Notes under the pieces: model-generated
What the model was told of the DNA's origin: nothing
Database searches by the model: none
The model's input: the letters and a program-made list of their open reading frames with translations, nothing else
NCBI GenBank assembly: GCA_008015835.1
Contig: SSGH01000010.1
Coordinates: 62,001 to 126,000, forward strand
Source of the DNA: Lysobacter sp.
Lineage (GTDB): Bacteria; Pseudomonadota; Gammaproteobacteria; Xanthomonadales; Xanthomonadaceae
DNA: 64,000 nucleotides
Reading direction: 5' to 3'
In this document: positions 1-64,000 of the stretch, in pieces
How positions within the stretch are numbered: position 1 is the first letter of the stretch
Layout: every line of letters starts with the position of its first letter
Made by a program: the position numbers and the translations under genes

Positions 1-2294
1 TCGTTCATCTGCGTGCCGGCGCGGTCGGCGAGTTTGGTGATGTCCACGACCTGCGCGATCGTGCCGTTCATCGCTTGCAGCGTTTCGGTGGTGTCCGATT
101 GGATCGCGCTCACCAAGCCGGCGATCTGTTGCGTCGCTTCGCGGGCGTTTTCGGCCAAGCGCTTCACTTCGTCCGCCACCACCGCGAACCCGCGGCCCGC
201 TTCGCCCGCCGCCACCGCCTGCATCGACGCGTTCAGCGCCAACACCGAGGTGCGTTCGGCGATCTGGCCGATGATGTTCACCGCCGAGGAGATTTCCTGC
301 GAACGTTCGGCCAAACGCTTCACGCGCTTTTCCGTTTCGCGAATCTGGTCGCGCGAGTTGTTGATGCCGTCCACCGTCGCGCGCACCACCGTCAGCGCCT
401 CGGCGGTCGCGGTCAGCGCGCGTTCGGCCTCGCGGCCGGCGCCCTGCGCTTGATCGCCGATTTGGCGCAGCGCGTTCGCGGTGGCGCTCAACTCGGCGGA
501 CGCCGCGTTCGCTTGGTTGCTGGCTTCGTCGGCGAGCTTGAGCACCGTGTCCGCGCGTTCGCGGACGCGACCCGAGCTGTCCGACACTTGGTTCGAAATC
601 GTGCTGACTTGCTTCAGCGCGCCGGCGGTGGAGGACGCCATCATGTTGATGGCGTCGGACACCGCGCCGGTCACGTCTTCGGACACCGGCACTTTCACGT
701 TGAGGTCGCGCTGCGCGAGCTGCGCCACCGACATCATGATCTCGATCACCGAGTTGTTGAGCTGTTCGTTTTCCTGCTGCGCGCGAGCCAGTTCGCTCAC
801 CTTATCGTCGAGCAGCGTATCGAACGCGCCCGCCAATTGCCCGATTTCGTCTTTCGACTTCAAGCCCGTGCGTGCGGCGAGGTCACCCGCGGTGACCTTC
901 TGCACGGTGTCCTGCACCTGCGACAGCGGCGTGTTGATCGAGCGCGCCAATCGCAAGCCGGCGAACAACGCGACCAAGCCCACGAGCAGCAGAGTGCCCA
1001 AGCCCGCGAACAGAATGCCGCGCTGCAGCGAGGCGATCGGTTGATTGGATTCGGATTGGTCGATTTCCGACAGAATCGCCCAGCGGAGGCCCAGCACGTC
1101 GATGGGCGCGAACGAGCCCAGCACGTCGATGCCGCGGTAGTCCGGGTAGACGGCGGTGCCGGTCTTGCCTTCGAGCGCTTGACGCACGCCCTGGGTGTCG
1201 ACCTGCATCATGCCGACGTTCGAATCGCGCGAGTCCATCGCCGCCAGCTTGTCGTTCTGCAATTTCAGCGCGCGCATCGATTCGACGAAGCCGGCGCTGT
1301 TTTCCTTCATGAAGCGCGAGATCGAGCGCGGCGTCTTATCCGGGCCGACCAGATAGGTTTCGCCGGAATCGCCCAGACCGACGTCTTTCCATTTGCCTTT
1401 GAAGGTCATGATTTCGTTGACGCGGTCGATCGGCAACTGCACCACGAACACGCCGATGGTCTTGCCGTCCTGCACGATCGGCGTGCTGACGAACGAGGCC
1501 TGATCGTCGTACGACGGCCGATACGGCGCGTAGTCGGTGATGAACACCTCGTCCGGGGTCTTTGCCGCCGCGGCCTTCGAGAAGGCTTGGCCGAGACCGG
1601 TTTGCGCCCACGGGCCGTTGCGCAGATTGGTGGCGAAATCGAGTTCTTTGAAGTACGTGTAGACGACGAAACCGGTTTGGGCGTCGACGAGGAAGAAGTC
1701 GTACAAGCCGTAGTTCTGCACGGCGCGGCGCGCGTAGCGGTGGATGCGCGCGTGCGCGGCGCTGTAGGCCGAGCCGTCGGTCGCTTGGTCCAGGTCGTTC
1801 TTCTTGCCCAGCGGGTTCGGGTTGCCGGCGATGTAGGCGTACTGCGCGGCCAGCGTCTGCGGCGGCAGCGCGTCGACCAGCTTGGAGATGTCGGCGTTCT
1901 GGCCGGGGTTGCGGATGCGGTACTGCTTGCCGAAATCGTTCCGGTAGTAATCCGTCAGCGCGTCCCTGGCGCCGGCCAGATCGGCGCCGGCGGCCATTTG
2001 CGGCTGGGTCGCGGCGGTATCGATCAGCGCCTGTCGCACTTCCGCGGTGTTCGACACGGTGCGCATCAGGTCGCGGACGTTCTCGAAGTACGCGACGATT
2101 TCTTCCTGCTTGCCGGCGCGGATCGAGGCCATCTGGTCGTAGGCGCGCTGATTGAGCGCCGATGCGGACTGGCGGCTGGCGTAATAGCCCAGCGCCAAGG
2201 CCAGCAACAGCAGCGGAATCAGCGCCAGCGCCGCGGTGCCCGCGACGAGTCGGCCGCGGATGCTGCCCAGGAAGGGAATTGAGGTAGTCGCCAT
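1..2294 (-). CDS. pilJ: PilJ-like methyl-accepting chemotaxis protein (partial)
   Basis: Chemoreceptor of the type IV pilus (Pil-Chp) pathway, acting in the inner membrane. Its 3' end lies outside the window, so 764 codons are visible. Order seen: a first transmembrane segment near residues 15-35, a periplasmic region of roughly 390 residues with a Cache-like stretch near residue 190 (YGLYDFFLVDAQTG), a second membrane segment near 426-446, a HAMP region, a second HAMP-like region, and the signalling hairpin near residue 690 (QAVAAGEAGRGFAVVADEV), close to the PilJ version. It is last in the row pilG-pilH-pilI-pilJ on the minus strand. The sensor part looks longer and more Cache-like than that of classical Pseudomonas PilJ (about 680 residues). 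The gene name rests on position and the signalling domain. Confidence 0.85.
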   Translation of the reverse strand, partial: MATTSIPFLGSIRGRLVAGTAALALIPLLLLALALGYYASRQSASALNQRAYDQMASIRAGKQEEIVAYFENVRDLMRTVSNTAEVRQALIDTAATQPQMAAGADLAGARDALTDYYRNDFGKQYRIRNPGQNADISKLVDALPPQTLAAQYAYIAGNPNPLGKKNDLDQATDGSAYSAAHARIHRYARRAVQNYGLYDFFLVDAQTGFVVYTYFKELDFATNLRNGPWAQTGLGQAFSKAAAAKTPDEVFITDYAPYRPSYDDQASFVSTPIVQDGKTIGVFVVQLPIDRVNEIMTFKGKWKDVGLGDSGETYLVGPDKTPRSISRFMKENSAGFVESMRALKLQNDKLAAMDSRDSNVGMMQVDTQGVRQALEGKTGTAVYPDYRGIDVLGSFAPIDVLGLRWAILSEIDQSESNQPIASLQRGILFAGLGTLLLVGLVALFAGLRLARSINTPLSQVQDTVQKVTAGDLAARTGLKSKDEIGQLAGAFDTLLDDKVSELARAQQENEQLNNSVIEIMMSVAQLAQRDLNVKVPVSEDVTGAVSDAINMMASSTAGALKQVSTISNQVSDSSGRVRERADTVLKLADEASNQANAASAELSATANALRQIGDQAQGAGREAERALTATAEALTVVRATVDGINNSRDQIRETEKRVKRLAERSQEISSAVNIIGQIAERTSVLALNASMQAVAAGEAGRGFAVVADEVKRLAENAREATQQIAGLVSAIQSDTTETLQAMNGTIAQVVDITKLADRAGTQMN

Positions 2295-2355
2295 GCCGGA
2301 ACGTTCCTTTGAGTCTTTGTCGTAACCGAGTCGGTCGTCGTGGTGTCGCGTCGCG

Positions 2356-2883
2356 TCAGTGGCCGCTCGCGGGCACGTGCGCCGCGGCCGCCGCGATCCA
2401 ACGCAGGATGTCGAATTCGTGCGCCGGGCCGATGTCGCCGCGCTGGCGGCGCGAAAGGTACGGCGCGAGCGCGGGCGGAACCGTTCCGGCGCGTTCTTCC
2501 GATGCCGGCGACGCGTCGTCGTCTGCGGTCGTCGAGAGGCGCGTCAGCGTCGGCGTGTCGCTGCAGACCAGCGCGCACGCGGAGGCGTGCGTACCGAGAT
2601 TGATGGAGGCGATGAGTTCGCGCTCGGCGCGTTCGGGCGGTAGCCCGGCCCACTCGGCCAGATCGAACACCGGGATCAAATTGCCGCGTTGGCTAACCAC
2701 CCCGCGAAACCACGATCGCGTGTTCGGCACCTGCACGGCGTGCGCGTCGATCAACACCTGCATCGCCAAGCCGTGAGGCAAGACCAACCACGGCATCGCC
2801 CGATGCGGCCGAAACGCGATCCGCGGAACGGCCGCGGGCGTTCGGGCGTCGGGCGATGCGATGTCGATCTCGGGCGACGACAT
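2356..2883 (-). CDS. pilI: PilI-like CheW-type scaffold protein
   Basis: CheW-domain adaptor of 175 residues expected to couple the PilJ-like receptor to the ChpA kinase, which is not in the window. The CheW core is recognisable in VPNTRSWFRGVVSQRGNLIP followed by VFDLAEW. A variable, Asp/Ser-rich insertion near residues 115-130 is typical of PilI proteins. It starts 2 bases after the pilH stop codon and ends 61 bases before the receptor gene, so the genes are very likely cotranscribed. Confidence 0.85.
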   Translation of the reverse strand: MSSPEIDIASPDARTPAAVPRIAFRPHRAMPWLVLPHGLAMQVLIDAHAVQVPNTRSWFRGVVSQRGNLIPVFDLAEWAGLPPERAERELIASINLGTHASACALVCSDTPTLTRLSTTADDDASPASEERAGTVPPALAPYLSRRQRGDIGPAHEFDILRWIAAAAAHVPASGH

Positions 2884-2885
2884 GG

Positions 2886-3245
2886 TCAGCTATAGGCTTT
2901 GAGCGTGTCGAGAATCTGATCCGACGAATACGGCTTGCCGATCAGCGCCTTCGCGCCCTGCATCTTGGCCCAGATGTGGTCCGCTTTCTGATTCTTGCTG
3001 GAGACGAACACCACCGGGATGGATTTGGTGTCCGGGTTAGCCTGCAGTTGGCGGCAGGCTTCGTAGCCGTCCATGTCCGGCATGATGATGTCGAGGAAAA
3101 TCAACGACGGTTTTTCGAGCGCGGCCTTTTGCACGGCTTCCGCGCCGTTGGACGCGGTGACCGAATGCCAGCCGGCGTCGGTGAGGATGCTGCGAAGGTT
3201 GGCCAATTCGGCGGCGGAATCGTCGCAGATCAGAATCTTGGGCAT
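2886..3245 (-). CDS. pilH: PilH-like single-domain response regulator
   Basis: Stand-alone receiver of 119 residues. The phosphoacceptor Asp52 sits in FLDIIMPDMDGYEAC, with acidic pocket residues Asp8 and Asp9 and the conserved Lys104 (GKPYS). In the Pil-Chp pathway PilH counteracts or tunes PilG signalling to the pilus motors. The ATG at 3245 is preferred over one four codons upstream because GGAGA lies 5 bases before it and the protein then begins MPKILICDDS, as PilH does. Confidence 0.88.
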   Translation of the reverse strand: MPKILICDDSAAELANLRSILTDAGWHSVTASNGAEAVQKAALEKPSLIFLDIIMPDMDGYEACRQLQANPDTKSIPVVFVSSKNQKADHIWAKMQGAKALIGKPYSSDQILDTLKAYS

Positions 3246-3373
3246 GCGTGTCTCCATGGGTGTTCGAACAGGGCGCGCGTCGTGCGCGGGTGGTGCGGGG
3301 TAAAGCGGTCTCGATCGGTTGCGATGAAGCGGCGAGGGCGCATCCGGTCAGAGAGTTCGGCCGTGGCCTTCGA

Positions 3374-4219
3374 TCACGAGCGGTAACCGCGCGCGAGCAA
3401 CTGCGCGCGATCGTTGCGGAAATGCTTGAGCAGGGCTTTGTCGACCGCCTGGCGGAAGGTTTCCCAGGTGATCGGTTTGGTCAGATAGCTGTCGCAGCCC
3501 GACAGCGCGCCGCGCGCGCGATCGAACGGCGACGACCGGCTGGTCAACATCAGCACCGGCATCAGGCGGGTGTAGGGGTTGTGTTTGATCTTGCGGCACA
3601 GCTCGTAGCCGTCGGTGCCGGGCATGACCACGTCGAGAAACGCGAGGTCGTAGCTGCGCTGCTTGAGCAAGGCCATCGCCGCTTCGGCGCTGTCGGCCTG
3701 GTCGCAGGTGATGCCCAGACGATCGAGCGCCTGACGCAGTTGCTCGCGCACGGTCAGGCTGTCGTCGACCACGAGCGCCGAGAGCTGGACCGATTGGTCG
3801 GACGCCGCGGTCTGGTGGAACACCGATTCGGCCACGGGCGTCGCGGTCGCCGGCGCGGTCGCGGCGGCGGGGTGATGGCTGACTTTGCTGCCGGTGAATT
3901 CGTGCTCGGCCAGGTCCTGCAGTACCTTCATCACCTGCAAGAACAAAGACTTGCGCTCGATCCGGTAGCGCGTGTCGCCGGCCAGGCCGTGGTCGGAAAT
4001 CGTCACCGAGATCAGTTGCGGGTGGCGCTGGCGCAACTCGTGGTAGAGAGTCATCGAGACCGGCGAACTGGCGTCGACGATCGCCACACGCGGTTCATGA
4101 GCGTTGTCGGCCTGAACGGCATGAAAGGCGAATTTGGCGCTTCCGGCGCGATTGATCACGATCTCGAGCAGGCGCGAGTCCCGCGCCGTCAAACCGCACA
4201 AAGCAACCGTGTATGCCAT
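3374..4219 (-). CDS. PilG-like response regulator with an extra N-terminal domain
   Basis: Response regulator of 281 residues at the head of the pil chemosensory operon. The C-terminal half (about 145-270) is a receiver with Asp152/Asp153, phosphoacceptor Asp196 (LAFLDVVMPGTDGYE) and Lys248 (YLTKPI). The segment FDRARGALSGCDSYLTKP resembles PilG closely. Residues 1-135 are an additional domain (start MAYTVALCGLTARDSR) that I do not recognise. Its VAIVDASSP strand could be a decayed receiver. A Pro/Ala/Thr linker near 117-130 joins the two. Classical PilG is about 135 residues, so this is about twice the usual length. Function as PilG is inferred from position and receiver similarity. Confidence 0.8.
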   Translation of the reverse strand: MAYTVALCGLTARDSRLLEIVINRAGSAKFAFHAVQADNAHEPRVAIVDASSPVSMTLYHELRQRHPQLISVTISDHGLAGDTRYRIERKSLFLQVMKVLQDLAEHEFTGSKVSHHPAAATAPATATPVAESVFHQTAASDQSVQLSALVVDDSLTVREQLRQALDRLGITCDQADSAEAAMALLKQRSYDLAFLDVVMPGTDGYELCRKIKHNPYTRLMPVLMLTSRSSPFDRARGALSGCDSYLTKPITWETFRQAVDKALLKHFRNDRAQLLARGYRS

Positions 4220-4616
4220 TGCGAACCGCCTCCGAACCCGTCTGAGTGTTAGCCGATACGAAACTGTTAGCTTTTGTCGAACGCTACAAGCAAATACGAT
4301 GCCAAATAATTGACAGCAGCCGGCCGCGCGCGGTGCTCGCCTGCGATTTCCTTGTCTTCGCGCATTCCCCAGGCGCGAGTATCGCGCCGATACCACCGAT
4401 CCCGGTGAGGAATTGTCAGGACTTGACCCGAATGCGACGGATTGGGGCAGATTCCCGCGTTCTCCCGGCTTCGCGCCGCCGAATCGTCGTCCCCTCAAGA
4501 TGAACGAGCGAGCGCGAAGGCCCTAGAATCCGCCTCAATTGGTTAAATATGAGTTAATCTGCTCCCGCTCCCCCCAAGCCACCGTCCGAATCCTTATCTA
4601 CTATTAGGAGGTTAAA
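4220..4616. other. Intergenic region between the pil operon and the porin gene
   Basis: About 400 bases between divergent genes. It must hold the promoters of the pil operon (minus) and the porin (plus). The stretch 4536-4560 is AT-rich compared with its surroundings and is a plausible porin promoter region. A strong ribosome binding site AGGAG at 4606-4610 lies 6 bases before the porin GTG. I see no convincing gene here. Confidence 0.5.
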
Positions 4617-5324
4617 GTGCGTAAGCAATTGATTTCTTTGGCTCTTCTGGCGCTGATGCCGCTCGCTGCCCAGGCGCAGGAAGAAGATAGCGCCGGCTTC
4701 AACTGGAACGCCGCCGCCACCTCGGAATACCTGTTCCGCGGCATTTCTCAGACCGACGACCACGCGGCCATTCAGGCCGGCGCCGGCTATAGCTGGTCGA
4801 ACGGTCTGTACGTCGGCGCTTGGGCGTCGAACGTGGACTTCGGCGCCGCCGATACCGAAACCGATGCCGAAATCGACACCTTCATCGGCTGGAACGGCGA
4901 CCTCGGCGCGACCAACCTCGACGTCCAACTGGTCCGCTACAACTACGCCGGCGAGCCCGATGGCGTCGACTACGCCTACAACGAGTTGATCGGCAAGCTG
5001 ACCTTCGCCGAGAACTACACCGCCACCCTCGGCTACACCAACGACTACCTGAACACCGACACCGACAGCGTTTACCTCGGCATGGGCGGTAGCTGGGACG
5101 TGGGCCACGACATCAACCTGACCGCCGGTATCGGCTACACCACGCTCGATAACGATCTGGCGTCCGAAGACGGTTATTTGGACTACTCGATCGGCGCCAA
5201 CCGCGACTTCGGGCCGGTCAACATCGGTCTGGGTTACGTCGGCACCGACAACAACGCCGAAGACGTGTTCGGCAAAGACAACGCCGAAGACAAGGTCGTG
5301 TTGACCTTCTCGGTCGGCGGCTGA
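4617..5324 (+). CDS. TorF-family (gcw_chp) putative outer-membrane porin
   Basis: Predicted outer-membrane beta-barrel protein of 235 residues. It has a clear signal peptide (start MRKQLISLALLALMPLAAQA) and the family's opening motif after it (FNWNAAATSEYLFRGISQ). Alternating aromatic and hydrophobic strands rich in Tyr/Gly/Asp follow, ending SVGG. The start is GTG, supported by AGGAG 6 bases upstream. The mature protein is very acidic. It stands alone and ends 44 bases before a strong hairpin terminator. The substrate is unknown: members of this family are annotated only as putative porins. Confidence 0.85.
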   Translation: MRKQLISLALLALMPLAAQAQEEDSAGFNWNAAATSEYLFRGISQTDDHAAIQAGAGYSWSNGLYVGAWASNVDFGAADTETDAEIDTFIGWNGDLGATNLDVQLVRYNYAGEPDGVDYAYNELIGKLTFAENYTATLGYTNDYLNTDTDSVYLGMGGSWDVGHDINLTAGIGYTTLDNDLASEDGYLDYSIGANRDFGPVNIGLGYVGTDNNAEDVFGKDNAEDKVVLTFSVGG

Positions 5325-5368
5325 TCGCCGAGACGCGCGTTCGATCGGGCGTTTCGGCGCCCATTCGC

Positions 5369-5398
5369 GAAAAAAGCGCCTTCGGGCGCTTTTTTCGT
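5369..5398. terminator. Bidirectional intrinsic terminator
   Basis: Perfect hairpin with arms CGAAAAAAGCGCC and GGCGCTTTTTTCG around a TTCG loop, with six T on each strand. It lies between the convergent porin gene and the threonine dehydrogenase gene and can stop transcription from both sides. Confidence 0.9.
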
Positions 5399-5451
5399 GG
5401 GCGCGGGCATCGTCTTTGTCGCCGGTCGCGCCCTCAGGGGCACCGAACGGC

Positions 5452-6489
5452 TCAATTCCAGCTCAACACCACCTTGCCGGACTTTCCCGATTCCATCAGG
5501 TCGAAGCCGGTCTGGAATTCGTCGATCGGCAGTTGGTGGCTCAGCACCTTGCCCAGCGGAAACCCCGAGAGCACCAACTGCGTCATCTTGTACCAGGTCT
5601 CGTACATCTTTCGGCCATAGATGCCGTGAATGGTCAGGCCCTTGAAGATGATGCGGTCCCAGTCCACGCCCGCGCCTTTCGGCAGCAGCCCCAGCAGCGC
5701 GATCTTGCCGCCGTGGTACATGCAATCGAGCATGTCGTTGAACGCGTGCGGGTTGCCGCTCATTTCCAGGCCCACGTCGAAGCCTTCCATGTGCAGGTCG
5801 GCCATCACGTCCTTCAGCGAACTCTTGCTGACGTTGACGACGCGGGTGGCGCCCATGTCGGCGGCGAGTTTGAGCCGATAGTCGTTCACGTCGGTGACGA
5901 CCACGTTGCGCGCGCCGATGTGCTTGCAGATGCCCGCGGCCATCACGCCGATCGGGCCCGCGCCGGTGATCAGCACGTCTTCGCCGACCACGTCGAATTC
6001 GAGCGCGCAATGCGCGGCGTTGCCGTATGGGTCGAAGAACGCGGCCAGTTCGCTGGGGATCTGGTCGGGAATCGGCCACAGGTTGCTCGACGGCATCGCG
6101 ATGTATTCGGCGAACGCGCCGTCGCGGTTCACGCCGATGCCGACGGTGTTCGGGCACAGATGCGGTTTGCCGGCGCGGCAGTTGCGGCAGTGGCCGCAGA
6201 CGATGTGGCCTTCGGCGGAGACGCGCTGACCGATGCGATAGCCGGTGACGCCGGGGCCGATCTCGACGATGCGACCGACGAATTCGTGGCCGATGACCAA
6301 GCCGGGCTTGATCGTGCGCCGGCTCCAGTCGTCCCACAGATAAATGTGCAGATCGGTGCCGCAGATCGCGGTTTTTTCCAATTTGATCAGCACTTCGTTC
6401 GGGCCGATCGTCGGCACCGGAACGCGTTCCATCCAAATCCCTTTGCCGGCTTCGCGCTTGACCAACGCTTTCATCGTGGTGGCGGACAT
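5452..6489 (-). CDS. tdh: L-threonine 3-dehydrogenase
   Basis: NAD-dependent zinc dehydrogenase turning L-threonine into 2-amino-3-ketobutyrate in the cytoplasm. Length 345 residues, as usual for Tdh. Visible are the catalytic zinc ligands Cys43 (AICGTDLH) and His68-Glu69 (IGHEF), the structural zinc loop with four Cys ([10 protein letters not shown]...LC), and the Rossmann motif [10 protein letters not shown]. The partner ligase kbl is not beside it. The ATG at 6489 is used; a second ATG five codons later (MKALVK) fits the E. coli N-terminus equally well. Confidence 0.95.
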
Positions 6490-6834
6490 GCGGTTCTCGT
6501 CGTGCGGCGGCGGAGAGGGCGCGGATTATACGCGCGGCGATCCGCGACCGCGCCCATGCCGCGGCGTATGGCGAGGCGAGCAGTCAGGGAGCACGCCAAC
6601 GCGAAGGCGCAGGATCGTCCGCATCGAAACGCGCCGGGCGTGCGATGGGCATGCGAGGCGTGGCCGATCATGCGTTCGGCGATGTCGGTGGGCGCGAACC
6701 ATGACCATCGGCCTAGCGCCGCGCGGAAGCGGGCGGCTAGACTCCCAGACCGTCCGTTCGCGTCGCGCCGCTCGCGCTGCCGTCCGCGAACCCCAACCGC
6801 CATCGATCCCTTCGCTTTCTGCCGAGATCACCGC
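6490..6834. other. Intergenic region between divergent tdh and the S46 peptidase gene
   Basis: About 345 bases of GC-rich sequence with no supported gene. It must carry promoters for both neighbours. The only promoter-like hexamer I note is TTATAC near 6533, without a good partner hexamer. Confidence 0.4.
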
Positions 6835-9012
6835 ATGCGCCGTCCTGGATTCGCTCCCGTTCTTTTCGCCGCCGCCGCGACCGTCGTCGCGAGCGTCCCC
6901 TCCGTCCATGCCGGCGAGGGCATGTGGGTGCCGCAACAACTGCCGGAAATTTCCGGTCCGCTGAAGACCGCCGGTCTCAAGCTCGATCCGAAGCAGTTGG
7001 CCGACCTCACCGGCGACCCGCTGGGCGCGGTGGTCTCGCTGGGCGGCTGCACCGCCAGCTTCGTGTCGCCGCAGGGCTTGGTCGCCACGAATCATCATTG
7101 CGCTTACGGCGCGATCCAGCTCAATTCCACGCCGCAGAAAAATCTGATTCTCGACGGCTTCAACGCGGCCAGCAACGCCGAAGAACTGAGCGCCGGCCCG
7201 AACGCGCGCATCTTCGTGCTCGACCGCATCGACGACGTCACTCCGCAAGTGCGCAACGCGATCGGCTCCGCGCGCGACGGCTTGGCGCGCAGCAAGGCGC
7301 GCGACGACATCGAAAAGCGGCTGGTCGCGCAGTGCGAGGCGCAGCCGGGCTATCGCTGTCAGTTCTACAGCTTCTCCGGCGGCAGCGAATACCGCATTTT
7401 CCGCAATCTGGAAATCAAGGACGTGCGCCTGGTCTACGCGCCGCCGGCCAGCATCGGCAACTACGGCGGCGAAGTGGATAACTGGATGTGGCCGCGCCAC
7501 ACCGGCGATTTCTCGTTCTACCGCGCCTACGTCGGCCCGAACGGCGTGCCTGCGGCGTATTCGACCGAGAATGTGCCGTATCAGCCCAAGCGTTTCCTGA
7601 AGATCGCCGATAAGCCGCTCGCGCAGGGCGATTTCGTGATGGTCGCCGGCTACCCCGGCAGCACCAATCGCTATGCGCTGGCCGACGAATTCCAGAACAC
7701 CGCCGATTGGACCTACCCGGCGACGAGCCGTCATCTCAAAGCGCTGGTCGCGTTGGTCGAGGCCGAGGCGAAGAAGAACCCCGACATCGGCGTGAAATAC
7801 GCCAACACCGTGCGCGGCTGGGAAAACACGCTGAAGAACTACGACGGCCAGCTCGAGGGCTTCCAGCGCATGGGCGCCGAGGAGGTCAAGCGCAAACAGG
7901 AGCAGGAAATGCTGGCCTGGCTGCGCAAGCGCGGCGATCAGGGCAAGTTCGCGCTCGATGCGCACGAGGCGCTGTTGCGTCTGCATGCGCAAGCCGTCAA
8001 CACGCGGGAACGCGACTTGGTGCTCGGCCAGTTGTTGCGCAACGGCACGCTGGCGACGGCGGTGCAGTTGTATCGATTGGCGATCGAGCGCGAGAAACCC
8101 GACGCCGAACGCGAGCCGGGTTATCAGCAGCGCGATTACGCCGCGATCGAAGGCTCGCTGCGGCAAATGGAGCGTCGCTACCATCCGAAGATGGATCGCG
8201 AGCTTCAGAAATACTGGCTCACCCAATATCTGAAACTGCAGCCGCAGCAGCGCTTGACCGCGATGGACAAGTGGCTGGACGGCAACGACGACAAGACGAT
8301 CGCCAACCGGCTCAAAGCCTTGGCGGAAACGAAACTGGGCGACACCGCCGAGCGTCTGAAATGGATGCAGGCCGATCGCCAAGCCTTCGAGCGCAGCAAA
8401 GACCCCGCGATCCGTTTCGCGGTGGCGATGACGCCGACGCTGCTGCAGTTGGAGGAAGGTCGCAAGACCCGCGCGGGCGACGCGATGGTCGCGCGCCCGG
8501 TGTTCCTCAACGCGGTGCGGGAATACAAGCGGAGCAAGAAGGAATCCGTGTACCCGGACGCCAACGGCTCGCTGCGCATCACCTTCGGTAACGTGATGGG
8601 CTACACCAAGCGCGACGGCACCCGCCAAGAGCCCTTCACCAAGCTGGAACAAGTGGCGGCCAAGGCCACCGGCGTGGAACCCTTCGCCGCGCCGCAGACC
8701 TTGCTCGACGCGATCGCCGCCAAGCGTTACGGCGGCTATGCCGACGCGAAACTGCGCACGGTGCCGGTGAATTTCCTCTCGAACCTCGACATCACCGGCG
8801 GCAATTCCGGCTCGCCGGTGTTGGATGGCCAAGGCAAGTTGGTCGGTCTGGCGTTCGACGGCAATTGGGAGTCGGTCAGTTCCAACTGGCTGTTCGACCC
8901 GGCGGTCACGCGCATGATCTCGGTCGATCAGCGCTACATGCGCTGGATCATGCAAGAGGTGTATCCGGCGCCGCGTCTGCTGCAGGAAATGGGCGTGCCG
9001 GCGACGAAGTGA
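6835..9012 (+). CDS. S46-family dipeptidyl-peptidase, DAP BII (DPP7) type
   Basis: Secreted or periplasmic serine peptidase of 725 residues that removes dipeptides from peptide N-termini. A signal peptide covers residues 1 to about 24 (ending VHA). The triad matches the DAP BII enzyme of Pseudoxanthomonas with an offset of one: His87 (ATNHHC), Asp225 (PRHTGDFSF) and Ser658 (ITGGNSGSPV). The long helical insertion between the two halves of the chymotrypsin fold (about residues 280-570) is present. The reading frame stays open far upstream, but the ATG at 6835 is the only start that gives a signal peptide. It stands alone before a terminator. DPP7 versus DPP11 (acidic) specificity is not settled from reading alone. 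Confidence 0.92.
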   Translation: MRRPGFAPVLFAAAATVVASVPSVHAGEGMWVPQQLPEISGPLKTAGLKLDPKQLADLTGDPLGAVVSLGGCTASFVSPQGLVATNHHCAYGAIQLNSTPQKNLILDGFNAASNAEELSAGPNARIFVLDRIDDVTPQVRNAIGSARDGLARSKARDDIEKRLVAQCEAQPGYRCQFYSFSGGSEYRIFRNLEIKDVRLVYAPPASIGNYGGEVDNWMWPRHTGDFSFYRAYVGPNGVPAAYSTENVPYQPKRFLKIADKPLAQGDFVMVAGYPGSTNRYALADEFQNTADWTYPATSRHLKALVALVEAEAKKNPDIGVKYANTVRGWENTLKNYDGQLEGFQRMGAEEVKRKQEQEMLAWLRKRGDQGKFALDAHEALLRLHAQAVNTRERDLVLGQLLRNGTLATAVQLYRLAIEREKPDAEREPGYQQRDYAAIEGSLRQMERRYHPKMDRELQKYWLTQYLKLQPQQRLTAMDKWLDGNDDKTIANRLKALAETKLGDTAERLKWMQADRQAFERSKDPAIRFAVAMTPTLLQLEEGRKTRAGDAMVARPVFLNAVREYKRSKKESVYPDANGSLRITFGNVMGYTKRDGTRQEPFTKLEQVAAKATGVEPFAAPQTLLDAIAAKRYGGYADAKLRTVPVNFLSNLDITGGNSGSPVLDGQGKLVGLAFDGNWESVSSNWLFDPAVTRMISVDQRYMRWIMQEVYPAPRLLQEMGVPATK

Positions 9013-9039
9013 TCGCGCGAATCCGCCCGAGCGGCGATG

Positions 9040-9069
9040 CGAAAACGGCGGCCTAGGCCGCCGTTTTCG
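9040..9069. terminator. Intrinsic terminator after the S46 peptidase gene
   Basis: Perfect hairpin with arms CGAAAACGGCGGCC and GGCCGCCGTTTTCG around a two-base loop, 27 bases after the stop codon. Confidence 0.88.
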
Positions 9070-9134
9070 TCGAAGTCGCATCGAACGCGTGCGATGGCGC
9101 GTCTCGATGCGGGGCGACACGGTCCGATGGCGGA

Positions 9135-9392
9135 TCAGATGTCCGGGTCGCAGAGCATGTAGCCGTTCGAATAGTTCGCGCTGGTTTTACCCCACGACAC
9201 GTAAGTGCCGTCGCATTTGATCGCGCGATAGCCGATGACTTTGCCGGCGGCGTCGCGATAGTAGTAGAACTCGCCGTTCGAGGTCGGGCCGGGCGCGGCG
9301 GCCACGGCGATGCCGATCAGAAAAGCGGTCGAGACGGCGGCGACGAGCGCGAGCGCGCGACGCGATGCGCGGCGGGAGAACTCGAGTTTCAT
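9135..9392 (-). CDS. Small secreted protein, DUF6289-like
   Basis: Predicted exported protein of 85 residues. A basic N-terminus and hydrophobic core (LALVAAVSTAFLIGIAVAAA) form a signal peptide. The mature part is about 50 residues with two Cys (IKCDG and MLCD) that may pair, and it is Tyr-rich (FYYYRDAAGKVIGY). It resembles the small DUF6289 proteins common in Lysobacter; the match is by pattern only. The start ATG at 9392 is chosen because it begins the signal peptide. Function unknown. Confidence 0.65.
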   Translation of the reverse strand: MKLEFSRRASRRALALVAAVSTAFLIGIAVAAAPGPTSNGEFYYYRDAAGKVIGYRAIKCDGTYVSWGKTSANYSNGYMLCDPDI

Positions 9393-9547
9393 GTGCGATC
9401 CTTTTCCGAAATCTCGCCGGCGGATGCCGGCCCGCAAACGCTACCCCCGAGCGGTCTCAAAAACCGTTACGGCATCGTCAATCCGACGTTATCCCGGCGC
9501 ACGGGCGGGTTTCGGGCGGGGCGGCCCGCGCGTTTCGGGCGTAGGCG

Positions 9548-9943
9548 TTACGTCGGCAATTCGTAGTCGAACGCGTAGCGATGCTCGCCCTCGACGATTT
9601 CGATGCTCATCTCCCCACGCAGGCCGGTCAACCCTTCGCTGCCGGAGTCCGGCACCACGCCGACCCGCAACGTGGGCTCGCCGCGATCCATCCGACCGGT
9701 GTGATGCACGACGAAGGCGCCTGTGCGGCCATCGAGAGTGCCGACGATCCGCTCGATCGCCACATACGCGGCGGAGCCCTCGGTTGCGGTCATGAATCCC
9801 AGCATCTGCACGACGCTGGTCGCGTCCAACGCACCGTGGAAACGTTTGTCGAAGCGGACGTGCATCGCCTGCGCGCCGTCGCCCAAATCGAGCGTCGGTT
9901 GGATCGCGCGGACGATCTCGAAAGTGCCCTCGATTCGCGGCAT
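9548..9943 (-). CDS. DUF3224 domain-containing protein
   Basis: Cytoplasmic beta-barrel-type protein of 131 residues. Family hallmarks are the paired motifs DKRFHGALDATS and AYVAIERIVGTLDGR, followed by FVVHHTGRMDRG and VVPDSGSEGLTGL. DUF3224 proteins have no established function; the fold is like allene-oxide-cyclase barrels. The ATG at 9943 has AGGAG 7 bases upstream. It stands alone, divergent from serA. Confidence 0.85.
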   Translation of the reverse strand: MPRIEGTFEIVRAIQPTLDLGDGAQAMHVRFDKRFHGALDATSVVQMLGFMTATEGSAAYVAIERIVGTLDGRTGAFVVHHTGRMDRGEPTLRVGVVPDSGSEGLTGLRGEMSIEIVEGEHRYAFDYELPT

Positions 9944-10344
9944 GGCGGGATTCTCCTGGGGCTTGCGCCCATCGTTTCGAGCGATCATGCGCCGTTCGTC
10001 GCGCGATTGCATCGCCCGATCGCGCCGTGGACGCGCCGCGCCGGTCGCGAATCCGATGTCTGAGGACGTATTCAGCGGGCGCGGGAGTGTGCGGCCGCGG
10101 CCTGGGCTTGTCATCGCCGCCGGGTCTGTTAGGCTGTTCGGGTCGCGGATTCCCATGCCAGCCGGCCCCGTCTCCCGACCCGCAAGTGGATGCTTGCCCG
10201 GCTTTCGCCGGAATAAGCGTTCACCGGACCAGCGTCATGGTCCCGGTTCGTTCCACGGCTTTTCTCGCCTCGAACGAACCTGCGTTTGCGATGCGCCGGC
10301 TTGCAGGGTTCCGCGGGATTCCTTCCCCACTTGGAGCCGATGCC
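9944..10344. other. Intergenic region upstream of serA
   Basis: About 400 bases between divergent genes. A possible serA promoter is TTGTCA (10108-10113) and TAGGCT (10130-10135), 16 bases apart; this is a weak call. The frame of serA stays open upstream to 10027, but the ATG at 10345, with GGAG just before it, gives the normal SerA N-terminus. No leader peptide or riboswitch was recognised. Confidence 0.4.
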
Positions 10345-11934
10345 ATGAAGCCGCAACCGAAAGTTCTCGCCTGCGACGGGATTCACGAAGACGGGCTCGC
10401 GATGTTCCGCGACGCCGGTTGGACCGTCGAAATTTCCGATCCGATCAAAGACCCCGCCAAGCTCGCCGCCGCGCTGGAAGGCGTGGACGCGCTGCTCGTG
10501 CGTTCGGCCACGCTGGTGACCGCCGAGGCCATCGACGCGGCGAAGCAACTCAAAGTCATCGGCCGCGCCGGCGCCGGCGTCGACACCATCGATGTGGACG
10601 CCGCTACCGCCAAGGGCATCGCGGTAATGAACGCGCCGGACGGCAATACGTTGGCCGCCGCGGAACACGCGGTATCGCTGCTGTTCGCGTTGGCGCGCCA
10701 CGTGCCGAAGGCCGACGCCGGCATGAAGGCCGGGCAGTGGCCGAAGGCCGGTCTCACCGGCTTCGAACTGGAGGGTAAGCGCCTGGGCGTGATCGGTCTC
10801 GGCCGCATCGGCAGCACCGTCGCGCGCAAAGCGCAGGGCATCGGCATGGAAGTGGCGGCGTACGATCCGTTTCTGCCGGCGTCCGCGGCGGGCAAAGGCA
10901 GCGTCGCGCTGAAGACGCTCGACGACTTGCTGGCCTGGGCCGACATCGTCACCCTGCATATTCCGCGCACCAAGGACACCACCAATCTGCTGTCCGAAGC
11001 GCGCATGCGCCAGATGAAGAAAGGCGCGTATCTGATCAACGCCGCGCGCGGCGGTTTGGTCGACGAAGACGCGCTGCGCGTGTTGCTCGACGAAGGCCAT
11101 CTCGCGGGCGCCGCGCTCGATACGTTCGCGACCGAACCGCTGCCGGCCGATTCGCCGCTGCGCGCGCATCCGAAGCTGATTCTCACCCCGCATCTGGGCG
11201 CGTCCACCAGCGAAGCGCAGCAGGCGGTCAGCACGATTTTGGCGCGGCAGATCGTCGATTTCGTCGCCACCGGCGCGGTCGCAGGCTGCGTCAACTTGCC
11301 GCCGCTCACTGCCGAAGCCGCGCGCGAGGTCGGGCCGTGGATGCCGCTGATGTCGGCGCTCGGTCGCCTCGCGGTGCGTTTCGTGCGCGCGCCGACGCGC
11401 TTGGAAATCACCTACGCCGGTCGCACCGACGCGCTGGACACGCGCCCGCTCACGCGTTTGTTGGTCGCCGCGCTGCTCGGCACCGCGTCGGGCCGCGTCA
11501 CCCCGGTGAACGCGCTGCAGGAAGCCGCCGCGCGCGGTTTGACCGTGGCCGAAACCGTCGGCGGCGACGGCGACGGCTTCGATCGTTTGCTCAAGCTGCG
11601 CGTGGTCGGCGAAGGCAGCGACGGCAAAACCCGCATGCGCGAAATCGAAGCGACGCTGCACCGCGGCCCGCGCGTGGTGCGTTTGGACGGCGTCGAGATC
11701 GAATTCGACCCGCTGGCGCACGTGCTGTTGATGCGCAACGAAGACCGCCCGGGCATGATCGGCCAAGTCGGCTCGCAACTGGGCGCGGCCGGCGTGAACA
11801 TCGTGAACTTCGCGCTCGGCGCGGCCGGCGATGGCCAAGCGCGCGCCGCGATCACGGTGGACAAGCCGCTCAGCGACGAACAGATCGCGACGCTCAAAGC
11901 GACGCCGGGCATCTTGTCGCTGCAGCAGGTCTGA
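10345..11934 (+). CDS. serA: D-3-phosphoglycerate dehydrogenase, long form with ASB and ACT domains
   Basis: First enzyme of serine synthesis, oxidising 3-phosphoglycerate to phosphohydroxypyruvate with NAD. It has 529 residues, the long type: catalytic and NAD domains at about 1-310 (GRAGAGVDTIDVDAAT; nucleotide motif VIGLGRIGSTVARKA; NAARGGLVDEDAL; TPHLGAST), an allosteric substrate-binding domain at about 320-450, and a C-terminal ACT domain at about 455-529 (MRNEDRPGMIGQVG), the usual site of serine feedback. A histidine phosphatase gene starts 10 bases after the stop codon on the same strand, suggesting one transcript. Confidence 0.95.
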   Translation: MKPQPKVLACDGIHEDGLAMFRDAGWTVEISDPIKDPAKLAAALEGVDALLVRSATLVTAEAIDAAKQLKVIGRAGAGVDTIDVDAATAKGIAVMNAPDGNTLAAAEHAVSLLFALARHVPKADAGMKAGQWPKAGLTGFELEGKRLGVIGLGRIGSTVARKAQGIGMEVAAYDPFLPASAAGKGSVALKTLDDLLAWADIVTLHIPRTKDTTNLLSEARMRQMKKGAYLINAARGGLVDEDALRVLLDEGHLAGAALDTFATEPLPADSPLRAHPKLILTPHLGASTSEAQQAVSTILARQIVDFVATGAVAGCVNLPPLTAEAAREVGPWMPLMSALGRLAVRFVRAPTRLEITYAGRTDALDTRPLTRLLVAALLGTASGRVTPVNALQEAAARGLTVAETVGGDGDGFDRLLKLRVVGEGSDGKTRMREIEATLHRGPRVVRLDGVEIEFDPLAHVLLMRNEDRPGMIGQVGSQLGAAGVNIVNFALGAAGDGQARAAITVDKPLSDEQIATLKATPGILSLQQV

Positions 11935-11944
11935 GGTCGCCGCG

Positions 11945-12595
11945 ATGCGCATTCTTCTCGCACGCCACGGCGAAACCCCGTGGAACGCCGAAGGCCGCTA
12001 TCAGGGCCAGATCGATATCCCGCTTTCGCCCGTCGGCGAAGGTCAGGCGCGCGCGCTCGGCGCGCGCTTGACCGACGTGCGCATCGATCGCGCCGTCGCA
12101 TCGCCGCTGTCGCGCGCGAAATCCACGGCCGAATTCGCGCTCGGCGACTCGCGCAGCGCCGGGCTCACCACCGACGCGGGCTTGATGGAAATCGGCCACG
12201 GCGAATGGGAAGGCCTGCTCGCCAGCGAAATCCGCGAACGCGACCCCGAGCGCCTGCTCGCGTGGCGCGAAGCGCCGGAGACCGTGCAGATGCCAGGCGT
12301 CGGCGGCGAATCGCTGCAGCAAGTGCTCGACCGCGCATGGCCCGCTTTCGAGCGCGCCACCGACGGGCTCGGCGACGACGACACGCTGTTGATCGTCGCC
12401 CACGACGCGGTCAACCGCGTCCTGCTGTGCCGCATCCTCGGCATCCCGCTATCGAAACTCTGGGGCTTCCGCCAAGCCCCCGCGACGCTGAACTTGCTCG
12501 CCGGCCCCGACGCAGCGCGCATGGAAGTGGTGCGCTTGAACGACTGCGCCCATCACACCGCGCTATTCGGCGAAGCGGTGCATCGCGCGCTTTAG
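11945..12595 (+). CDS. Histidine phosphatase (phosphoglycerate-mutase family), possible phosphoserine phosphatase
   Basis: Cofactor-independent phosphatase or mutase of 216 residues. The phosphohistidine motif LARHGETPWNAEGRYQG is at residues 5-21, MEIGHGEWEGL follows, and the second catalytic His is in LLIVAHDAVNRVLL. It lies 10 bases after serA, so the two are probably cotranscribed. Members of this superfamily include alpha-ribazole phosphatases, broad phosphatases and metal-independent phosphoserine phosphatases (PspA/iPSP). The serA coupling favours a phosphoserine role, but that is inference; no cobalamin synthesis genes are beside it. Confidence 0.85.
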   Translation: MRILLARHGETPWNAEGRYQGQIDIPLSPVGEGQARALGARLTDVRIDRAVASPLSRAKSTAEFALGDSRSAGLTTDAGLMEIGHGEWEGLLASEIRERDPERLLAWREAPETVQMPGVGGESLQQVLDRAWPAFERATDGLGDDDTLLIVAHDAVNRVLLCRILGIPLSKLWGFRQAPATLNLLAGPDAARMEVVRLNDCAHHTALFGEAVHRAL

Positions 12596-12604
12596 ATGAA
12601 AAAA

Positions 12605-13240
12605 TCAAGGCGAAAATTTTGCCTGCGGTCTTTCTTTTTCACCGCTGATGTGAATATCAGCGAACTCGAGCTGGATTCTTTCCGCAGCATCAAGGAGAGC
12701 TAAATTTCTTGCAAGCATATCTATGAGGCGTTTTCCCTTCAATTCGTAGGCTTTACAATCGAAGTATTCGGTGATGTTTTCTCGATACAAGGCGACAGCT
12801 TCGCAGTACCTAAAAACCAGGAAGTTTAGTTCTTTGATCGCTTCAGTGCTGGCAGGAAAATTCTCGTCACTCATGTCTTTCAATATCAACTTTAAAGGTT
12901 TCTCGCCGCCTAGGTGCAGAGCGACACTTTCGGCCAGCAAAACTTCAATTTGATTGAGTAGGTCGTGAAGCATCCGGATGTGCCGAGAAGCCAACTGTTC
13001 TTCGCGCGCGATCTCGTTACTTTCAGCTTGTTGCTGTAGCGTTATGAGCAGAAGGATAGCCGTCAAGAATGATAAAAGCGGCCCCATCACGCCGCCTATG
13101 TAATCGCCGAATGCTGCCCAATCGGAAGGGGTTTTGGAGAGAGGGCCATTGAATCCGCCAAGCAAGAAATAGATAAGGGCGGGCGCGACGATAATGGCCG
13201 TCCCAAGCAAAGCGGCAAGAACTATGATGATTTTACGCAC
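12605..13240 (-). CDS. Two-helix membrane protein resembling putative phage abortive infection proteins
   Basis: Predicted inner-membrane protein of 211 residues. Two transmembrane helices (about 5-27 and 46-70, the second SFLTAILLLITLQQQ) are followed by a coiled-coil start (QQAESNEIAREEQLASRHIR) and a helical cytoplasmic domain. This layout matches the putative AbiC-like family; the match is by pattern and not certain. The start is GTG with AAGGGA upstream. Base composition is clearly AT-richer than both neighbours, codon use is foreign, and the gene sits 9 bases from the convergent phosphatase gene, all signs of recent transfer. A defence role is inferred only. Confidence 0.6.
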   Translation of the reverse strand: MRKIIIVLAALLGTAIIVAPALIYFLLGGFNGPLSKTPSDWAAFGDYIGGVMGPLLSFLTAILLLITLQQQAESNEIAREEQLASRHIRMLHDLLNQIEVLLAESVALHLGGEKPLKLILKDMSDENFPASTEAIKELNFLVFRYCEAVALYRENITEYFDCKAYELKGKRLIDMLARNLALLDAAERIQLEFADIHISGEKERPQAKFSP

Positions 13241-13285
13241 GATATTTTCCCTTGCGGATCAATTAATCAAATGGAGGTTGGGTGG

Positions 13286-14209
13286 TCATGGCACCGCCCG
13301 CCCGCGCGCCGCTTCCCACAGCGCGTACCACGCATCGCGCGGCAACGGCTCGGCGCAGGCGCGCACGCCCTCGCGCAGCCGCTCGATTTTCGTACTGCCC
13401 AACACCGCGCGCACGCCGGGCACCGTCGCCACCCAACGCAATAACAGCGATGCGGGGTCGAGCCCGAACTCGGCGCTCATCGTTTGCAGCGCGCCGTGCA
13501 GACGGCCGCCAATCGACGACTGCGGATCGAGCAATGCGCCGCCGCCCAGCGGCGACCAGGCCTGCGCTTCGGCGCCGCGCGCGCGCGTCGCCGCGAGCGT
13601 ACCGTCGTCCAAGGCCGCATCGTGCGCGAGCGAAAGTTCGATCTGATTCGCCGCGATCGGCAACATGCCGCCCAACAACGTGCCGCCGAACAACACGCCG
13701 TCGAACAACACGCCGTCGAATAACGCGATGGCGTGCGCATCGAAATTCGACACGCCGAACGCGCCGATGCGGCCGGCCGTCTGTTCTTCGCGCACCCAGT
13801 CGGCGATCGCGGCCGGTTCCAGCAGCGGATCGAAGCGATGCAGCATCAGCGTGTCGACGCGTTCGACGCCGAGCGCGCGCAAACTCTCGTCCAGCGCGCG
13901 CCGTAGATGCGATACGGACGAGTCGTAGTGCTGCACGCCCCGCGCATTGCCGGGGCTGGATGCCATCACGATGCCGATCTTCGCGATCAGATGCAGGCGC
14001 TGCCGAAGACCCGGTCGACGCGCGAAGGCCGCGCCGACCAGGGCATTGGTGGTGTGCCCGCCGTAGATATCGGCCAGATCCAGCGTGTCGATGCCGAGAT
14101 CCAGCGCGCCTTCGAGCAGATCGGCGACGCCCTCGGGCGACAGCCGCGCGCCCCATTCGCCGAACCGCATCGAACCGAGAATGGGCGCGGAGGAACGGGA
14201 TTCGTGCAT
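13286..14209 (-). CDS. Aldo/keto reductase
   Basis: NAD(P)H-dependent oxidoreductase of 307 residues. The AKR catalytic tetrad can be read: Asp and Tyr in LDLADIYGGH, Lys in LIAKIGI, His in TLMLHRFDP. SNFDAHAIALF and a C-terminal VLGSTK cofactor segment are also present. The ATG at 14209 gives the normal N-terminus. Unusual is a run of five-residue repeats (FDGVLFDGVLFGGTLLGG) after SNFDAHAIAL, encoded by a 15-bp tandem repeat. Substrate unknown. It is divergent from folC. Confidence 0.9.
   Translation of the reverse strand: MHESRSSAPILGSMRFGEWGARLSPEGVADLLEGALDLGIDTLDLADIYGGHTTNALVGAAFARRPGLRQRLHLIAKIGIVMASSPGNARGVQHYDSSVSHLRRALDESLRALGVERVDTLMLHRFDPLLEPAAIADWVREEQTAGRIGAFGVSNFDAHAIALFDGVLFDGVLFGGTLLGGMLPIAANQIELSLAHDAALDDGTLAATRARGAEAQAWSPLGGGALLDPQSSIGGRLHGALQTMSAEFGLDPASLLLRWVATVPGVRAVLGSTKIERLREGVRACAEPLPRDAWYALWEAARGRAVP
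13667..13726. repeat. 15-bp tandem repeat inside the aldo/keto reductase gene
   Basis: Four 15-bp units (first GCCGCCCAACAACGT, third GCCGTCGAACAACAC), decaying at both ends. Because the unit is a multiple of three the reading frame is kept and a pentapeptide repeat results. Confidence 0.85.
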
Positions 14210-14283
14210 TCGGGTCTCCTCAGGGCGAGCGGCGTGCGGCCGCGCGACGATCATAGCGACGAAAGAGCGGCGATAATGCCGCG

Positions 14284-15666
14284 ATGACCTCGTCGCCGCC
14301 CACGAATACGAATGCGCGAAGCGCGCGCAGCCTCGCCGACTGGCTGGCGTACATCGAAAGCCAGCATCCCAAGACCATCGCGTTGGGCTTGGAGCGCTGT
14401 CGCGACGTGGCGCGACGCATGGACCTCGGCCCGATCGCGCGTCGCATCGTCGTGGTCGGCGGCACCAACGGCAAGGGTTCGACCGTCGCGTTCCTCGACG
14501 CCATCGCGCGCGCCGCCGGCTGGCGCGTCGGCGCGTACACCTCGCCGCATCTGCTGGCGTACAACGAACGCGTGCGCATCGACGGCTGCGATGCCGCCGA
14601 TGGCGAGCTCATCGCCGGTTTCGAAGCGGTGGAGGCTGCGCGCACCGCGCCCGGGCTCGAGCCTATCGCGTTGACCTATTTCGAATTCGGCACGCTCGCC
14701 GCGCTGTGGCTGTTCGCGCGCAGCGATTTGGATCTCGCGGTGCTCGAAGTCGGCCTCGGCGGCCGACTGGATGCGGTGAATATCGTCGAACCCGATGTCG
14801 CGATCGTCACCACCGTCGATCTGGACCATCGCGATTGGCTGGGCGACACGATCGAAGCGATCGGCGCGGAGAAAGTCGGCATCGCGCGCGCGTGGAAGCC
14901 GCTGATTCTCGGCGACGACGATCCGCCGTCGAGCGTACTCGGCCATGCCTACGCGATCGGCGCGTCGGCGGTGCGCATCGGCTGCGATTTTTTCTTCGAG
15001 CCGATCGACCAGGCACATTGGCGCTGGCGCGAGATCGGCTGCGAATTCGAACTGCCGATGCCCGCGTTGGCCGCGCCGGTGCAACTGCGCAACGCCGCCG
15101 TCGCCATCGCCGCACTGCGCGCGTTGCCCGAGAGCGACGCGTGGTCGGAGGCGATCTACGCGCAGGGCGTGGCGCAGGCGCGCGTCGCCGCGCGCTTGCA
15201 GCGCTTCGAGCGCGACGGCGTCGAGGTGCTGGTCGATGTCGGCCATAACCCGCAGGCGGCGCGCGCGTTGGCGGCGTGGTTGGAGACGCGCGCGGCGCAG
15301 GCCGATACGTCGGCGCCCGCGCGACCGAACTTCGCCGTGTTCGCCGCATTGGGCGACAAGGACGCCGCGGGCGTGGTGGACGCGCTCGGTGCGCGGATCG
15401 ACGCTTGGTGGCTGGCGGGCCTCGCCGACGCCGGCCCGCGCGGCGTCGAAGTCGACGCCTTCGCTTCGCGATTGGAAGGCACGGCCGCCGCCGACGGCGC
15501 GCGTCACGCCACCGTCGCCGAGGCGCTGGAGGCCGCGATTGGCGAGGCGCGCCGCCGCGCCACGCCCGACGGCGTCGCCCCGCGCGTATTGGTCTTCGGC
15601 TCGTTCCATACCGCCGCGGCCGCGCTGCGGGCGCTGAGCGGGGCGTCCGCCGCCTCGTCGGGCTGA
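14284..15666 (+). CDS. folC: Bifunctional dihydrofolate synthase / folylpolyglutamate synthase
   Basis: ATP-dependent ligase adding glutamate to dihydropteroate and to folates in the cytoplasm; Mur-ligase-like, 460 residues. Visible are the P-loop VVVGGTNGKGSTVAFLD near residue 57, YTSPHLLAYNERVRIDG, the LEVGLGGRLDAVNIVEPD strand, the TTVDLDHRDWLGDT motif and VLVDVGHNPQAARAL in the C-terminal domain. A SPOR-domain gene and purF follow, as in E. coli folC-dedD-cvpA-purF, but cvpA is absent. Confidence 0.95.
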   Translation: MTSSPPTNTNARSARSLADWLAYIESQHPKTIALGLERCRDVARRMDLGPIARRIVVVGGTNGKGSTVAFLDAIARAAGWRVGAYTSPHLLAYNERVRIDGCDAADGELIAGFEAVEAARTAPGLEPIALTYFEFGTLAALWLFARSDLDLAVLEVGLGGRLDAVNIVEPDVAIVTTVDLDHRDWLGDTIEAIGAEKVGIARAWKPLILGDDDPPSSVLGHAYAIGASAVRIGCDFFFEPIDQAHWRWREIGCEFELPMPALAAPVQLRNAAVAIAALRALPESDAWSEAIYAQGVAQARVAARLQRFERDGVEVLVDVGHNPQAARALAAWLETRAAQADTSAPARPNFAVFAALGDKDAAGVVDALGARIDAWWLAGLADAGPRGVEVDAFASRLEGTAAADGARHATVAEALEAAIGEARRRATPDGVAPRVLVFGSFHTAAAALRALSGASAASSG

Positions 15667-15698
15667 GCGCGCTCACGGTTCGGGGCGACGTCGCAGGC

Positions 15699-15704
15699 TA
15701 TAAT
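15699..15704 (+). promoter_or_regulatory. Candidate -10 element upstream of the SPOR gene
   Basis: A perfect TATAAT, 29 bases before the TTG start at 15733. No good -35 hexamer is visible. If used, transcription starts near 15711, which rules out an ATG at 15703 as translation start. Confidence 0.45.
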
Positions 15705-15732
15705 GCCCGCGCTTTTTTCGCCGAGGTGGCTC

Positions 15733-17022
15733 TTGGATACGCCCTTGAAACAGCGTCTCATCGGTGCGGCGGTCCTGATCGCGCTGGCGGTGTTCTTCCT
15801 GCCGATGCTCGTCAAAGGCCCTGCGCCGGACAGCGGCGTCTCCAATGTCTCCACCGACATTCCCGACGGCCCCGAGGGCGCGAGCCAGACGCGCGATTTG
15901 CCGTTGGCGGCGCCGGGCGATGTGCCCCAGGGCGGCGCGGTGGGGATGGACGCCACGCCGGTCGATCGCCCGGCGACGGATGCGTCGGCGTCGACGCCCC
16001 CCGCAGGCGATAGCGCGACCGCGACCGACCCCGCCGCCGCTTCCGCCGACCCGGCGGCCGCGACCGATGCGACCGCCGCCGTCGGGTTGCCCCCGGCCGT
16101 GGCCGGCGGCAATTACGCCGTGCACTTCGGCGCCTACGCCACGCAGAAAGCCGCGGATACCGTCGCGGCGCTCGCCAAGAAGTCCCAACTGCCCGCCTAC
16201 AGCGAACCGGCCACCGTCGGCGGCAAAGCCGCGTGGCGTGTGCGCATCGGCCCGTTCGCCACCCGCGCCGACGCCGAATCCGCGCGTTTGAAAGCGCTCG
16301 ACGTGCGCAGCGACGTGCCGGTGCGCGTGGTGGTGTTGGACGCCGAATCGGCGCCTGCGACGCCCGCCGCAGCCGAGCCGACGCCCGCTCCTGCGGTCGA
16401 AGCGCCGAAACCCGTCGCCGCGAAACCGAGCGAACCCTCGGAGCCCAAACCGGCCGAGCTCAAGCCCGCCGCGCCCAAACCGGTCGCGCCGAAGCCGACC
16501 GTGGTCGCGAAGCCGACGCCGGGCAAGCCCATCGACACCGCGCCGAAACCGGTCGCCGCCAAACCGGTCCAGAGCAAACCTGTCGAGACCAAGCCCGCAT
16601 CGACGGCTGCGACGTCCGCCGCCGTCGCCGCGAAACCGGTCGCGCCGAAACCGGCCGACCCGAAGCCCGTCGCGACCGCTCCGAAGCCGGCCGTCGCGAA
16701 GCCGGCCGTCGCGAAGCCGTCGACGTCGACCGACAGCGGCGCATTGGTCGCGGTCGCGCCCAAGCCCAAACCGACCGCCGCGGCCAAGGTCGGCTTCGCG
16801 GTGCAGTTGGGCGCGTTCAGCGCCGCCGCCGACGCCAACGCCTTACGCGACCGTCTGCGCGCGTCGGGCTTCGCCGCGTTCACCGAAACCGTGTCCACCG
16901 ATAAAGGGTCGCTGACGCGCGTGCGCGTCGGGCCGGTGGTGGATCGCGCCGCCGCCGATCAACTGAAAGCGCAAGTGCAAGCGAAAACGGGCGTCGAAGG
17001 CATCGTGCGCCCGCATCCCTGA
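15733..17022 (+). CDS. DedD-like protein with two SPOR domains
   Basis: Predicted inner-membrane protein of 429 residues that binds denuded septal peptidoglycan. A short cytoplasmic start (DTPLKQRLIG) is followed by one membrane helix (about 10-28). A first SPOR domain lies near 130-210 (NYAVHFGAYATQKAADTVAA). A Pro/Ala/Lys-rich linker of about 135 residues follows, then a second SPOR domain near 350-429 (VGFAVQLGAFSAAADANALR). TTG at 15733, with GAGGTGG upstream, is chosen over the ATG at 15703, which overlaps a TATAAT. DedD of E. coli has one SPOR domain, so the doubling and the long linker are notable. Confidence 0.85.
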   Translation: MDTPLKQRLIGAAVLIALAVFFLPMLVKGPAPDSGVSNVSTDIPDGPEGASQTRDLPLAAPGDVPQGGAVGMDATPVDRPATDASASTPPAGDSATATDPAAASADPAAATDATAAVGLPPAVAGGNYAVHFGAYATQKAADTVAALAKKSQLPAYSEPATVGGKAAWRVRIGPFATRADAESARLKALDVRSDVPVRVVVLDAESAPATPAAAEPTPAPAVEAPKPVAAKPSEPSEPKPAELKPAAPKPVAPKPTVVAKPTPGKPIDTAPKPVAAKPVQSKPVETKPASTAATSAAVAAKPVAPKPADPKPVATAPKPAVAKPAVAKPSTSTDSGALVAVAPKPKPTAAAKVGFAVQLGAFSAAADANALRDRLRASGFAAFTETVSTDKGSLTRVRVGPVVDRAAADQLKAQVQAKTGVEGIVRPHP

Positions 17023-17109
17023 CGCGCGAACGCGACTCGCGCGTTTCGTCGCCTTTCGCGCCCGTTCGCCGGGCGCGCCCGCCATTCACGAGTTTCCGGA
17101 GTCACCACC

Positions 17110-18579
17110 ATGTGCGGCATTCTCGGCATCGTCGGTACCGCGGACGTCGCGGCGCAGCTCTACGATGGCTTGACCGTTCTGCAGCACCGCGGGCAGGACG
17201 CCGCCGGCATCGCCACCGCCAACGGCACGCAGATGCGCGTGCACAAGGGCAACGGCTTGGTGCGCGACGCCTTCGATCCGAAAGCGATGGCGCTGCTGCA
17301 AGGGCGCGTGGGCATCGGCCATTGCCGGTATCCCACCGCCGGCAGCGAAGGCAGCGACGAAGCGCAGCCGTTTTACGTGAATTCGCCGTTCGGCATCGCG
17401 TTGGCGCACAACGGGAATCTGATCAATACCGACACGCTGCGTCGCGAGGTCTTCGAACAGGATCGCCGCAACGTCAACACCGAATCCGATTCGGAAGTGC
17501 TGCTGAACGTCTTCGCGCACGAGTTGGACATGCAGCGCGTGCTGACGCCCGACGCCGCGTTCCGTGCGGTCGAAGGCGTCGTACGCCGCGCTAAGGGCGG
17601 CTATGCGGTGGTCGCGGTGGTGTTGGGGCTCGGGCTCGTGGCGTTTCGCGATCCCAACGGCATTCGCCCGCTGGTGCTGGGGCGTCGCGATTCCGATGCG
17701 GGCAGCGAATTCGCGATCGCGTCCGAATCGGTCGCGCTGGACGTGCTCGGTTTCGAGCGCGTGCGCGATATCGCGCCGGGCGAAGCCATCGTCATCACCC
17801 CGCGCGGCGAGCTGCATTCGCGGCAATGCGCCGACGGCGAACTGCGGCCGTGCATCTTCGAATTCGTGTACTTCGCGCGGCCCGACTCGATGATGGACGA
17901 GATTTCCGTCCACAAGGCGCGGATGCGCATGGGCGTGACGCTGGGCGAAAAGATTCTGCGCCTGCGTCCCGAGCACGACATCGATGTGGTGATTCCGATT
18001 CCCGACACCTCGCGCGACGCCGCGCTGGAGATCGCGAACACGCTGGGCGTGAAATACCGCGAAGGGTTCATCAAGAACCGTTACGTGGGTCGCACCTTCA
18101 TCATGCCGGGGCAGGGCGAGCGCGTGAAATCCGTGCGCCGCAAGCTCAACCCGATTCCGCTGGAATTCCGCAACCGCGTGGTGTTGCTAGTCGACGACTC
18201 CATCGTGCGCGGCACCACGTCGCAGCAGATCGTGCAGATGGCGCGCGATGCCGGCGCGAAGAAAGTGTATCTGGCCTCCGCCGCTCCGCCGGTGCGCTTT
18301 CCGAACGTGTACGGTATCGATATGCCGTCGCCGGAAGAACTGGTCGCGCACGGCCGCACCGAAGACGAAGTGCAGACCTTGCTCGGCTGCGATTGGCTGA
18401 TTTATCAAGATCTGGCCGATCTCGAATCCGCCGTCGCCGGTCCGAAATTCCCCGGTCGCAAATTCGATAGTTCCTGCTTCAACGGCGAGTACGTGACCGG
18501 CATCGAACCGGGTTATTTCGAGCGCATCAAACAATTGCGTTCGGACGAGGCGAAGAAGAAGCGGCGGTTGGCGGGCTGA
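17110..18579 (+). CDS. purF: Amidophosphoribosyltransferase
   Basis: First committed enzyme of purine synthesis, making 5-phosphoribosylamine from PRPP and glutamine. Length 489 residues. After removal of Met the nucleophile Cys begins the chain (CGILGIVG). The glutaminase domain covers about 1-235 ([22 protein letters not shown]) and the phosphoribosyltransferase domain carries the PRPP loop [19 protein letters not shown]. It follows the SPOR gene after only 87 bases. Confidence 0.97.
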
Positions 18580-18659
18580 GCGTACGCGTGTTGTGGATCG
18601 ATGCCGCGTGGGGCTTACCGGTGTTGCGAGCGCGGCTCGAGAAGGCTGACCGAAGAGCG

Positions 18660-18739
18660 CCCCTCACCCTCGCTCGCTCCGCTCGCTCTTCCCTCTCCCC
18701 GCGTGCGGGGAGAGGGTGCCCGAAGGGCGGGTGAGGGGC
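18660..18739. repeat. Palindromic intergenic repeat
   Basis: Imperfect inverted repeat bounded by CCCCTCACCC and GGGTGAGGGG, with an inner hairpin CTCTCCCCGCGTGCGGGGAG. Elements of this type are common between genes in Xanthomonadaceae genomes. It may also end purF transcription, though it lacks a T run. Confidence 0.75.
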
Positions 18740-18782
18740 CGGGGCGACCCAAATCCTTCCGACGTCATCGCGACTCTCTCCC

Positions 18783-19595
18783 ATGCCATCCCTGTTCTCC
18801 GCCGCTCGCGCCTGCCTCGACGCCGCGACGCCCGACGATAAAGTCGCGCTGACGCTCGCGACCGCCGAGGCGTTCTCGCGCAGCGAACTCGCGATCGACG
18901 ACGACGCGCCGCCGCCGGAACCGATCCGCATGCCCGGGCGCCCGGAGCGTCCGAGGTTGGTGCATCCGCGCGAATTGCCGCGCCGCGGGTTCGGCAGCGA
19001 CGAGGGCCGCGCGGCGTTCATTCATTCCATCGCCCATATCGAATTCAACGCGATCGATTTGGCCTGGGACGCGGCGTATCGCTTTCGCGGCATGCCGCGC
19101 GAGTATTACGCCGATTGGGCGCAGGTCGCGCACGACGAGGCGCGGCATTTCGTGATGCTGCGCGAACGTCTGCGCGAATTCGGACGCGATTACGGCGATT
19201 ACGACGCGCACAACGGTCTGTGGGAAATGGCCGAGAAAACCGCGCATTCCGCGCTCGAACGCATGGCGCTGGTGCCGCGGGTACTAGAGGCGCGCGGATT
19301 GGACGTGACGCCCGGGATGATCGACAAATTGCGTCAACTCGGCGACGACGCCACCGCCGAGATTCTGGTCGTGATTCTGCGCGAAGAGATCGGCCACGTC
19401 GCCGCCGGTTCGCGTTGGTTTCGCTGGCATTGCGAGCGCGAAGGGCTCGACCCCGGTTCGACGTTTCGTCGATTGTTGGTCGAGTACGGCCGCGGCGTGC
19501 TGTACGGCCCGTTCAATCTGGAGGCGCGTGGTGCGGCCGGTTTCAGCGACGAAGAATTACGGGCGTTGGACAGCGCGGTCGCGGCGTTGGGCTGA
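18783..19595 (+). CDS. DUF455 family ferritin-like protein
   Basis: Protein of 270 residues. The family signature is two helices carrying metal ligands: HIEFNAIDLAWD and VAHDEARHFVML, with a third EEIGHV segment near residue 203, which suggests a di-iron ferritin-like four-helix bundle. No reaction is established for the family. No signal peptide or membrane segment is seen. The gene stands alone between the repeat and a convergent lipoprotein gene. Confidence 0.88.
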   Translation: MPSLFSAARACLDAATPDDKVALTLATAEAFSRSELAIDDDAPPPEPIRMPGRPERPRLVHPRELPRRGFGSDEGRAAFIHSIAHIEFNAIDLAWDAAYRFRGMPREYYADWAQVAHDEARHFVMLRERLREFGRDYGDYDAHNGLWEMAEKTAHSALERMALVPRVLEARGLDVTPGMIDKLRQLGDDATAEILVVILREEIGHVAAGSRWFRWHCEREGLDPGSTFRRLLVEYGRGVLYGPFNLEARGAAGFSDEELRALDSAVAALG

Positions 19596-19663
19596 CGCCG
19601 TATCGATCGCCGCCGATGCGCGCTCGCATCGAGGCGTATGCCTCGCGAGTCATGCCCTGCGAG

Positions 19664-20149
19664 TCACTCCCCCGCCAGCAGAAAAATCTCCGGCGGCGCA
19701 TCGTGCTTGCGGCCCCAGCCCATCCACGCATTGTCCGGCGAACCGATGCTGAATTCGCGCACCTCCCATCCATCGTCGCGGCGGCGGAGCAACGCATAGG
19801 TGCTGTCTTCTTCGAGGATGCCGGAGCGGCGCTCGTCGGCGTAGTGGGTGCGCATGTAATCGATTTGCGCGCCGTTCGGCGTGCGCGGATGCACGATCGC
19901 GAACGCCCAGCCGCCGCGCTCGCGCAAACTCTGTACTTCGAGGCGCAGCGGTTGATCGAGATCGTCTTCGAGTTCGAGGCGCAGACGGTCCACTAACGGT
20001 GCGCGTCGCGGATCGCCTTCGGCCACATCGATCGGGCCATCGTGGATCTCGACGGTACGCCCGCCGATCGGCATAGGCTTGCCGTCGGGCGTACAGGCCG
20101 CGACGAGAAGGGCGAGCAGCGGAATCGCGATGCGGGCGGTCGGCGTCAT
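19664..20149 (-). CDS. Predicted lipoprotein of unknown function
   Basis: Chain of 161 residues with a lipobox (IPLLALLVAAC, modified Cys near residue 19), so probably anchored in the envelope. The mature part is mixed alpha/beta with no domain I recognise; it holds PRTPNGAQIDYMRTHYADER and ends in AGE. The start ATG at 20149 gives the complete lipoprotein signal. It lies 55 bases downstream of lpxH on the same strand. Confidence 0.75.
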   Translation of the reverse strand: MTPTARIAIPLLALLVAACTPDGKPMPIGGRTVEIHDGPIDVAEGDPRRAPLVDRLRLELEDDLDQPLRLEVQSLRERGGWAFAIVHPRTPNGAQIDYMRTHYADERRSGILEEDSTYALLRRRDDGWEVREFSIGSPDNAWMGWGRKHDAPPEIFLLAGE

Positions 20150-20204
20150 ATCGGCGGCTCTCTTCTTCGTGGAAAGGTCGCGATGCCTCGCGCCCGATCT
20201 TCCG

Positions 20205-20948
20205 TTACGACGGCAGCGCGGCCAGCGTCGTGCTCTGCGCATCCACTCGCAGCACCGACCCTTGCGTGTACCAATCGCCGAGCACGATGCGTCGGCAGGC
20301 GCGGCCGTCGATGTCGACCGGATGCACGGCAGGCCGATGCGTATGCCCGTGAATCAGCGTGGCGATGCCGTAGCGCGCCAGCGTTTCGCGCACGGCCTCG
20401 GGCGAGGCGTCGGTGATCGTCTCGAATTGCGCGCGATCGTCGGTTTTCATCGCTTGCTGCCGCTCGCGGCTGGCTTCGCGCGCTTTCGCCGCGAACGCGA
20501 GCCGTGCGGCCAGCGGTTGCGATAGGAATTGCGCGCGCCATGCGGGATTGCGCGTTTGCGCGCGAAACGCTTGATACGCGAGATCGTCGGTGCACAGGCT
20601 GTCGCCGTGCATCAGCAGCGCCGGCTCGCCCGCCAGCACGATCACCGCATGTTCCGGCAGCAAACGCAGCCCGGCGCGCTGCGCAAAATCGCGGCCGACC
20701 AGAAAATCGCGATTGCCGTGTTGGAAATACACGCGTACACCGGCGTCGGACAATGCGCGCAGTTTCGCGGCGACGAACGCGCCGATCTCGGACGGGTCGT
20801 CGTCGCCCACCCAGGCTTCGAACAAATCGCCGAGGATGAACAGCGCTTCGGCTTCGCGGGCTTCGCCGTCGACGAAATCGCCGAACAATCGGGCGATGTC
20901 GGGGCGCTCGGCGTCGAGATGCAGGTCGGAGATTAACAGCGTCGTCAT
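20205..20948 (-). CDS. lpxH: UDP-2,3-diacylglucosamine diphosphatase
   Basis: Peripheral membrane metallophosphoesterase of lipid A synthesis, cleaving UDP-2,3-diacylglucosamine to lipid X and UMP. It has 247 residues. Metal motifs are in order: ISDLHLD (6-12), ILGDLFEAWVGDD, HGNRDFLVG, LMHGDSLCTDD and the C-terminal LIHGHTHRP. The ATG at 20948 starts exactly at the fold (MTTLLISDLHL). Confidence 0.95.
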   Translation of the reverse strand: MTTLLISDLHLDAERPDIARLFGDFVDGEAREAEALFILGDLFEAWVGDDDPSEIGAFVAAKLRALSDAGVRVYFQHGNRDFLVGRDFAQRAGLRLLPEHAVIVLAGEPALLMHGDSLCTDDLAYQAFRAQTRNPAWRAQFLSQPLAARLAFAAKAREASRERQQAMKTDDRAQFETITDASPEAVRETLARYGIATLIHGHTHRPAVHPVDIDGRACRRIVLGDWYTQGSVLRVDAQSTTLAALPS

Positions 20949-21099
20949 GCCGGCATTGTAGGGCGCGCCCCGGCGCGCCGTCGCCATCCATGGCCGTGCG
21001 GACCGCTGGCATCGCCCGCGAGCCGGCCGAACGGGCAGAGCCGGCCGAACCGGCGCGGTAGGGTAAAATCGCGACCTTTCCGCGCCACGGCCCCATCGC

Positions 21100-22503
21100 A
21101 TGACCATCCGCACCCGTTTCGCTCCCAGCCCGACCGGCTATTTGCACATCGGCGGCGCCCGCACGGCGCTGTACTGCTGGCTGGCCTCGCGCCACGCGGG
21201 CGGGCAGTTCGTGCTGCGCATCGAGGACACCGATCGCGAGCGCAGCACGCAAGGCGCGATCGACGCGATCCTCGACGCGATGGCGTGGCTGAATCTCGGC
21301 TACGACGAAGGCCCGATCTATCAGACGCAGCGCTTGGACCGTTACCGCGAAGTCGCGGAAAAGATGGTCGCCGACGGCGTCGCGTACTACGCCTACGAAA
21401 CGAAGGAGGAGCTGCAGGCCGTGCGCGACGCCGCGCTCGCCGCCAAGCAGAAGCCGCGCTACAACGGCGCGTATCGCGATGCGAACGCCGGGTTCCGCGA
21501 CGACCCGAACCGCGTGATCCGTTTCAAGAACCCGCTCGACGGCAAGGTCGTGTGGGACGACAAAGTCAAAGGCCGGATCGAATTCGACAACGCCGAGTTG
21601 GACGACTTGGTGATTTTTCGCGCGGACGGCTATCCGACCTACAACTTCGCGGTGGTCGTCGACGATCTCGACATGAGCATCACCGATGTGGTGCGCGGCG
21701 ACGATCACGTCAACAACACGCCGCGCCAGATCAACATCTACCGGGCGCTCGGTGCTCCGGTGCCGAATTTCGCGCATTTGCCGATGATTCTCGACGAGTC
21801 CGGCGCGAAGCTCTCCAAGCGCACCGGCGCCGCCGACGTGATGCAGTACCGCGACGCCGGTTATCTGCCGCACGCGCTGCTGAATTATCTGGTGCGTCTG
21901 GGCTGGTCCCACGGCGATCAGGAAATTTTCTCGATCGACGAGATGATCGCGCTGTTCGAGCTGCAGGACGTGAACCCCGCCGCTTCGCGGTTGGACATGG
22001 CCAAACTCGGCTGGTTGAACCAGCAGTACCTCAAGAGCGACGCCCCGGACGCGGTGGCGAAGCATCTGGTCTGGCATCTGGAGAAGGCCGGTTACGACCT
22101 CTCGAACGGCCCGAAGCCCGCCGACGTGGTGATCGCGCTGCGCGATCGCGTGCAGACGCTGAAGGACATGGCCGAGCGCGCGGCGGTGTGGTATCGCCCG
22201 CTGACCGAGTACGACGACGCGGCCGTCGCCAAGCATCTGAACGCCGCCGCCGAAGCGCCGCTGCGCGATGCGCGCGAGCGCCTGGCCGCGTTGTCGGACT
22301 GGACCGCCGAAAGCGTCAGCGCCGCGCTGCACGCCACCGCCGAAGCGCTCGGGATCGGCATGGGCAAAGTCGCGCAACCGATGCGGGTGGCGATCACCGG
22401 CACCCAGGTCAGTCCGGACATCTCGCACACGGTCTATTTGGCCGGCCAGGGCGAGGCGCTCTCCCGGATCGACGCGGCCCTGGCGAAGCTGCCGACGGCT
22501 TGA
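21100..22503 (+). CDS. gltX: Glutamate-tRNA ligase
   Basis: Charges tRNA-Glu. It has 467 residues. Class I signature motifs are [16 protein letters not shown] at the N-terminus and KLSKRTGA near residue 240, with the anticodon-binding alpha-helical part after about 320. The zur gene begins 31 bases downstream on the same strand and is probably cotranscribed. Confidence 0.97.
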
Positions 22504-22534
22504 GTCCGCGGCTCCGCGACGCCATGATCACGCC

Positions 22535-23038
22535 ATGAGCGCGCATCACTGCACCGACCCGCAGCACCATGTCCACGACGCCGAGGGCTTCGTGTCCGCG
22601 GTCGAGCGCGCCTGCCGCGAGCGCGGACTGCGGCTGACGCCGATTCGCGCGCGCGTACTCGGCCTGATCGCGACGCATGGCAAACCGATCAAGGCCTACG
22701 ATCTGCTGGACCGCATCCGCAGCGACAAACTCGAAGACGAAGACAGCGCCGGCGCCGCCGCGCCGCCGACGGTGTATCGCGCGCTCGATTTCCTGCTCGC
22801 CAATGGGTTCATCCATAAACTCGAATCCGTCAACGCGTTCGTCGCTTGCCATCATCCGAATACGGCCCAGCATTCGGTGCCGTTCCTGATCTGCGATCAC
22901 TGCCATAACGCGGTCGAACTCGAAGACGAACGCATCGTCGCGACCTTGGACGAAAAAGCGCGATCGCTAGGGTTCCTGCCGCAGGCGCAGACGCTGGAAG
23001 TTCACGGCATTTGCGCGCGTTGCGCCGCTGTCGGCTGA
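22535..23038 (+). CDS. zur: Fur-family repressor, Zur type
   Basis: Zinc-responsive repressor of 167 residues. A winged-helix DNA-binding domain covers about 15-95 (RLTPIRARVLGLIATHG, PTVYRALDFLLANGFIH), followed by the metal and dimer domain with Cys pairs CDHC and CARC for structural zinc. The His-rich start (HHCTDPQHHVHD) may also bind metal. Zur rather than Fur is preferred because a ZnuD-like receptor gene lies next door and a Zur-box-like site lies at its far end. Confidence 0.88.
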   Translation: MSAHHCTDPQHHVHDAEGFVSAVERACRERGLRLTPIRARVLGLIATHGKPIKAYDLLDRIRSDKLEDEDSAGAAAPPTVYRALDFLLANGFIHKLESVNAFVACHHPNTAQHSVPFLICDHCHNAVELEDERIVATLDEKARSLGFLPQAQTLEVHGICARCAAVG

Positions 23039-23287
23039 TTCCACGGCATGCGTTGTCGCGCGAATCGCGCGCACATCCTCTTGAACGGCGAACGCGATCG
23101 ATAGACGTTTCGCGCCCGGTTTCCTGGACCCTGCCCATCTTCGAGCGTCGGTGGTCGGTCGTCGATCATGCTCCGGAAATAACGAACGCGCCCACGAGAG
23201 GCGCGTTCGATTCGGAATAAGTTGCACGCGCTGCGAAGCCGTCAGGGAGAGAGAACGACTCCGCAGACGCGTGCGGGGGCCCCATGA

Positions 23288-23440
23288 TCCGCCGCGCAGC
23301 ATGCGCGGCGGAGTAACTCGGTACATCCTCCGCCGCGCAGCATGCGCGGCGGAATAACTTGGTACATATTCCGCCGCGCAGGATGCGTTGCGGAGTCACT
23401 CGGTACATCTTCCGCCGCGCGACATGCGCGACGGAGCACT
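23288..23440. repeat. 41-bp tandem repeat array, each unit holding a hairpin
   Basis: Three full units and one partial one start at 23288, 23329, 23370 and 23411, a strict 41-bp period. Each carries the palindrome CCGCCGCGCA-loop-TGCGCGGCGG (arms perfect in units 1 and 2) followed by a linker such as AGTAACTCGGTACATCC. Units 3 and 4 have base changes. The array sits between convergent zur and the ZnuD-like gene and runs right up to the receptor's stop codon. The preceding stretch 23039-23287 shows no gene. Confidence 0.9.
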
Positions 23441-25471
23441 TCAGAAGAAGACGCGCACACCGAGATTGAAGTCGCGCCCGGGCAGCACCACGCTATCTTT
23501 GAGGTAGGAGGTATGCACGCGCGCTTCCTGATCGGTCAGGTTGCGGCCGTCCACGAACACTTCCCAGCCGTACGCGTCGGTGTCCCAGTGGTAGGCGAAA
23601 TGCGCGTCCACCAGCGTGTAGCCCGGCGTCTGCGTCTCGTCCGGCGCCACGTCGTCTTGACGCAGCACGCGCGTCGCGCCGAGCGAGGCCCGCCACGCGT
23701 CGGTTTCCCAGCTCGCGCTCACGCCGTAGCGCGACGGCGCGATGCGGGGCAGCGATTCGCCGCTGTCCAATTCGCCGCGCACGCGATCGCCGAACGCGCG
23801 GATGTCGAATTTCCCGGCCGCGTTATCGACGACGTGCGCGATGATTTCGGCTTCGAAGCCTCGGAAATCCGCGTCGGCTTGATTCCAGATGCGGATCGGC
23901 AACGGATCCTCGCCCGGTTCCGGCACCGTGAACGCGCCGGTGTCGGCCAAGTAGATGAAGCCGTCGAAGCGCGTGCTGTACACCGACGCCTTCGCGTCGA
24001 AGCGATCGCTGTGGAAATGCAGGCCGATTTCGGCCTGATTCGCGCGTTCTTCGCCGAAATTCGGGTCGCCGATCTCGTACGAGCCGGTCGCCGCATGCGG
24101 GCCGTCGGCGTACAACTCTTCCTCGGCCGGCGCGCGTTCTGCGCGATCGAGATTCGCGCTGATGCGCCATTGGTCGTTGATGTTCCACAGCGCGCCGATC
24201 GAGAGGCTCAGCGGCGTGAAATTCCGACGCGGGTTGCCGATGGCGTCCATGCGCACGCGATCGATGCGCGCGCCGAGATCGAGTTGGAACGCGTCCCACT
24301 GCGCCTGCTCCACCACGAACAGACCCTGCGAGCGCGTTTTCGTGCGCGGCACGAACGCTTCGTCGCCGATCGCTTCGAACGTGCGCTCGCCGATCTGCAG
24401 ACCGATCGCGCCGGTCCAAGCGCCGAAGGCTTGATGCGTCAGCTCGACGCGACCCTCGTTCGCTTCGCTGTCGAACCGGGTGCCGATCTCGGCGCCTTCG
24501 AATTCGGTGTGCTCGTATGCGGTGTTCGCGAACGCGAAGCGCAGGCCGTCGAAGATCCACAGATCGCGGTTCAGGCCGGCTTTGATCTCGAAGCGGTCCT
24601 GCAGCATGTCCAGCGACACGCCGGGCTCGCCGGCAGACGGGTCGCCCGGTTCGCCGGGATTGCCGTAACGGTGATCGAAACGCGACAGCGACGCGCCGAT
24701 GAAACCGTCGTCCGCCACGTACGACGCGGCAAACGCCCCGCTGCGGCTTTCGACGAAACTATTGGCCTGTTCGCCGTTCGGCGTGTCGTAATTGTCCAGA
24801 TCGCGGTAAGCGCCGTCGGCGTGCAGCACGAGCGCGCCGTTCGCGCCCATCGCGTCGACGCGCGCCATCGCGGTGCGGCCTTTGTTCACGCTGCCGTAGC
24901 GCAGTTCGGCGCGACCGCTCACGGTGTCGTCCAGCGGGCGTTCGGCGATGCGGCCGTCGACCACGTTCACCACGCCGCCGATCGCGCCGCTGCCGTAGAG
25001 CAAGGTCGCCGGGCCTTTCAACACTTCGATTTGATCCGCCAGAAACGGCTCGACCGCGGTCGCGTGGTCTTGGCTGATGGTCGAGACGTCTTGATTCGAC
25101 AAGCCGCCGGACAAGACGCCGATCCGCGGGCCGTCGAGGCCGCGCACGATCGGACGACCGACGCCGGCGCCGAAATTCGTGGTTTGCACGCCCGGCAGCG
25201 CGTTCAGGGTCTCGCCCAAGGTCGCGGATTTCGCGCGATCCAAACCTTCACCGGAGAGCACTTCGACCGGCTGGCTCAGCTCTTCGGCGGTCTTCCGCAG
25301 CGGACTGGCGTTGACGACGATGCGGTCGATTTCGGCCGGTTCGTCGTGGCGAGGGTCGGCATCGTTCGCCGGGCCTTCTTGGGCGACGGCGACGAAAGCG
25401 GGGCCGACACCGAGGGCCAGCAGGAGGGCGGCGGACAACGCGTTGCGACGACGGTACGAACGAGGCGGCAT
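23441..25471 (-). CDS. TonB-dependent receptor, ZnuD-like
   Basis: Outer-membrane receptor of about 676 residues, probably for zinc or a zinc complex. It has a signal peptide, then a plug domain from about 45 (IDRIVVNASPLRKTAEELS) with GRPIVRGLDGPRIGVLSGG, IEVLKGPATLLYGSGAIGG and VVNVVDGRI. A 22-strand barrel follows, ending in the C-terminal Phe (LGVRVFF). Zinc assignment rests on ZnuD-like plug features, the neighbouring zur, and the Zur-like box upstream. The ATG at 25471 is used; a GTG four codons earlier (25483) is also possible. Confidence 0.88.
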   Translation of the reverse strand: MPPRSYRRRNALSAALLLALGVGPAFVAVAQEGPANDADPRHDEPAEIDRIVVNASPLRKTAEELSQPVEVLSGEGLDRAKSATLGETLNALPGVQTTNFGAGVGRPIVRGLDGPRIGVLSGGLSNQDVSTISQDHATAVEPFLADQIEVLKGPATLLYGSGAIGGVVNVVDGRIAERPLDDTVSGRAELRYGSVNKGRTAMARVDAMGANGALVLHADGAYRDLDNYDTPNGEQANSFVESRSGAFAASYVADDGFIGASLSRFDHRYGNPGEPGDPSAGEPGVSLDMLQDRFEIKAGLNRDLWIFDGLRFAFANTAYEHTEFEGAEIGTRFDSEANEGRVELTHQAFGAWTGAIGLQIGERTFEAIGDEAFVPRTKTRSQGLFVVEQAQWDAFQLDLGARIDRVRMDAIGNPRRNFTPLSLSIGALWNINDQWRISANLDRAERAPAEEELYADGPHAATGSYEIGDPNFGEERANQAEIGLHFHSDRFDAKASVYSTRFDGFIYLADTGAFTVPEPGEDPLPIRIWNQADADFRGFEAEIIAHVVDNAAGKFDIRAFGDRVRGELDSGESLPRIAPSRYGVSASWETDAWRASLGATRVLRQDDVAPDETQTPGYTLVDAHFAYHWDTDAYGWEVFVDGRNLTDQEARVHTSYLKDSVVLPGRDFNLGVRVFF

Positions 25472-25498
25472 GGTGATGTACACTGATGGAGCGGGATA

Positions 25499-25521
25499 GA
25501 AATGTTATAATGTTTCAACTT
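25499..25521. promoter_or_regulatory. Zur-box-like operator between the ZnuD-like and MerC-like genes
   Basis: GAAATGTTATA at 25499-25509 is identical to the left half of the gammaproteobacterial Zur operator (GAAATGTTATA-N-TATAACATTTC); the right half is degenerate. A TATAAT (25506-25511) overlaps the box and would serve the plus-strand MerC-like gene, so a bound repressor would block it. The box also lies about 28 bases before the ATG of the receptor gene. Confidence 0.7.
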
Positions 25522-25543
25522 GGACGGGAATACCCCAAACGTC

Positions 25544-25960
25544 ATGGCCAGTTCCTCCCACCGCTTGCACAACGCCGACCGCGTCGGGTTCGCGGCTTCG
25601 TTCCTGTGCGCGATCCACTGCGCGCTCTGGCCGTGGCTGCTGGCGCTCGCGCCGGCCTTCGGTCTGGAATTCAGCGGCTGGGTCGATGTGGACCAAGCGT
25701 TCGTGGTGTTCGCGACGCTGCTCGGCGTGTCCACCTTGAGCCTGGGCTGGCGCCGTCACCGCGCGTTCCGCGCTTGGGCGCTGCTGCTGCCGGGCCTAGC
25801 CCTGGTGTGGGCGGGCTCCTTCGGCCCGCTACACGATCACGATTTGCTGCACGCGGCGGTGATGACCGCCGGCGGTGGGTTGCTCGCTCTGGCGCATCTG
25901 TTGAACCTACGGCTCACCCATCTCGCCGCCGCTGCCGAACCCGTCGCCGCGGCCGGCTGA
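25544..25960 (+). CDS. MerC-domain membrane protein
   Basis: Predicted inner-membrane protein of 138 residues with four transmembrane helices. The MerC signature is the first helix with a Cys and His near its end (FAASFLCAIHCALWPWLL). MerC proteins move mercuric ion; chromosomal relatives next to zur genes are thought to handle zinc. The ATG at 25544 is preferred over an in-frame TTG at 25520 that overlaps the operator. Confidence 0.82.
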   Translation: MASSSHRLHNADRVGFAASFLCAIHCALWPWLLALAPAFGLEFSGWVDVDQAFVVFATLLGVSTLSLGWRRHRAFRAWALLLPGLALVWAGSFGPLHDHDLLHAAVMTAGGGLLALAHLLNLRLTHLAAAAEPVAAAG

Positions 25961-26174
25961 GCCGGTTCTCGACCGAGCCACGACCCCATCCGCACCCGGC
26001 GGTCGCGTCCGTTCGCCGCATCGCTGCGTGTTACCATGCGCGGTTCGCGGCGCCCGCAGCGGCCGCGGTCAGAGATCGCTTCGTCCGCGCTCCGCTTCCG
26101 GCGCGCGCGACGGCGTCGAATTTCACGACTCCGAGCTTGACGAAATCGAGCTTCACTACATCGAGGATTTGCAC

Positions 26175-26354
26175 ATGGGTAAGGGCGACCGCAAGACCGC
26201 CAAAGGTAAACGCTACAACGCCAGCTACGGCAACGCTCGCCCGAAGTCCGCGGGCGCGCCGGCCGCCAGCACGGCCGCCGTGAAAAAGGCCGCGAAGCCC
26301 GCCGCCAAGGCCCCGGCGAAGAAAGTGGTCGCGAAGAAAGCCGCCAAAGAGTGA
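26175..26354 (+). CDS. 30S ribosomal protein THX-like with a Lys/Ala tail
   Basis: Basic protein of 59 residues. The first 25 (MGKGDRKTAKGKRYNASYGN, then ARPK) match the THX family, which sits in the head of the 30S subunit. The remaining 34 residues are a Lys/Ala/Pro-rich tail (KKAAKPAAKAPAKK) like histone H1 tails. The start at 26175 has GAGG about 8 bases upstream. A strong terminator follows. The upstream 214 bases hold nothing I can support beyond this gene's promoter. Confidence 0.85.
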   Translation: MGKGDRKTAKGKRYNASYGNARPKSAGAPAASTAAVKKAAKPAAKAPAKKVVAKKAAKE

Positions 26355-26402
26355 TCCGGCGCGCGTCCTCGGACGCGAGCGGCCTCCGCCGCGCAGCTTC
26401 GT

Positions 26403-26440
26403 CGAAACCCCGCTCCGGCGGGGTTTTCGTTTTTTCGGTT
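26403..26440 (+). terminator. Intrinsic terminator after the THX gene
   Basis: Hairpin CGAAACCCCGC-TCCG-GCGGGGTTTTCG followed by a run of T (TTTTTTC). Confidence 0.9.
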
Positions 26441-26569
26441 CGGAATGCGATGCGGGATCGTACCGAACGGGATGTCGCGGATCGTGGTGTCGATCGCATG
26501 GCTCGCTTCGCCGGCCGATCGACGAGGCGCATGTTCGGAATCGACGCGCCGACGCACGCGCTACGTGCG

Positions 26570-27490
26570 TTATCGCGTCGTGCGCATCGCCGGAATGCGT
26601 TCCAGCCGCCCGCCCGCATAGTCGCGAGAGACCGACAAATCTTCGCGATGCACGTAGCCGATGAAGCAATCGCAGATCGCGTTCGGGCAGGGCCGCGCAC
26701 GCAGCCGCGATTCGAAACTGCCGTCGTACAGATTGCCCAACGGCGCGGCGACGAAATGGCAGCGGCGCACGTGGCCGTCGCCGTCCACCGACACCACGCT
26801 GTCGCCGGTCGCGCACGGCGCGCCGAGACTCGGCGGCGGATTCAGATTGTCGTCGAAATGCGGGTCGATGCCGCGCAGCCACGCGATGTCGCGCTCGTTG
26901 TAGTAAGCCGCATCGCGTTGGTCGTAGGCGTTCAGCCACATCGGCGTGTCGGCGGGCAGCTCGGCGCGCAAAGCCGCGATCTCCTCGAAGTGCTCGCGCA
27001 AGGCGACCATGCCGACGCTGTGGCGGATGCCGCGTCGCTTCAACTCGCGGCAGCGCGACAAAAACGCGCTGCGCGGCGTTTGGCTCGGGTGATAAGTGCA
27101 CCAAAACGCGAGCGTCGTCGCGTCGGCGTCGTCGAGCCAGCGCGTGCCCATGCACAGATTGGTTTGGATCGCGACGCGCCGCAGATGCGGCAGCCGGCTC
27201 AGGGCGACTATCGCGTCGCGATAGTGTTTGCGCACCAAGCCTTCGCCCCACGGCGTGAACAGCACCGACAGCGTACGTGCGGTCTGCGCGGCGGCCCACT
27301 CGACGAAACGCGCCAAATCGGCGGCGTCGCGCTGCAACGTCGCGCGCGTGTCGCGCCGTTTCGCGAACGGGCAATACGCGCAGTCGTAATTGCAACTGCT
27401 CAAGCGTCCGCGATACAGGATCGACAAGTGCGGCGCGTCTGACGCATCCCCCTGGAGTTCATTCGCGAACGCGATGTCACTCGAACGCAT
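26570..27490 (-). CDS. STM4011 family radical SAM protein
   Basis: Radical S-adenosylmethionine enzyme of 306 residues. The iron-sulphur motif CX3CX2C is Cys33, Cys37, Cys40 (SSCNYDCAYCPF). The C-terminal part has a SPASM-like region with further Cys (RRCHFV; ARPCPNAICDCFIGY) that could bind a second cluster, as in enzymes that modify peptides or proteins. It is last in the operon and overlaps the STM4012 homologue by 14 bases. The reaction is unknown. Confidence 0.88.
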   Translation of the reverse strand: MRSSDIAFANELQGDASDAPHLSILYRGRLSSCNYDCAYCPFAKRRDTRATLQRDAADLARFVEWAAAQTARTLSVLFTPWGEGLVRKHYRDAIVALSRLPHLRRVAIQTNLCMGTRWLDDADATTLAFWCTYHPSQTPRSAFLSRCRELKRRGIRHSVGMVALREHFEEIAALRAELPADTPMWLNAYDQRDAAYYNERDIAWLRGIDPHFDDNLNPPPSLGAPCATGDSVVSVDGDGHVRRCHFVAAPLGNLYDGSFESRLRARPCPNAICDCFIGYVHREDLSVSRDYAGGRLERIPAMRTTR

Positions 27491-28856
27491 AGGCGCGCAT
27501 CCTGTCGGCGACTGCGGGCGAGATCAACCACGGGCCGAGCGTGTCGGCGCGCGCTAGGCCTTCGTCGGTCGGCGCGATGCGCGTCGCGTCGATCGTCGCC
27601 AAGCCGTGCGTCTGCAGCGCGCGTAACTGTGGCAAATCGTCGAGGCAGTCGCCGCCGAAGCGGTGGCGATACGCGATTCGATCCAAGCCGGTCCGGATCA
27701 GCAAGGACTGGATGACGTAACGCCGCCGCTGTTCGTCGCCGTCGAGCGCAATTCCGTAGTCGGCATGCGCGAACGCGGCGTCGTCGAGGCGCAGGTAGTG
27801 CTCCAAAATATCGGCGACGCTGCGCCGGGAAACGCCGTATTCGCTGGAATAATGCAGCGCGCGCGTGTAGGAGCGGGCGCCGCAGCCGATCCCGACCATG
27901 CCGTCGTCCTGGCAGCAATACGCGGGCGCGTCGGCGTCGTCGGGCGCGTGCGCGGCACGGAACATGCGCATCGAAATCTGGCGATAGCCGGCGGCCAACA
28001 AAGCGTCGCGGCCGGCGCGATACAGCGCGGCGCGGTCGTCCTGCGGCTCGGGCCGCAGCGCGAATCGCGATCTGCCCTCGCGCGATTCGATTCGGCCCAA
28101 CCCCGTCAACGGCCGCACGTACAACGGGTAGAGATAGATCTCTTCCGGCGCGTACGCGAGCGCGCTATCGATCGATGCGAGAAAGCTCGCGGTGGTTTGT
28201 CCCGCGATGCCGTAGATCAGATCGAGATTCAGGGTGGGGAATTTCGCGTCGCGAATCGCGCGGATCGCGCGTTCGACCTCCGCGCGCTGCTGCGGGCGCA
28301 CCAACGATCGGACTTCCGCATCGACGAAACTCTGAATGCCCATGCTGATGCGGTCGATGCCGGCCTCGCGGCAAAGCGCCATTTTTTCGCCGTCTACGGT
28401 TTCGGGCGACACTTCCATGCCCGCAAGAACGTCGCGGGGATCGAGGTCGGCGATGTCGCGAATCGAGCGGAATAGCGCGTCGAGCTGCGGCGCCGTCAGG
28501 TAACTCGGCGTGCCGCCGCCGAGCGCGAAGCGCGCGAAGCGATGCGCGCCCAGCGCGTCGACCGTCGCGCGCAATTGCGCACGCATGCGGTCGAGATAAC
28601 GCGCGACGGTGTCCTCGGTCGGCCGCGCCAACGCGAACAAGTTGCAGAACCCGCAGCGATACGAGCAAAACGGAATATGCAAATACAGAAACAGCGCGCT
28701 GCGGTCTTCCTCGCCCCACGCGTCGCGCAGCGGAACCGGCGCGGGCAGCGGCCGATACGCCGTTTTGTGCGGATAGGAATAGGAATACGCCTGATACGGC
28801 GGCAGCGCCAAGAGGGCGTCGAGTGTCGTGGCGTCGTCGAGCGGTCGTGCGTTCAT
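27477..28856 (-). CDS. STM4012 family radical SAM protein (HemN/HemW-like)
   Basis: Radical SAM protein of 459 residues. The cluster motif is Cys64, Cys68, Cys71 (HIPFCSYRCGFCNLF), then ALGGGTPSYLTAPQLDALF and MGIQSF typical of the coproporphyrinogen dehydrogenase and HemW group, and a C-terminal HemN-like domain. It is distinct from hemN because it sits in the five-gene STM4011-4015 set. It overlaps STM4013 by four bases (ATGA). The substrate is unknown. Confidence 0.88.
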   Translation of the reverse strand: MNARPLDDATTLDALLALPPYQAYSYSYPHKTAYRPLPAPVPLRDAWGEEDRSALFLYLHIPFCSYRCGFCNLFALARPTEDTVARYLDRMRAQLRATVDALGAHRFARFALGGGTPSYLTAPQLDALFRSIRDIADLDPRDVLAGMEVSPETVDGEKMALCREAGIDRISMGIQSFVDAEVRSLVRPQQRAEVERAIRAIRDAKFPTLNLDLIYGIAGQTTASFLASIDSALAYAPEEIYLYPLYVRPLTGLGRIESREGRSRFALRPEPQDDRAALYRAGRDALLAAGYRQISMRMFRAAHAPDDADAPAYCCQDDGMVGIGCGARSYTRALHYSSEYGVSRRSVADILEHYLRLDDAAFAHADYGIALDGDEQRRRYVIQSLLIRTGLDRIAYRHRFGGDCLDDLPQLRALQTHGLATIDATRIAPTDEGLARADTLGPWLISPAVADRMRAYAFE

Positions 28857-29689
28857 GGCGTCAATACGAAATGCGCGTAGGGCACGGTCATCACCACCTC
28901 ATGCGCGATACGGTGACCGACGTAACCGTCTTCGCCGTAGGCGGTGCCGTGGTCGGAGCAGACGATCACGAACGTGGGTGCGCGCCGACGCGCGGCCTCG
29001 AACAGCGGCGCGAGCGCGTGATCGACGTACTCCAAGGCCGCGCAGTGGCTGTCGAGATCGTCGTCTTTCGCGCCGGGAACGTAATGCCGGTTCGGCTGAT
29101 GCAGCGCCGAGACGTTCAAGAACGTGAAGCAGCGGCGATCGCGGAGGTCGTCGGCCGCCCAGCGCTCGCGGGCGAGCGCGACTTGGCGCTTGGTGGAGTC
29201 GATCGCGGTCACGCCGAAGCTCGGCGACCAATGGGCTTCGTCGAAAAGATCGGGCAAGGCGCGACCCAGCGGGTTGGCGAGATTGAAGAAACCGACGCCG
29301 CCGATGCAAAGCGTGCGATAGCCGAGATCGGCCAATCCCTGCACGATATTCGCGCGGTCCGCGAAGACGAAGGTGTTCGCGTCGGTGGTTTCGCTGCCGG
29401 CGAAGTCCAGCGCGAACAGCCGCGGATGCGGGCCTGGGCGTGCGGGCGTCGGCAGAAAACCGGCGAAAAACGCTTGATGCGCGGCGTAAGTGAAGCTGGC
29501 GGGCGTGTGGCGTTTTTCCCAGCCGCCGAGCGGCAAATGCGGCGCGAGCGTCGGCAATCGCCCGGCCTCGAAACAACGCTGCGCCGCGTCGAAGCGCAGC
29601 GTGTCGAGCGTGACGAACAGAATGTCGTGACTGCCGACGATCTGGCGCATGTTCAACGTCGGTGCGGCGGAGCTAGCCATGCGCGACAC
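28853..29689 (-). CDS. STM4013/SEN3800 family sulfatase-like hydrolase
   Basis: Alkaline-phosphatase/sulfatase superfamily protein of 278 residues. Metal-site segments are ILFVTLDTLRFD near residue 25 (first Asp) and the late VCSDHGTAYGEDGYVGHR (Asp-His and His). No signal peptide is seen, so it acts in the cytoplasm. Its start overlaps the end of the STM4014 homologue by 17 bases; internal Met codons at residues 4 and 14 are alternatives. The substrate is unknown. Confidence 0.85.
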   Translation of the reverse strand: MSRMASSAAPTLNMRQIVGSHDILFVTLDTLRFDAAQRCFEAGRLPTLAPHLPLGGWEKRHTPASFTYAAHQAFFAGFLPTPARPGPHPRLFALDFAGSETTDANTFVFADRANIVQGLADLGYRTLCIGGVGFFNLANPLGRALPDLFDEAHWSPSFGVTAIDSTKRQVALARERWAADDLRDRRCFTFLNVSALHQPNRHYVPGAKDDDLDSHCAALEYVDHALAPLFEAARRRAPTFVIVCSDHGTAYGEDGYVGHRIAHEVVMTVPYAHFVLTP

Positions 29690-30818
29690 GCTCCTTCGTC
29701 AGCGCCGACATGCGCACGCGCCGACCGATCCATGCCGCTTGATCGTCGTAGGTTCCGGCGCCGTCCCAGGCCGTCGCGCCCGGCAGCAAATCGCCGAAGG
29801 CATTGGCTTCGATCACGACGACATGCTCGCGGGTCGGAATCAGATCGAAGCCGATGCTTCCGGCGCAACGAAACGCTGCAGCGGCGTTCCTGACCGCTCG
29901 AACGACGCGTCGCTTGGTCTCGTAGTCCAAGACCTCGTCGACCGCGACGCGGCGATTGCCCAGATGCAGATTCGTCATCGGATGCGCGGCGACGCGCGCG
30001 ACCCATTGCCGCGGTTCGCCGCCGACACTGACGACGCGCAGATCGAAATGCGCACCACCGACCGTGCGCGGCTTCGAGACCCACGCCTCGGCGTAGGCGC
30101 CCTGCATCGCGATCGCATCAATCAGCGCAGCGATATCGCGCGCATCGTCGTAGCGTTTCGGTCGTAGCGTGTTGAACAGCCGAACCTTGTGGTTCTCGCG
30201 CACCAGTTCCGCGCTGGTGTACGCGCATTCGCGTCCGTCGCGATGCCGGCGATAGGCGACGACGCCGGCCGCCGACGAACCGTAGCGCGCTTTCAGAAAC
30301 GCGCGATCCGTACCGACGGCGTCCATCCGCTCGCGAAACTCCGCATACGATTGGACGCGCCCGAATAAGGACGGCACATGCGCGCCGATCGCGTCGAGAC
30401 GACGCTGACATTCCAGCTTGTCGCACATCGCCAGAATCTCTTGCGGCGCGTTGAACCATACGATGTCGGGCGAGGCCGCCTCCAGCCGGCGCAGCAGATC
30501 CGCGAAACCAGCGAACCACAGCGACTGGTGCGCGAGTTCGCCGTGCGCGAGCGGCGCGGGCGGCGGGCCACGTTCGCCGCTGCAGCGCCAACCGTGTCGG
30601 ATCAGCGCGTCGCGCAGCGGTGTGGAATCGCCGGGCGAATCGATTTTCGCGCCGTCCTGCGCATGCGCGCGCAGACGCGCGACGACGGCGTCGGGATCGC
30701 GCAGCAGCTCGCTCCAATCGATCACCTCGACGAATGCGGCCAATCCGGGGCTGCGCGATTCGGCGGCCGCGAGCAAATATCGCGTTCGCCGATGATCGGC
30801 CTGTCCGATCAGGATCAT
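29673..30818 (-). CDS. STM4014 family ATP-grasp protein
   Basis: Cytoplasmic protein of 381 residues with an ATP-grasp fold in its C-terminal two thirds. A Lys-containing strand (RAFLKARYGSSAAGVVAYR) and the late metal motif GFDLIPTREHVVVIEANAFG with DLLPG are visible. ATP-grasp enzymes join a carboxylate to an amine, thiol or hydroxyl through an acyl phosphate. In this cassette the acceptor could be a protein side chain or a small molecule; this is open. It begins 45 bases after the STM4015 gene. Confidence 0.85.
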   Translation of the reverse strand: MILIGQADHRRTRYLLAAAESRSPGLAAFVEVIDWSELLRDPDAVVARLRAHAQDGAKIDSPGDSTPLRDALIRHGWRCSGERGPPPAPLAHGELAHQSLWFAGFADLLRRLEAASPDIVWFNAPQEILAMCDKLECQRRLDAIGAHVPSLFGRVQSYAEFRERMDAVGTDRAFLKARYGSSAAGVVAYRRHRDGRECAYTSAELVRENHKVRLFNTLRPKRYDDARDIAALIDAIAMQGAYAEAWVSKPRTVGGAHFDLRVVSVGGEPRQWVARVAAHPMTNLHLGNRRVAVDEVLDYETKRRVVRAVRNAAAAFRCAGSIGFDLIPTREHVVVIEANAFGDLLPGATAWDGAGTYDDQAAWIGRRVRMSALTKERVAHG

Positions 30819-30863
30819 TCGCGACCACCGGCGAGGGCGACGATGCGCATCCGCGGACGTCGC

Positions 30864-31796
30864 TTACTCGGCCACTTCGACGTAACGATCGCCGTCGGTC
30901 TCGTCGGCGTCCTGCGGATCATCCAGCACGACGCGGCAGGGCAGCGATTTGAGCTGGGCCTGCAGCGCGTCGCCGATGTAGTGATGGCTCAAATCCAGCG
31001 TTTGAAGCGTCTTGACGTGCGGACTATCGAGCAATGCCTGGGCGCCCTCGTCGCCGATGGTGCCCATCGACAGATCGAGCGTCTTCAACTGGCTCAGCCA
31101 CGGCTGCTGCGCGAGATGCGCGGCGAGCGCGTCGCTGATCTGCGCGTTGCGCAGGCCCAGATATTCCAAACGTTCGGGTTTGATCGCCGCCAACAGCGTT
31201 TCGTACGTGCCGATGTCGCCGTCGAAGCCGTAGTTATCGTCGCCCAGCCACAATTCGAGACGACGCAGCGCGGGCAGCGTGGAGCCGGCGATGCCGTTCG
31301 CGACCGCGCTCGGCAAACCGCCGCACTCGACCGCCAATTCTTCGAGGAATTCGTGAGCGATGGGCGGGAACTCGAGGCCGCTGCTGCCGCGAATCCGCAA
31401 CACCTGCAGCATCGGGAACGCGTCGAGCAGCGCCTTGTAGCCGCCGCACTGGATGATCCACGAAATCTCGCAGTCCTCGGAGGTCATATCGCCGACGAAC
31501 AGCGCGCGCAGAGCGCCCAAGTCGCCGCGGCGTTCGATCAAGACGTCCAGATACTCCTGCGGCGATTCGTCGTGCGCTTCGCTCCACGCGCCGATCACCA
31601 AGGCGTCGAGCGCCGACGTATCGACTTGCGAGAGGAACGCTTCCAGCAGTTCGCGTTGGCTCTCGGCCGAGTCGTAATCCTGCGCCAGGCGATACACCGT
31701 CGTGCGCACCGCGCCCGGATCGGCGATGGTGTCGCCCATGCGGAATTCGACGACAGGCTTGCCGAAGAAGCGATCCTGATTCTGATTGACGGTCAT
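30864..31796 (-). CDS. STM4015 family leucine-rich-repeat protein
   Basis: First gene of the cassette; 310 residues. The second half is a leucine-rich-repeat array of the ribonuclease-inhibitor type, for example LEYLGLRNAQISDALAAHL, LKTLDLSMGTIGDEGAQALL and LQTLDLSHHYIGDALQAQL. The last 19 residues are a loose acidic tail (DDPQDADETDGDRYVEVAE). No signal peptide. The ATG at 31796 is preceded by AAGGAA. It may bind partner proteins or be the substrate of the cassette's enzymes (inference). Confidence 0.87.
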   Translation of the reverse strand: MTVNQNQDRFFGKPVVEFRMGDTIADPGAVRTTVYRLAQDYDSAESQRELLEAFLSQVDTSALDALVIGAWSEAHDESPQEYLDVLIERRGDLGALRALFVGDMTSEDCEISWIIQCGGYKALLDAFPMLQVLRIRGSSGLEFPPIAHEFLEELAVECGGLPSAVANGIAGSTLPALRRLELWLGDDNYGFDGDIGTYETLLAAIKPERLEYLGLRNAQISDALAAHLAQQPWLSQLKTLDLSMGTIGDEGAQALLDSPHVKTLQTLDLSHHYIGDALQAQLKSLPCRVVLDDPQDADETDGDRYVEVAE

Positions 31797-31849
31797 ATGC
31801 GTTCCTTGAATGAAAAACGAGGAGGGAGATCGAGTGCGTCGAGTGAGGA

Positions 31850-33115
31850 TTATCGCTCGGACGTCGGCGTGCGTTCGGCCACCGCTTCTACCTCGCGCCA
31901 TGCGCGCAGCAGATTGCCGCCGAGAATTTTGCGGATGTCCGCATCGCGATAGCCGCGCGCCTGCAGGCCGGCGATCACGTTCGGGAAATCGGCCACGGAT
32001 TTCAGGCCGTCGGGCAATGCGCCGCTGACGCCGTCGAAATCGGAGCCGATGCCGATATGGTCGACGCCCACCAGTTTCACACCGTAATCGATTTGCTCGA
32101 GCACGCGTTCGATCTCGGTCTTCAGCGGCGGATGGGTATCGTCCCAGTGCTTGTCGAACGCGTTGAAGTCCTCCAAGGGTTCGCCGGCCGCGGCGCGCGC
32201 GGCATTGCGGCGATGGAACTCGTTCGCGGCGGCGAAATACGCCTGCGTCTGCGCAGCGGAAGCCGGATCGACGAATGGGTTACCGAACGGAATTTGGATC
32301 ACGCCGCCCTTCGCGGCGATGGCCTTGGCCAGTTCGTCGCTGAGATTGCGCTCGAACCCCGGCGTGAAATGCCGCAGCGCCGAATGCGTGGCCACCACCG
32401 GCGCGCGGCTGAGCGCGACCGACTGCGCGACGGCGTCGTCGGACAAGTGCGAGACATCGACCATGATGCCCAGTCTGTTCATCTCGGCGACGACATCGCG
32501 GCCGAACGGGCTGAGCCCGTTCCATTTCTTCTCGGCGGCGTAGGACGAATCGGCGATGCGATTGTTCGCGCTGTGCGCGAGCGTGATGTAACGGATGCCG
32601 CGATCGTAGAATTCGCGCAATTTCGACAGATCATCGCCGATGGGCGCGCCGTTCTCCATGCCCAGCGGCAGCAGCACGCGCGGTTCTCCGCCGCGACGCG
32701 ACGGCGCGCGCAAGCGGTCCACATCGCGCGGCGAGCGCAGCAGCGCGAATTTTTCGGGGTGCCGCTGCGCCAGCGCTTCCACCGCATCGATCATCTGATG
32801 CGCGACTTTCCACGCGCTGCCGTCCTCGTCCTGGCCGGACGAGGTGTAGATCGACATGAACGCGACATCCAGACCGCCGGCGCGGGCGCGCGGGTAATCG
32901 AATTCGCGATCGTTCTGCAATCGGCCGAGATCGACCCAGCGCTTGAGCAAGGCGGTCGGCGCATCGATATGGGTATCGACGATCACCGCATCTTGGGCGA
33001 GGGCAACGGCGGCGGGGTTGGTGGCATGCTCGGCGGCGTGCGCGGGTGGTGCGGATGCGACGAGTGTCGCGAACGCGCCGGCGACGAGGGCGAGCGAAAG
33101 CAGGGAAGGACGCAT
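31850..33115 (-). CDS. M19 family membrane dipeptidase-like metallopeptidase
   Basis: Zinc dipeptidase of 421 residues with a signal peptide (SLALVAGAFATLVASA, cut near 27), so periplasmic or membrane-associated. Metal motifs are VDTHIDAP, the bridging Glu in LGMENGAPI, then VDVSHLSDDAV, VATHSALRHF and a late IGIGSDFDGV, all typical of renal-dipeptidase-like enzymes. It ends 53 bases before the STM4015 gene and starts 20 bases after hutI on the same strand. Confidence 0.92.
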   Translation of the reverse strand: MRPSLLSLALVAGAFATLVASAPPAHAAEHATNPAAVALAQDAVIVDTHIDAPTALLKRWVDLGRLQNDREFDYPRARAGGLDVAFMSIYTSSGQDEDGSAWKVAHQMIDAVEALAQRHPEKFALLRSPRDVDRLRAPSRRGGEPRVLLPLGMENGAPIGDDLSKLREFYDRGIRYITLAHSANNRIADSSYAAEKKWNGLSPFGRDVVAEMNRLGIMVDVSHLSDDAVAQSVALSRAPVVATHSALRHFTPGFERNLSDELAKAIAAKGGVIQIPFGNPFVDPASAAQTQAYFAAANEFHRRNAARAAAGEPLEDFNAFDKHWDDTHPPLKTEIERVLEQIDYGVKLVGVDHIGIGSDFDGVSGALPDGLKSVADFPNVIAGLQARGYRDADIRKILGGNLLRAWREVEAVAERTPTSER

Positions 33116-33135
33116 CGAACGCTCCGGGATCGAGT

Positions 33136-34368
33136 TCAAGGAGTGAGCGGCACGCGCGCGCCGCCGATGTAGAGATCGCGCAACAGATCGCCACCCAGCC
33201 AATAGCACAACTCGGCGGGTCGGCGCACGCGCCACAGCGCGAGGTCCGCGCGCAAACCGACGCGCAGCCTGCCGCGATCGTGCAGGCCGAGCGCACGCGC
33301 GGCATGCACGGTCGCGCCGCGCAGCGCTTCTTCCGGCGTCAGTCGAAAATGCGTACACGCCAGCGACATCGCCAAGCGCAGCGACAGCAGCGGCGACGTG
33401 CCGGGATTGCAATCGGTGGACACCGCCATCGCGACCCCGCGTTCGCGGAACGCGTTGATCGGCGGCCGTCGCGTTTCGCGCAAACAATGGAACGCGCCCG
33501 GCAGAAGCACCGCGACCGTACCGGCGCGCGCCATCGCTTCGACCGCATCGTCGTCGGTGTATTCGACGTGATCGGCGGAGAGTCCGCCATACCCCGCGAC
33601 TAGCGCCGCGCCGCCGAGATCGCTGAGCTGGTCGGCATGCAGCTTCACCGGCAGCCCGAGCGCCTGCGCCGCGTCGAACACGCGCCGCGTTTGCGCGGGG
33701 GTGAAGCCGATGCCTTCGCAAAACGCATCGACCGCATCGACCAAGCCTTCGTCGCGCAAGCGCGGCAGCCAGGCGACGACCGCGTCGATGTAGCCATCGG
33801 CATCGCTCGCGAATTCGGGCGGCAACGCGTGCGCGCCGAGATAAGTCGTGCGCACGTCGATACCGAGCGTCTCGCCCAGGCGTCGCGCGACGCGCAGCAG
33901 TTTGCGTTCGTTGTCGAAATCGAGGCCGTAGCCGGATTTGATTTCCAGCGTCGTCGCGCCGTCGCGCAGCAGCGCGCGCGCGCGCGGTAGAGTTTCCGCG
34001 AGAATCGCGTCCTCGCTCGCCGCGCGCACGGCGCGCACGGTGGACAGAATGCCGCCGCCAGCCCGCGCGATGTCCTCGTAACTCGCGCCCTGCAGCCGCA
34101 ATTCGAATTCGTGCGCGCGGTCGTCGGCGAAGGCCAGATGCGTGTGGCAATCGATCAGACCGGGCGTGACCCACGCGCTGCCGGCGTCGATCGTCTCGTG
34201 CGCCAACGCCTCGGGCGCATTCGGCAACGCGTTGCGCGGGCCGACGAACGTCAGCGCGCCGTCTTTCCACGCCAATGCGCCGTCGTCGATCGCGCCGTAA
34301 CCGTCGCCGTCGAGCGTCGCCAGCGAGGCGTTGAGCAGCAGCGCGTCCCAGGGCGGCGTCGCGTTCAT
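33136..34368 (-). CDS. hutI: Imidazolonepropionase
   Basis: Third enzyme of histidine degradation, opening the imidazolone ring to N-formimidoylglutamate. Length 410 residues. Amidohydrolase motifs are [20 protein letters not shown], the [15 protein letters not shown] segment, VKLHADQL, and [11 protein letters not shown]. The start codon overlaps the stop of the CoA-transferase gene by four bases. Confidence 0.95.
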
Positions 34369-35525
34369 CGAATCGCGCCCACTTCGCGCAGCGCCTGCGC
34401 ATCGAACCCGTGCGCCGCGCAGATCGCATCGGCATGTTCGCCGAGGTGCGGCGGGCGCTGCGGTTCGACGGTCGGCGACGCCGACATCCGCAGCGGACTG
34501 GCGATCATAGGAATGCCGTCGGCTTCGATCCGCAGGCCGCGCGCGGTGGCGAGTTCGCCGAACGCCGCGTCGCGTACGGAATTCACCGGCGCGGCGGGAA
34601 TGCCCGCGGTTTCGCAGCGTTCGACCCAGGCGGCGACGGTGTCGTTCGCGAAACAGCGCGCCAATTCCGGCACCAACCAGTCGCGATGTTCGACCCGGGC
34701 CAGATTGGTGTCGCAGCGCGGATCGTCGCGCCATTCGGGGCGTCCTATCAGCGCGCAGAGACGCTCCCACAGCGCATCGCTACCGCAGGCGATCACGAAC
34801 GCGCCGTCGCGGGCGGCGAAGCTTTGGTAGGGCACGATGGTGGGATGCGCATTGCCGCAGCGGCGTGCGTCTTCGCCGGTGAACAGCACGCTGCAGACCA
34901 CGTTCGCCAACGCCTGCATCTGCGTGTCGAACAGACTGACTTCGATGGCTTGGCCTTCGCCGGTGCGTCCGCGCTGATGCAGCGCGGCCAGAATCGCGAT
35001 GGTGGCGTTCAGACCGGTGGTCAAATCCACCGTGGCCACGCCGACCTTGCTGGCCGGGCCGTCGACCGGGCCGGTGATCGCCATCAATCCGGATTCGGCC
35101 TGCACTGCGAGGTCGTACCCCGGCCGTTTCGCGTCGGGGCCGCTGCGGCCGTAGCCGGAGATCGCGCAGTGGATCAAACGCGGATTCAGCGCGTGGGTGC
35201 GGGCCGGGTCGATGCCCAGCGATTCCGGCACGCCGGTGCGGAAATTCTCGATCAGCACGTCGGCTTCGCGGATCAACGCGTCCAGCAGCAGCTTCGCCTC
35301 TGGGTGCCGCAGATTCATCGCGATCGACCGCTTGCCGCGGTTGGCGCTGGCGAAATACGCGGAGATATCGCCGCGAAACGGCGGCCCATAGCCGCGGGTG
35401 TCGTCGCCGTCCAGCGGTTCGATCTTGATCACCTCGGCGCCGAGGTCGGCCAGCGTCATGCCGCACCAGGGCCCGGCCAGGACGCGCGACAAATCCAACA
35501 CCTTGATTCCCGCCAACGCCGACAT
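34365..35525 (-). CDS. CaiB/BaiF family CoA-transferase
   Basis: Class III CoA-transferase of 386 residues. The N-terminal motif [20 protein letters not shown], the catalytic Asp in [12 protein letters not shown], the [20 protein letters not shown] segment and the C-terminal [10 protein letters not shown] are all diagnostic. It moves CoA between two carboxylic acids; which ones cannot be told. It precedes hutI with a four-base overlap although no CoA step is part of histidine degradation. Confidence 0.92.
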
Positions 35526-35600
35526 CGATCCGCCCGGTATGAATCCGACGCGCAGTGTAGCCGGTCCGCGGATGCGGCTTCGTGACGGTGGTAGGAGCGG

Positions 35601-35673
35601 CTGTAGGAGCGGCGCAAGCCGCGACCCGCGAGGCACCGGTCGGAGCGGGTCGCGGCTTGCGCCGCTCCTACAG
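35601..35673. repeat. REP-type palindrome with 29-bp perfect arms
   Basis: Arms start CTGTAGGAGCGGCGCAAGCC (35601-35629) and return in reverse complement at 35645-35673. The GTAGGAGCGGCG head is that of REP sequences mobilised by RAYT transposases. It sits between divergent CoA-transferase and hutF genes. Confidence 0.88.
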
Positions 35674-35726
35674 GGCGTCGGGCCTCGGGCGGATGCCGAA
35701 CGGCATCGATCTGCGACAATGCGCGC

Positions 35727-36992
35727 ATGACCTCGCCCATCGCCTCCATCGACGGCCGCTGGCGAACGCCCGGCATCGCCAATCTGCATTCGCACGCGTT
35801 CCAGCGCGCGATGGCCGGCTTAGCCGAACGCGCGACGCATCCCTCCGATTCGTTCTGGACCTGGCGCGAAACCATGTACCGCATGGCCGAGCGTTTCGAT
35901 CCCGATCTGCTGCACGCGGTGGCGGCGCAGTTGTACGCCGAGATGCTCGAAGCCGGGTACACGACGGTGTGCGAATTCCACTATCTGCATCACGCGCCCG
36001 ACGGCGCGCCGTATGCCGATCCCGCGGCGATGTCGCGCGCGCTGATCGCCGCCGCGCGCGAGACCGGCATTCGTCTCACGCTGTTGCCGGTGCTGTACAT
36101 GACAGGCGGTTTCGACGGCCGCGCGCTGAACGCGCGGCAGCGCCGATTCGGGCATACGGTCGATGCGTATCTGCGCTTGTTCGAGACCCTGCGCGCGGAG
36201 CAGGACGCGACGCTGCGGGTCGGCTGCGCCCTGCACAGCCTGCGCGCGGTGCCGCCGGACGCGATGGCGGCCACGCTGCGCGCGCTGCCGGCCGATGCGC
36301 GCATCCATCTGCACATCGCCGAGCAGATCGGCGAGGTGCAGGACAGCCTCGCGATTCGCGGCGATCGCCCGGTGCGTTGGTTGCTCGATCACGCGCCGCT
36401 CGATGCGCCGGTGGATGCGCGCTGGACCCTGGTCCACGCCACGCATCTGGAGGTGGACGAAATCGTCGGCATCGCCGACCGCGGCGCGACCGTGGCGATT
36501 TGTCCGACGACAGAAGCCAATCTCGGCGACGGCCTGTTTCCGCTGCGCGATTTTCTCGACGCGAACGGTGCCTGGGGCATCGGCTCGGATTCGCATATCT
36601 CGGTCTCGCCGGTCGAAGAATTGCGTTGGTTGGAGTACGGCCAGCGCTTGATCACGCGTCATCGCAATATCGCCACGAGCGCCGCATCCCCCAGTGTGGG
36701 CGAGACCCTGCTCGCGGGCGTGCGCGCGAGCGCGGCGCGGGCGACCGGCTTCGATGCGCGAACGCTCGCGGCCGATACCGTCGTGCTGTCGTCGGGCGAC
36801 GCCGATGCGCCGCAGTTCGTCGGCGCGACCGCCGAGGACATCGCCGACCGCTGGATCTTCAGCGGCAACCGGCCGGCGATCGATCGCGTCGACGTCGCTG
36901 GGCGCACGGTGGTCGTCGGCGGTCGTCACGTCGCGCGCGAGGCCATCGCGACGCGGTTCGCGGCGGCGATGGCGCGCTTGCGCGCGGTTTGA
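35727..36992 (+). CDS. hutF: Formimidoylglutamate deiminase
   Basis: Amidohydrolase of 421 residues that removes ammonia from N-formimidoylglutamate to give N-formylglutamate, the route that needs HutG (not in the window) as last step. Diagnostic segments are NLHSHAFQRAMAGLAE, DSFWTWRETMYRMA, CEFHYLHH, IHLHIAEQ, LVHATHL and GIGSDSHISVSP. The N-terminus is a little shorter than many HutF proteins because the chain begins close to the metal motif. Divergent from the hutI operon. Confidence 0.93.
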   Translation: MTSPIASIDGRWRTPGIANLHSHAFQRAMAGLAERATHPSDSFWTWRETMYRMAERFDPDLLHAVAAQLYAEMLEAGYTTVCEFHYLHHAPDGAPYADPAAMSRALIAAARETGIRLTLLPVLYMTGGFDGRALNARQRRFGHTVDAYLRLFETLRAEQDATLRVGCALHSLRAVPPDAMAATLRALPADARIHLHIAEQIGEVQDSLAIRGDRPVRWLLDHAPLDAPVDARWTLVHATHLEVDEIVGIADRGATVAICPTTEANLGDGLFPLRDFLDANGAWGIGSDSHISVSPVEELRWLEYGQRLITRHRNIATSAASPSVGETLLAGVRASAARATGFDARTLAADTVVLSSGDADAPQFVGATAEDIADRWIFSGNRPAIDRVDVAGRTVVVGGRHVAREAIATRFAAAMARLRAV

Positions 36993-36996
36993 GTCG

Positions 36997-37029
36997 CCCG
37001 GATTTCGGGTTCGTCGCTCGAAATCCGGG
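36997..37029. terminator. Possible terminator hairpin after hutF
   Basis: Inverted repeat CCCGGATTTCG ... CGAAATCCGGG just after the hutF stop codon. There is no T run, so it could instead be a plain repeat. Confidence 0.4.
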
Positions 37030-37090
37030 GTTCGTCGCGAACCCGAGCGCGTGCGGCGACCAGACGCGAGGCTGGTCGCATCCCGAACTC

Positions 37091-38500
37091 ATGGAGCCCG
37101 TCATGCGATTCCGTCCTACCGCTGTCTTCGCCGCCATCGCCGCCGCGCTGTCGTCGATCTTCCTCGCGCCGCCGGCCCGCGCCACCACCGACGCCGAGCT
37201 GCAGGCCATCGTCGTTCAGCGTCTGCACGGTGACCGCACCGGGGCGTGTTTCGCCGCCGCGGTGATCGACGGCGAGACGACGAGTCGCGCCTACGTCTGC
37301 GCCGACGGTGGCGACCCATCGCGCCGCGTCGACGCGACCACCGCCTTCGAGATCGGCTCGGTCAGCAAGCCGATGATGGCCGCGCTGCTCGCGGGTCTGA
37401 TCCGCGAAGGCAAGGCGTCGCTGGACGATCCACTGTCGAGCTGGCTGCCCGATTCGACGAAGGTGCCGACGTTCGAGGGCAAGCCCATCCTGCTGCGGCA
37501 TATCGTCACCCACACCTCCGGTTTGCCCGCGATTCCGGCGGACGTGAACTACGACCCGCAAAATCCGTACGCGAAGCTCACCGAGGCCGATCTGCTCGAC
37601 GCCTTGTCGCGCATGACGCTGACGCGCGCACCGGGCGAGAAGCAGGAATACTCCAATTTCGCGGCGATGTTGCTGTCGTACGGCATCGCGCGGCGCGCTG
37701 GCGTCGATTTCGAAACCCTGCTGCGCGACCGCGTGTTCGCGCCGCTGGGCATGGACGGCACCTACATCGCGCAGCGTCCGAAGGGCATCAAGATCGCGGT
37801 GGGCCATACGCCGGACGGCAAGCCCACCTCGCCTTGGGATTTCCCGACCGATTTCGCCGGCGTCGGCGGCGTGCGCGCCACGCTCGACGATATGGTGCGC
37901 TACGTGCGCGGCCAATTCGGCGGCGCGCCCGCGCCGCTGGACACGGATTTCGCGCGGACTCACCTTCCGATCGAGACGCCCTCGAAGGCGCCCATGGCGA
38001 TGCAGTGGATGCGCGCCACGCTCAATGGGCGCGAATTCCTCGCGCACGAAGGCGGCACCGGCGGCTTTTCGTCGTTCGTCGCGTTCGACCCCAAGAAAAA
38101 ATTCGGTGTGGTGATTCTGTCCGACACCGCGCTGCATGGCATGGGCGGTTTGGGTAGCCTCGGACTGCACCTGCTGGATCCGCGCGTGCCGTTGGGTAAG
38201 CCTGCCTTACCCGAAGTCGACACCGGCCCCGCGCCGACGCTGTCCGCCGACGATGCGAAGGCCTATGTCGGCGAATACGCCTTGATGCCCGATTTCGCGC
38301 TCACCGTGCGCGCGGAGGGCGCGACGCTGACCGCGCAGGCGACCGGCCAGGGCGCGTTCCCGCTCACACCTAAGGCGCAGGATACGTTCGCCTTCGCGGA
38401 CGCCGGCATCGTCATCCGCTTCCGACGCGACGCCGCCGGCAAGGTCGTTTCGCTCTCGCTCGAGCAGGGCGGGCACACGATGCAAGGCGAGCGCAAATGA
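37091..38500 (+). CDS. Serine hydrolase of the beta-lactamase / penicillin-binding family
   Basis: Secreted or periplasmic serine hydrolase of about 469 residues. The signal peptide ends near LAPPARA. Catalytic motifs are Ser90-X-X-Lys93 (IGSVSKPM), Tyr-X-Asn in QEYSNFAAML, and HEGGTGG in place of the Lys-Thr-Gly box, as in class C/esterase-type members. A C-terminal domain of about 100 residues starts near 365. An ATG at 37103 is a second possible start. Its stop overlaps the start of the histidine kinase gene (ATGA), so it is translationally coupled to a two-component system. The substrate (peptide, ester or beta-lactam) is unknown. Confidence 0.88.
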   Translation: MEPVMRFRPTAVFAAIAAALSSIFLAPPARATTDAELQAIVVQRLHGDRTGACFAAAVIDGETTSRAYVCADGGDPSRRVDATTAFEIGSVSKPMMAALLAGLIREGKASLDDPLSSWLPDSTKVPTFEGKPILLRHIVTHTSGLPAIPADVNYDPQNPYAKLTEADLLDALSRMTLTRAPGEKQEYSNFAAMLLSYGIARRAGVDFETLLRDRVFAPLGMDGTYIAQRPKGIKIAVGHTPDGKPTSPWDFPTDFAGVGGVRATLDDMVRYVRGQFGGAPAPLDTDFARTHLPIETPSKAPMAMQWMRATLNGREFLAHEGGTGGFSSFVAFDPKKKFGVVILSDTALHGMGGLGSLGLHLLDPRVPLGKPALPEVDTGPAPTLSADDAKAYVGEYALMPDFALTVRAEGATLTAQATGQGAFPLTPKAQDTFAFADAGIVIRFRRDAAGKVVSLSLEQGGHTMQGERK

Positions 38501-39810
38501 GCGCGGTGTCCGCGAGCGACGCCGCTTCGGCGATGCCGGAGCGAACGCCGTATGCGTTGAACGCGCCCTTGCCGTATGTGGGCGATGGCGATCGTTGGCC
38601 GAACTACACGCGCTACCCGGTCTTCGGCCGACGTTGGTTGCTCGGGCGAAGCGCGGTGTTCGGCGGCTGGATCGGCGCCTTCGCGATCGTCACATCGATC
38701 GGTCTGGGCACGTTGGCCGGCGATGCGCGCGTCGCGGCGCTGTCGGGCCTGCATTTTTTCGCGGGTTTCATGTTGATCTGCGGCGCCGGGCCCGCGCTCG
38801 GCACTCTCGTGCGCCATGCGCATTGGCCGCTGCGTCGCGAACGGTGGGCGATGGTCGTCGCGCTGCTGATCGGCCTCGCCGTCGCGGCGCTGGCCGACCG
38901 CTGGTCGTCGGGCTATCTCGAATCCGCGATGCCGGATGCGAAAGTCGCGGAGGCGACCATCGAAGCCCCCGCGTCGATGTCGCCGGAAGAGCGGATGACG
39001 ATCATGTTTCTCCACCTGCTGACCAATCTTGCGGTGTACGGCGCGCTGGGCGGCGGATTCGCGTTGCGCGCTTATTTTCGCGAACTCGCCCGTTGGCGCG
39101 ACGATGCGCAAGCCGAGGCGATGGCCGCATTGCAGGCCGAGAAGCAACGCTCGGATCTGCGTCTGGGCGTGCTGCAGGCGCAGGTAGAACCGCATTTTCT
39201 GTTCAATACGCTCGCTTCGGTGCGTGCCCTGGTGCAGCAACGGCCCGCGCAGGCCGAGGCCACGTTGGATGCGCTGGTCGCGTATCTGCGCGCTAGCATT
39301 CCGAAGCTGCGCGACGATGAGGCCGCGCTAGTGTCCACGCTCGGCCAGCAGCTCGATCTGTGCGCGCATTACCTGGAAGTGATGCGGCTGCGCACCGCTG
39401 GACGGCTGCATTACCGGATCGAGGCCGACGCGGCGCTGCGCGAATGCGCGTTTCCGCCGCTGTTGCTGCTGATTCTGGTCGAGAACGCGATCAAGCACGG
39501 TGTCGAGCCGAAGGCCGGCCCAGGTTCGGTGATCGTCGCGGCCGATCTCGACGAGGCAACGCATGAGGGGGAAAGTCGCGACGGTCGGACTCTCGACGGC
39601 CAGACTCTCGACGGCAAAACGCTGCGCGTACGCGTCGACGACGACGGCCTCGGTCTGCTCACGGGCGTCGGCGGCGGCTTGGGATTGACGAATCTGCGCG
39701 CGCAACTGCGAACGCTGTACGGCGATCGCGCGTCGTTCCGGCTGACGAGCGAGCCCAGCGGCGGGACCCGCGCCGAGTTGCGGATTCCGATCACGGGCGG
39801 CGCGAGATGA
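38497..39810 (+). CDS. LytS/YehU-family sensor histidine kinase
   Basis: Inner-membrane kinase of 437 residues. About four transmembrane helices lie between residues 45 and 190. The phosphoacceptor is His233 in QVEPHFLFNTLAS, followed by the N box VENAIKHGVEP and a glycine-rich ATP lid GVGGGLGLTNLRAQL. The chain contains a three-unit pentapeptide repeat (DGRTLDGQTLDGKTL) inside the ATPase domain. It overlaps the genes on both sides by four bases. Confidence 0.92.
   Translation: MSAVSASDAASAMPERTPYALNAPLPYVGDGDRWPNYTRYPVFGRRWLLGRSAVFGGWIGAFAIVTSIGLGTLAGDARVAALSGLHFFAGFMLICGAGPALGTLVRHAHWPLRRERWAMVVALLIGLAVAALADRWSSGYLESAMPDAKVAEATIEAPASMSPEERMTIMFLHLLTNLAVYGALGGGFALRAYFRELARWRDDAQAEAMAALQAEKQRSDLRLGVLQAQVEPHFLFNTLASVRALVQQRPAQAEATLDALVAYLRASIPKLRDDEAALVSTLGQQLDLCAHYLEVMRLRTAGRLHYRIEADAALRECAFPPLLLLILVENAIKHGVEPKAGPGSVIVAADLDEATHEGESRDGRTLDGQTLDGKTLRVRVDDDGLGLLTGVGGGLGLTNLRAQLRTLYGDRASFRLTSEPSGGTRAELRIPITGGAR
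39580..39624. repeat. 15-bp tandem repeat inside the histidine kinase gene
   Basis: Three in-frame 15-bp units (GACGGTCGGACTCTC, GACGGCCAGACTCTC, GACGGCAAAACGCTG) lengthen a loop of the ATP-binding domain by repeats of DGxTL. Confidence 0.85.
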
Positions 39811-40574
39811 GCGCAATGGCGGCCCCGACCGCGCTGATCGCCGAAGACGAAAAGCCGCTGCGCGATGCGCTGGTCGCGATGTTGCGCGAGCTGTGGCCGG
39901 AGCTGCGGATCGTCGCCGAATGCGAAGACGGCATCGCGGCGATGGAAGCGATCGCCGCGCATCGACCGAGCCTGTGCTTCCTCGATATCCGCATGCCGGG
40001 GGTGAGCGGTTTGGACGTGGCGCGCGCCGCGGTTGCGGCGAGGGCGCAGGTCGTGTTCACCACCGCCTACGACGAGTACGCCGTGCGCGCGTTCGAGGCC
40101 GGCGCGGTGGACTATCTGCTCAAGCCGCTGTCGCGGGAACGCCTCGAACGCGCGCTCGCGCGTCTGCGCCAGCGCTTGCCCGAGGCGCAGCATGAGGACA
40201 TCGCGCGCATGGAAGCGTTGGAAGCCGCGCTGCATCCACGCGACGCGCAGGCGATCCGCTGGATTTCCGCCGCCGTCGGCGACAGCGTGCGCATGATCGG
40301 CATCGACGAAGTGCTGTTCTTCCAGGCGCAGGACAAATACGTTCGCGTGGTCGCCATCGACGGCGACGCCATCATCCGCATGCCGATCAAAGATTTGCTC
40401 GCGGGATTGGACCCGAGCGCGTTCTGGCAGGTGCATCGCGGCACGATCGTGCGCGTTTCGGCCATCGATCGCGTGCGCAAGGACGAACTCGGCAAGTGGA
40501 CGCTATCGTTGCGCGGTCGCGCCGAACGGCTGCCGGTGAGCGCCGCGTTTCTACATCGTTTTCGCGGGATGTGA
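39807..40574 (+). CDS. LytTR-family response regulator
   Basis: Cytoplasmic transcription regulator of 255 residues. The receiver (about 8-125) has Asp60 as phosphoacceptor (SLCFLDIRMPGVSG) and Lys near 111 (YLLKPLS). The LytTR DNA-binding domain covers about 150-255 (FFQAQDKYVRVVAIDG, FWQVHRGTIVRV). It pairs with the overlapping upstream kinase; targets are unknown, the coupled serine hydrolase being the nearest candidate. Confidence 0.93.
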   Translation: MSAMAAPTALIAEDEKPLRDALVAMLRELWPELRIVAECEDGIAAMEAIAAHRPSLCFLDIRMPGVSGLDVARAAVAARAQVVFTTAYDEYAVRAFEAGAVDYLLKPLSRERLERALARLRQRLPEAQHEDIARMEALEAALHPRDAQAIRWISAAVGDSVRMIGIDEVLFFQAQDKYVRVVAIDGDAIIRMPIKDLLAGLDPSAFWQVHRGTIVRVSAIDRVRKDELGKWTLSLRGRAERLPVSAAFLHRFRGM

Positions 40575-40596
40575 GGCGACGCGCGTCGCCGCGCGC

Positions 40597-41964
40597 TCAG
40601 CGCAGCGTCGCAGGCGCGCAGTCGGTTTTCGAGTCGCGTGCGCTCGCGGTCGACGCGCGCAGCGCGGTCGCGAAGGTCGCGTCGTTGCCGTCGTTCGGCG
40701 CCGGCGTCACGCGCAGCAATCGCGCCAACAGCGGATACAGGTCCACATTGTCGAACGCTGGCAACTGCGCGCCGCGACAGAAGCCCGGTCCGGCGGCGAC
40801 GAACACTGCGCGCATCGTCGGGTCTTCCATCGCGAACCCATGCTCGCCTTTCACCGGCTGGTCGTACACGTAATGCCGGCGGCTCTGCACGCGCCAGCCG
40901 GTGTGGACCTGACAGACGATCGGCGGGATCCGCGGGTTCGTCCCGTAACGCCACGCGGCCGGCAGCGCTTCGCGCGTCCAACAGTCGAAATGCGGATGCG
41001 CGCCCAAAAAGACGCGCTCCACCGTGTCGCGTTGACCGGGATTCGGGCGCAACCCCAGCATCGTGCCCCACCATTCCGTTTCGTACAGCGCGGGGTCGAG
41101 CACATCCTCTAGCCAAATGCGTTGATCGCGCGGCACGTCGGCCATGCCGTGATCGGACACCACGATCAGATCGCTGCGCGTCAGTAGGCCGCGGTCGCGC
41201 AACCCATCGCGCACGCGCGCGATGGCGTCGTCGATCCGGCGCAGCGCGTTCATCGCGCGCTCGGATCGTGCGCCGTCGAGGTGCGAGGCCACGTCGTATT
41301 GCTCGAAATACAGGGTCAGCAACTGCGGGCGTCGCTTCGGCGGCAGGTCCAACCACGCCAAGATCTGATCCGCGCGCTCCTCCGGCGGTACGCGCATATC
41401 GAACGCGCGGCGATAGCGCGGCTCTTCGCCCGCGATGCGCACTTCCGAGCCAGGCCAGAACATCGTCGCGGCGATGCCGCCCTGTTTCTGCAGCGTGGCC
41501 CAGATCGGTTCGCCGCCCCACCAGCGGCCGTCCTTCGCGCTGTCTTCCTTCGACACGTAACGCCCCAGCGTCGCGTCGGTCATGTTGTTGTGGACGATGC
41601 CGTGACGATCCGGGCGCAGGCCCGTCACCAGCGTGTAGTGATTCGGGAAGGTCAGCGTCGGATAGCTCGGCGTCATCCAGGCCGCGCGCGCGCCGTCGGC
41701 CGCGATGGCGTCCAGCGTCGGCATCGCGCCGGTGCCGAGCAGGCCGGCCGGCAGGCCGTCGATCGAGATCAACAGCACCACACCGTCGGCGACGGGACGC
41801 GGGCCGCGAGGGGGCGCGTCCTCGCGCGCGATGCGCGGCGTGCAGCCGGCGACCGCGGCCAGCGCGACGACGAATACGCAGAGCCGTGCGAGAAGGCGCG
41901 ATGCGGAACGTGCGAATTCGAGACCGGCGGGCGGCCGGGTTCGGCAAAGACGAGCGACAGGCAT
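40597..41964 (-). CDS. NPP-type nucleotide pyrophosphatase/phosphodiesterase, predicted lipoprotein
   Basis: Alkaline-phosphatase superfamily enzyme of 455 residues that cleaves phosphodiesters such as nucleotides. A lipobox (VALAAVAGC, Cys41) suggests envelope anchoring. The metal Asp69 (LISIDGLP) and the nucleophile Thr105 in TLTFPNHYTLVTGLRPDRHG match the Xanthomonas NPP; later ligands are in YDVASHLDG, VVSDHGMAD and KGEHGF. The true start may lie some codons inside, since the signal begins near residue 24. Convergent with the response regulator gene. Confidence 0.9.
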   Translation of the reverse strand: MPVARLCRTRPPAGLEFARSASRLLARLCVFVVALAAVAGCTPRIAREDAPPRGPRPVADGVVLLISIDGLPAGLLGTGAMPTLDAIAADGARAAWMTPSYPTLTFPNHYTLVTGLRPDRHGIVHNNMTDATLGRYVSKEDSAKDGRWWGGEPIWATLQKQGGIAATMFWPGSEVRIAGEEPRYRRAFDMRVPPEERADQILAWLDLPPKRRPQLLTLYFEQYDVASHLDGARSERAMNALRRIDDAIARVRDGLRDRGLLTRSDLIVVSDHGMADVPRDQRIWLEDVLDPALYETEWWGTMLGLRPNPGQRDTVERVFLGAHPHFDCWTREALPAAWRYGTNPRIPPIVCQVHTGWRVQSRRHYVYDQPVKGEHGFAMEDPTMRAVFVAAGPGFCRGAQLPAFDNVDLYPLLARLLRVTPAPNDGNDATFATALRASTASARDSKTDCAPATLR

Positions 41965-42009
41965 TCGGCCATACTACCGGGCGGGCCAACGACTCGAAAG
42001 GATCGCACG

Positions 42010-42594
42010 ATGACGCGACGTTCGGATGTACGACCGATGGCGTATGGCCTCGCGGGCCTGTTGGCGTTCTCGGCCGCCGCAAGCGCGGAGACCGATGCGC
42101 CGATGCCGACCTCGGTCGCGACCAGCGCCCGCTGCGACGTGTGGGCGCGCGAACTGAGTTTCGCGCGCAGCGTGGCCGAACACGATGCCGCCGCCTTTCG
42201 CGCGCATCTGCATACCGGCGCGGTGTTCGGCGTCGGCCGCGATCGGCAAACGCGCGGCGGCGACGCCATCGCGCAGCGGTGGGCGGGTATCGTCGAAGGC
42301 AAGGCGATCACCATCGAGTGGTACCCCACGCACACCGTCGAAAGCGCCGAGGCGCCGGGCGTGGCGTGGTCGTCCGGGCCGTCGCTGGTGATCGAGAACC
42401 CCAGTGCGGCGGATGCGCGCTACAGCATCGGCACCTTCCATTCGGTCTGGCATCGCGGCGACGACGGCGTTTGGCGCGTGTTGTTCGACGACGGCGCGGA
42501 CAGCCGCCCCGCCGATGCCGAGCAGGTGCGCGCGTTCCGCGCCGGCCGCCGCGAGGCGTGTCCCGAATCGCCCGTCACGCCGCCCAGCGCCTGA
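42010..42594 (+). CDS. Secreted SnoaL/NTF2-like (DUF4440-type) protein
   Basis: Exported protein of 194 residues; signal peptide about 1-26 (LAGLLAFSAAASA). The mature domain has the NTF2-like cone pattern (FARSVAEHDAAAFRAHLHTG, IAQRWAGIV, GTFHSVWHRGDDGVWRVLFD). Such domains bind small hydrophobic molecules or act as enzymes; no activity can be assigned. AAAGGA precedes the ATG at 42010. Divergent from the NPP gene by 45 bases. Confidence 0.8.
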   Translation: MTRRSDVRPMAYGLAGLLAFSAAASAETDAPMPTSVATSARCDVWARELSFARSVAEHDAAAFRAHLHTGAVFGVGRDRQTRGGDAIAQRWAGIVEGKAITIEWYPTHTVESAEAPGVAWSSGPSLVIENPSAADARYSIGTFHSVWHRGDDGVWRVLFDDGADSRPADAEQVRAFRAGRREACPESPVTPPSA

Positions 42595-42718
42595 CGCTTC
42601 GTTCGCTGAATAGGCGTGCGTCGAACGGTCACGGCTGAACGGTCGCACGCTCGCCCCGCGCGCGAAGATCGCGGCATATGCCGCCCCGCCGCCGGCGGGT
42701 GAATATCTTCGCCGTCGG

Positions 42719-42729
42719 CCCCCCCCCCC
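42719..42729 (+). repeat. Homopolymer tract of 11 C
   Basis: An uninterrupted run of 11 C ends 27 bases before the ATG of the following secreted-protein gene, in its promoter or leader region. Runs of this length are prone to slipped-strand length change. Confidence 0.7.
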
Positions 42730-42756
42730 ACCACCTTCTGTTCCGAGGCCGCAGGT

Positions 42757-43200
42757 ATGAACGCATTCGCACGGACACTTCTCGCCTCCGCGGTGCTCCT
42801 ATCGCCGCTGTGCATCGCCGACACGTTCGCGCAAACGGCCAGCACGCCAACAGCCGGCACGCAAACGAGCGAGGCGCAAACCAGCGAGGCGCAAACCGCC
42901 GTCGCTCAAGCCGCGACCGCGCAAGACGGCACGCCCGTCGCCGACCCCGCACCCGCCGCGAACGACGCGACGCAGACGGACACCGAAGCCGCCGCTCAGC
43001 CCCAATCCGCGCGCACCTGCCTCACTTTCACCGGTTCCCGCGTCACCGCGCAACGCAATTTACGCGCCGCGCGCGAAGGTCGCCCGGAACGCGAATGCGC
43101 CAACAGCAACGGCCGCGTTTACAGCGAACAGGACATCGAACGTACCGGTCAACGTAGCGTCGCCGATGCCTTGCGCAGCTTGGATACGGGCGTACGCTGA
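42757..43200 (+). CDS. Small secreted protein with a TonB-plug-like tail
   Basis: Exported protein of 147 residues, signal peptide about 1-26 (cut after TFA). A low-complexity Thr/Ala/Gln/Glu region follows (TQTSEAQTSEAQTAVAQ, a 15-bp DNA repeat), then a small domain with two Cys (RTCLTFTGSR; RECANSNGRVYSEQDIERTG) ending RSVADALRSLDTGVR. That last part resembles the opening of a TonB receptor plug, where a short helix is followed by DALR. No barrel follows. Function unknown. Confidence 0.65.
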   Translation: MNAFARTLLASAVLLSPLCIADTFAQTASTPTAGTQTSEAQTSEAQTAVAQAATAQDGTPVADPAPAANDATQTDTEAAAQPQSARTCLTFTGSRVTAQRNLRAAREGRPERECANSNGRVYSEQDIERTGQRSVADALRSLDTGVR

Positions 43201-43300
43201 GGTGCGCAACGTCGGCGCGACGTCTTGATGGAGCCATCCGTCGTTCGCCGTCGCCGCGATTGCGCTTCGGTCCCCAAGCAGTCGCTATTGGCCATTTAGC

Positions 43301-43328
43301 CGTCATCCCGGCGTTCGCCGGGGTGACG
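43301..43328. repeat. Short palindrome between convergent genes
   Basis: CGTCATCCCGGCGTTCGCCG continuing GGGTGACG: arms CGTCA(T)CCCGGCG and CGCCGGGGTGACG. A repeated intergenic hairpin seen widely in Proteobacteria; it could end transcription of both neighbours. Confidence 0.65.
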
Positions 43329-43411
43329 CGAATTCCGCGATGGGTTGCATGTGGAATCGCGAGAAAGCCGTCGGAACGGGGCCATCGCCCGGATGACGAA
43401 ATACGAACGCC

Positions 43412-43957
43412 TCAACCGAATAAATCGCCGGTCGCCGACACAGCGGTTTCGTCTTCGCTTTCGAGGAACTGCGCGCCTTCCAGTCGCAGCAGCGCGGTTT
43501 TGATCGGCAAGCCGCCGCCGAAGCCGACCAAGCGGCCGTCGGCGCCGATCACGCGATGGCAGGGCAGTACGATCGGCAGCGGATTGCGTCCGTTCGCCGC
43601 GCCCACCGCGCGCATCGCGTCGGGTTTGCCGATGGCGCGCGCCAGATCGCGATAGCTCCACGTCTCGCCGAACGGAATCGTCGCCAGCGTTCGCCACACT
43701 TCGCATTGGAACAGCGTCCCCTCCGGCGCGAGCGGCAGATCGAACGTCTTGCGCGCACCCGCGAAATATTCGTTCAACTGCATGCGCGTCGCGATCAATA
43801 TCTCGGCGCACTTGCCCTGCGCGCCGGATTGCCAATACGCGCGATCGACCGGATGTCGGTTGCTCGGAAATTCGATATGCCGCAGACCCTTCGCATCGGC
43901 GGCGATCGTCAAGATGCCGATCGGCGTGTCGAACCGTTCGAAATACATCGCCGTCAT
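43412..43957 (-). CDS. ogt: Methylated-DNA--[protein]-cysteine S-methyltransferase
   Basis: Suicide repair enzyme of 181 residues taking methyl groups from O6-methylguanine onto Cys133 ([13 protein letters not shown]). The helix-turn-helix region [18 protein letters not shown] and the Asn hinge ([10 protein letters not shown]) are in place. Its ATG overlaps the stop of the ada-alkA gene (ATGA), so the two repair proteins are made together. Confidence 0.95.
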
Positions 43958-45453
43958 GCCGCGGCCGCCTCAACAATATCGTTCGGAAGATGCCACAGAT
44001 GCAGCACCGCATACGCACGCCACGGGCGCCACGCCTCCGCGCGCGCGGCGGTCGCGCGTTCGCTCAAGCGCGCGACGCCCGCGGGCGCGAGCCGTTGCTG
44101 CAGCACCAAATCGCCCGCGGGAAACGCATCCGGCAGCGCTAAGCCGCGCATCGCGATGTAGTGCGCGGTCCAATCGCCGATGCCGGGCAACGCGGTGGCG
44201 CGCGCGACGAAATCTTCCAAGCGTTGTCCGCCTTCGAACGACAGCCGGCCTTCGGAGACCGCCGCCGACAGCGCGCGGATCGTCGCCGCGCGCGTTTTCG
44301 GTAAACCGATCGTTTCCAACGGCGCATCGCGCAAACGTTCCGGCGCGGGGAACGTACGATCGAGGTCCAGCGGCGCGCCGTCGCGGCGACCGCCCCAGGC
44401 CTCGACCAAACGTCGCGCCAACGTGGTCGCGCCGGCCACGCTGATCTGCTGCCCCAACACCGCGCGCACCGCCAACTCGAACCCGTCCCAGCCGCAGGGC
44501 ACGCGCAGGCCGGGATGCGCGGCGACCGCGCGCGCCAGCAGCGCGTCGTGCGCGAACAGCGCATGCACCGGCCGCACATCCGCATCCAGATCGAACATCC
44601 GCCGCACGCGGCGCACGAGGTCGGGAATGCGTCGCGTGTCCTGCGGATCGAGATCGATCAATTCCAATCGCAATTCGGGTTTCTCGGCGATCGCGCTCAC
44701 CCGCAGCCATGCGCGACCGTCGCCGATCGCGCGCGAATACGCATCGTCTTCGACGCGTTCGATGCCGGGAATCGCGCGCTTCGCGAGGAAGCGCAGCATC
44801 AACCCGAAATCCAGCGGCGGCCGATAACCGAGCCGCAGCGTCAGCGCGCCCGGCGGCGCTTTCGCGGCCGATGCGCTGCGGCGGATCGCGCTCGGCGGCA
44901 TGCCGCAGCCTTCGAGAAACGCGGCGTTGAATCGGCGCAGGCTGTTGTAACCCGCGGCCAGCGCCACGTCGGTCGCCGGCAGCGCGGTTTCGGTCAGCAA
45001 TTGCTTCGCCAGCAGCAAACGCCGCGTGGCGTGGACGGCGTGCGGCGTCGCGCCCACGTGCGCGAGAAACACGCGCTGCAATTGCCGCGCGCTCAAACCC
45101 ACGCGCGCGGCGAGCGCAGCGACGCCTTCGTCCTGCAAAGCGCCCTCCGCGATCAGCGACAACGCGCGCCGCACCGCTTCTTCGCGCACCTGCGCGAACG
45201 CGTCCGGCGACAGTTCCGGACGACAGCGCAGGCACGGGCGATAGCCGGCGGCCGTCGCCGCGGCGGCGTTCGCGTAGAACGTCAGGTTGCTGCGCTTAGG
45301 CGGCGGCGCGGGGCACACCGGGCGGCAATAAATGCCCGTACTGCGCACGGCGACGAAAAATACGCCGTCGAAGCGATGATCCTTCGCCGCCATCGCGCGG
45401 AGGCAGATATCGCGCGACGGCAGAATGTCGTGGGCGGGCGAGACGGCGGTCAT
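43954..45453 (-). CDS. alkA: Ada-type regulator fused to AlkA DNA glycosylase
   Basis: Fusion protein of 499 residues. Residues about 10-80 are the Ada zinc domain with Cys43, Cys47, Cys74 and Cys77 ([22 protein letters not shown]), where Cys43 would accept methyl groups from DNA phosphates. An AraC-type DNA-binding domain follows at about 90-190. The remainder is AlkA: an N-terminal domain, the helix-hairpin-helix [16 protein letters not shown] and the catalytic Asp in LPDAFPAGD, which removes 3-methyladenine. The O6-methyltransferase half of E. coli Ada is supplied by the coupled ogt gene. Likely self-regulated. Confidence 0.92.
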
Positions 45454-45520
45454 GCGCGCATCCTAGCCCGGACCCGCCCCGCGCACTCGCCGTTTTCGGA
45501 CATCGATACCCAGCTTGTGC

Positions 45521-45782
45521 CGTTTGTAGGAGCGGCGCGAGCCGCGACCGGGTTGCGGGTGGGATTTGTGGCGGCGGGATTGTGACTGGGATTAGTGGCG
45601 GCGCCGGCAGGCGCGAGGAGATTCATTGTGGGAGCGCCGGAAGGCGCGATCGCAGACATCATGGCTTGCGGGAAACGGCATCGCAGCCCGATCGCGCCTT
45701 CCGGCGCTCCCACAGGTTATCTCCGGTCGCGGCTCGCGCCGCTCCTACAAACGGCGCGATCGCGCCTGCCGGCGCTCCCACA
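45521..45782. repeat. Nested REP-type palindrome cluster upstream of hutU
   Basis: An outer pair of perfect 31-bp arms (45521-45551 and 45723-45753; core GTAGGAGCGGCGCGAGCCGC) encloses a second pair of a different family (about 45628-45652 and 45690-45713; core GTGGGAGCGCCGGAAGGCGC). A third half-element (45753-45782) pairs with 45601-45615. The whole intergenic gap of about 380 bases is occupied by these. hutU must be transcribed through, or from within, its right end. Confidence 0.85.
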
Positions 45783-45834
45783 ATCGTCCGCCGCGCGAGG
45801 CGTAAAATCCCCGCATCTCTTCAGGAGCGTCCGC

Positions 45835-47520
<1,686 letters not shown>

Positions 47521-47563
47521 TGGTGTGGGGTAGGGTGGGGTAAGCGAAGCGCAACCCCACCAC
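47521..47563. repeat. Palindromic repeat after hutU
   Basis: Imperfect hairpin with TGGTGTGGGG on the left and CCCCACCACA on the right around GTAAGCGAAGCGC. It overlaps the hutU stop codon and marks the border to the AT-richer patch. Confidence 0.6.
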
Positions 47564-47707
47564 AGATGATGTAGGCTGGGTCGAAGACCTAAGCTCTACG
47601 GGGCTCTTGACGGTTTATTAATGATCATTGTGTTGACGGCAAGCAGAGGGCGAGGACAAACTCTGCGCTGTGCGCTCAAGTCGAGTGATTGGACTTTTGG
47701 AGAAATT

Positions 47708-48010
47708 ATGTTGGCCGCTGAAAGAAGTCCGGAAGATATGAATGCTATGTGTTCATTTTGTGGGGAAAACAAAGCTAGCGCATTGTGGATGGGGCACATT
47801 GAAATTTTCTCATGTGGCCATTGCGCATCGGAACTCCTTCCCCAGTTTATGGCGGATGCAATAGTTGGTGATTTGAATTTTGACCATGTTCGCTCGTCGT
47901 CGGGTCCGACAAATGCATTGAGCAAGCAATCGCGCATTTTAGAGAGATTTAATGGCGCTTTCAGTAGCGCCCTGTTGCGTAAGGTGCGCCTCAGTAAAAA
48001 TACAGAATAG
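47708..48010 (+). CDS. Small zinc-ribbon-like protein
   Basis: Unrecognised protein of about 100 residues. Two CX2C pairs (MCSFCGENK and FSCGHCASELLPQF), 14 residues apart, look like a zinc ribbon. The C-terminal 50 residues are polar and without motif. ATG at 47708 is chosen because GGAG lies 7 bases upstream; the frame is open to an ATG at 47621. Base composition is well below the genome's GC level, pointing to transfer. Function unknown. Confidence 0.6.
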   Translation: MLAAERSPEDMNAMCSFCGENKASALWMGHIEIFSCGHCASELLPQFMADAIVGDLNFDHVRSSSGPTNALSKQSRILERFNGAFSSALLRKVRLSKNTE

Positions 48011-48130
48011 TTCGTCCAATCCGCTCGCACGCAAGGCCCCAGTAGTGTGCCCGCACCATGCTCGCAATCGTCCGTCGCTCTAATGTGGGTGGCTTGATTG
48101 TGAGCCTAAGTATTTTTGGTGGTTTCCATC

Positions 48131-48838
48131 ATGTCAGATTACAACAGCGAATTTCTCAATGCAGACTCCAGCTTCGGTCTTAGCGAGATGCAAAAAAAGC
48201 TATTGCAATTTGAACAAGGTTCGCTAAGAGAGAAATTTTTAAAATACTTAGAATCGGCCGAAAGTGAGGCCGAAATGCAATACTTTCTTGAGGCGAATCC
48301 GGCAATTGTTCCTGGACTTTACGATCTGCATAACGGCCCGGTTTCTAATATTGTAATTTCAAAGCTGCAGCTATCATCAGACTACGTCACTGATTTTGCA
48401 TTCATCTCATGTAATTCGGCTGTTGCTCAAATAACACTTGTCGAGATAGAGTCTCCTAAAATCCAGGTGTTTAGAGAGTCAGATGATGGGTTTACATCTT
48501 CATTTAACCGGTCATTTCAGCAATTGCGCGACTGGTCTCTTTGGGCGGAACAGAACTCTGGGCATATGAAAGATACGTTCAGGTCGATTTATCACAAAAA
48601 TGTATTTAGATATCAGAAGGTAATGGTCAGATGCCTGCTCGTGGCGGGCAGAAGATCAGACATTAAAATAAGTTCTAAACGTGAAAAGCGTTGGGCTGGA
48701 CTTAATGGCAATGCAATTCATGTGATGACATACGATAGGCTTGCTTACATCGAGCCGTTTAATCCCAGGCTTCTGAACAAACTTCGCTGTGTTACAGCCA
48801 GGCAAGTTGCAAGAACAATTAAAACGCAAGGCAAGTAA
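48131..48838 (+). CDS. Shedu-like (DUF4263) predicted nuclease
   Basis: Protein of 235 residues with the Shedu SduA domain, a PD-(D/E)XK-type nuclease fold implicated in anti-phage defence. The core reads YVTDFAF (Asp) followed by ITLVEIESPKIQVF, then SSFNRSFQQLRDWSLW, the conserved Gln/Trp helix. Residues 1-60 form a helical N-terminal part. The usual EXK appears as EIE, a variant that may still be active. ATG at 48131 is preferred over TTG at 48116. AT-rich, with foreign codon use. Single-gene layout fits Shedu. Confidence 0.72.
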   Translation: MSDYNSEFLNADSSFGLSEMQKKLLQFEQGSLREKFLKYLESAESEAEMQYFLEANPAIVPGLYDLHNGPVSNIVISKLQLSSDYVTDFAFISCNSAVAQITLVEIESPKIQVFRESDDGFTSSFNRSFQQLRDWSLWAEQNSGHMKDTFRSIYHKNVFRYQKVMVRCLLVAGRRSDIKISSKREKRWAGLNGNAIHVMTYDRLAYIEPFNPRLLNKLRCVTARQVARTIKTQGK

Positions 48839-48949
48839 TCCGAACAACGCTTTCCATCGCCACGTTCAACGTTCGCTTGCCGACATCGATGCTCGCGTTT
48901 TCATTGTGATTCTCCGCTAAAGTAGGAGCGTCGAGAGCGTCTCGCCTTC

Positions 48950-49287
48950 AGCAAGGTAGGGTGGGCCCCAGGCCCACCATTCCCACCGTCGGCTTCAACC
49001 TCTCCGATGCCACGACGCGATGCTTCGATTCGCCTCTCAGGCGATTTCTTGTGATGGTGGGCCAGGGCCCACCCTACGTATCTCGAATCGCGTATGCGGC
49101 GGCGTCAGCGCCGCCAAATAAATGGCGCTAACCACAACGGCGGCGAGGACGAGAGGCGACGCATCGGTCGATTGTCGAAGCCGACGGCGCGCATGGCCTT
49201 CGGCATTCGTCGGCCGACTTTCTGCCGGGCTCCGTGGAGTCGATGCGTCGGGCCTATCGTCGCTGTTTGCGACGTATCGCTTCTTCA
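48950..49287. repeat. 338-bp direct repeat, copy A
   Basis: Begins AGCAAGGTAGGGTGGGCCCC and ends CGTATCGCTTCTTCA. Its first part is a palindrome (GGTGGGCC and the reverse complement about 100 bases later). Copy B lies 991 bases downstream with only scattered differences. Open frames inside (for example on the minus strand with RYVAN-S/E-DDRPDAS) look like part of the repeat rather than genes. From 48839 to 49534 I see no gene; 49292-49386 holds another palindrome (GTAGCCCGG ... CCGGGCTAC). Confidence 0.88.
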
Positions 49288-49534
49288 GTGACGTAGCCCG
49301 GTTCTCGCTGCCAGCGAGAGCCGGGGCCTTTGGCAAGCGATGCGACCCCCATCCCGGGTGTCCACTTCGCGGACACCCGGGCTACTTGATGATTGCCGCA
49401 ACGCGAGAGCCGGGGAAGCGGCGATGGGGATGTAGAGCAAGTAGCTTTGGTCAACCAAAAGCCCGCGCCCGGGCATAAGCATGCTGGTTGCGCTATGATT
49501 TTATGGAGGCGATTTAACTCAATCGTTAGCCAAA

Positions 49535-49942
49535 ATGATCAAGAATCTGAGACTTTTTAAGTGCATCATTTGCATGATGGCGTTAGCCGCGGTCGTTGTG
49601 TTTGCTCCATACATACCGACATCTTCCATCAATGTCCCAGATCCAACCGAAAGCACCGACACACGTGTCAGGGCTGCCCTCACCGACGAAGATCTTCGCG
49701 ATGTGATGCGCGTCGTTCGCAGGGGAAGCGTTAATAGCATCTATGAGATCGTTCGGTTTAACACGCGAAGCCCATTGCTGTTAATAGCAGAGGCACGGCA
49801 ATCCGAAATCGGATCCAACGCTCGGTTAGAAGTTATGGTGGGAGAAATTTGTGGTCCGCTCTGCGGGAGTGGAGATTATTATTATCTCGAGAAGAGAGAT
49901 GGCCGTTGGCATATTGTCGGCACATTCGAATGGGTGTCGTAG
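49535..49942 (+). CDS. Small exported protein between direct repeats
   Basis: Unrecognised protein of 135 residues. An N-terminal membrane segment (about 10-28, IICMMALAAVVVFAPYI) acts as signal peptide or anchor. The mature part ends in a Cys-containing motif GEICGPLCGSGDYYYLEKRDGRW, with VGTFEWVS last. The stop codon TAG uses the first two bases of repeat copy B, so the natural C-terminus may have been cut or extended by the repeat. AT-richer than the genome average. Function unknown. Confidence 0.65.
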   Translation: MIKNLRLFKCIICMMALAAVVVFAPYIPTSSINVPDPTESTDTRVRAALTDEDLRDVMRVVRRGSVNSIYEIVRFNTRSPLLLIAEARQSEIGSNARLEVMVGEICGPLCGSGDYYYLEKRDGRWHIVGTFEWVS

Positions 49943-50277
49943 CAAGGTAGGGTGGGCCCCAGGCCCGCCATTCCCACCGTCGGCTTCAACCTCTCCGATG
50001 CCACGTCGCGATGCTTGCGTTTGTTTCAGGCGATTTCTTGTGATGGTGGGCCAGGGGCCCACCCTACGTATCTCGAATCGCGTATGCGGCGGCGTCGGCG
50101 CCGCCAAATGAATGGCGCCGACTACGCGGCGGCGAGGACGAGAGGGCGACGCATCGGGCGATTGTCGAGGCCGACGGCGCGCATGGCTTTCGGCATTCGT
50201 CGGCCGACTTTCGGTAGGGCTCCGTGGAATCGATGCGTCGGGCCTATCGTCTTCGTTTGCGACGTATCGCTTCTTCA
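49941..50277. repeat. 338-bp direct repeat, copy B (337 bp)
   Basis: Same ends as copy A (AGCAAGGTAGGGTGGGCCCC ... ATCGCTTCTTCA). The middle differs slightly around 50016-50028. Together with copy A it brackets a single gene in direct orientation. From 50278 to 50422 nothing else is supported. Confidence 0.88.
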
Positions 50278-50422
50278 ATGCGCGCAAGACGCCATGCGCG
50301 CGGGCCGACGAACGGCGCGAAATCGCCAGGCAAAACGCGAATTCCATTGTCCGCACGCCGAGATTTCTCGCGTTGATTCGATTGCCGGGCTATTTCGCCC
50401 GACGTTCGACATGGAGAGCGAC

Positions 50423-50650
50423 ATGGCGCTGCGTAAAGTGAATTCCCGTTTGGATTTCGTGCTTCAAGTGACCAATTATTTCAATGGGCATTGGGAAAGC
50501 CCGGATTGGGGAACGCTTCCTTCCAATCAAGTGTTGATCGCGCTGGCGATCCGCGATCTCGCCGGCGGCATTCGCGATGCGGCGCTGCAGAAGGCCATCG
50601 TCGAAGCGGCCGATCGCGCCGTGGCGAAAAACGCAGCCGCGATGAAGTGA
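50423..50650 (+). CDS. Small protein of unknown function
   Basis: Soluble, mostly helical protein of 75 residues: MALRKVNSRLDFVLQVTNYF, a loop GHWESPDWGTLPSNQ and two helices with VLIALAIRDLAGGIRD and AIVEAADRAVAKN. No motif recognised. The ATG at 50423 has GGAGAG 4 bases upstream; an in-frame ATG at 50411 overlaps that site. High GC and normal codon use suggest a resident gene. Confidence 0.6.
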   Translation: MALRKVNSRLDFVLQVTNYFNGHWESPDWGTLPSNQVLIALAIRDLAGGIRDAALQKAIVEAADRAVAKNAAAMK

Positions 50651-50733
50651 TCGCGCTGAAGTGAGTCTGCTGAAATGACCGCTGCGAGGTGGCCGTTGTG
50701 ATGTGAGCGCGATGCGACGATCACCGCGCGCCG

Positions 50734-51411
50734 TCAGCGATCGCGATTCCGAACGATCGCGTTCGGGCGGTAATGCCCGGTGATCGCGTAATCGAACAGG
50801 ATGTCCTCTTCGCGCGCGCCGCGGCCGATGTTGTGGACGATCAGCGGCGTGCCGAACAGGCTCTTGCGATCGCTGACGATGCCGATGTGCGGCAGATTGC
50901 CCGGCAGCATCCAGGTCACGAGGTCGCCGGGGCGGTAATTCGCGGCTTCGCGGGTGGGCGCGAGCGACCAGCCTTGTCGCGCGAACCACGTTTGCAGATT
51001 CGGCACGCGGCGATGATCGATATTGCGATCCGGGCCGCGTAGGCCCCATTTCTGCGGATAACGCGCGAAATTCGCGCGCATGTCTTCGTGCACTTCGCGC
51101 TGCAGGTCGATGCCCTGCGCGCGGAAGGCGCGGATCGCCACATCGGTGCAGACGCCGCGTTCCTGCGGCACGTCGCCGTTGGGATACGCGAGCACGACGT
51201 AGGCCGGGTCGTAGCGCACGGTGACGCCGATTTGCTTGCGCGCCGCGGCGACCAGCGCCTCCGCGCGAACGCGATCGATCGCGGCGGGCGTCGGCGCGGG
51301 TCGCGTCGGGTTCGCTGCGGTCGGCGCGCGCTGCGCATGCGCGCGATCGGAGACGCTCGCCGCGCATGTCGCGACACAGACGACGATCGCGGCGGCCGCG
51401 AACCGGCGCAT
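50734..51411 (-). CDS. DUF1287 domain-containing exported protein
   Basis: Exported protein of 225 residues with a signal peptide about 1-27 (cut after RAHA). The domain has NlpC/P60-like features: the Cys in ERGVCTDVAIRAFRAQGIDL and the His in NLPHIGIVSDR, with VTWMLPGNLP between. It may be a cysteine hydrolase acting on cell wall; this is fold-based inference. Its ATG shares one base with the stop of apaH (TGATG), so it ends the lptD-to-apaH gene row. Confidence 0.88.
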   Translation of the reverse strand: MRRFAAAAIVVCVATCAASVSDRAHAQRAPTAANPTRPAPTPAAIDRVRAEALVAAARKQIGVTVRYDPAYVVLAYPNGDVPQERGVCTDVAIRAFRAQGIDLQREVHEDMRANFARYPQKWGLRGPDRNIDHRRVPNLQTWFARQGWSLAPTREAANYRPGDLVTWMLPGNLPHIGIVSDRKSLFGTPLIVHNIGRGAREEDILFDYAITGHYRPNAIVRNRDR

Positions 51412-52256
51412 CAGTCCTGCGGAATGCCCGGATTGGGCACGTCGCGCCCGGGCACCTGCACGAGGCGCAGATCGTCGTTGTCGATCTGCAGCGCGGTGAG
51501 TCGCCCGCCCCAGACCGCGCCGCTATCGATCGCATGCACGCCGTGACCGATGAACAGGCCGAGCGTGGACCAATGCCCGCAGACCACTTTCAGGTCGCGC
51601 GCGGCGTGGCCGGGGACTTCGTACCAGGGATACAGCCCGGGCGCTTGCGTGCCGGGCGCGCCTTTTTCGTTGAAGGCGATCTTGCCGCGCGGCGAGCAAT
51701 AGCGCAGGCGCGTGAAGATATTGATGATGGCGCGTTCGCGTTCGATGCCGCGCAGCGCGGGCGACCACGCCGGGAAATCGCCGTACATGTTCTTGAGCAG
51801 CTTGCGGTAGCCGTCGCCGTGCAGGCGACGCTCGACTTCGCGCGCGTGCTTTTCCGCCAGCGCGGTGGTCCATTTCGGCGCCAGCCCGGCGTGCAGCATC
51901 ATCCAGCCGCGTTCGCGGTCGCTGTGCAGCAGCGGGCGCTTGCGCAGCCAGCCGATCAAGTCGTCGCGGTCGTCGGCGAACAGCACGCGCTGCAGATCCG
52001 GATTCACTTTGCGCTGATCGTCCGGCGTGCGCTCGGAAATCGCGAGCAGCGAGAGGTCGTGATTGCCGAGCACCACGACGCTGTTCGCGCGCAGCGAATG
52101 CACGAGACGCAGGGTTTCGAGCGATTCGCCGCCGCGGTTCACCAGGTCGCCGCAGAACCACAGCGTGTCCTGCGCGGGGTCGAAGCGGATTTTCTCCAGG
52201 AGACGTTGCGTCGGCCCGTAGCATCCCTGCAGGTCGCCGATCGCCCAGATCGCCAT
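51411..52256 (-). CDS. apaH: Symmetrical bis(5'-nucleosyl)-tetraphosphatase
   Basis: Hydrolyses diadenosine tetraphosphate to two ADP. It has 281 residues. Metallophosphoesterase motifs are IGDLQGCY, FCGDLVNRG, VLGNHDLSLLA, MLHAGLAP and VVCGHWSTLG. It starts at ATG 52256; a TTG one codon earlier is less likely. Downstream of apaG as in other Gammaproteobacteria. Confidence 0.95.
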   Translation of the reverse strand: MAIWAIGDLQGCYGPTQRLLEKIRFDPAQDTLWFCGDLVNRGGESLETLRLVHSLRANSVVVLGNHDLSLLAISERTPDDQRKVNPDLQRVLFADDRDDLIGWLRKRPLLHSDRERGWMMLHAGLAPKWTTALAEKHAREVERRLHGDGYRKLLKNMYGDFPAWSPALRGIERERAIINIFTRLRYCSPRGKIAFNEKGAPGTQAPGLYPWYEVPGHAARDLKVVCGHWSTLGLFIGHGVHAIDSGAVWGGRLTALQIDNDDLRLVQVPGRDVPNPGIPQD

Positions 52257-52349
52257 CAAGCGCTCCCGCGGGCGTCGCGGCGGGCGCGATATCGTGGCGT
52301 GCGGACGACGCGGCGGATGCGGGCGCTCATGCGGAGATTCGCGCGGCGG

Positions 52350-52745
52350 TCAGTGCAGCATGCGCGGGATGCACAGCACGAACTGCGGAATTTCCGCTTG
52401 GAATTCCGTGCCGTCGTCGGTGCGCATGGTGTAGCTGCCTTCCATCGTGCCGAACGGCGTTTTGAAGAAGGTGCTGGAGGTGTATTCGAAACGTTCGCCC
52501 GGACGCAGCCGCGGTTGTTCGCCGATCACGCCCTCGCCGGTGACTTCGCGCGGAAAACCGATCGCGTCGACGATCAGCCAACGGCGGCCGATCAGCCGCG
52601 CCGGCACCGACCCCGCGTTGCGGATGCCGATGGTGTAGGCGAAGTAATACAACTCCTCCTCGGGCTTCGACTGTTCGGGCAAGTAGCGGGTCGCGATGTC
52701 GATCGCGATGTCGCGGCCCATGTCGTGGTCGGTCTTCTCGTCCAT
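52350..52745 (-). CDS. apaG: ApaG protein
   Basis: Small beta-sandwich protein of 131 residues, linked to cobalt and magnesium resistance but of unclear molecular role. Typical are YYFAYTIGIRNAGSVPARLI, HWxI-like RRWLIVDA, the TGEGVIGEQPRLRPGERF turn and FGTMEGSYTM. Lies between rsmA and apaH. Confidence 0.94.
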   Translation of the reverse strand: MDEKTDHDMGRDIAIDIATRYLPEQSKPEEELYYFAYTIGIRNAGSVPARLIGRRWLIVDAIGFPREVTGEGVIGEQPRLRPGERFEYTSSTFFKTPFGTMEGSYTMRTDDGTEFQAEIPQFVLCIPRMLH

Positions 52746-52810
52746 GCCGCCAGTGTAAGAGCGTCGCCGCGCGCTCGCTACCCGCGTGCGCGCGCGTCCG
52801 TCGGCTCGGG

Positions 52811-53689
52811 TTAACGAATCGGCGTCGCGTCCGTCGCGGACGCATGCGCCGACGACTGCGCCGACGACTGCGCCGACACGTTCGCCAAGCGCACGAAATC
52901 GGCGACGGCGAGGCGCTCGGCGCGGTCCTGCGGGTCGATACCGGCGGCGGCGATGATTTCGGCGTCGCACACGCCGCTCAGCGCATTGCGCAGGGTTTTG
53001 CGGCGCTGGCCGAACGCGGCGCGCACGACGGCCTCGAAACGCGCGGGGTCGTCGATGCCGATGCGCGTCGGCGCTTTCGGCACCAAGCGCACGACCGCCG
53101 AATCCACTTTCGGCGGCGGCCGGAACGCGCCCGGCGGCACTTTGAACAGCGCGGTCACGTCGCAATAGGCCTGCAGCATCACGCTGAGCCGGCCGTAGAC
53201 CTTGCTGCCGGGCGGCGCGGCCATGCGGTCGACCACCTCTTTCTGCAGCATGAAATGCATGTCGCGAATCGATGCCGCATACGCCAGCGCATGGAACAGA
53301 ATCGGCGACGACAGGTTGTACGGCAGGTTGCCGACCAACCGGAACGCCTCGCCCGCGGCGAGCGCGCCGAAATCGACGTCCATCACGTCGGCGTGGATCA
53401 ACGTTAGCGCGCCGTGCGCGGTCGCGGCGGCGCGCAGCGGTTCGAGCAGATCGCGGTCGAACTCGATCGCGGTCAACGCGCCGTGGCGGTCGAGCAGCGG
53501 GAAGGTCAGCGCACCCTGGCCCGGGCCGATTTCGACGAAGCGCTCGCCCGGCTTCGGATCGATCGCCAGCAGCATTTTGTCGATCACGCCGCGCTCGTGC
53601 AGGAAGTGCTGACCGAGGCCTTTTTTCGCGGGCTTATCGAATGCGACGCTCGCGTCGTCGCCGCGCTCGCGAAGGTCGCGACGACTCAT
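52811..53689 (-). CDS. rsmA: 16S rRNA dimethyladenosine transferase
   Basis: Dimethylates two adenosines near the 3' end of 16S rRNA (KsgA activity). It has 292 residues. SAM motif VEIGPGQGALTFPLL, GLGQHFL start, NLPYNLSSPI catalytic motif, and the C-terminal FGQRRKTLRNAL. The extreme C-terminus is a repeat tail (SAQSSAQSSAHASA) from a 12-bp DNA repeat. Its ATG overlaps the pdxA stop (ATGA). Confidence 0.95.
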   Translation of the reverse strand: MSRRDLRERGDDASVAFDKPAKKGLGQHFLHERGVIDKMLLAIDPKPGERFVEIGPGQGALTFPLLDRHGALTAIEFDRDLLEPLRAAATAHGALTLIHADVMDVDFGALAAGEAFRLVGNLPYNLSSPILFHALAYAASIRDMHFMLQKEVVDRMAAPPGSKVYGRLSVMLQAYCDVTALFKVPPGAFRPPPKVDSAVVRLVPKAPTRIGIDDPARFEAVVRAAFGQRRKTLRNALSGVCDAEIIAAAGIDPQDRAERLAVADFVRLANVSAQSSAQSSAHASATDATPIR

Positions 53690-54717
53690 CGCGGCGTCTC
53701 GCCTTCGCGCGCCATGCGCATGCGCGCGAGCCGCGTGCAGGTCTCGATCGCGGCGAACAGACTGGACGGGTCGGCGACGCCGCGGCCGGCGAGTTCCAAG
53801 GCGGTGCCGTGATCGACCGCGACGCGCGGGTAGGGCAAGCCGAGCGTGAGATTCACCGCGCGCTCGAAGCCGCTGTATTTCAGCACCGGCAGGCCTTGGT
53901 CGTGATACATCGCCAGCACCGCGTCGGTGTCGCGCAGTTTCGCGGGCAGAAACGCGGTGTCGGCCGGCAGCGGGCCGATCAGATGCATGCCTTCGCCGCG
54001 CAAACGCGTCAGCACCGGCGCGATCGTGTCGATTTCTTCGCGGCCCATGTGGCCATCTTCGCCCGCATGCGGGTTCAAACCGAGCACGGCGATGCGCGGC
54101 GCGTCGAGGCCGAAGTCGCGCGTCAGCGCGCGATGCAGGATGCGCAGCGTGCGTTCCAGGCCGTCGGCGGTGATCGCGTCGGCGACCGCGCGCAGCGGCA
54201 GATGCGTGGTGGCGAGCGCGACGCGGACGATGTCGTTCGCGAGCATCATCACCACTTCGCAGCCGGCGTGCTGCGCCAGCAATTCGGTGGTGCCGGTGTA
54301 GGGAATGCCGCCGTCGTTGATCGCGGCCTTATGCACCGGGCCGGTGACCAAGCCGTGGCAGAGCCCGCGCTCGCAGGCGCCCGCGGCGGTTTCCAGCGCG
54401 GCGATCGTGGTGCGCGCGTTGCGCGGTTCGGGCCGGCCGAATGCGGCGCGGTCGCGGTTCGGAATCTCGACGTGCGCCAAGCGGCCGGGGCCGGCGGCGG
54501 AGGGATCGTTCGGCGAAATCAACCGCAGCGGCAGGCCGATGGCGTCGGCCGCGCGCAGCAGGGTGTCGCGGTCGCCGTAGACGACCAGATCCGCGTCCCA
54601 GGTGCGCTGCGCGACGCGCACGCAGAGTTCGGGACCGATGCCCGCGGGTTCGCCCGGCACCAGCGCGAGCCGGGGCCGGAGCGACGTTTCGGCGGGAGGG
54701 TTCGTGGCGGCGGTCAC
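53686..54717 (-). CDS. pdxA: 4-hydroxythreonine-4-phosphate dehydrogenase
   Basis: Enzyme of pyridoxal phosphate synthesis, 343 residues, GTG start. Metal-binding His residues fall in GPVHKAAI, ATTHLPLRAV and AMYHDQGLPVLKY; GLNPHAGEDGHMGREE and the N-terminal GEPAGIGPEL are also diagnostic. It lies 10 bases after surA and overlaps rsmA. Confidence 0.95.
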   Translation of the reverse strand: MTAATNPPAETSLRPRLALVPGEPAGIGPELCVRVAQRTWDADLVVYGDRDTLLRAADAIGLPLRLISPNDPSAAGPGRLAHVEIPNRDRAAFGRPEPRNARTTIAALETAAGACERGLCHGLVTGPVHKAAINDGGIPYTGTTELLAQHAGCEVVMMLANDIVRVALATTHLPLRAVADAITADGLERTLRILHRALTRDFGLDAPRIAVLGLNPHAGEDGHMGREEIDTIAPVLTRLRGEGMHLIGPLPADTAFLPAKLRDTDAVLAMYHDQGLPVLKYSGFERAVNLTLGLPYPRVAVDHGTALELAGRGVADPSSLFAAIETCTRLARMRMAREGETPR

Positions 54718-54727
54718 GCAGCCGGCC

Positions 54728-56083
54728 TTAGCCGGCGTTGCCGTCTTCGTTGCCGATGCGGATGTCGATGAAGGCTTCGCCGCGCAGTTCGCGCAGGAAG
54801 CGGTTCCACTCGTCCTCGAGCTTGCGCTGGCCGATGCTTTCGCGGATCTCGGCGCGGCGGTTCTCGTCGGTGGCGTTCACTTGGCGGCTGCCGACGCGCT
54901 GCAGGATGTGCCAGCCGGCCTGGGTCTTGAACGGCTCGGACACTTGGCCGTCGGCCAGCGCGGTCACCGCGGCGCCGAATTCGCTGCCGTAATCGTCTTG
55001 GGCGAACCAGCCCAAATCGCCGCCGCGCGATTTGCTCACCGCGTCTTCGGAGGATTTGCTGGCGAGTTCGCTGAAGTCCGCGCCGCCGACGATGCGCGCG
55101 CGCATCGTTTCCAAGCGCGCTTTGGCCGCGGCGTCGTTGGTGTCCTCGTCGGTGCGGATCAGGATGTGGCGCGCCTGATACTGCGTCACCATCTTCGCGT
55201 CGCCCGCTGCGGCATTCCGGGTTTCTTCCAGACGAATCAACTGGAAGCCGCTGGGGCCGCGGATCGGGCCGAGCACCTGGCCGGTCTGCATCGTGCGGAT
55301 GGTGTTGGCGAAGGTGGTGGGGATTTGGTCGATCGAGCGCCAGCCCAGGTTGCCGCCTTCCAGCGCGTTCGGGCTATCGGAATAGCGCACCGCGGCGGCG
55401 CTGAATTCCATCTCGCCCTTGTCGAGCAGGGCTTTGATGCCGTCGATCTTGGTCTGACCGAGCTTGATCTGTTCGGCGGTGGCGCCTTCCGGCAGCGCGA
55501 CCAGAATGTGCGCCAAGCGGTATTGGGTGCTGCCGCCAGCCTGGGCCGCCAGCGCGGCGTCGACTTCGGCGTCGGAGACGCTGATGCGGCCCTGCGCGAA
55601 GCGCTGACGCAGGCGCTGGATCATCATTTCGTCGCGCAGCGAGCTGCGGAATTCGGCGAAGCTCATGCCGTCGCGGGCGAGCTGGGCGCGCAACTGCTCC
55701 TGCGAGATTTGGTTCTGGCGGGCGATGTTGGCCACCGCACCGTTCACTTCTTCGTCGCTGATCTTCATGCCCGAACTGCCGGCGCGCGCGGTCTGCAGCC
55801 GGATCAGGATCAAACGCTCCAGCACCTGGCGCTCCAGCACGTTGGCCGGCGGCAATTGCTGGGTGCGACCGGCGTACTGGGCGCGGATGTTGGCGACGGC
55901 GCGGTCCAGTTCGCTCTGCAGGATGATGTCTTCGTCGACGATGGCGGCGATGCGTTCGAGCGGCTGTTGCGCCGCGGCGACGCCGCCGAGAGCGACCCCG
56001 GCCGTCAGCAGGCCGACGGCGAGAACGGAACGAAGAGCGGCGCTGGAGCGGCGGGCGGAACGGCCAAGCGAGAATCGAATCAT
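54728..56083 (-). CDS. surA: Periplasmic chaperone / peptidyl-prolyl isomerase SurA
   Basis: Escorts outer-membrane proteins, including LptD, to the assembly machinery. It has 451 residues with a signal peptide near 1-37 (VAAA then QQPLERIAAIVDEDIIL). The N-terminal helical domain reaches about 170. Two parvulin domains follow, each with the Arg-Ser/Asp-Leu-Gly pattern (EGGNLGWRSIDQIP and SRGGDLGWFAQDDYG). A short C-terminal helix ends the protein. Confidence 0.95.
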   Translation of the reverse strand: MIRFSLGRSARRSSAALRSVLAVGLLTAGVALGGVAAAQQPLERIAAIVDEDIILQSELDRAVANIRAQYAGRTQQLPPANVLERQVLERLILIRLQTARAGSSGMKISDEEVNGAVANIARQNQISQEQLRAQLARDGMSFAEFRSSLRDEMMIQRLRQRFAQGRISVSDAEVDAALAAQAGGSTQYRLAHILVALPEGATAEQIKLGQTKIDGIKALLDKGEMEFSAAAVRYSDSPNALEGGNLGWRSIDQIPTTFANTIRTMQTGQVLGPIRGPSGFQLIRLEETRNAAAGDAKMVTQYQARHILIRTDEDTNDAAAKARLETMRARIVGGADFSELASKSSEDAVSKSRGGDLGWFAQDDYGSEFGAAVTALADGQVSEPFKTQAGWHILQRVGSRQVNATDENRRAEIRESIGQRKLEDEWNRFLRELRGEAFIDIRIGNEDGNAG

Positions 56084-56221
56084 GGAAACGGGACTACCGA
56101 ACGAGATGAGGGCTGCGGGATGCGGCGGCGAGATGACGCGGGTGGTGATGCGAGCAAGGACAGGATGACGGTCGGCGCCGAGCGAAGCGGCCGGGCGAAG
56201 GCGGCGGCCGCGGCGATGCGG

Positions 56222-58699
56222 TTACGGCAAACCATCCGGAGGCGAGGCGTCTCCGCTGCGGACCTGGGCCGGCGGGACGAGGGACAAATCGTCGCGATAA
56301 TAGCCGAGAATCGAACGGCGCAGCCTGTCCTCCGTGCTGGGTCCGACCGAGCCTAGCCCCTTAAGTTCGATCTCGAGCTGAATGGCGCTGCCCAGTTCGC
56401 CTTCCTGACGGTTACGCAGGTAGCGGCGGCCGACCAGCCGCACGGCCAAGCAGCAGCTTTCCCATTGCACCCCGGCGATGCCTTCGAGCAGTTGCCGATC
56501 CTGCAGCGAGTAGTAGTAACGACCGACCACGCTCCAACTGGGCGTGATGGGGTAGAGGAACGACAGGTCGACCTGTTCCAGCAGGTCGCGGCGGTAGCGA
56601 TAGCCGAAGTTCACGATGCCGTCGTCGCCGATCAGATAGCGGGTGCGCAGGCTGGCGAGATCGCGATGGCTGGCCTTCGGGTCCCACTGGTACGAGCCGC
56701 CGATGGTCCAACGGTCGTTCGGCGCATAGCTGGCGTCGACCACCCAGGCCGATTTGCCTTTTTCGATCGGCTGTTCGCCGGGCACGACCACGCGCGAATC
56801 CTCGAAATAGCGGATCTGCCCGAAGCTGGCCGAGAACTTCTCGAAACCGTCGGCTTCGCGAATCATCCGGCTGGACACCGCGAGCGTGAGCTGATTGCCG
56901 TCGGCCTGCCGGTCGCCGCCGGCGTAGCGGTTATCGCGGAACAACTGGCCCCAACTGAACGTCAGCGGGCGGGTATCGAACAGCGGCATGTCCGATTGGT
57001 CGCGGTACGGCGCGTTGAAGTAGAACAGGCGCGGTTCCAGCGTATTCAAATAGCTGTTCTCGCCGAAGCGCACGGTGCGTTCGAAGAACAGCCCGGCGTC
57101 GAGGGTGCCGATCGGCGTGCTGCGGGTCGGGCGTCCATCGCGAAAGATCGGCGAAAGCTCGGCGATCGTCGCCGGGTCGTTCGGGTCGCGGCCGGTGCGC
57201 AGGGCGTAGGTGCGCGCGCGGTCCTCGGCGTCGCCTTCCAGGTCGTAGGCGGTGTAACGCCACGCCAGCGTGGGCGTGAGGAACCAACTCGCGCCTTCCA
57301 ACGGCAGGCTGACGTAGGGTTTGACGTCCAACCGCGAACCGGCGGCGAATTCGGGGTGATCGAAGCGCACCGCCTCGACGTCCGCGCCGGCCGTGAACGC
57401 GCCCGCGAAGCGTTTGTCCCAGCTCGCGTACATGCGCGGCAGGCGGTTGAACGGCAGGAAGGTGTCGCGCAGGGTGTAATCGGCCAACTGCCAGTGGTCG
57501 GCCATGAAGCCCGCTTCCCACGTGCGCCCGCGGCCGTACAGGCCGATGTCGCTCTGCACGAACGAGGCCGCGGCGCCGTTCAGCGTGTTGTTGGCGTCGT
57601 CGAGATAGCGCGTGTCGCTGATCCACACCAGATGCGAGCGCGCCTGCCAGTCGGCGCCGACGTTCCGAGAGCCGATGAAGCGGAAGAATCCGCGATCGTT
57701 GCGACGGCGGTTGTCCTCGGGCACGCCTTCGAAAATTTCCTCGGCGCGCTCGCGTTCGGTCAGGTCGTCGGACGGCAGGAACGCGGCGTCGAATTCGCCG
57801 CGCCCGGTTTCGGTGAGATAGCGGAATTCGCCGCCCAGTTGCAGGCCGCGTTTGCTCATGAAGCGCGGGGTGATCGTGGCGTCGTAGTTCGGCGCGAGAT
57901 TCAGATAGATCGGCTGGCGCCAATCGAACCCGTTGCGGCCGGAGCTGGAAATCGCCGGATACAGCAGACCCGTGCGGCGGCGATCGTCGATCGGGAAGCG
58001 GAACCAGGGCAAATACAGCACCGGCACTTTGCCGATGCGCAGCGTGGCGTTGCGCGCGGTGCCGATGCCCTCGTCGGTGTCGACGTCGATCCGCTGCGCG
58101 CGCAGCTCCCATTTCCGGGCGTCGGGCGGGCAGGTGGAATACGTCGAGCGGCGCATGCTGCCCTTGGCGCCGTTCATTTCGATGCTGTCGGCGCCGCCGT
58201 TGCCGCGGCGCGAGAGCAACTGATACCGGATGTTCTCGAGCTTATGCGTGTCCTTCGTTTGGTCGCCCTCGGCGCGTTCGGCCACCAAGCGCATGCCGCC
58301 GTCTTGGTAACGTACGTTGCCCTCGGCCTTGTAGGTTTCGTTTTGCTGGTCGAAGACCAGACTGTCGGTGGCCAGCACCTGATCGCCGCGGCGCAGGAAG
58401 ACGTTGCCCTTCCAGTCGATGTGTTCGCCTTCCACGCCGGTCAGGTCGTCGCCGGTCACGTTGGTCGGCAGATCGGTGACATCGCCCTCCGCGGCCGGCG
58501 ATGCGTCCGCCGGCGGCGCCGCGTCGTCGAACGACGGGATGGTGTCCTCGATCGGGCACATCGACCAGTCTTCCGGCGGCTCGTCGGCGGCGTGGGCCGA
58601 GAGCGACAGGGCGATGCACAAGGGGAGCGGGAGCAGACGAAGCTTCGGACGCACGCGGTCAACCTGAGGGCGGGGCATATCCGGCTTAGCTTGACGCAT
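56222..58699 (-). CDS. lptD: LPS-assembly protein LptD
   Basis: Outer-membrane barrel that inserts lipopolysaccharide. It has 825 residues. Signal peptide near 8-37 (LPLPLCIALSLSAHA), an N-terminal OstA/jellyroll domain (about 70-200; YKAEGNVRYQDGGMRLVAER), then the large barrel (VLYLPWFRFPIDDRRRTGLL; GIAGVQWESCCLAV with its Cys pair). A Met at 58678 is an alternative start. First gene of the lptD-surA-pdxA-rsmA-apaG-apaH row; 138 bases separate it from surA. Confidence 0.95.
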   Translation of the reverse strand: MRQAKPDMPRPQVDRVRPKLRLLPLPLCIALSLSAHAADEPPEDWSMCPIEDTIPSFDDAAPPADASPAAEGDVTDLPTNVTGDDLTGVEGEHIDWKGNVFLRRGDQVLATDSLVFDQQNETYKAEGNVRYQDGGMRLVAERAEGDQTKDTHKLENIRYQLLSRRGNGGADSIEMNGAKGSMRRSTYSTCPPDARKWELRAQRIDVDTDEGIGTARNATLRIGKVPVLYLPWFRFPIDDRRRTGLLYPAISSSGRNGFDWRQPIYLNLAPNYDATITPRFMSKRGLQLGGEFRYLTETGRGEFDAAFLPSDDLTERERAEEIFEGVPEDNRRRNDRGFFRFIGSRNVGADWQARSHLVWISDTRYLDDANNTLNGAAASFVQSDIGLYGRGRTWEAGFMADHWQLADYTLRDTFLPFNRLPRMYASWDKRFAGAFTAGADVEAVRFDHPEFAAGSRLDVKPYVSLPLEGASWFLTPTLAWRYTAYDLEGDAEDRARTYALRTGRDPNDPATIAELSPIFRDGRPTRSTPIGTLDAGLFFERTVRFGENSYLNTLEPRLFYFNAPYRDQSDMPLFDTRPLTFSWGQLFRDNRYAGGDRQADGNQLTLAVSSRMIREADGFEKFSASFGQIRYFEDSRVVVPGEQPIEKGKSAWVVDASYAPNDRWTIGGSYQWDPKASHRDLASLRTRYLIGDDGIVNFGYRYRRDLLEQVDLSFLYPITPSWSVVGRYYYSLQDRQLLEGIAGVQWESCCLAVRLVGRRYLRNRQEGELGSAIQLEIELKGLGSVGPSTEDRLRRSILGYYRDDLSLVPPAQVRSGDASPPDGLP

Positions 58700-58756
58700 C
58701 CGCGACGGAGCGGCAAACGCGAGGCGGCTCGGGGCGCGAGCGGCAGGGGCTGGGGT

Positions 58757-59680
58757 TCAGTCGCTCAGCGCGGCCACATGGGCCACGCACGACGCGCTCA
58801 GCCCTTGCAGGTCGTAACCGCCTTCCAACGTGGACACGATGCGCCCGGCGGCATGGCGCAGGGCAATCGCGACCAATTCGGCGGTGATCCAGCCGAAATC
58901 CTCGGCCTGCAGCCGCAGTTGCGCCAGCGGGTCGCGCGCGTGCGCATCGAAGCCGGCGGAGATCATCACCAACTGCGGTTTGAAGGCGTCGATCTGCGGC
59001 AGCAGGCGCGACGACCAGATCTCGCGGAAGAGGCGACCGTTGGCCTCGGGCGGAAGGGCGGCGTTGAAGATATTGCCGACCCCGCGCTCGCTGGGATGGC
59101 CGGTGTCCGGATACAGCGGCATCTGGTGCGAACTGGCGAACAGCACCCGAGGTTCGCGCTCGAAGATCGCCTGGGTGCCGTTGCCGTGGTGGACGTCGAA
59201 ATCGACGATGGCGACCCGGCGCAGGCCGTAGCGCTCGAGCGCATGCGCCGCGCCCACCGCGATCGAATTGAACAGGCAGAAGCCCATTGCGACTTCACCG
59301 GTGGCGTGATGCCCCGGCGGCCGCACCGCGCAGAACGCGCGCGGAAGCCGGGCGTCGCCGCTGAGCGCATGATCGACCGCAGCCACCACCGCGCCGGCGG
59401 CGCGCAGCGCCGCTTCCGCCGACTGCGGCGACAGCACGGTGTCCGGGTCCAACCACATCCGTGTGTGCGGTGCGGTTTCCAGCACCGCGTGCAACAGGGC
59501 GTCGTCGTGAACCCGCAGCAATTGGCCGCGACTGGCGCGCGGCGCCTCGCGCCACTCCGCATCCGGCTGCGCCTCGCGCAGCGCGGCGATCACCGAGGCC
59601 AGGCGCTCGCTGCGCTCGGCGTGCCCCGGCCCGGTGTCGTGGGCGAGGCAGGCGCTGTGGGTGTAGATCGGCAGAGGCAT
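58757..59680 (-). CDS. Histone deacetylase family protein
   Basis: Zinc-dependent amidohydrolase of the class II HDAC type, 307 residues. Active-site segments are VRPPGHHATGEVAMGFCLFN, the metal motif IVDFDVHHGNG, HQMPLYP, and SAGFDAHARDPLA. Bacterial members act on acetylated polyamines or other small amides; which one is not clear. It starts 6 bases after the stop of a small hypothetical gene. Confidence 0.92.
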   Translation of the reverse strand: MPLPIYTHSACLAHDTGPGHAERSERLASVIAALREAQPDAEWREAPRASRGQLLRVHDDALLHAVLETAPHTRMWLDPDTVLSPQSAEAALRAAGAVVAAVDHALSGDARLPRAFCAVRPPGHHATGEVAMGFCLFNSIAVGAAHALERYGLRRVAIVDFDVHHGNGTQAIFEREPRVLFASSHQMPLYPDTGHPSERGVGNIFNAALPPEANGRLFREIWSSRLLPQIDAFKPQLVMISAGFDAHARDPLAQLRLQAEDFGWITAELVAIALRHAAGRIVSTLEGGYDLQGLSASCVAHVAALSD

Positions 59681-59686
59681 GGCCGC

Positions 59687-59998
59687 TCAATCATCCCAGA
59701 ACACGTCGTCCAATTCATCGGCGGGGACGAAGGGGTTCCGGCGGTCTCCGAACAACAGCCAACCCGTTCGCTGCCGGCCGGTGCGGTCGCAGACGCGGAT
59801 GCGGAAGGCGGTCTGGAAATCGGAGCGCACGAAGCGCTCGGGCCCCTCATAGAACCAGGCGACGCGGAACGACAGCAGATGCAGACCCTGGTCGTGCGCC
59901 CAGCCGCGGAGGCGGGCGTCCCAGGGTCGGAGGCGCAAGCGATACGCGCCATACATCGCGATCAACACGACGACCGATGCTTCGGGGAGAAGATCCAT
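59687..59998 (-). CDS. Small protein of unknown function
   Basis: Protein of 103 residues with a weak N-terminal hydrophobic segment (VVVLIAMYGAYRLRL) that may be an anchor. A basic and aromatic part follows (LHLLSFRVAWFYEGPERFVR), then a strand-rich piece (GRQRTGWLLFGDRRNP) and an acidic end (DELDDVFWDD). No domain recognised. It is close-packed before the HDAC-like gene and 33 bases after the adenosyltransferase gene, so all three may be one operon. Confidence 0.7.
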   Translation of the reverse strand: MDLLPEASVVVLIAMYGAYRLRLRPWDARLRGWAHDQGLHLLSFRVAWFYEGPERFVRSDFQTAFRIRVCDRTGRQRTGWLLFGDRRNPFVPADELDDVFWDD

Positions 59999-60031
59999 GG
60001 CGGGCGGCGTTGTTGAGAACCTGCGCGGATT

Positions 60032-60583
60032 TCAGCGGCGGCGATGATCCCACAGCACTTCGCCCTGGCCGGCTTGCCGCGCCAGCACCCGCGCCAGCAC
60101 GAACAGCAAGTCGGAAAGCCTGTTCAGATAGCGGATCGCCTGCGGCCGCACCGCGTCGTGATGCGAGAGGGTCACGCATTCGCGCTCGGCGCGGCGCACG
60201 ATGGTCCGCGCCAGATGGCAGCGCGCCGCCGCCTCGCCGCCGCCGGGCAGGATGAAATCCTTCAACGCCGGCAACGGTTCGTTGTAGTGATCGAGCCGTT
60301 CTTCGAGCCGTTCGATGTCGGCGTCCTGGATCGCGGCGTGGCCGGGAATGCACAGCTCGCCGCCCAGATCGAACATCTGATGCTGCACGCGCGTCAGCAA
60401 GTCGCGGATGTCGTCGGAGATATCCGCGACGGCCAGGAGCACGCCGATGGCCGAATTGGCTTCGTCCACCGTGCCGTAGGCGGTGACGCGCGCCGAATCC
60501 TTCGCGACCCGACTGCCGTCGCCGAGGCCCGTCGTGCCGTCGTCGCCGGTCTTGGTGTAGATCTTAGAGAGTCGGTTGCCCAT
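60032..60583 (-). CDS. PduO-type cob(I)alamin adenosyltransferase
   Basis: Makes adenosylcobalamin from ATP and cob(I)alamin. It has 183 residues. The N-terminal ATP motif TKTGDDGTTGLGDGSRVAKD and the helix-bundle motifs VDEANSAIGVLLA and ARTIVRRAERECVTL with NRLSDLLFVLAR are diagnostic. No other cobalamin genes are adjacent except a possible transporter upstream. Confidence 0.94.
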   Translation of the reverse strand: MGNRLSKIYTKTGDDGTTGLGDGSRVAKDSARVTAYGTVDEANSAIGVLLAVADISDDIRDLLTRVQHQMFDLGGELCIPGHAAIQDADIERLEERLDHYNEPLPALKDFILPGGGEAAARCHLARTIVRRAERECVTLSHHDAVRPQAIRYLNRLSDLLFVLARVLARQAGQGEVLWDHRRR

Positions 60584-60660
60584 GGGAAGACTCGATTATT
60601 GGATGTATCGCATCTGTCGTATGTGAGATATCACTACGAGCGAGTCGGCGCCTCGTCCAC

Positions 60661-60733
60661 TGTGGGAGCGACGTAAGTCGCGACGCTCTGCTCCCGACAT
60701 GTGAAAAACGTCGCGACTTACGTCGCTCCCACA
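60661..60733. repeat. REP-type palindrome with perfect 25-bp arms
   Basis: Arms TGTGGGAGCGACGTAAGTCG continuing CGACG (60661-60685) and their reverse complement (60709-60733). It fills the gap between the adenosyltransferase gene and the DUF6580 gene. Confidence 0.88.
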
Positions 60734-60758
60734 AGGCGTCTGCGAATGGCGCGAAGGA

Positions 60759-61364
60759 TTAAACCGTCTGCGCCCGCAGCGCAGGCGCGCGACGACGCAG
60801 CAGTTCGAAACCGCCGAACAGCAGCGCCGAGTAGCAGAGGGTGCCGAGCAAGGTGTTCTTGAAGAACGGAATCGCGGCGGCGTAGCACGGACCGAGGCCG
60901 GCGACGCAGGCGTTGTGGCCGGAGATCGGCGTCGCCGCCAGCCACACCGCGAAATTGGTGACCAGGAAGAACAGCACCGAGCCCATCAGCCCGTAGCCCA
61001 GCACGCGCGCGCCGCCGACGCGGCCGCGCAAGCCGAAGCCGAGGATGCACGAGAGCGCGACGCAGACGTACACCGCCCAGAAACTGACGCTGGTGGCGAC
61101 GTACGACCAATACTCGCCGCCCATCGACAGCCCGAGCGCGATATCCGAGACCAGCATCGCGATCAGCGGCACCGCCACGGCCCACACGCGGCTGGCGAAA
61201 TACGCGCCGCCGAACAGCGCGATCGCTTCCACCGGCGAGAAGTTCGGCGGATGCGGCAGCAACCGGCTCAGCGCAGCGAGCAGGATCATGCCCGCGAGCA
61301 TCAGCGGGCCGGGCGCGAGCAGGGTCGAGGAGCCGGAAGCGGAGGGAGCGGCGGGAGCGGTCAT
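60759..61364 (-). CDS. DUF6580 family putative transport protein
   Basis: Inner-membrane protein of 201 residues with about five transmembrane helices. The N-terminal PHPPNFSPVEAIALFGGAYF segment and the later MLVSDIALGL resemble small-molecule uptake (S-component-like) proteins. The C-terminal part has FFKNTLLGTLCYSALLFGGF. The ATG at 61364 is taken as start. Closeness to the cobalamin adenosyltransferase gene hints at a corrinoid substrate; this is inference. Confidence 0.75.
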   Translation of the reverse strand: MTAPAAPSASGSSTLLAPGPLMLAGMILLAALSRLLPHPPNFSPVEAIALFGGAYFASRVWAVAVPLIAMLVSDIALGLSMGGEYWSYVATSVSFWAVYVCVALSCILGFGLRGRVGGARVLGYGLMGSVLFFLVTNFAVWLAATPISGHNACVAGLGPCYAAAIPFFKNTLLGTLCYSALLFGGFELLRRRAPALRAQTV

Positions 61365-61420
61365 CGGCGGTAAGACGGAAGGGCGCGGAAGGGGAGGCGC
61401 GGAGGCGGTAGCATAACGCA

Positions 61421-62698
61421 ATGTCCGCACTCGCCCCCCCACCGGACGCCGTTTCGTCCGCAGCCTCCGTGCCGCCTGTCGCGTCTCATGACGTGTTGAT
61501 CGTCGGCGGCGGCCTCGTCGGCGCCAGCCTCGCCATCGCGCTCGACCGCATCGGCGTCGATGTCGGCCTGCTGGAAGCCGCGCCGCCCGGCGCGCTGCCG
61601 GCGGTGTTCGACGAGCGCAACCTCAGCTTCGCCGAAGCCACCGTTCATGCGTTGAGCGCACTCGACGTGCTGCCGCGGCTGCGCGCGCCGACCGGCGCCA
61701 TCGCTCGCATTCACATCAGCCGTCGCGGCGACTTCGGCCGCATCGCGCTCAACGCCGTCGACTACGGCCGCGCCGCGTTCGGTCGGGTGGTGGTCGCGCG
61801 CGATTTCGGCGATGCGCTGGAAGCGAAGCTGCAGACCCTGACCGCGCTGCGCCGTTACCGGCCCGCGCGGTTTCTCGGTTTCGACGATGCGGCCGAGTCG
61901 ACGAGGGACGGCGCGCGCATCGTCCGCGCGCAGGGCGCCGACGGCGTATTCGCGCTGCGCGCCAAGTTGGTCGTCGCCGCCGACGGCACCGCCAGCGCCG
62001 TACGCGATGCGCTGGGCATCGCCAGCGACACGCACGACTATCGGCAGACGCTGTTCGTCGCGCGGCTGCTCTGCGAACGCGCGCCGGACGGCACCGCCTA
62101 CGAACGTTTGACCGATCACGGCCCTACCGCGCTGTTGCCGCGCGGCGACGGCCATTACGGCGCGATCCACGGCGTCGCCCGCGACGAGGCCGACGCCGTG
62201 GCCGCGCTCGACGATGCGGCCTATGTCGAACGCTTGCAGCAGGCGTTCGGTTGGCGCGTCGGGCGCATGCTGTCGGTCGGCCCGCGCAGCGCCTATCCGA
62301 TCGCCCGCGTTTTGGCGCGCGAGATCGTCGCGCCTCGCGCCGCCGCGATCGGCAACGCCGCGCAGACGCTGCATCCGATCGGCGCGCAAGGCTTCAATCT
62401 CGGTTTGCGCGATGCGCTGACGCTCGCCGAATGCATCGCCGAGTCGCGCGACGACCCGGGCGCGGACGCTTCGCTCGCCCGTTACACGCAACGCCGCCGC
62501 GAAGATCGCGAACGCACGGTCGCGTTCTCCGACGGTCTGGCGCGTGCGACATCGAATTCCGAGCCGCTGATGCGCCCGTTGCGCAGCCTGGGCCTATTCG
62601 CGCTGGATCGCGACGATGCGCTGCGCGCGCGCCTCGTGGCCGGCGCGATGGGCTATCGCGGCGATGTGCCGGCGCTGTGCCGCGCGGAGGTCGCATGA
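61421..62698 (+). CDS. ubiH: 2-octaprenyl-6-methoxyphenol hydroxylase (UbiH)
   Basis: FAD-dependent ring hydroxylase of ubiquinone synthesis, 425 residues. FAD motifs are LIVGGGLVGASLAIALDRIG, the internal VAADGTASAVRDALGI, and IGNAAQTLHPIGAQGFNLGL, the UbiH-type variant of the GD motif. The stop overlaps the start of the second hydroxylase gene (ATGA). Confidence 0.93.
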   Translation: MSALAPPPDAVSSAASVPPVASHDVLIVGGGLVGASLAIALDRIGVDVGLLEAAPPGALPAVFDERNLSFAEATVHALSALDVLPRLRAPTGAIARIHISRRGDFGRIALNAVDYGRAAFGRVVVARDFGDALEAKLQTLTALRRYRPARFLGFDDAAESTRDGARIVRAQGADGVFALRAKLVVAADGTASAVRDALGIASDTHDYRQTLFVARLLCERAPDGTAYERLTDHGPTALLPRGDGHYGAIHGVARDEADAVAALDDAAYVERLQQAFGWRVGRMLSVGPRSAYPIARVLAREIVAPRAAAIGNAAQTLHPIGAQGFNLGLRDALTLAECIAESRDDPGADASLARYTQRRREDRERTVAFSDGLARATSNSEPLMRPLRSLGLFALDRDDALRARLVAGAMGYRGDVPALCRAEVA

Positions 62699-63918
62699 TT
62701 CTCTCTATCCAAACCCCGAGCAAACGTCCGCGCGGCGGTCGCGCCGATGTCGCCGTGGTCGGCGGCGGCGTGGTCGGCGCCGCGTGCGCCTTGGCGCTGG
62801 CGCAGCAGGACTTGCATGTCGTTCTGATCGAAGCGCAGGAACCGACGGCGTGGTCCGTCGATGCGCCCGATCTGCGCGTCTACGCGTTCGCGCCCGACAA
62901 CGCCGCGTTGCTCGACGCGGTCGGCGTCTGGTCGTCCGTGCGCGAGGCGCGCGCGCATCCCTACGCGCGGATGCGGGTGTGGGACGCGGCCGGCGGCGAC
63001 GAATTGCGGTTCGACGCCGACGACTTCGCGGTCGCGCAGTTGGGCTGGATCGTCGAGAACGCGCTGCTGCAGGATCGCTTGTGGGCGGCGCTGCGCCGCT
63101 CCGGCGTGACCTTGCGCTGCCCCGCGCGCGTCGAAGCGTTCGAGCAGCGCGACGACGGCGTCGCGCTCACACTCGACGACGGTTTGCGCGTCGATGCGAA
63201 CATCGCCATCGCGGCCGACGGCGGCGCGTCGAAGCTGCGTGAGCTTGCGGGCATCTCGGTTCAGCGCCACGACTACGCCCAATCCGGCGTGGTCGCGTAC
63301 GTCGCCACCGAACGTCCGCACGAAAACACCGCGTGGCAGCGGTTTTTGCCGACCGGCCCGCTCGCGTTTCTGCCGTTCGCGCGGCTGCCGGGCTGCGATG
63401 CGCCCAGTTCGATCGTGTGGACGCTGCCGGCGCACGAAGCCGCGCGCGTGGTCGCGCTCGACGACGATGCGTTTTCCGTCGAACTCGAACGCGCGTTCGC
63501 CGGCCGCTTGGGCGAAACGCGGCCGCTGTCGAAGCGCGTCGCGTTCCCGCTGCGCCGACAGCTCGCCGAGCGTTTCGTCGACGGCCGCGTGCTGACCGTC
63601 GGCGACGCCGCGCACATGGTGCATCCGCTGGCCGGCCAGGGCGTGAACCTCGGCCTGCGCGACGTGTCCGCGCTGCGCGATCTCGTCGTCGACGCCAAAC
63701 AGCGCCGCGTCGATTGGGCCTCCCCGCATCGGCTCGCGCGCTGGGCGCGCCTGCGGCGCAGCGACAGCGTGGCCTCGGCCTATGCTTTCGGCGCGATCAA
63801 CCGCGTGTTCTCGAACGACGACTTCGCCGCGACGATGCTGCGCGGACGCGCGCTCGGCCTCGCCGGCAAACTCGCGCCGCTCAACCGCGCGCTGTGGCGG
63901 CATGCGGCGGGGGTGTGA
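62695..63918 (+). CDS. UbiH/UbiF/VisC-type FAD hydroxylase
   Basis: Second ubiquinone ring hydroxylase, 407 residues. Motifs: VVGGGVVGAACALALAQQ, DLRVYAFAPDNAALL, IAADGGASKLRELAGI and VGDAAHMVHPLAGQGVNLGL. Together with ubiH it would cover two of the three ring hydroxylations. Whether it is UbiI- or UbiF-like cannot be told by eye. Confidence 0.9.
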   Translation: MILSIQTPSKRPRGGRADVAVVGGGVVGAACALALAQQDLHVVLIEAQEPTAWSVDAPDLRVYAFAPDNAALLDAVGVWSSVREARAHPYARMRVWDAAGGDELRFDADDFAVAQLGWIVENALLQDRLWAALRRSGVTLRCPARVEAFEQRDDGVALTLDDGLRVDANIAIAADGGASKLRELAGISVQRHDYAQSGVVAYVATERPHENTAWQRFLPTGPLAFLPFARLPGCDAPSSIVWTLPAHEAARVVALDDDAFSVELERAFAGRLGETRPLSKRVAFPLRRQLAERFVDGRVLTVGDAAHMVHPLAGQGVNLGLRDVSALRDLVVDAKQRRVDWASPHRLARWARLRRSDSVASAYAFGAINRVFSNDDFAATMLRGRALGLAGKLAPLNRALWRHAAGV

Positions 63919-63929
63919 TCGCCCGCGAG

Positions 63930-64000
63930 TTAAACGAATCGGTCCGCGGCGAGGCCGAATAGGGTGTCGCTCACGCGCTGGCCATTTCGCGCAACTTCAA
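63930..64000 (-). CDS. Possible 3' end of a gene on the minus strand (partial)
   Basis: A minus-strand frame without stop enters from the right edge and ends in TAA at 63930-63932. The last residues would be RNGQRVSDTLFGLAADRFV. It is too short to identify. Support is only the open frame and its position directly after a convergent gene. Confidence 0.3.
   Translation of the reverse strand, partial: EVARNGQRVSDTLFGLAADRFV

Follow-up and report, generated by a model that had tools for sequence, protein, structure and literature searches.

The five genes STM4015, STM4014, STM4013, STM4012 and STM4011, found together in the window (the whole 64,000-nucleotide stretch of Lysobacter sp. DNA analysed here), are a widespread conserved unit whose function is unexplained in the literature searched. 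Its LRR protein, STM4015, carries a conserved C-terminal tail that ends in glutamate and looks like the substrate of the unit, a role that is new here.

Layout and co-inheritance of the cassette

All five proteins scored above the curated cut-offs of their NCBIfam families (Table 1), in agreement with the family names given in the original prediction. The arrangement that it described, five genes on one strand with four of them overlapping or nearly so, was borne out as well: the genes are adjacent on the minus strand, the junctions STM4014/STM4013, STM4013/STM4012 and STM4012/STM4011 overlap, and a gap of 45 bp separates STM4015 from STM4014. Signal peptides were not evident in any of the five proteins when their N-termini were judged by eye. 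A promoter scan did not find a sigma-70-like site, and no match to the cassette was found in E. coli genomes searched at the DNA level.

Table 1. Position of the cassette genes and of the proposed functional parts of STM4015 in the window.
Feature	Position	Strand	Basis
STM4015 family LRR protein, 310 aa	30864..31796	(-)	NCBIfam NF038076, 308 bits (cut-off 275)
STM4014 family ATP-grasp ligase, 381 aa	29673..30818	(-)	NCBIfam NF038074, 298 bits (cut-off 175)
STM4013 family alkaline-phosphatase-superfamily hydrolase	28853..29680 (start alternatively 29689)	(-)	NF038075, 394 bits (cut-off 250)
STM4012 family HemN-like radical SAM protein, 459 aa	27477..28856	(-)	NF006067, 578 bits (cut-off 380)
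STM4011 family radical SAM protein, SPASM-like C-terminal cysteines, 306 aa	26570..27490	(-)	NF038073, 379 bits (cut-off 200)
Acidic linker of STM4015, ~residues 291-303	30888..30926	(-)	Charge count and coil in model
STM4015 C-terminal tail RYVEVAE, proposed modification/attachment site at terminal Glu	30867..30887	(-)	Conservation

The distribution of the five families was determined in 250 genomes of the order. All five exceeded their cut-offs in the identical seven genomes, the window's own among them, and none of the remaining 243 contained any family above cut-off (Fisher p ~9e-14 for each family pair). The co-occurrence is therefore not due to chance, and the five genes are inherited as a unit. 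One further genome of the order encodes a STM4013 relative below the cut-off (121 bits). With the E-value relaxed to 1e-3, STM4014 'matched' 136 of the 250 genomes, a consequence of how widespread ATP-grasp enzymes are.

A search of a species-level genome collection with a loose threshold yielded at least 555 stretches encoding STM4014 relatives, the best 80 of which were kept for reading. Gene order was compared in 80 loci from eight phyla, and 69 of them share the order 4015-4014-4013-4012-4011. In 77 loci STM4015 is the gene immediately before STM4014, in the same orientation (exceptions L074, L091 and L114). Two modules, 4015-4014 and 4013-4012-4011, are inverted or rearranged in L098, L107, L113, L117 and G177 (L002/L128). 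The original prediction of a conserved enzyme set without a known product thus holds: no family stood alone above cut-off in the sample of the order, and the literature search revealed neither a paper on the function of STM4011-STM4015 nor a published reaction for any of them.

The C-terminal end of STM4015

The tail of STM4015 has the consensus R-[YF]-[VI]-A-V-[SGA]-E-COOH and is preceded by a variable acidic linker. All 44 aligned sequences have Glu as their last residue, and so do 103 of the 104 distinct STM4015 ORFs (at least 60 bits); the single exception is a frameshifted ORF whose tail lies in another frame. Conservation was also high for R (41/44), Y or F (42/44) and V at position -3 (39/44). 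The Tyr position is occupied by F, S or N in 7/44 sequences and position -2 by S or T in 28/44. In Salmonella and Methylobacterium the tail has lost Tyr at its position and retained Glu. The commonest final residue of the other four proteins reached 10/44 in STM4014, 9/44 in STM4013, 18/42 in STM4012 and 6/42 in STM4011; among the five, only STM4015 has a strongly conserved C-terminal end. Third codon positions in the tail differ among homologues, as do the stop codon and the length of the STM4015-STM4014 gap; selection on the tail acts at the protein and not at the DNA level. Extra copies of STM4015, some with weaker LRR scores, all have a terminal Glu and a related tail. In one organism (L008/L074) an ORF of 24 aa ending in ERLVAVSE precedes STM4014, and a full STM4015 is encoded on a different contig; this is a single case, and the tail-only ORF may be a remnant.

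A strict DNA pattern of the tail was present in all seven cassette genomes of the order, each time at STM4015, and in three of the 243 genomes without the cassette. As a control, the pattern read backwards matched 12 of the 250 genomes. In 36 further cassette genomes the strict pattern gave 26 matches across 23 genomes, of which 25 were STM4015 genes by HMM; the 26th (L169) was not and ends in TGG in place of a stop codon. The tails at the loci of the 13 genomes without a strict match all deviate slightly from the strict form. Other proteins bearing the STM4015 tail were discarded as candidates because only STM4015 matched the strict pattern in the seven cassette genomes of the order.

STM4015 is strongly acidic, with a net charge of -30 for the protein of the window and a median of -28 (n=44). 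The median for STM4014, which is not acidic, is +5. In the linker, residues -20 to -8 carry at least four net negative charges in 39 of the 44 aligned homologues. The AlphaFold model of STM4015 has a mean pLDDT of 92.7, and its final 20 residues are coil (block means 84 and 64). The closest solved structure found by Foldseek was 2ra8, an uncharacterised homologue from B. fragilis, followed by LRR proteins. An LRR protein had been named as a member of the cassette and is indeed present; given its conserved tail, however, it is probably a substrate or carrier and not an accessory.

Cassette enzymes and neighbouring genes

Residues of the cassette enzymes that are likely to be catalytic are retained in the alignments. 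STM4014 shows no variation at D259, R261 and N339, and E337 is conserved to at least 90%. Its model (mean pLDDT 93) was compared with solved structures using Foldseek. The 13 top matches were ArgX, LysX or RimK, several of them in complex with their protein substrate, and the best were ArgX-LysW (3vpb), LysX/ArgX (5k2m) and RimK-RpsF (5zk6). TM-scores were moderate (~0.55 on the query), and next came PsnB, a graspetide ligase (rank 14), and D-Ala ligases, so that the fold alone does not fix the acceptor. Profile searches found LysX (E 9e-5 and 0.0025) and RimK weakly, and also matched inositol-phosphate kinase and cyanophycin synthetase. The TNLHLGN segment was aligned with TNTARGG of LysX, and Pfam RimK was unmatched at E 0.01. 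The model places STM4014 nearest to LysX/ArgX/RimK, with a less clear relation to RiPP macrocyclases, and its likeness to LysX/ArgX is one of fold, with weak sequence similarity.

In STM4013 the residues D26, T64, D243 and H244 are invariant (numbering for the start at 29680), and its SFTYAAH region aligned weakly with SLTFPNH of the NPP 2gsn. Formylglycine-type sulfatases have Cys or Ser at the nucleophile position, which is converted to formylglycine. An ordinary sulfatase was rejected because Thr64 is invariant at this position, as in NPP according to the weak local alignment. The 'sulfatase-fold hydrolase' of the original prediction, a member of the alkaline-phosphatase superfamily, would thus more probably act as a phosphodiesterase or phosphotransferase than as a sulfatase.

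In both radical SAM proteins the Cx3Cx2C motif retains its three cysteines without exception (C49/C53/C56 in STM4012; C33/C37/C40 in STM4011, where C226, C244 and C275 are invariant too). The best PDB profile matches of STM4012 were HemN (1olt) and then the methyltransferase NocN (9p2u), which we take to serve a RiPP pathway. STM4011 had a single PDB profile match, SkfB (6efn, E 0.0009), named a sporulation killing factor maturation protein, and matched MoaA weakly.

Two sets of optional partners were found, both of which had escaped the original prediction because they are absent from the window. A HAD phosphatase gene lies immediately before STM4013 in 12 of the 80 loci, and a pair consisting of DUF6745 and a protein of ~100 aa accompanies the cassette in 19 of 80. 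The latter two families have conserved ends too (T in 12/13 DUF6745 proteins, D in 13/13 ~100-aa proteins); a conserved end alone is thus no proof of a work site. A second substrate tail in the DUF6745 proteins was rejected since their end (Y-x-P...T) does not terminate in Glu. By eye, some DUF6745 proteins are LRR-like.

As an earlier clustering of the neighbours rested on two members per listed cluster judged by eye, the neighbour question was repeated with Pfam on 95 of the 209 neighbour ORFs, taken from 35 diverse loci. No peptidase family matched two or more of these ORFs, a conclusion that covers families matched at least twice, and no Pfam family matched more than three. The following links were pursued and dropped: (i) ADP-ribose, as sequence searches with the macro-domain and ADP-ribosylglycohydrolase proteins, whose genes adjoin the cassette in L128 (a macro-domain gene also in L074/L008), gave no further matches among the ORFs of the loci searched; (ii) the ABC transporter genes, presumably of the methionine type, that adjoin Actinomadura cassettes and were judged to be local synteny; (iii) anti-phage defence, for which PADLOC gave partial radical SAM matches only and nothing convincing (STM4012 to PDC-M51A, 7.8e-9, 96 residues; STM4011 to pVip, 0.0078), with STM4013, STM4014, STM4015 and three partner proteins unmatched.

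Possible function of the cassette

The best reading of the cassette, held at about even odds, is a system for modifying a carrier protein in which STM4014 ligates an amine to the terminal Glu of STM4015. The gene unit and its order, the tail, the acidity, the enzyme families and the neighbours in fold are observations; we infer from them that STM4014 acts on STM4015 at this site and that the other three enzymes act on the attached group. The folded LRR part of the very acidic STM4015 would be recognised by the enzymes, and its flexible tail (...RYVAVSE-COOH) would be the work site. STM4014, which resembles LysX/ArgX/RimK, would use ATP to activate a carboxylate of this Glu and couple the amine to it, and STM4012 (HemN type), STM4011 (SPASM-like) and STM4013 would either make this amine or modify it on the carrier, possibly assisted at the STM4013 step by the HAD phosphatase in some lineages.

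The carrier mechanism is suggested by the following observations: (i) the all-or-none co-occurrence, the gene order and the movement of 4015-4014 and 4013-4012-4011 as modules; (ii) the strongly conserved end that STM4015 alone possesses, the signs of protein-level selection on it and the retention of Glu in extra copies; (iii) the strict tail pattern, largely confined to STM4015 genes; (iv) the fold neighbours ArgX, LysX and RimK, which act on the C-terminal Glu of a protein; (v) the coil tail and acidity of STM4015, as described for amino-group carriers, which according to PMC9303977 hold their cargo on the gamma-carboxylate of their C-terminal Glu, with negative charges mediating their recognition. 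Against it count the moderate TM-scores of STM4014, its weak LysX profile matches and the matches to PsnB, D-Ala ligases, an inositol-phosphate kinase and cyanophycin synthetase, as well as the conserved ends of the DUF6745 and ~100-aa partners and the 24-aa ORF. Carrier-based pathways also require a release step, and no recurrent peptidase was found near the cassette, although a housekeeping peptidase encoded elsewhere may serve.

The tail positions R, Y/F and V come close to Glu in conservation, so the chemistry may lie at these residues. The tail residues R-Y-V-A-V-S would then be what the radical SAM enzymes act on (by cross-linking, methylation or epimerisation), STM4014 would close or extend the end, and the LRR part would be an oversized leader. 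The matches of STM4011 to SkfB and of STM4012 to NocN and the proximity of PsnB to STM4014 in fold are consistent with such RiPP-like processing. We nevertheless regard it as rather unlikely, given the substitutions at the Tyr position, its loss in Salmonella and Methylobacterium with Glu kept, the lack of a constant ester donor at -2, a globular precursor of ~300 aa and no recurrent protease family among the 95 neighbour ORFs. Of the RiPP-like or protein modification originally predicted, cytoplasmic peptide or protein modification is likely to stand; the ATP-grasp enzyme points less clearly to a RiPP.

Regulation of the RimK type, in which STM4014 tags STM4015 and thereby switches an LRR interaction protein, the other enzymes making the tag and no release taking place, is unlikely. 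It would fit the position of RimK and its RpsF complex near STM4014 in fold, the missing release peptidase, the LRR solenoid, usually a binding module, and the accompanying DUF6745 proteins, some of them LRR-like by eye. STM4015 has no known binding partner, however, and a simple tag hardly justifies the cost of two radical SAM enzymes. Finally, it is improbable that STM4015 is no substrate and its tail a docking or assembly signal for enzymes that make a free small molecule or cofactor: short conserved C-terminal motifs can be docking tags and the radical SAM relatives HemN and (weakly) MoaA act on small molecules, but docking does not call for an invariant free Glu at the end, the top-ranked STM4014 fold relatives work on a C-terminal Glu, and extra STM4015 copies retain the end itself.

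By analogy, the proposed carrier cassette would work like, yet is no member of, the LysW system. The amino-group carriers (LysW, and Vzb22 in Streptomyces) are likewise acidic globular proteins with a flexible tail and a terminal Glu, and are encoded with an ATP-grasp ligase as STM4015 is beside STM4014, whose nearest structures are ArgX-LysW and LysX/ArgX-LysW. LysW, however, is a small zinc-binding protein, whereas STM4015 is an LRR protein of ~310 aa with the tail RYVAVSE, not homologous to LysW and accompanied by radical SAM enzymes and phosphohydrolases. LysW-type clusters also contain a dedicated release peptidase, and none recurs near the STM4015-4011 cassette. RimK, of the structural group of STM4014, glutamylates the C-terminus of ribosomal protein S6 (5zk6), and PMC8939145 likewise gives a protein C-terminus as its target; the proposed target of STM4014 differs in being an LRR protein encoded beside the ligase, with radical SAM enzymes in addition. 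In the pearlins (PEARL-based 3-thia-amino acids) a small group is built at the C-terminus of a ribosomal carrier, as proposed here, and radical SAM methyltransferase is among the keywords of PMC9303977; but the pearlin amino acid is loaded from aminoacyl-tRNA (PMC9016710), whereas the cassette has an ATP-grasp ligase and a carrier that is large and folded. The graspetides and radical SAM RiPPs (PsnB, SkfB, NocN) share a related ATP-grasp fold and SPASM-like and HemN-type radical SAM relatives. Unlike them, the cassette has no short precursor peptide as a rule (the candidate is folded and one tail-only ORF was seen), and no side-chain pair suited to ester or amide rings is constant in the STM4015 tail.

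A wider version of the carrier proposal, which we put forward tentatively and as doubtful, is a new class of carrier-based biosynthesis present in many bacterial phyla, with an LRR amino-group carrier on whose C-terminal Glu the radical SAM pair and the phosphodiesterase would build a possibly cofactor-like group, and with DUF6745 and the ~100-aa protein as a second module that would read or use the product. For families previously known mainly via Salmonella locus numbers, the STM4015 tail narrows an open puzzle to one directly examinable site, and the uncharacterised structural-genomics structure 2ra8 gains a possible role. If the carrier proposal is true, carrier-protein chemistry would occur beyond LysW, on an unrelated LRR scaffold and together with radical SAM chemistry, across many species.

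A conserved five-gene unit

The original prediction of a complete STM4015-4011 set on one strand was borne out: each of the five window proteins scored above the cut-off of its own NCBIfam family. The last three junctions overlap, while a gap of 45 bp separates STM4015 from STM4014. The window's genome holds a single STM4014 gene.

Coordinates and domain matches of the cassette and of other features in the window and in fetched loci (L-numbers) of other genomes (G-numbers)
Feature	Position	Strand	Description
Cassette	window 31796-26570	-	five genes
STM4015		-	Pfam: LRR
STM4014		-	Pfam: ATP-grasp, below cut-off
STM4013		-	Pfam: sulfatase/phosphodiesterase
STM4012		-	Pfam: radical SAM and HemN C-terminal domain
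STM4011		-	Pfam: radical SAM
Secreted membrane dipeptidase-like gene (by eye)	window 31850-33200	-	ends 53 bp upstream of STM4015
Small basic protein	window 26181-26354	+	begins MGKGDRKTAKGKRYNASYGNARPK, Ala/Lys-rich tail; we take it to resemble ribosomal protein bTHX
L127	G104:C1:359637-360413		STM4013 relative below family cut-off, genome without cassette; sulfotransferase-like genes (by eye) close by
L036	8794-10752		Bacteroides finegoldii plasmid cassette, apparently broken; STM4013 (81 bits) and STM4012 (27 bits) fragments between annotated STM4014 and STM4011
L032	12719-13417	-	extra STM4015-like ORF, tail GRYTQVSE, opposite strand, just beyond cassette end
L008	2559-2633	-	24-aa ORF ending ERLVAVSE at the place of STM4015
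L074	9756-9830	+	same 24-aa ORF
L128	6002-8779		adjoins G177 cassette; macro-domain protein and ADP-ribosylglycohydrolase (Pfam), further proteins presumably resembling DUF4291 and NUDIX

Among 250 genomes of the window's taxonomic order, every family was above cut-off in the same seven genomes (the window's own included), and none of the five was above cut-off in the other 243. The expected co-occurrence as a unit thus holds, and the cassette, being patchy within the order, is accessory there. A weak relative of STM4013, below cut-off, was present in one order genome lacking the cassette. At a loose threshold STM4014 "matched" 136 of the 250 genomes because ATP-grasp enzymes are common.

The locus analysis used the best 80 of at least 555 stretches confirmed in a scan of species-level genomes with an STM4014 alignment, and the sample is therefore biased towards relatives of the window. 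These best 80 of at least 555 loci span eight phyla. They include what we take to be Pseudomonadota, Actinomycetota, Bacteroidota, Planctomycetota, Myxococcota and Verrucomicrobiota, together with Armatimonadota (Capsulimonas) and Melainabacteria (Obscuribacter). Two further phyla were reached through cassettes on Deinococcus and Paenibacillus plasmids. The anticipated common gene order, STM4015 (one to three copies)-4014-4013-4012-4011 on one strand, was found in 69 of the best 80 of at least 555 loci, other genes in between being tolerated; STM4012 was split over two or three ORFs in two of the 69. The 11 deviating loci comprised the following: (i) L098, L107, L117 and L113, in which the 4013-4012-4011 block is turned; (ii) L083 and L091, with STM4015 between 4013 and 4012; (iii) L074, in which the LRR gene is missing from its usual place; (iv) L076, L079, L101 and L114, which lie on short contigs or have the remainder out of reach. 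One planctomycete genome (G269) carries two similar copies on different contigs (L089, L093), with STM4012 in three ORFs in one of them.

The C-terminal tail of STM4015

The first nine STM4015 proteins inspected (seven records) all ended alike. In 44 aligned sequences the tail follows the consensus R-[YF]-[VI]-A-V-[SGA]-E-COOH: the last residue is Glu in all 44, and R at -7 (41), Y or F at -6 (42), V or I at -5 (39) and V at -3 (39) are nearly as constant. An acidic linker of variable sequence precedes it. Glu was terminal in 105 of the 107 ORFs scored as STM4015. Of the two exceptions, that in L079 was rejected as STM4015 (a 30-bit match), and that in L114 is frameshifted, its tail DRFIAVGE persisting in another frame. 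With the weak match and duplicates removed, 103 of 104 distinct sequences end in Glu. Extra STM4015 copies that score lower as LRR proteins also have a related tail that ends in Glu. No comparable conserved end was seen in the other four cassette proteins (commonest last residue in 10/44, 9/44, 18/42 and 6/42 sequences). Third codon positions, stop codons and the distance to STM4014 all vary; the constraint therefore acts on the protein and not on a ribosome site.

A strict DNA pattern of the tail matched 10 of the 250 order genomes, namely the seven with the cassette, each at STM4015, and three of the 243 others; the reversed control pattern matched 12. In 36 other cassette genomes the pattern matched 23, and 25 of its 26 matches were STM4015 genes.

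The stop of the 24-aa ORF in L008 and L074, apparently one organism, overlaps the STM4014 start, and this genome has a full WGR-LRR STM4015 on another contig (L126). The ORF could represent a minimal substrate or else be a remnant.

Partner genes and putative tailoring enzymes

A DUF6745 protein and a protein of about 100 amino acids accompanied the cassette in 19 of the best 80 of at least 555 loci, both being found in all 19. The pair also occurs on Deinococcus, Methylobacterium and Streptomyces plasmids, and each family has its own conserved C-terminal end. In the order sample DUF6745 was confined to two genomes, both with the cassette (p 0.0007); it was present in only 13 of 36 further cassette genomes and is therefore optional. 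In G021 one contig carries the pair together with a WGR-LRR STM4015 and another carries the enzymes; STM4015 and the pair thus need not lie next to the enzymes. No paper on DUF6745 was found. The Obscuribacter genome of L101 (G277) shows an unusual expansion to 11 DUF6745 matches, one with an internal stop. A macro-domain gene also abuts the L074 cassette; beyond this and L128, no macro-domain or ADP-ribosylglycohydrolase neighbours were found in the loci searched.

STM4013 is a member of the alkaline phosphatase superfamily. A weak local alignment places its invariant Thr64 at the nucleophile region of a nucleotide pyrophosphatase/phosphodiesterase, in which this Thr is presumed to act as the nucleophile. 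The nearest relatives of STM4012 are HemN and NocN, that of STM4011 is SkfB, and both retain the radical SAM cysteines. A HAD-type gene immediately precedes STM4013 in 12 of the best 80 of at least 555 loci (identity confirmed by Pfam in both loci tested, L075 and L098), and in Salmonella another HAD gene follows STM4011; these genes hint at a pathway through a phosphorylated intermediate.

Structural relatives and a possible carrier role

The STM4015 model had a mean pLDDT of 92.7, its last 20 residues being coil of dropping confidence (block means 84 and 64). Its top Foldseek match, ahead of LRR proteins, was 2ra8. This structure comes from an uncharacterised homologue in Bacteroides fragilis; the tail SYPMITE is part of the chain sequence, and no paper describing the structure was found. 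For STM4014 (mean pLDDT 93) the 13 best matches were ArgX bound to LysW, LysX/ArgX with LysW-gamma-AAA, RimK with RpsF, LysX and other RimK structures, at TM-scores of about 0.55 on the query; behind them came PsnB, a graspetide ligase at rank 14, and D-Ala ligases. One PDB profile search weakly returned LysX and RimK, also an inositol-phosphate kinase, and a second LysX and cyanophycin synthetase; the TNLHLGN segment aligned with TNTARGG of LysX. LysX, ArgX and RimK act at the C-terminal Glu of a protein.

Searches by locus name, mostly of non-subscription literature, found no paper on the function of STM4011-4015, and earlier bioinformatic remarks may exist. A sigma-54 study lists a site in STM4013.S (PMC3844500) and a selection study lists STM4015 (PMC2784778), neither being about function. 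No literature was found that joins leucine-rich repeat, radical SAM, ATP-grasp, C-terminal and precursor, or any three of LysX, RimK, leucine-rich repeat and radical SAM. Iyer and others reportedly surveyed ATP-grasp amidoligases in 2009.

With PsnB among the matches, a RiPP-like reading of the cassette is conceivable and appears unlikely; RimK-like tagging, given the RimK matches, is judged slightly less probable still. Against a carrier role count the lack of a recurring peptidase family among 95 neighbour ORFs, the conservation of tail residues besides Glu and the moderate fold match of STM4014. We regard the carrier role as evenly balanced. As described in PMC9303977, the gamma-carboxylate of the C-terminal Glu of amino-group carriers is activated and then bonded to an amine, and enzymes of these systems recognise negatively charged carrier residues. 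STM4015 shares the terminal Glu, the flexible tail and the negative charge (median net charge -28 in 44 homologues), and it adjoins a LysX-like ligase. As it fits this outline, we propose that STM4014 would load an amine onto the terminal Glu of STM4015, as in the LysW system, and that STM4011, STM4012 and STM4013 would make or tailor this amine.
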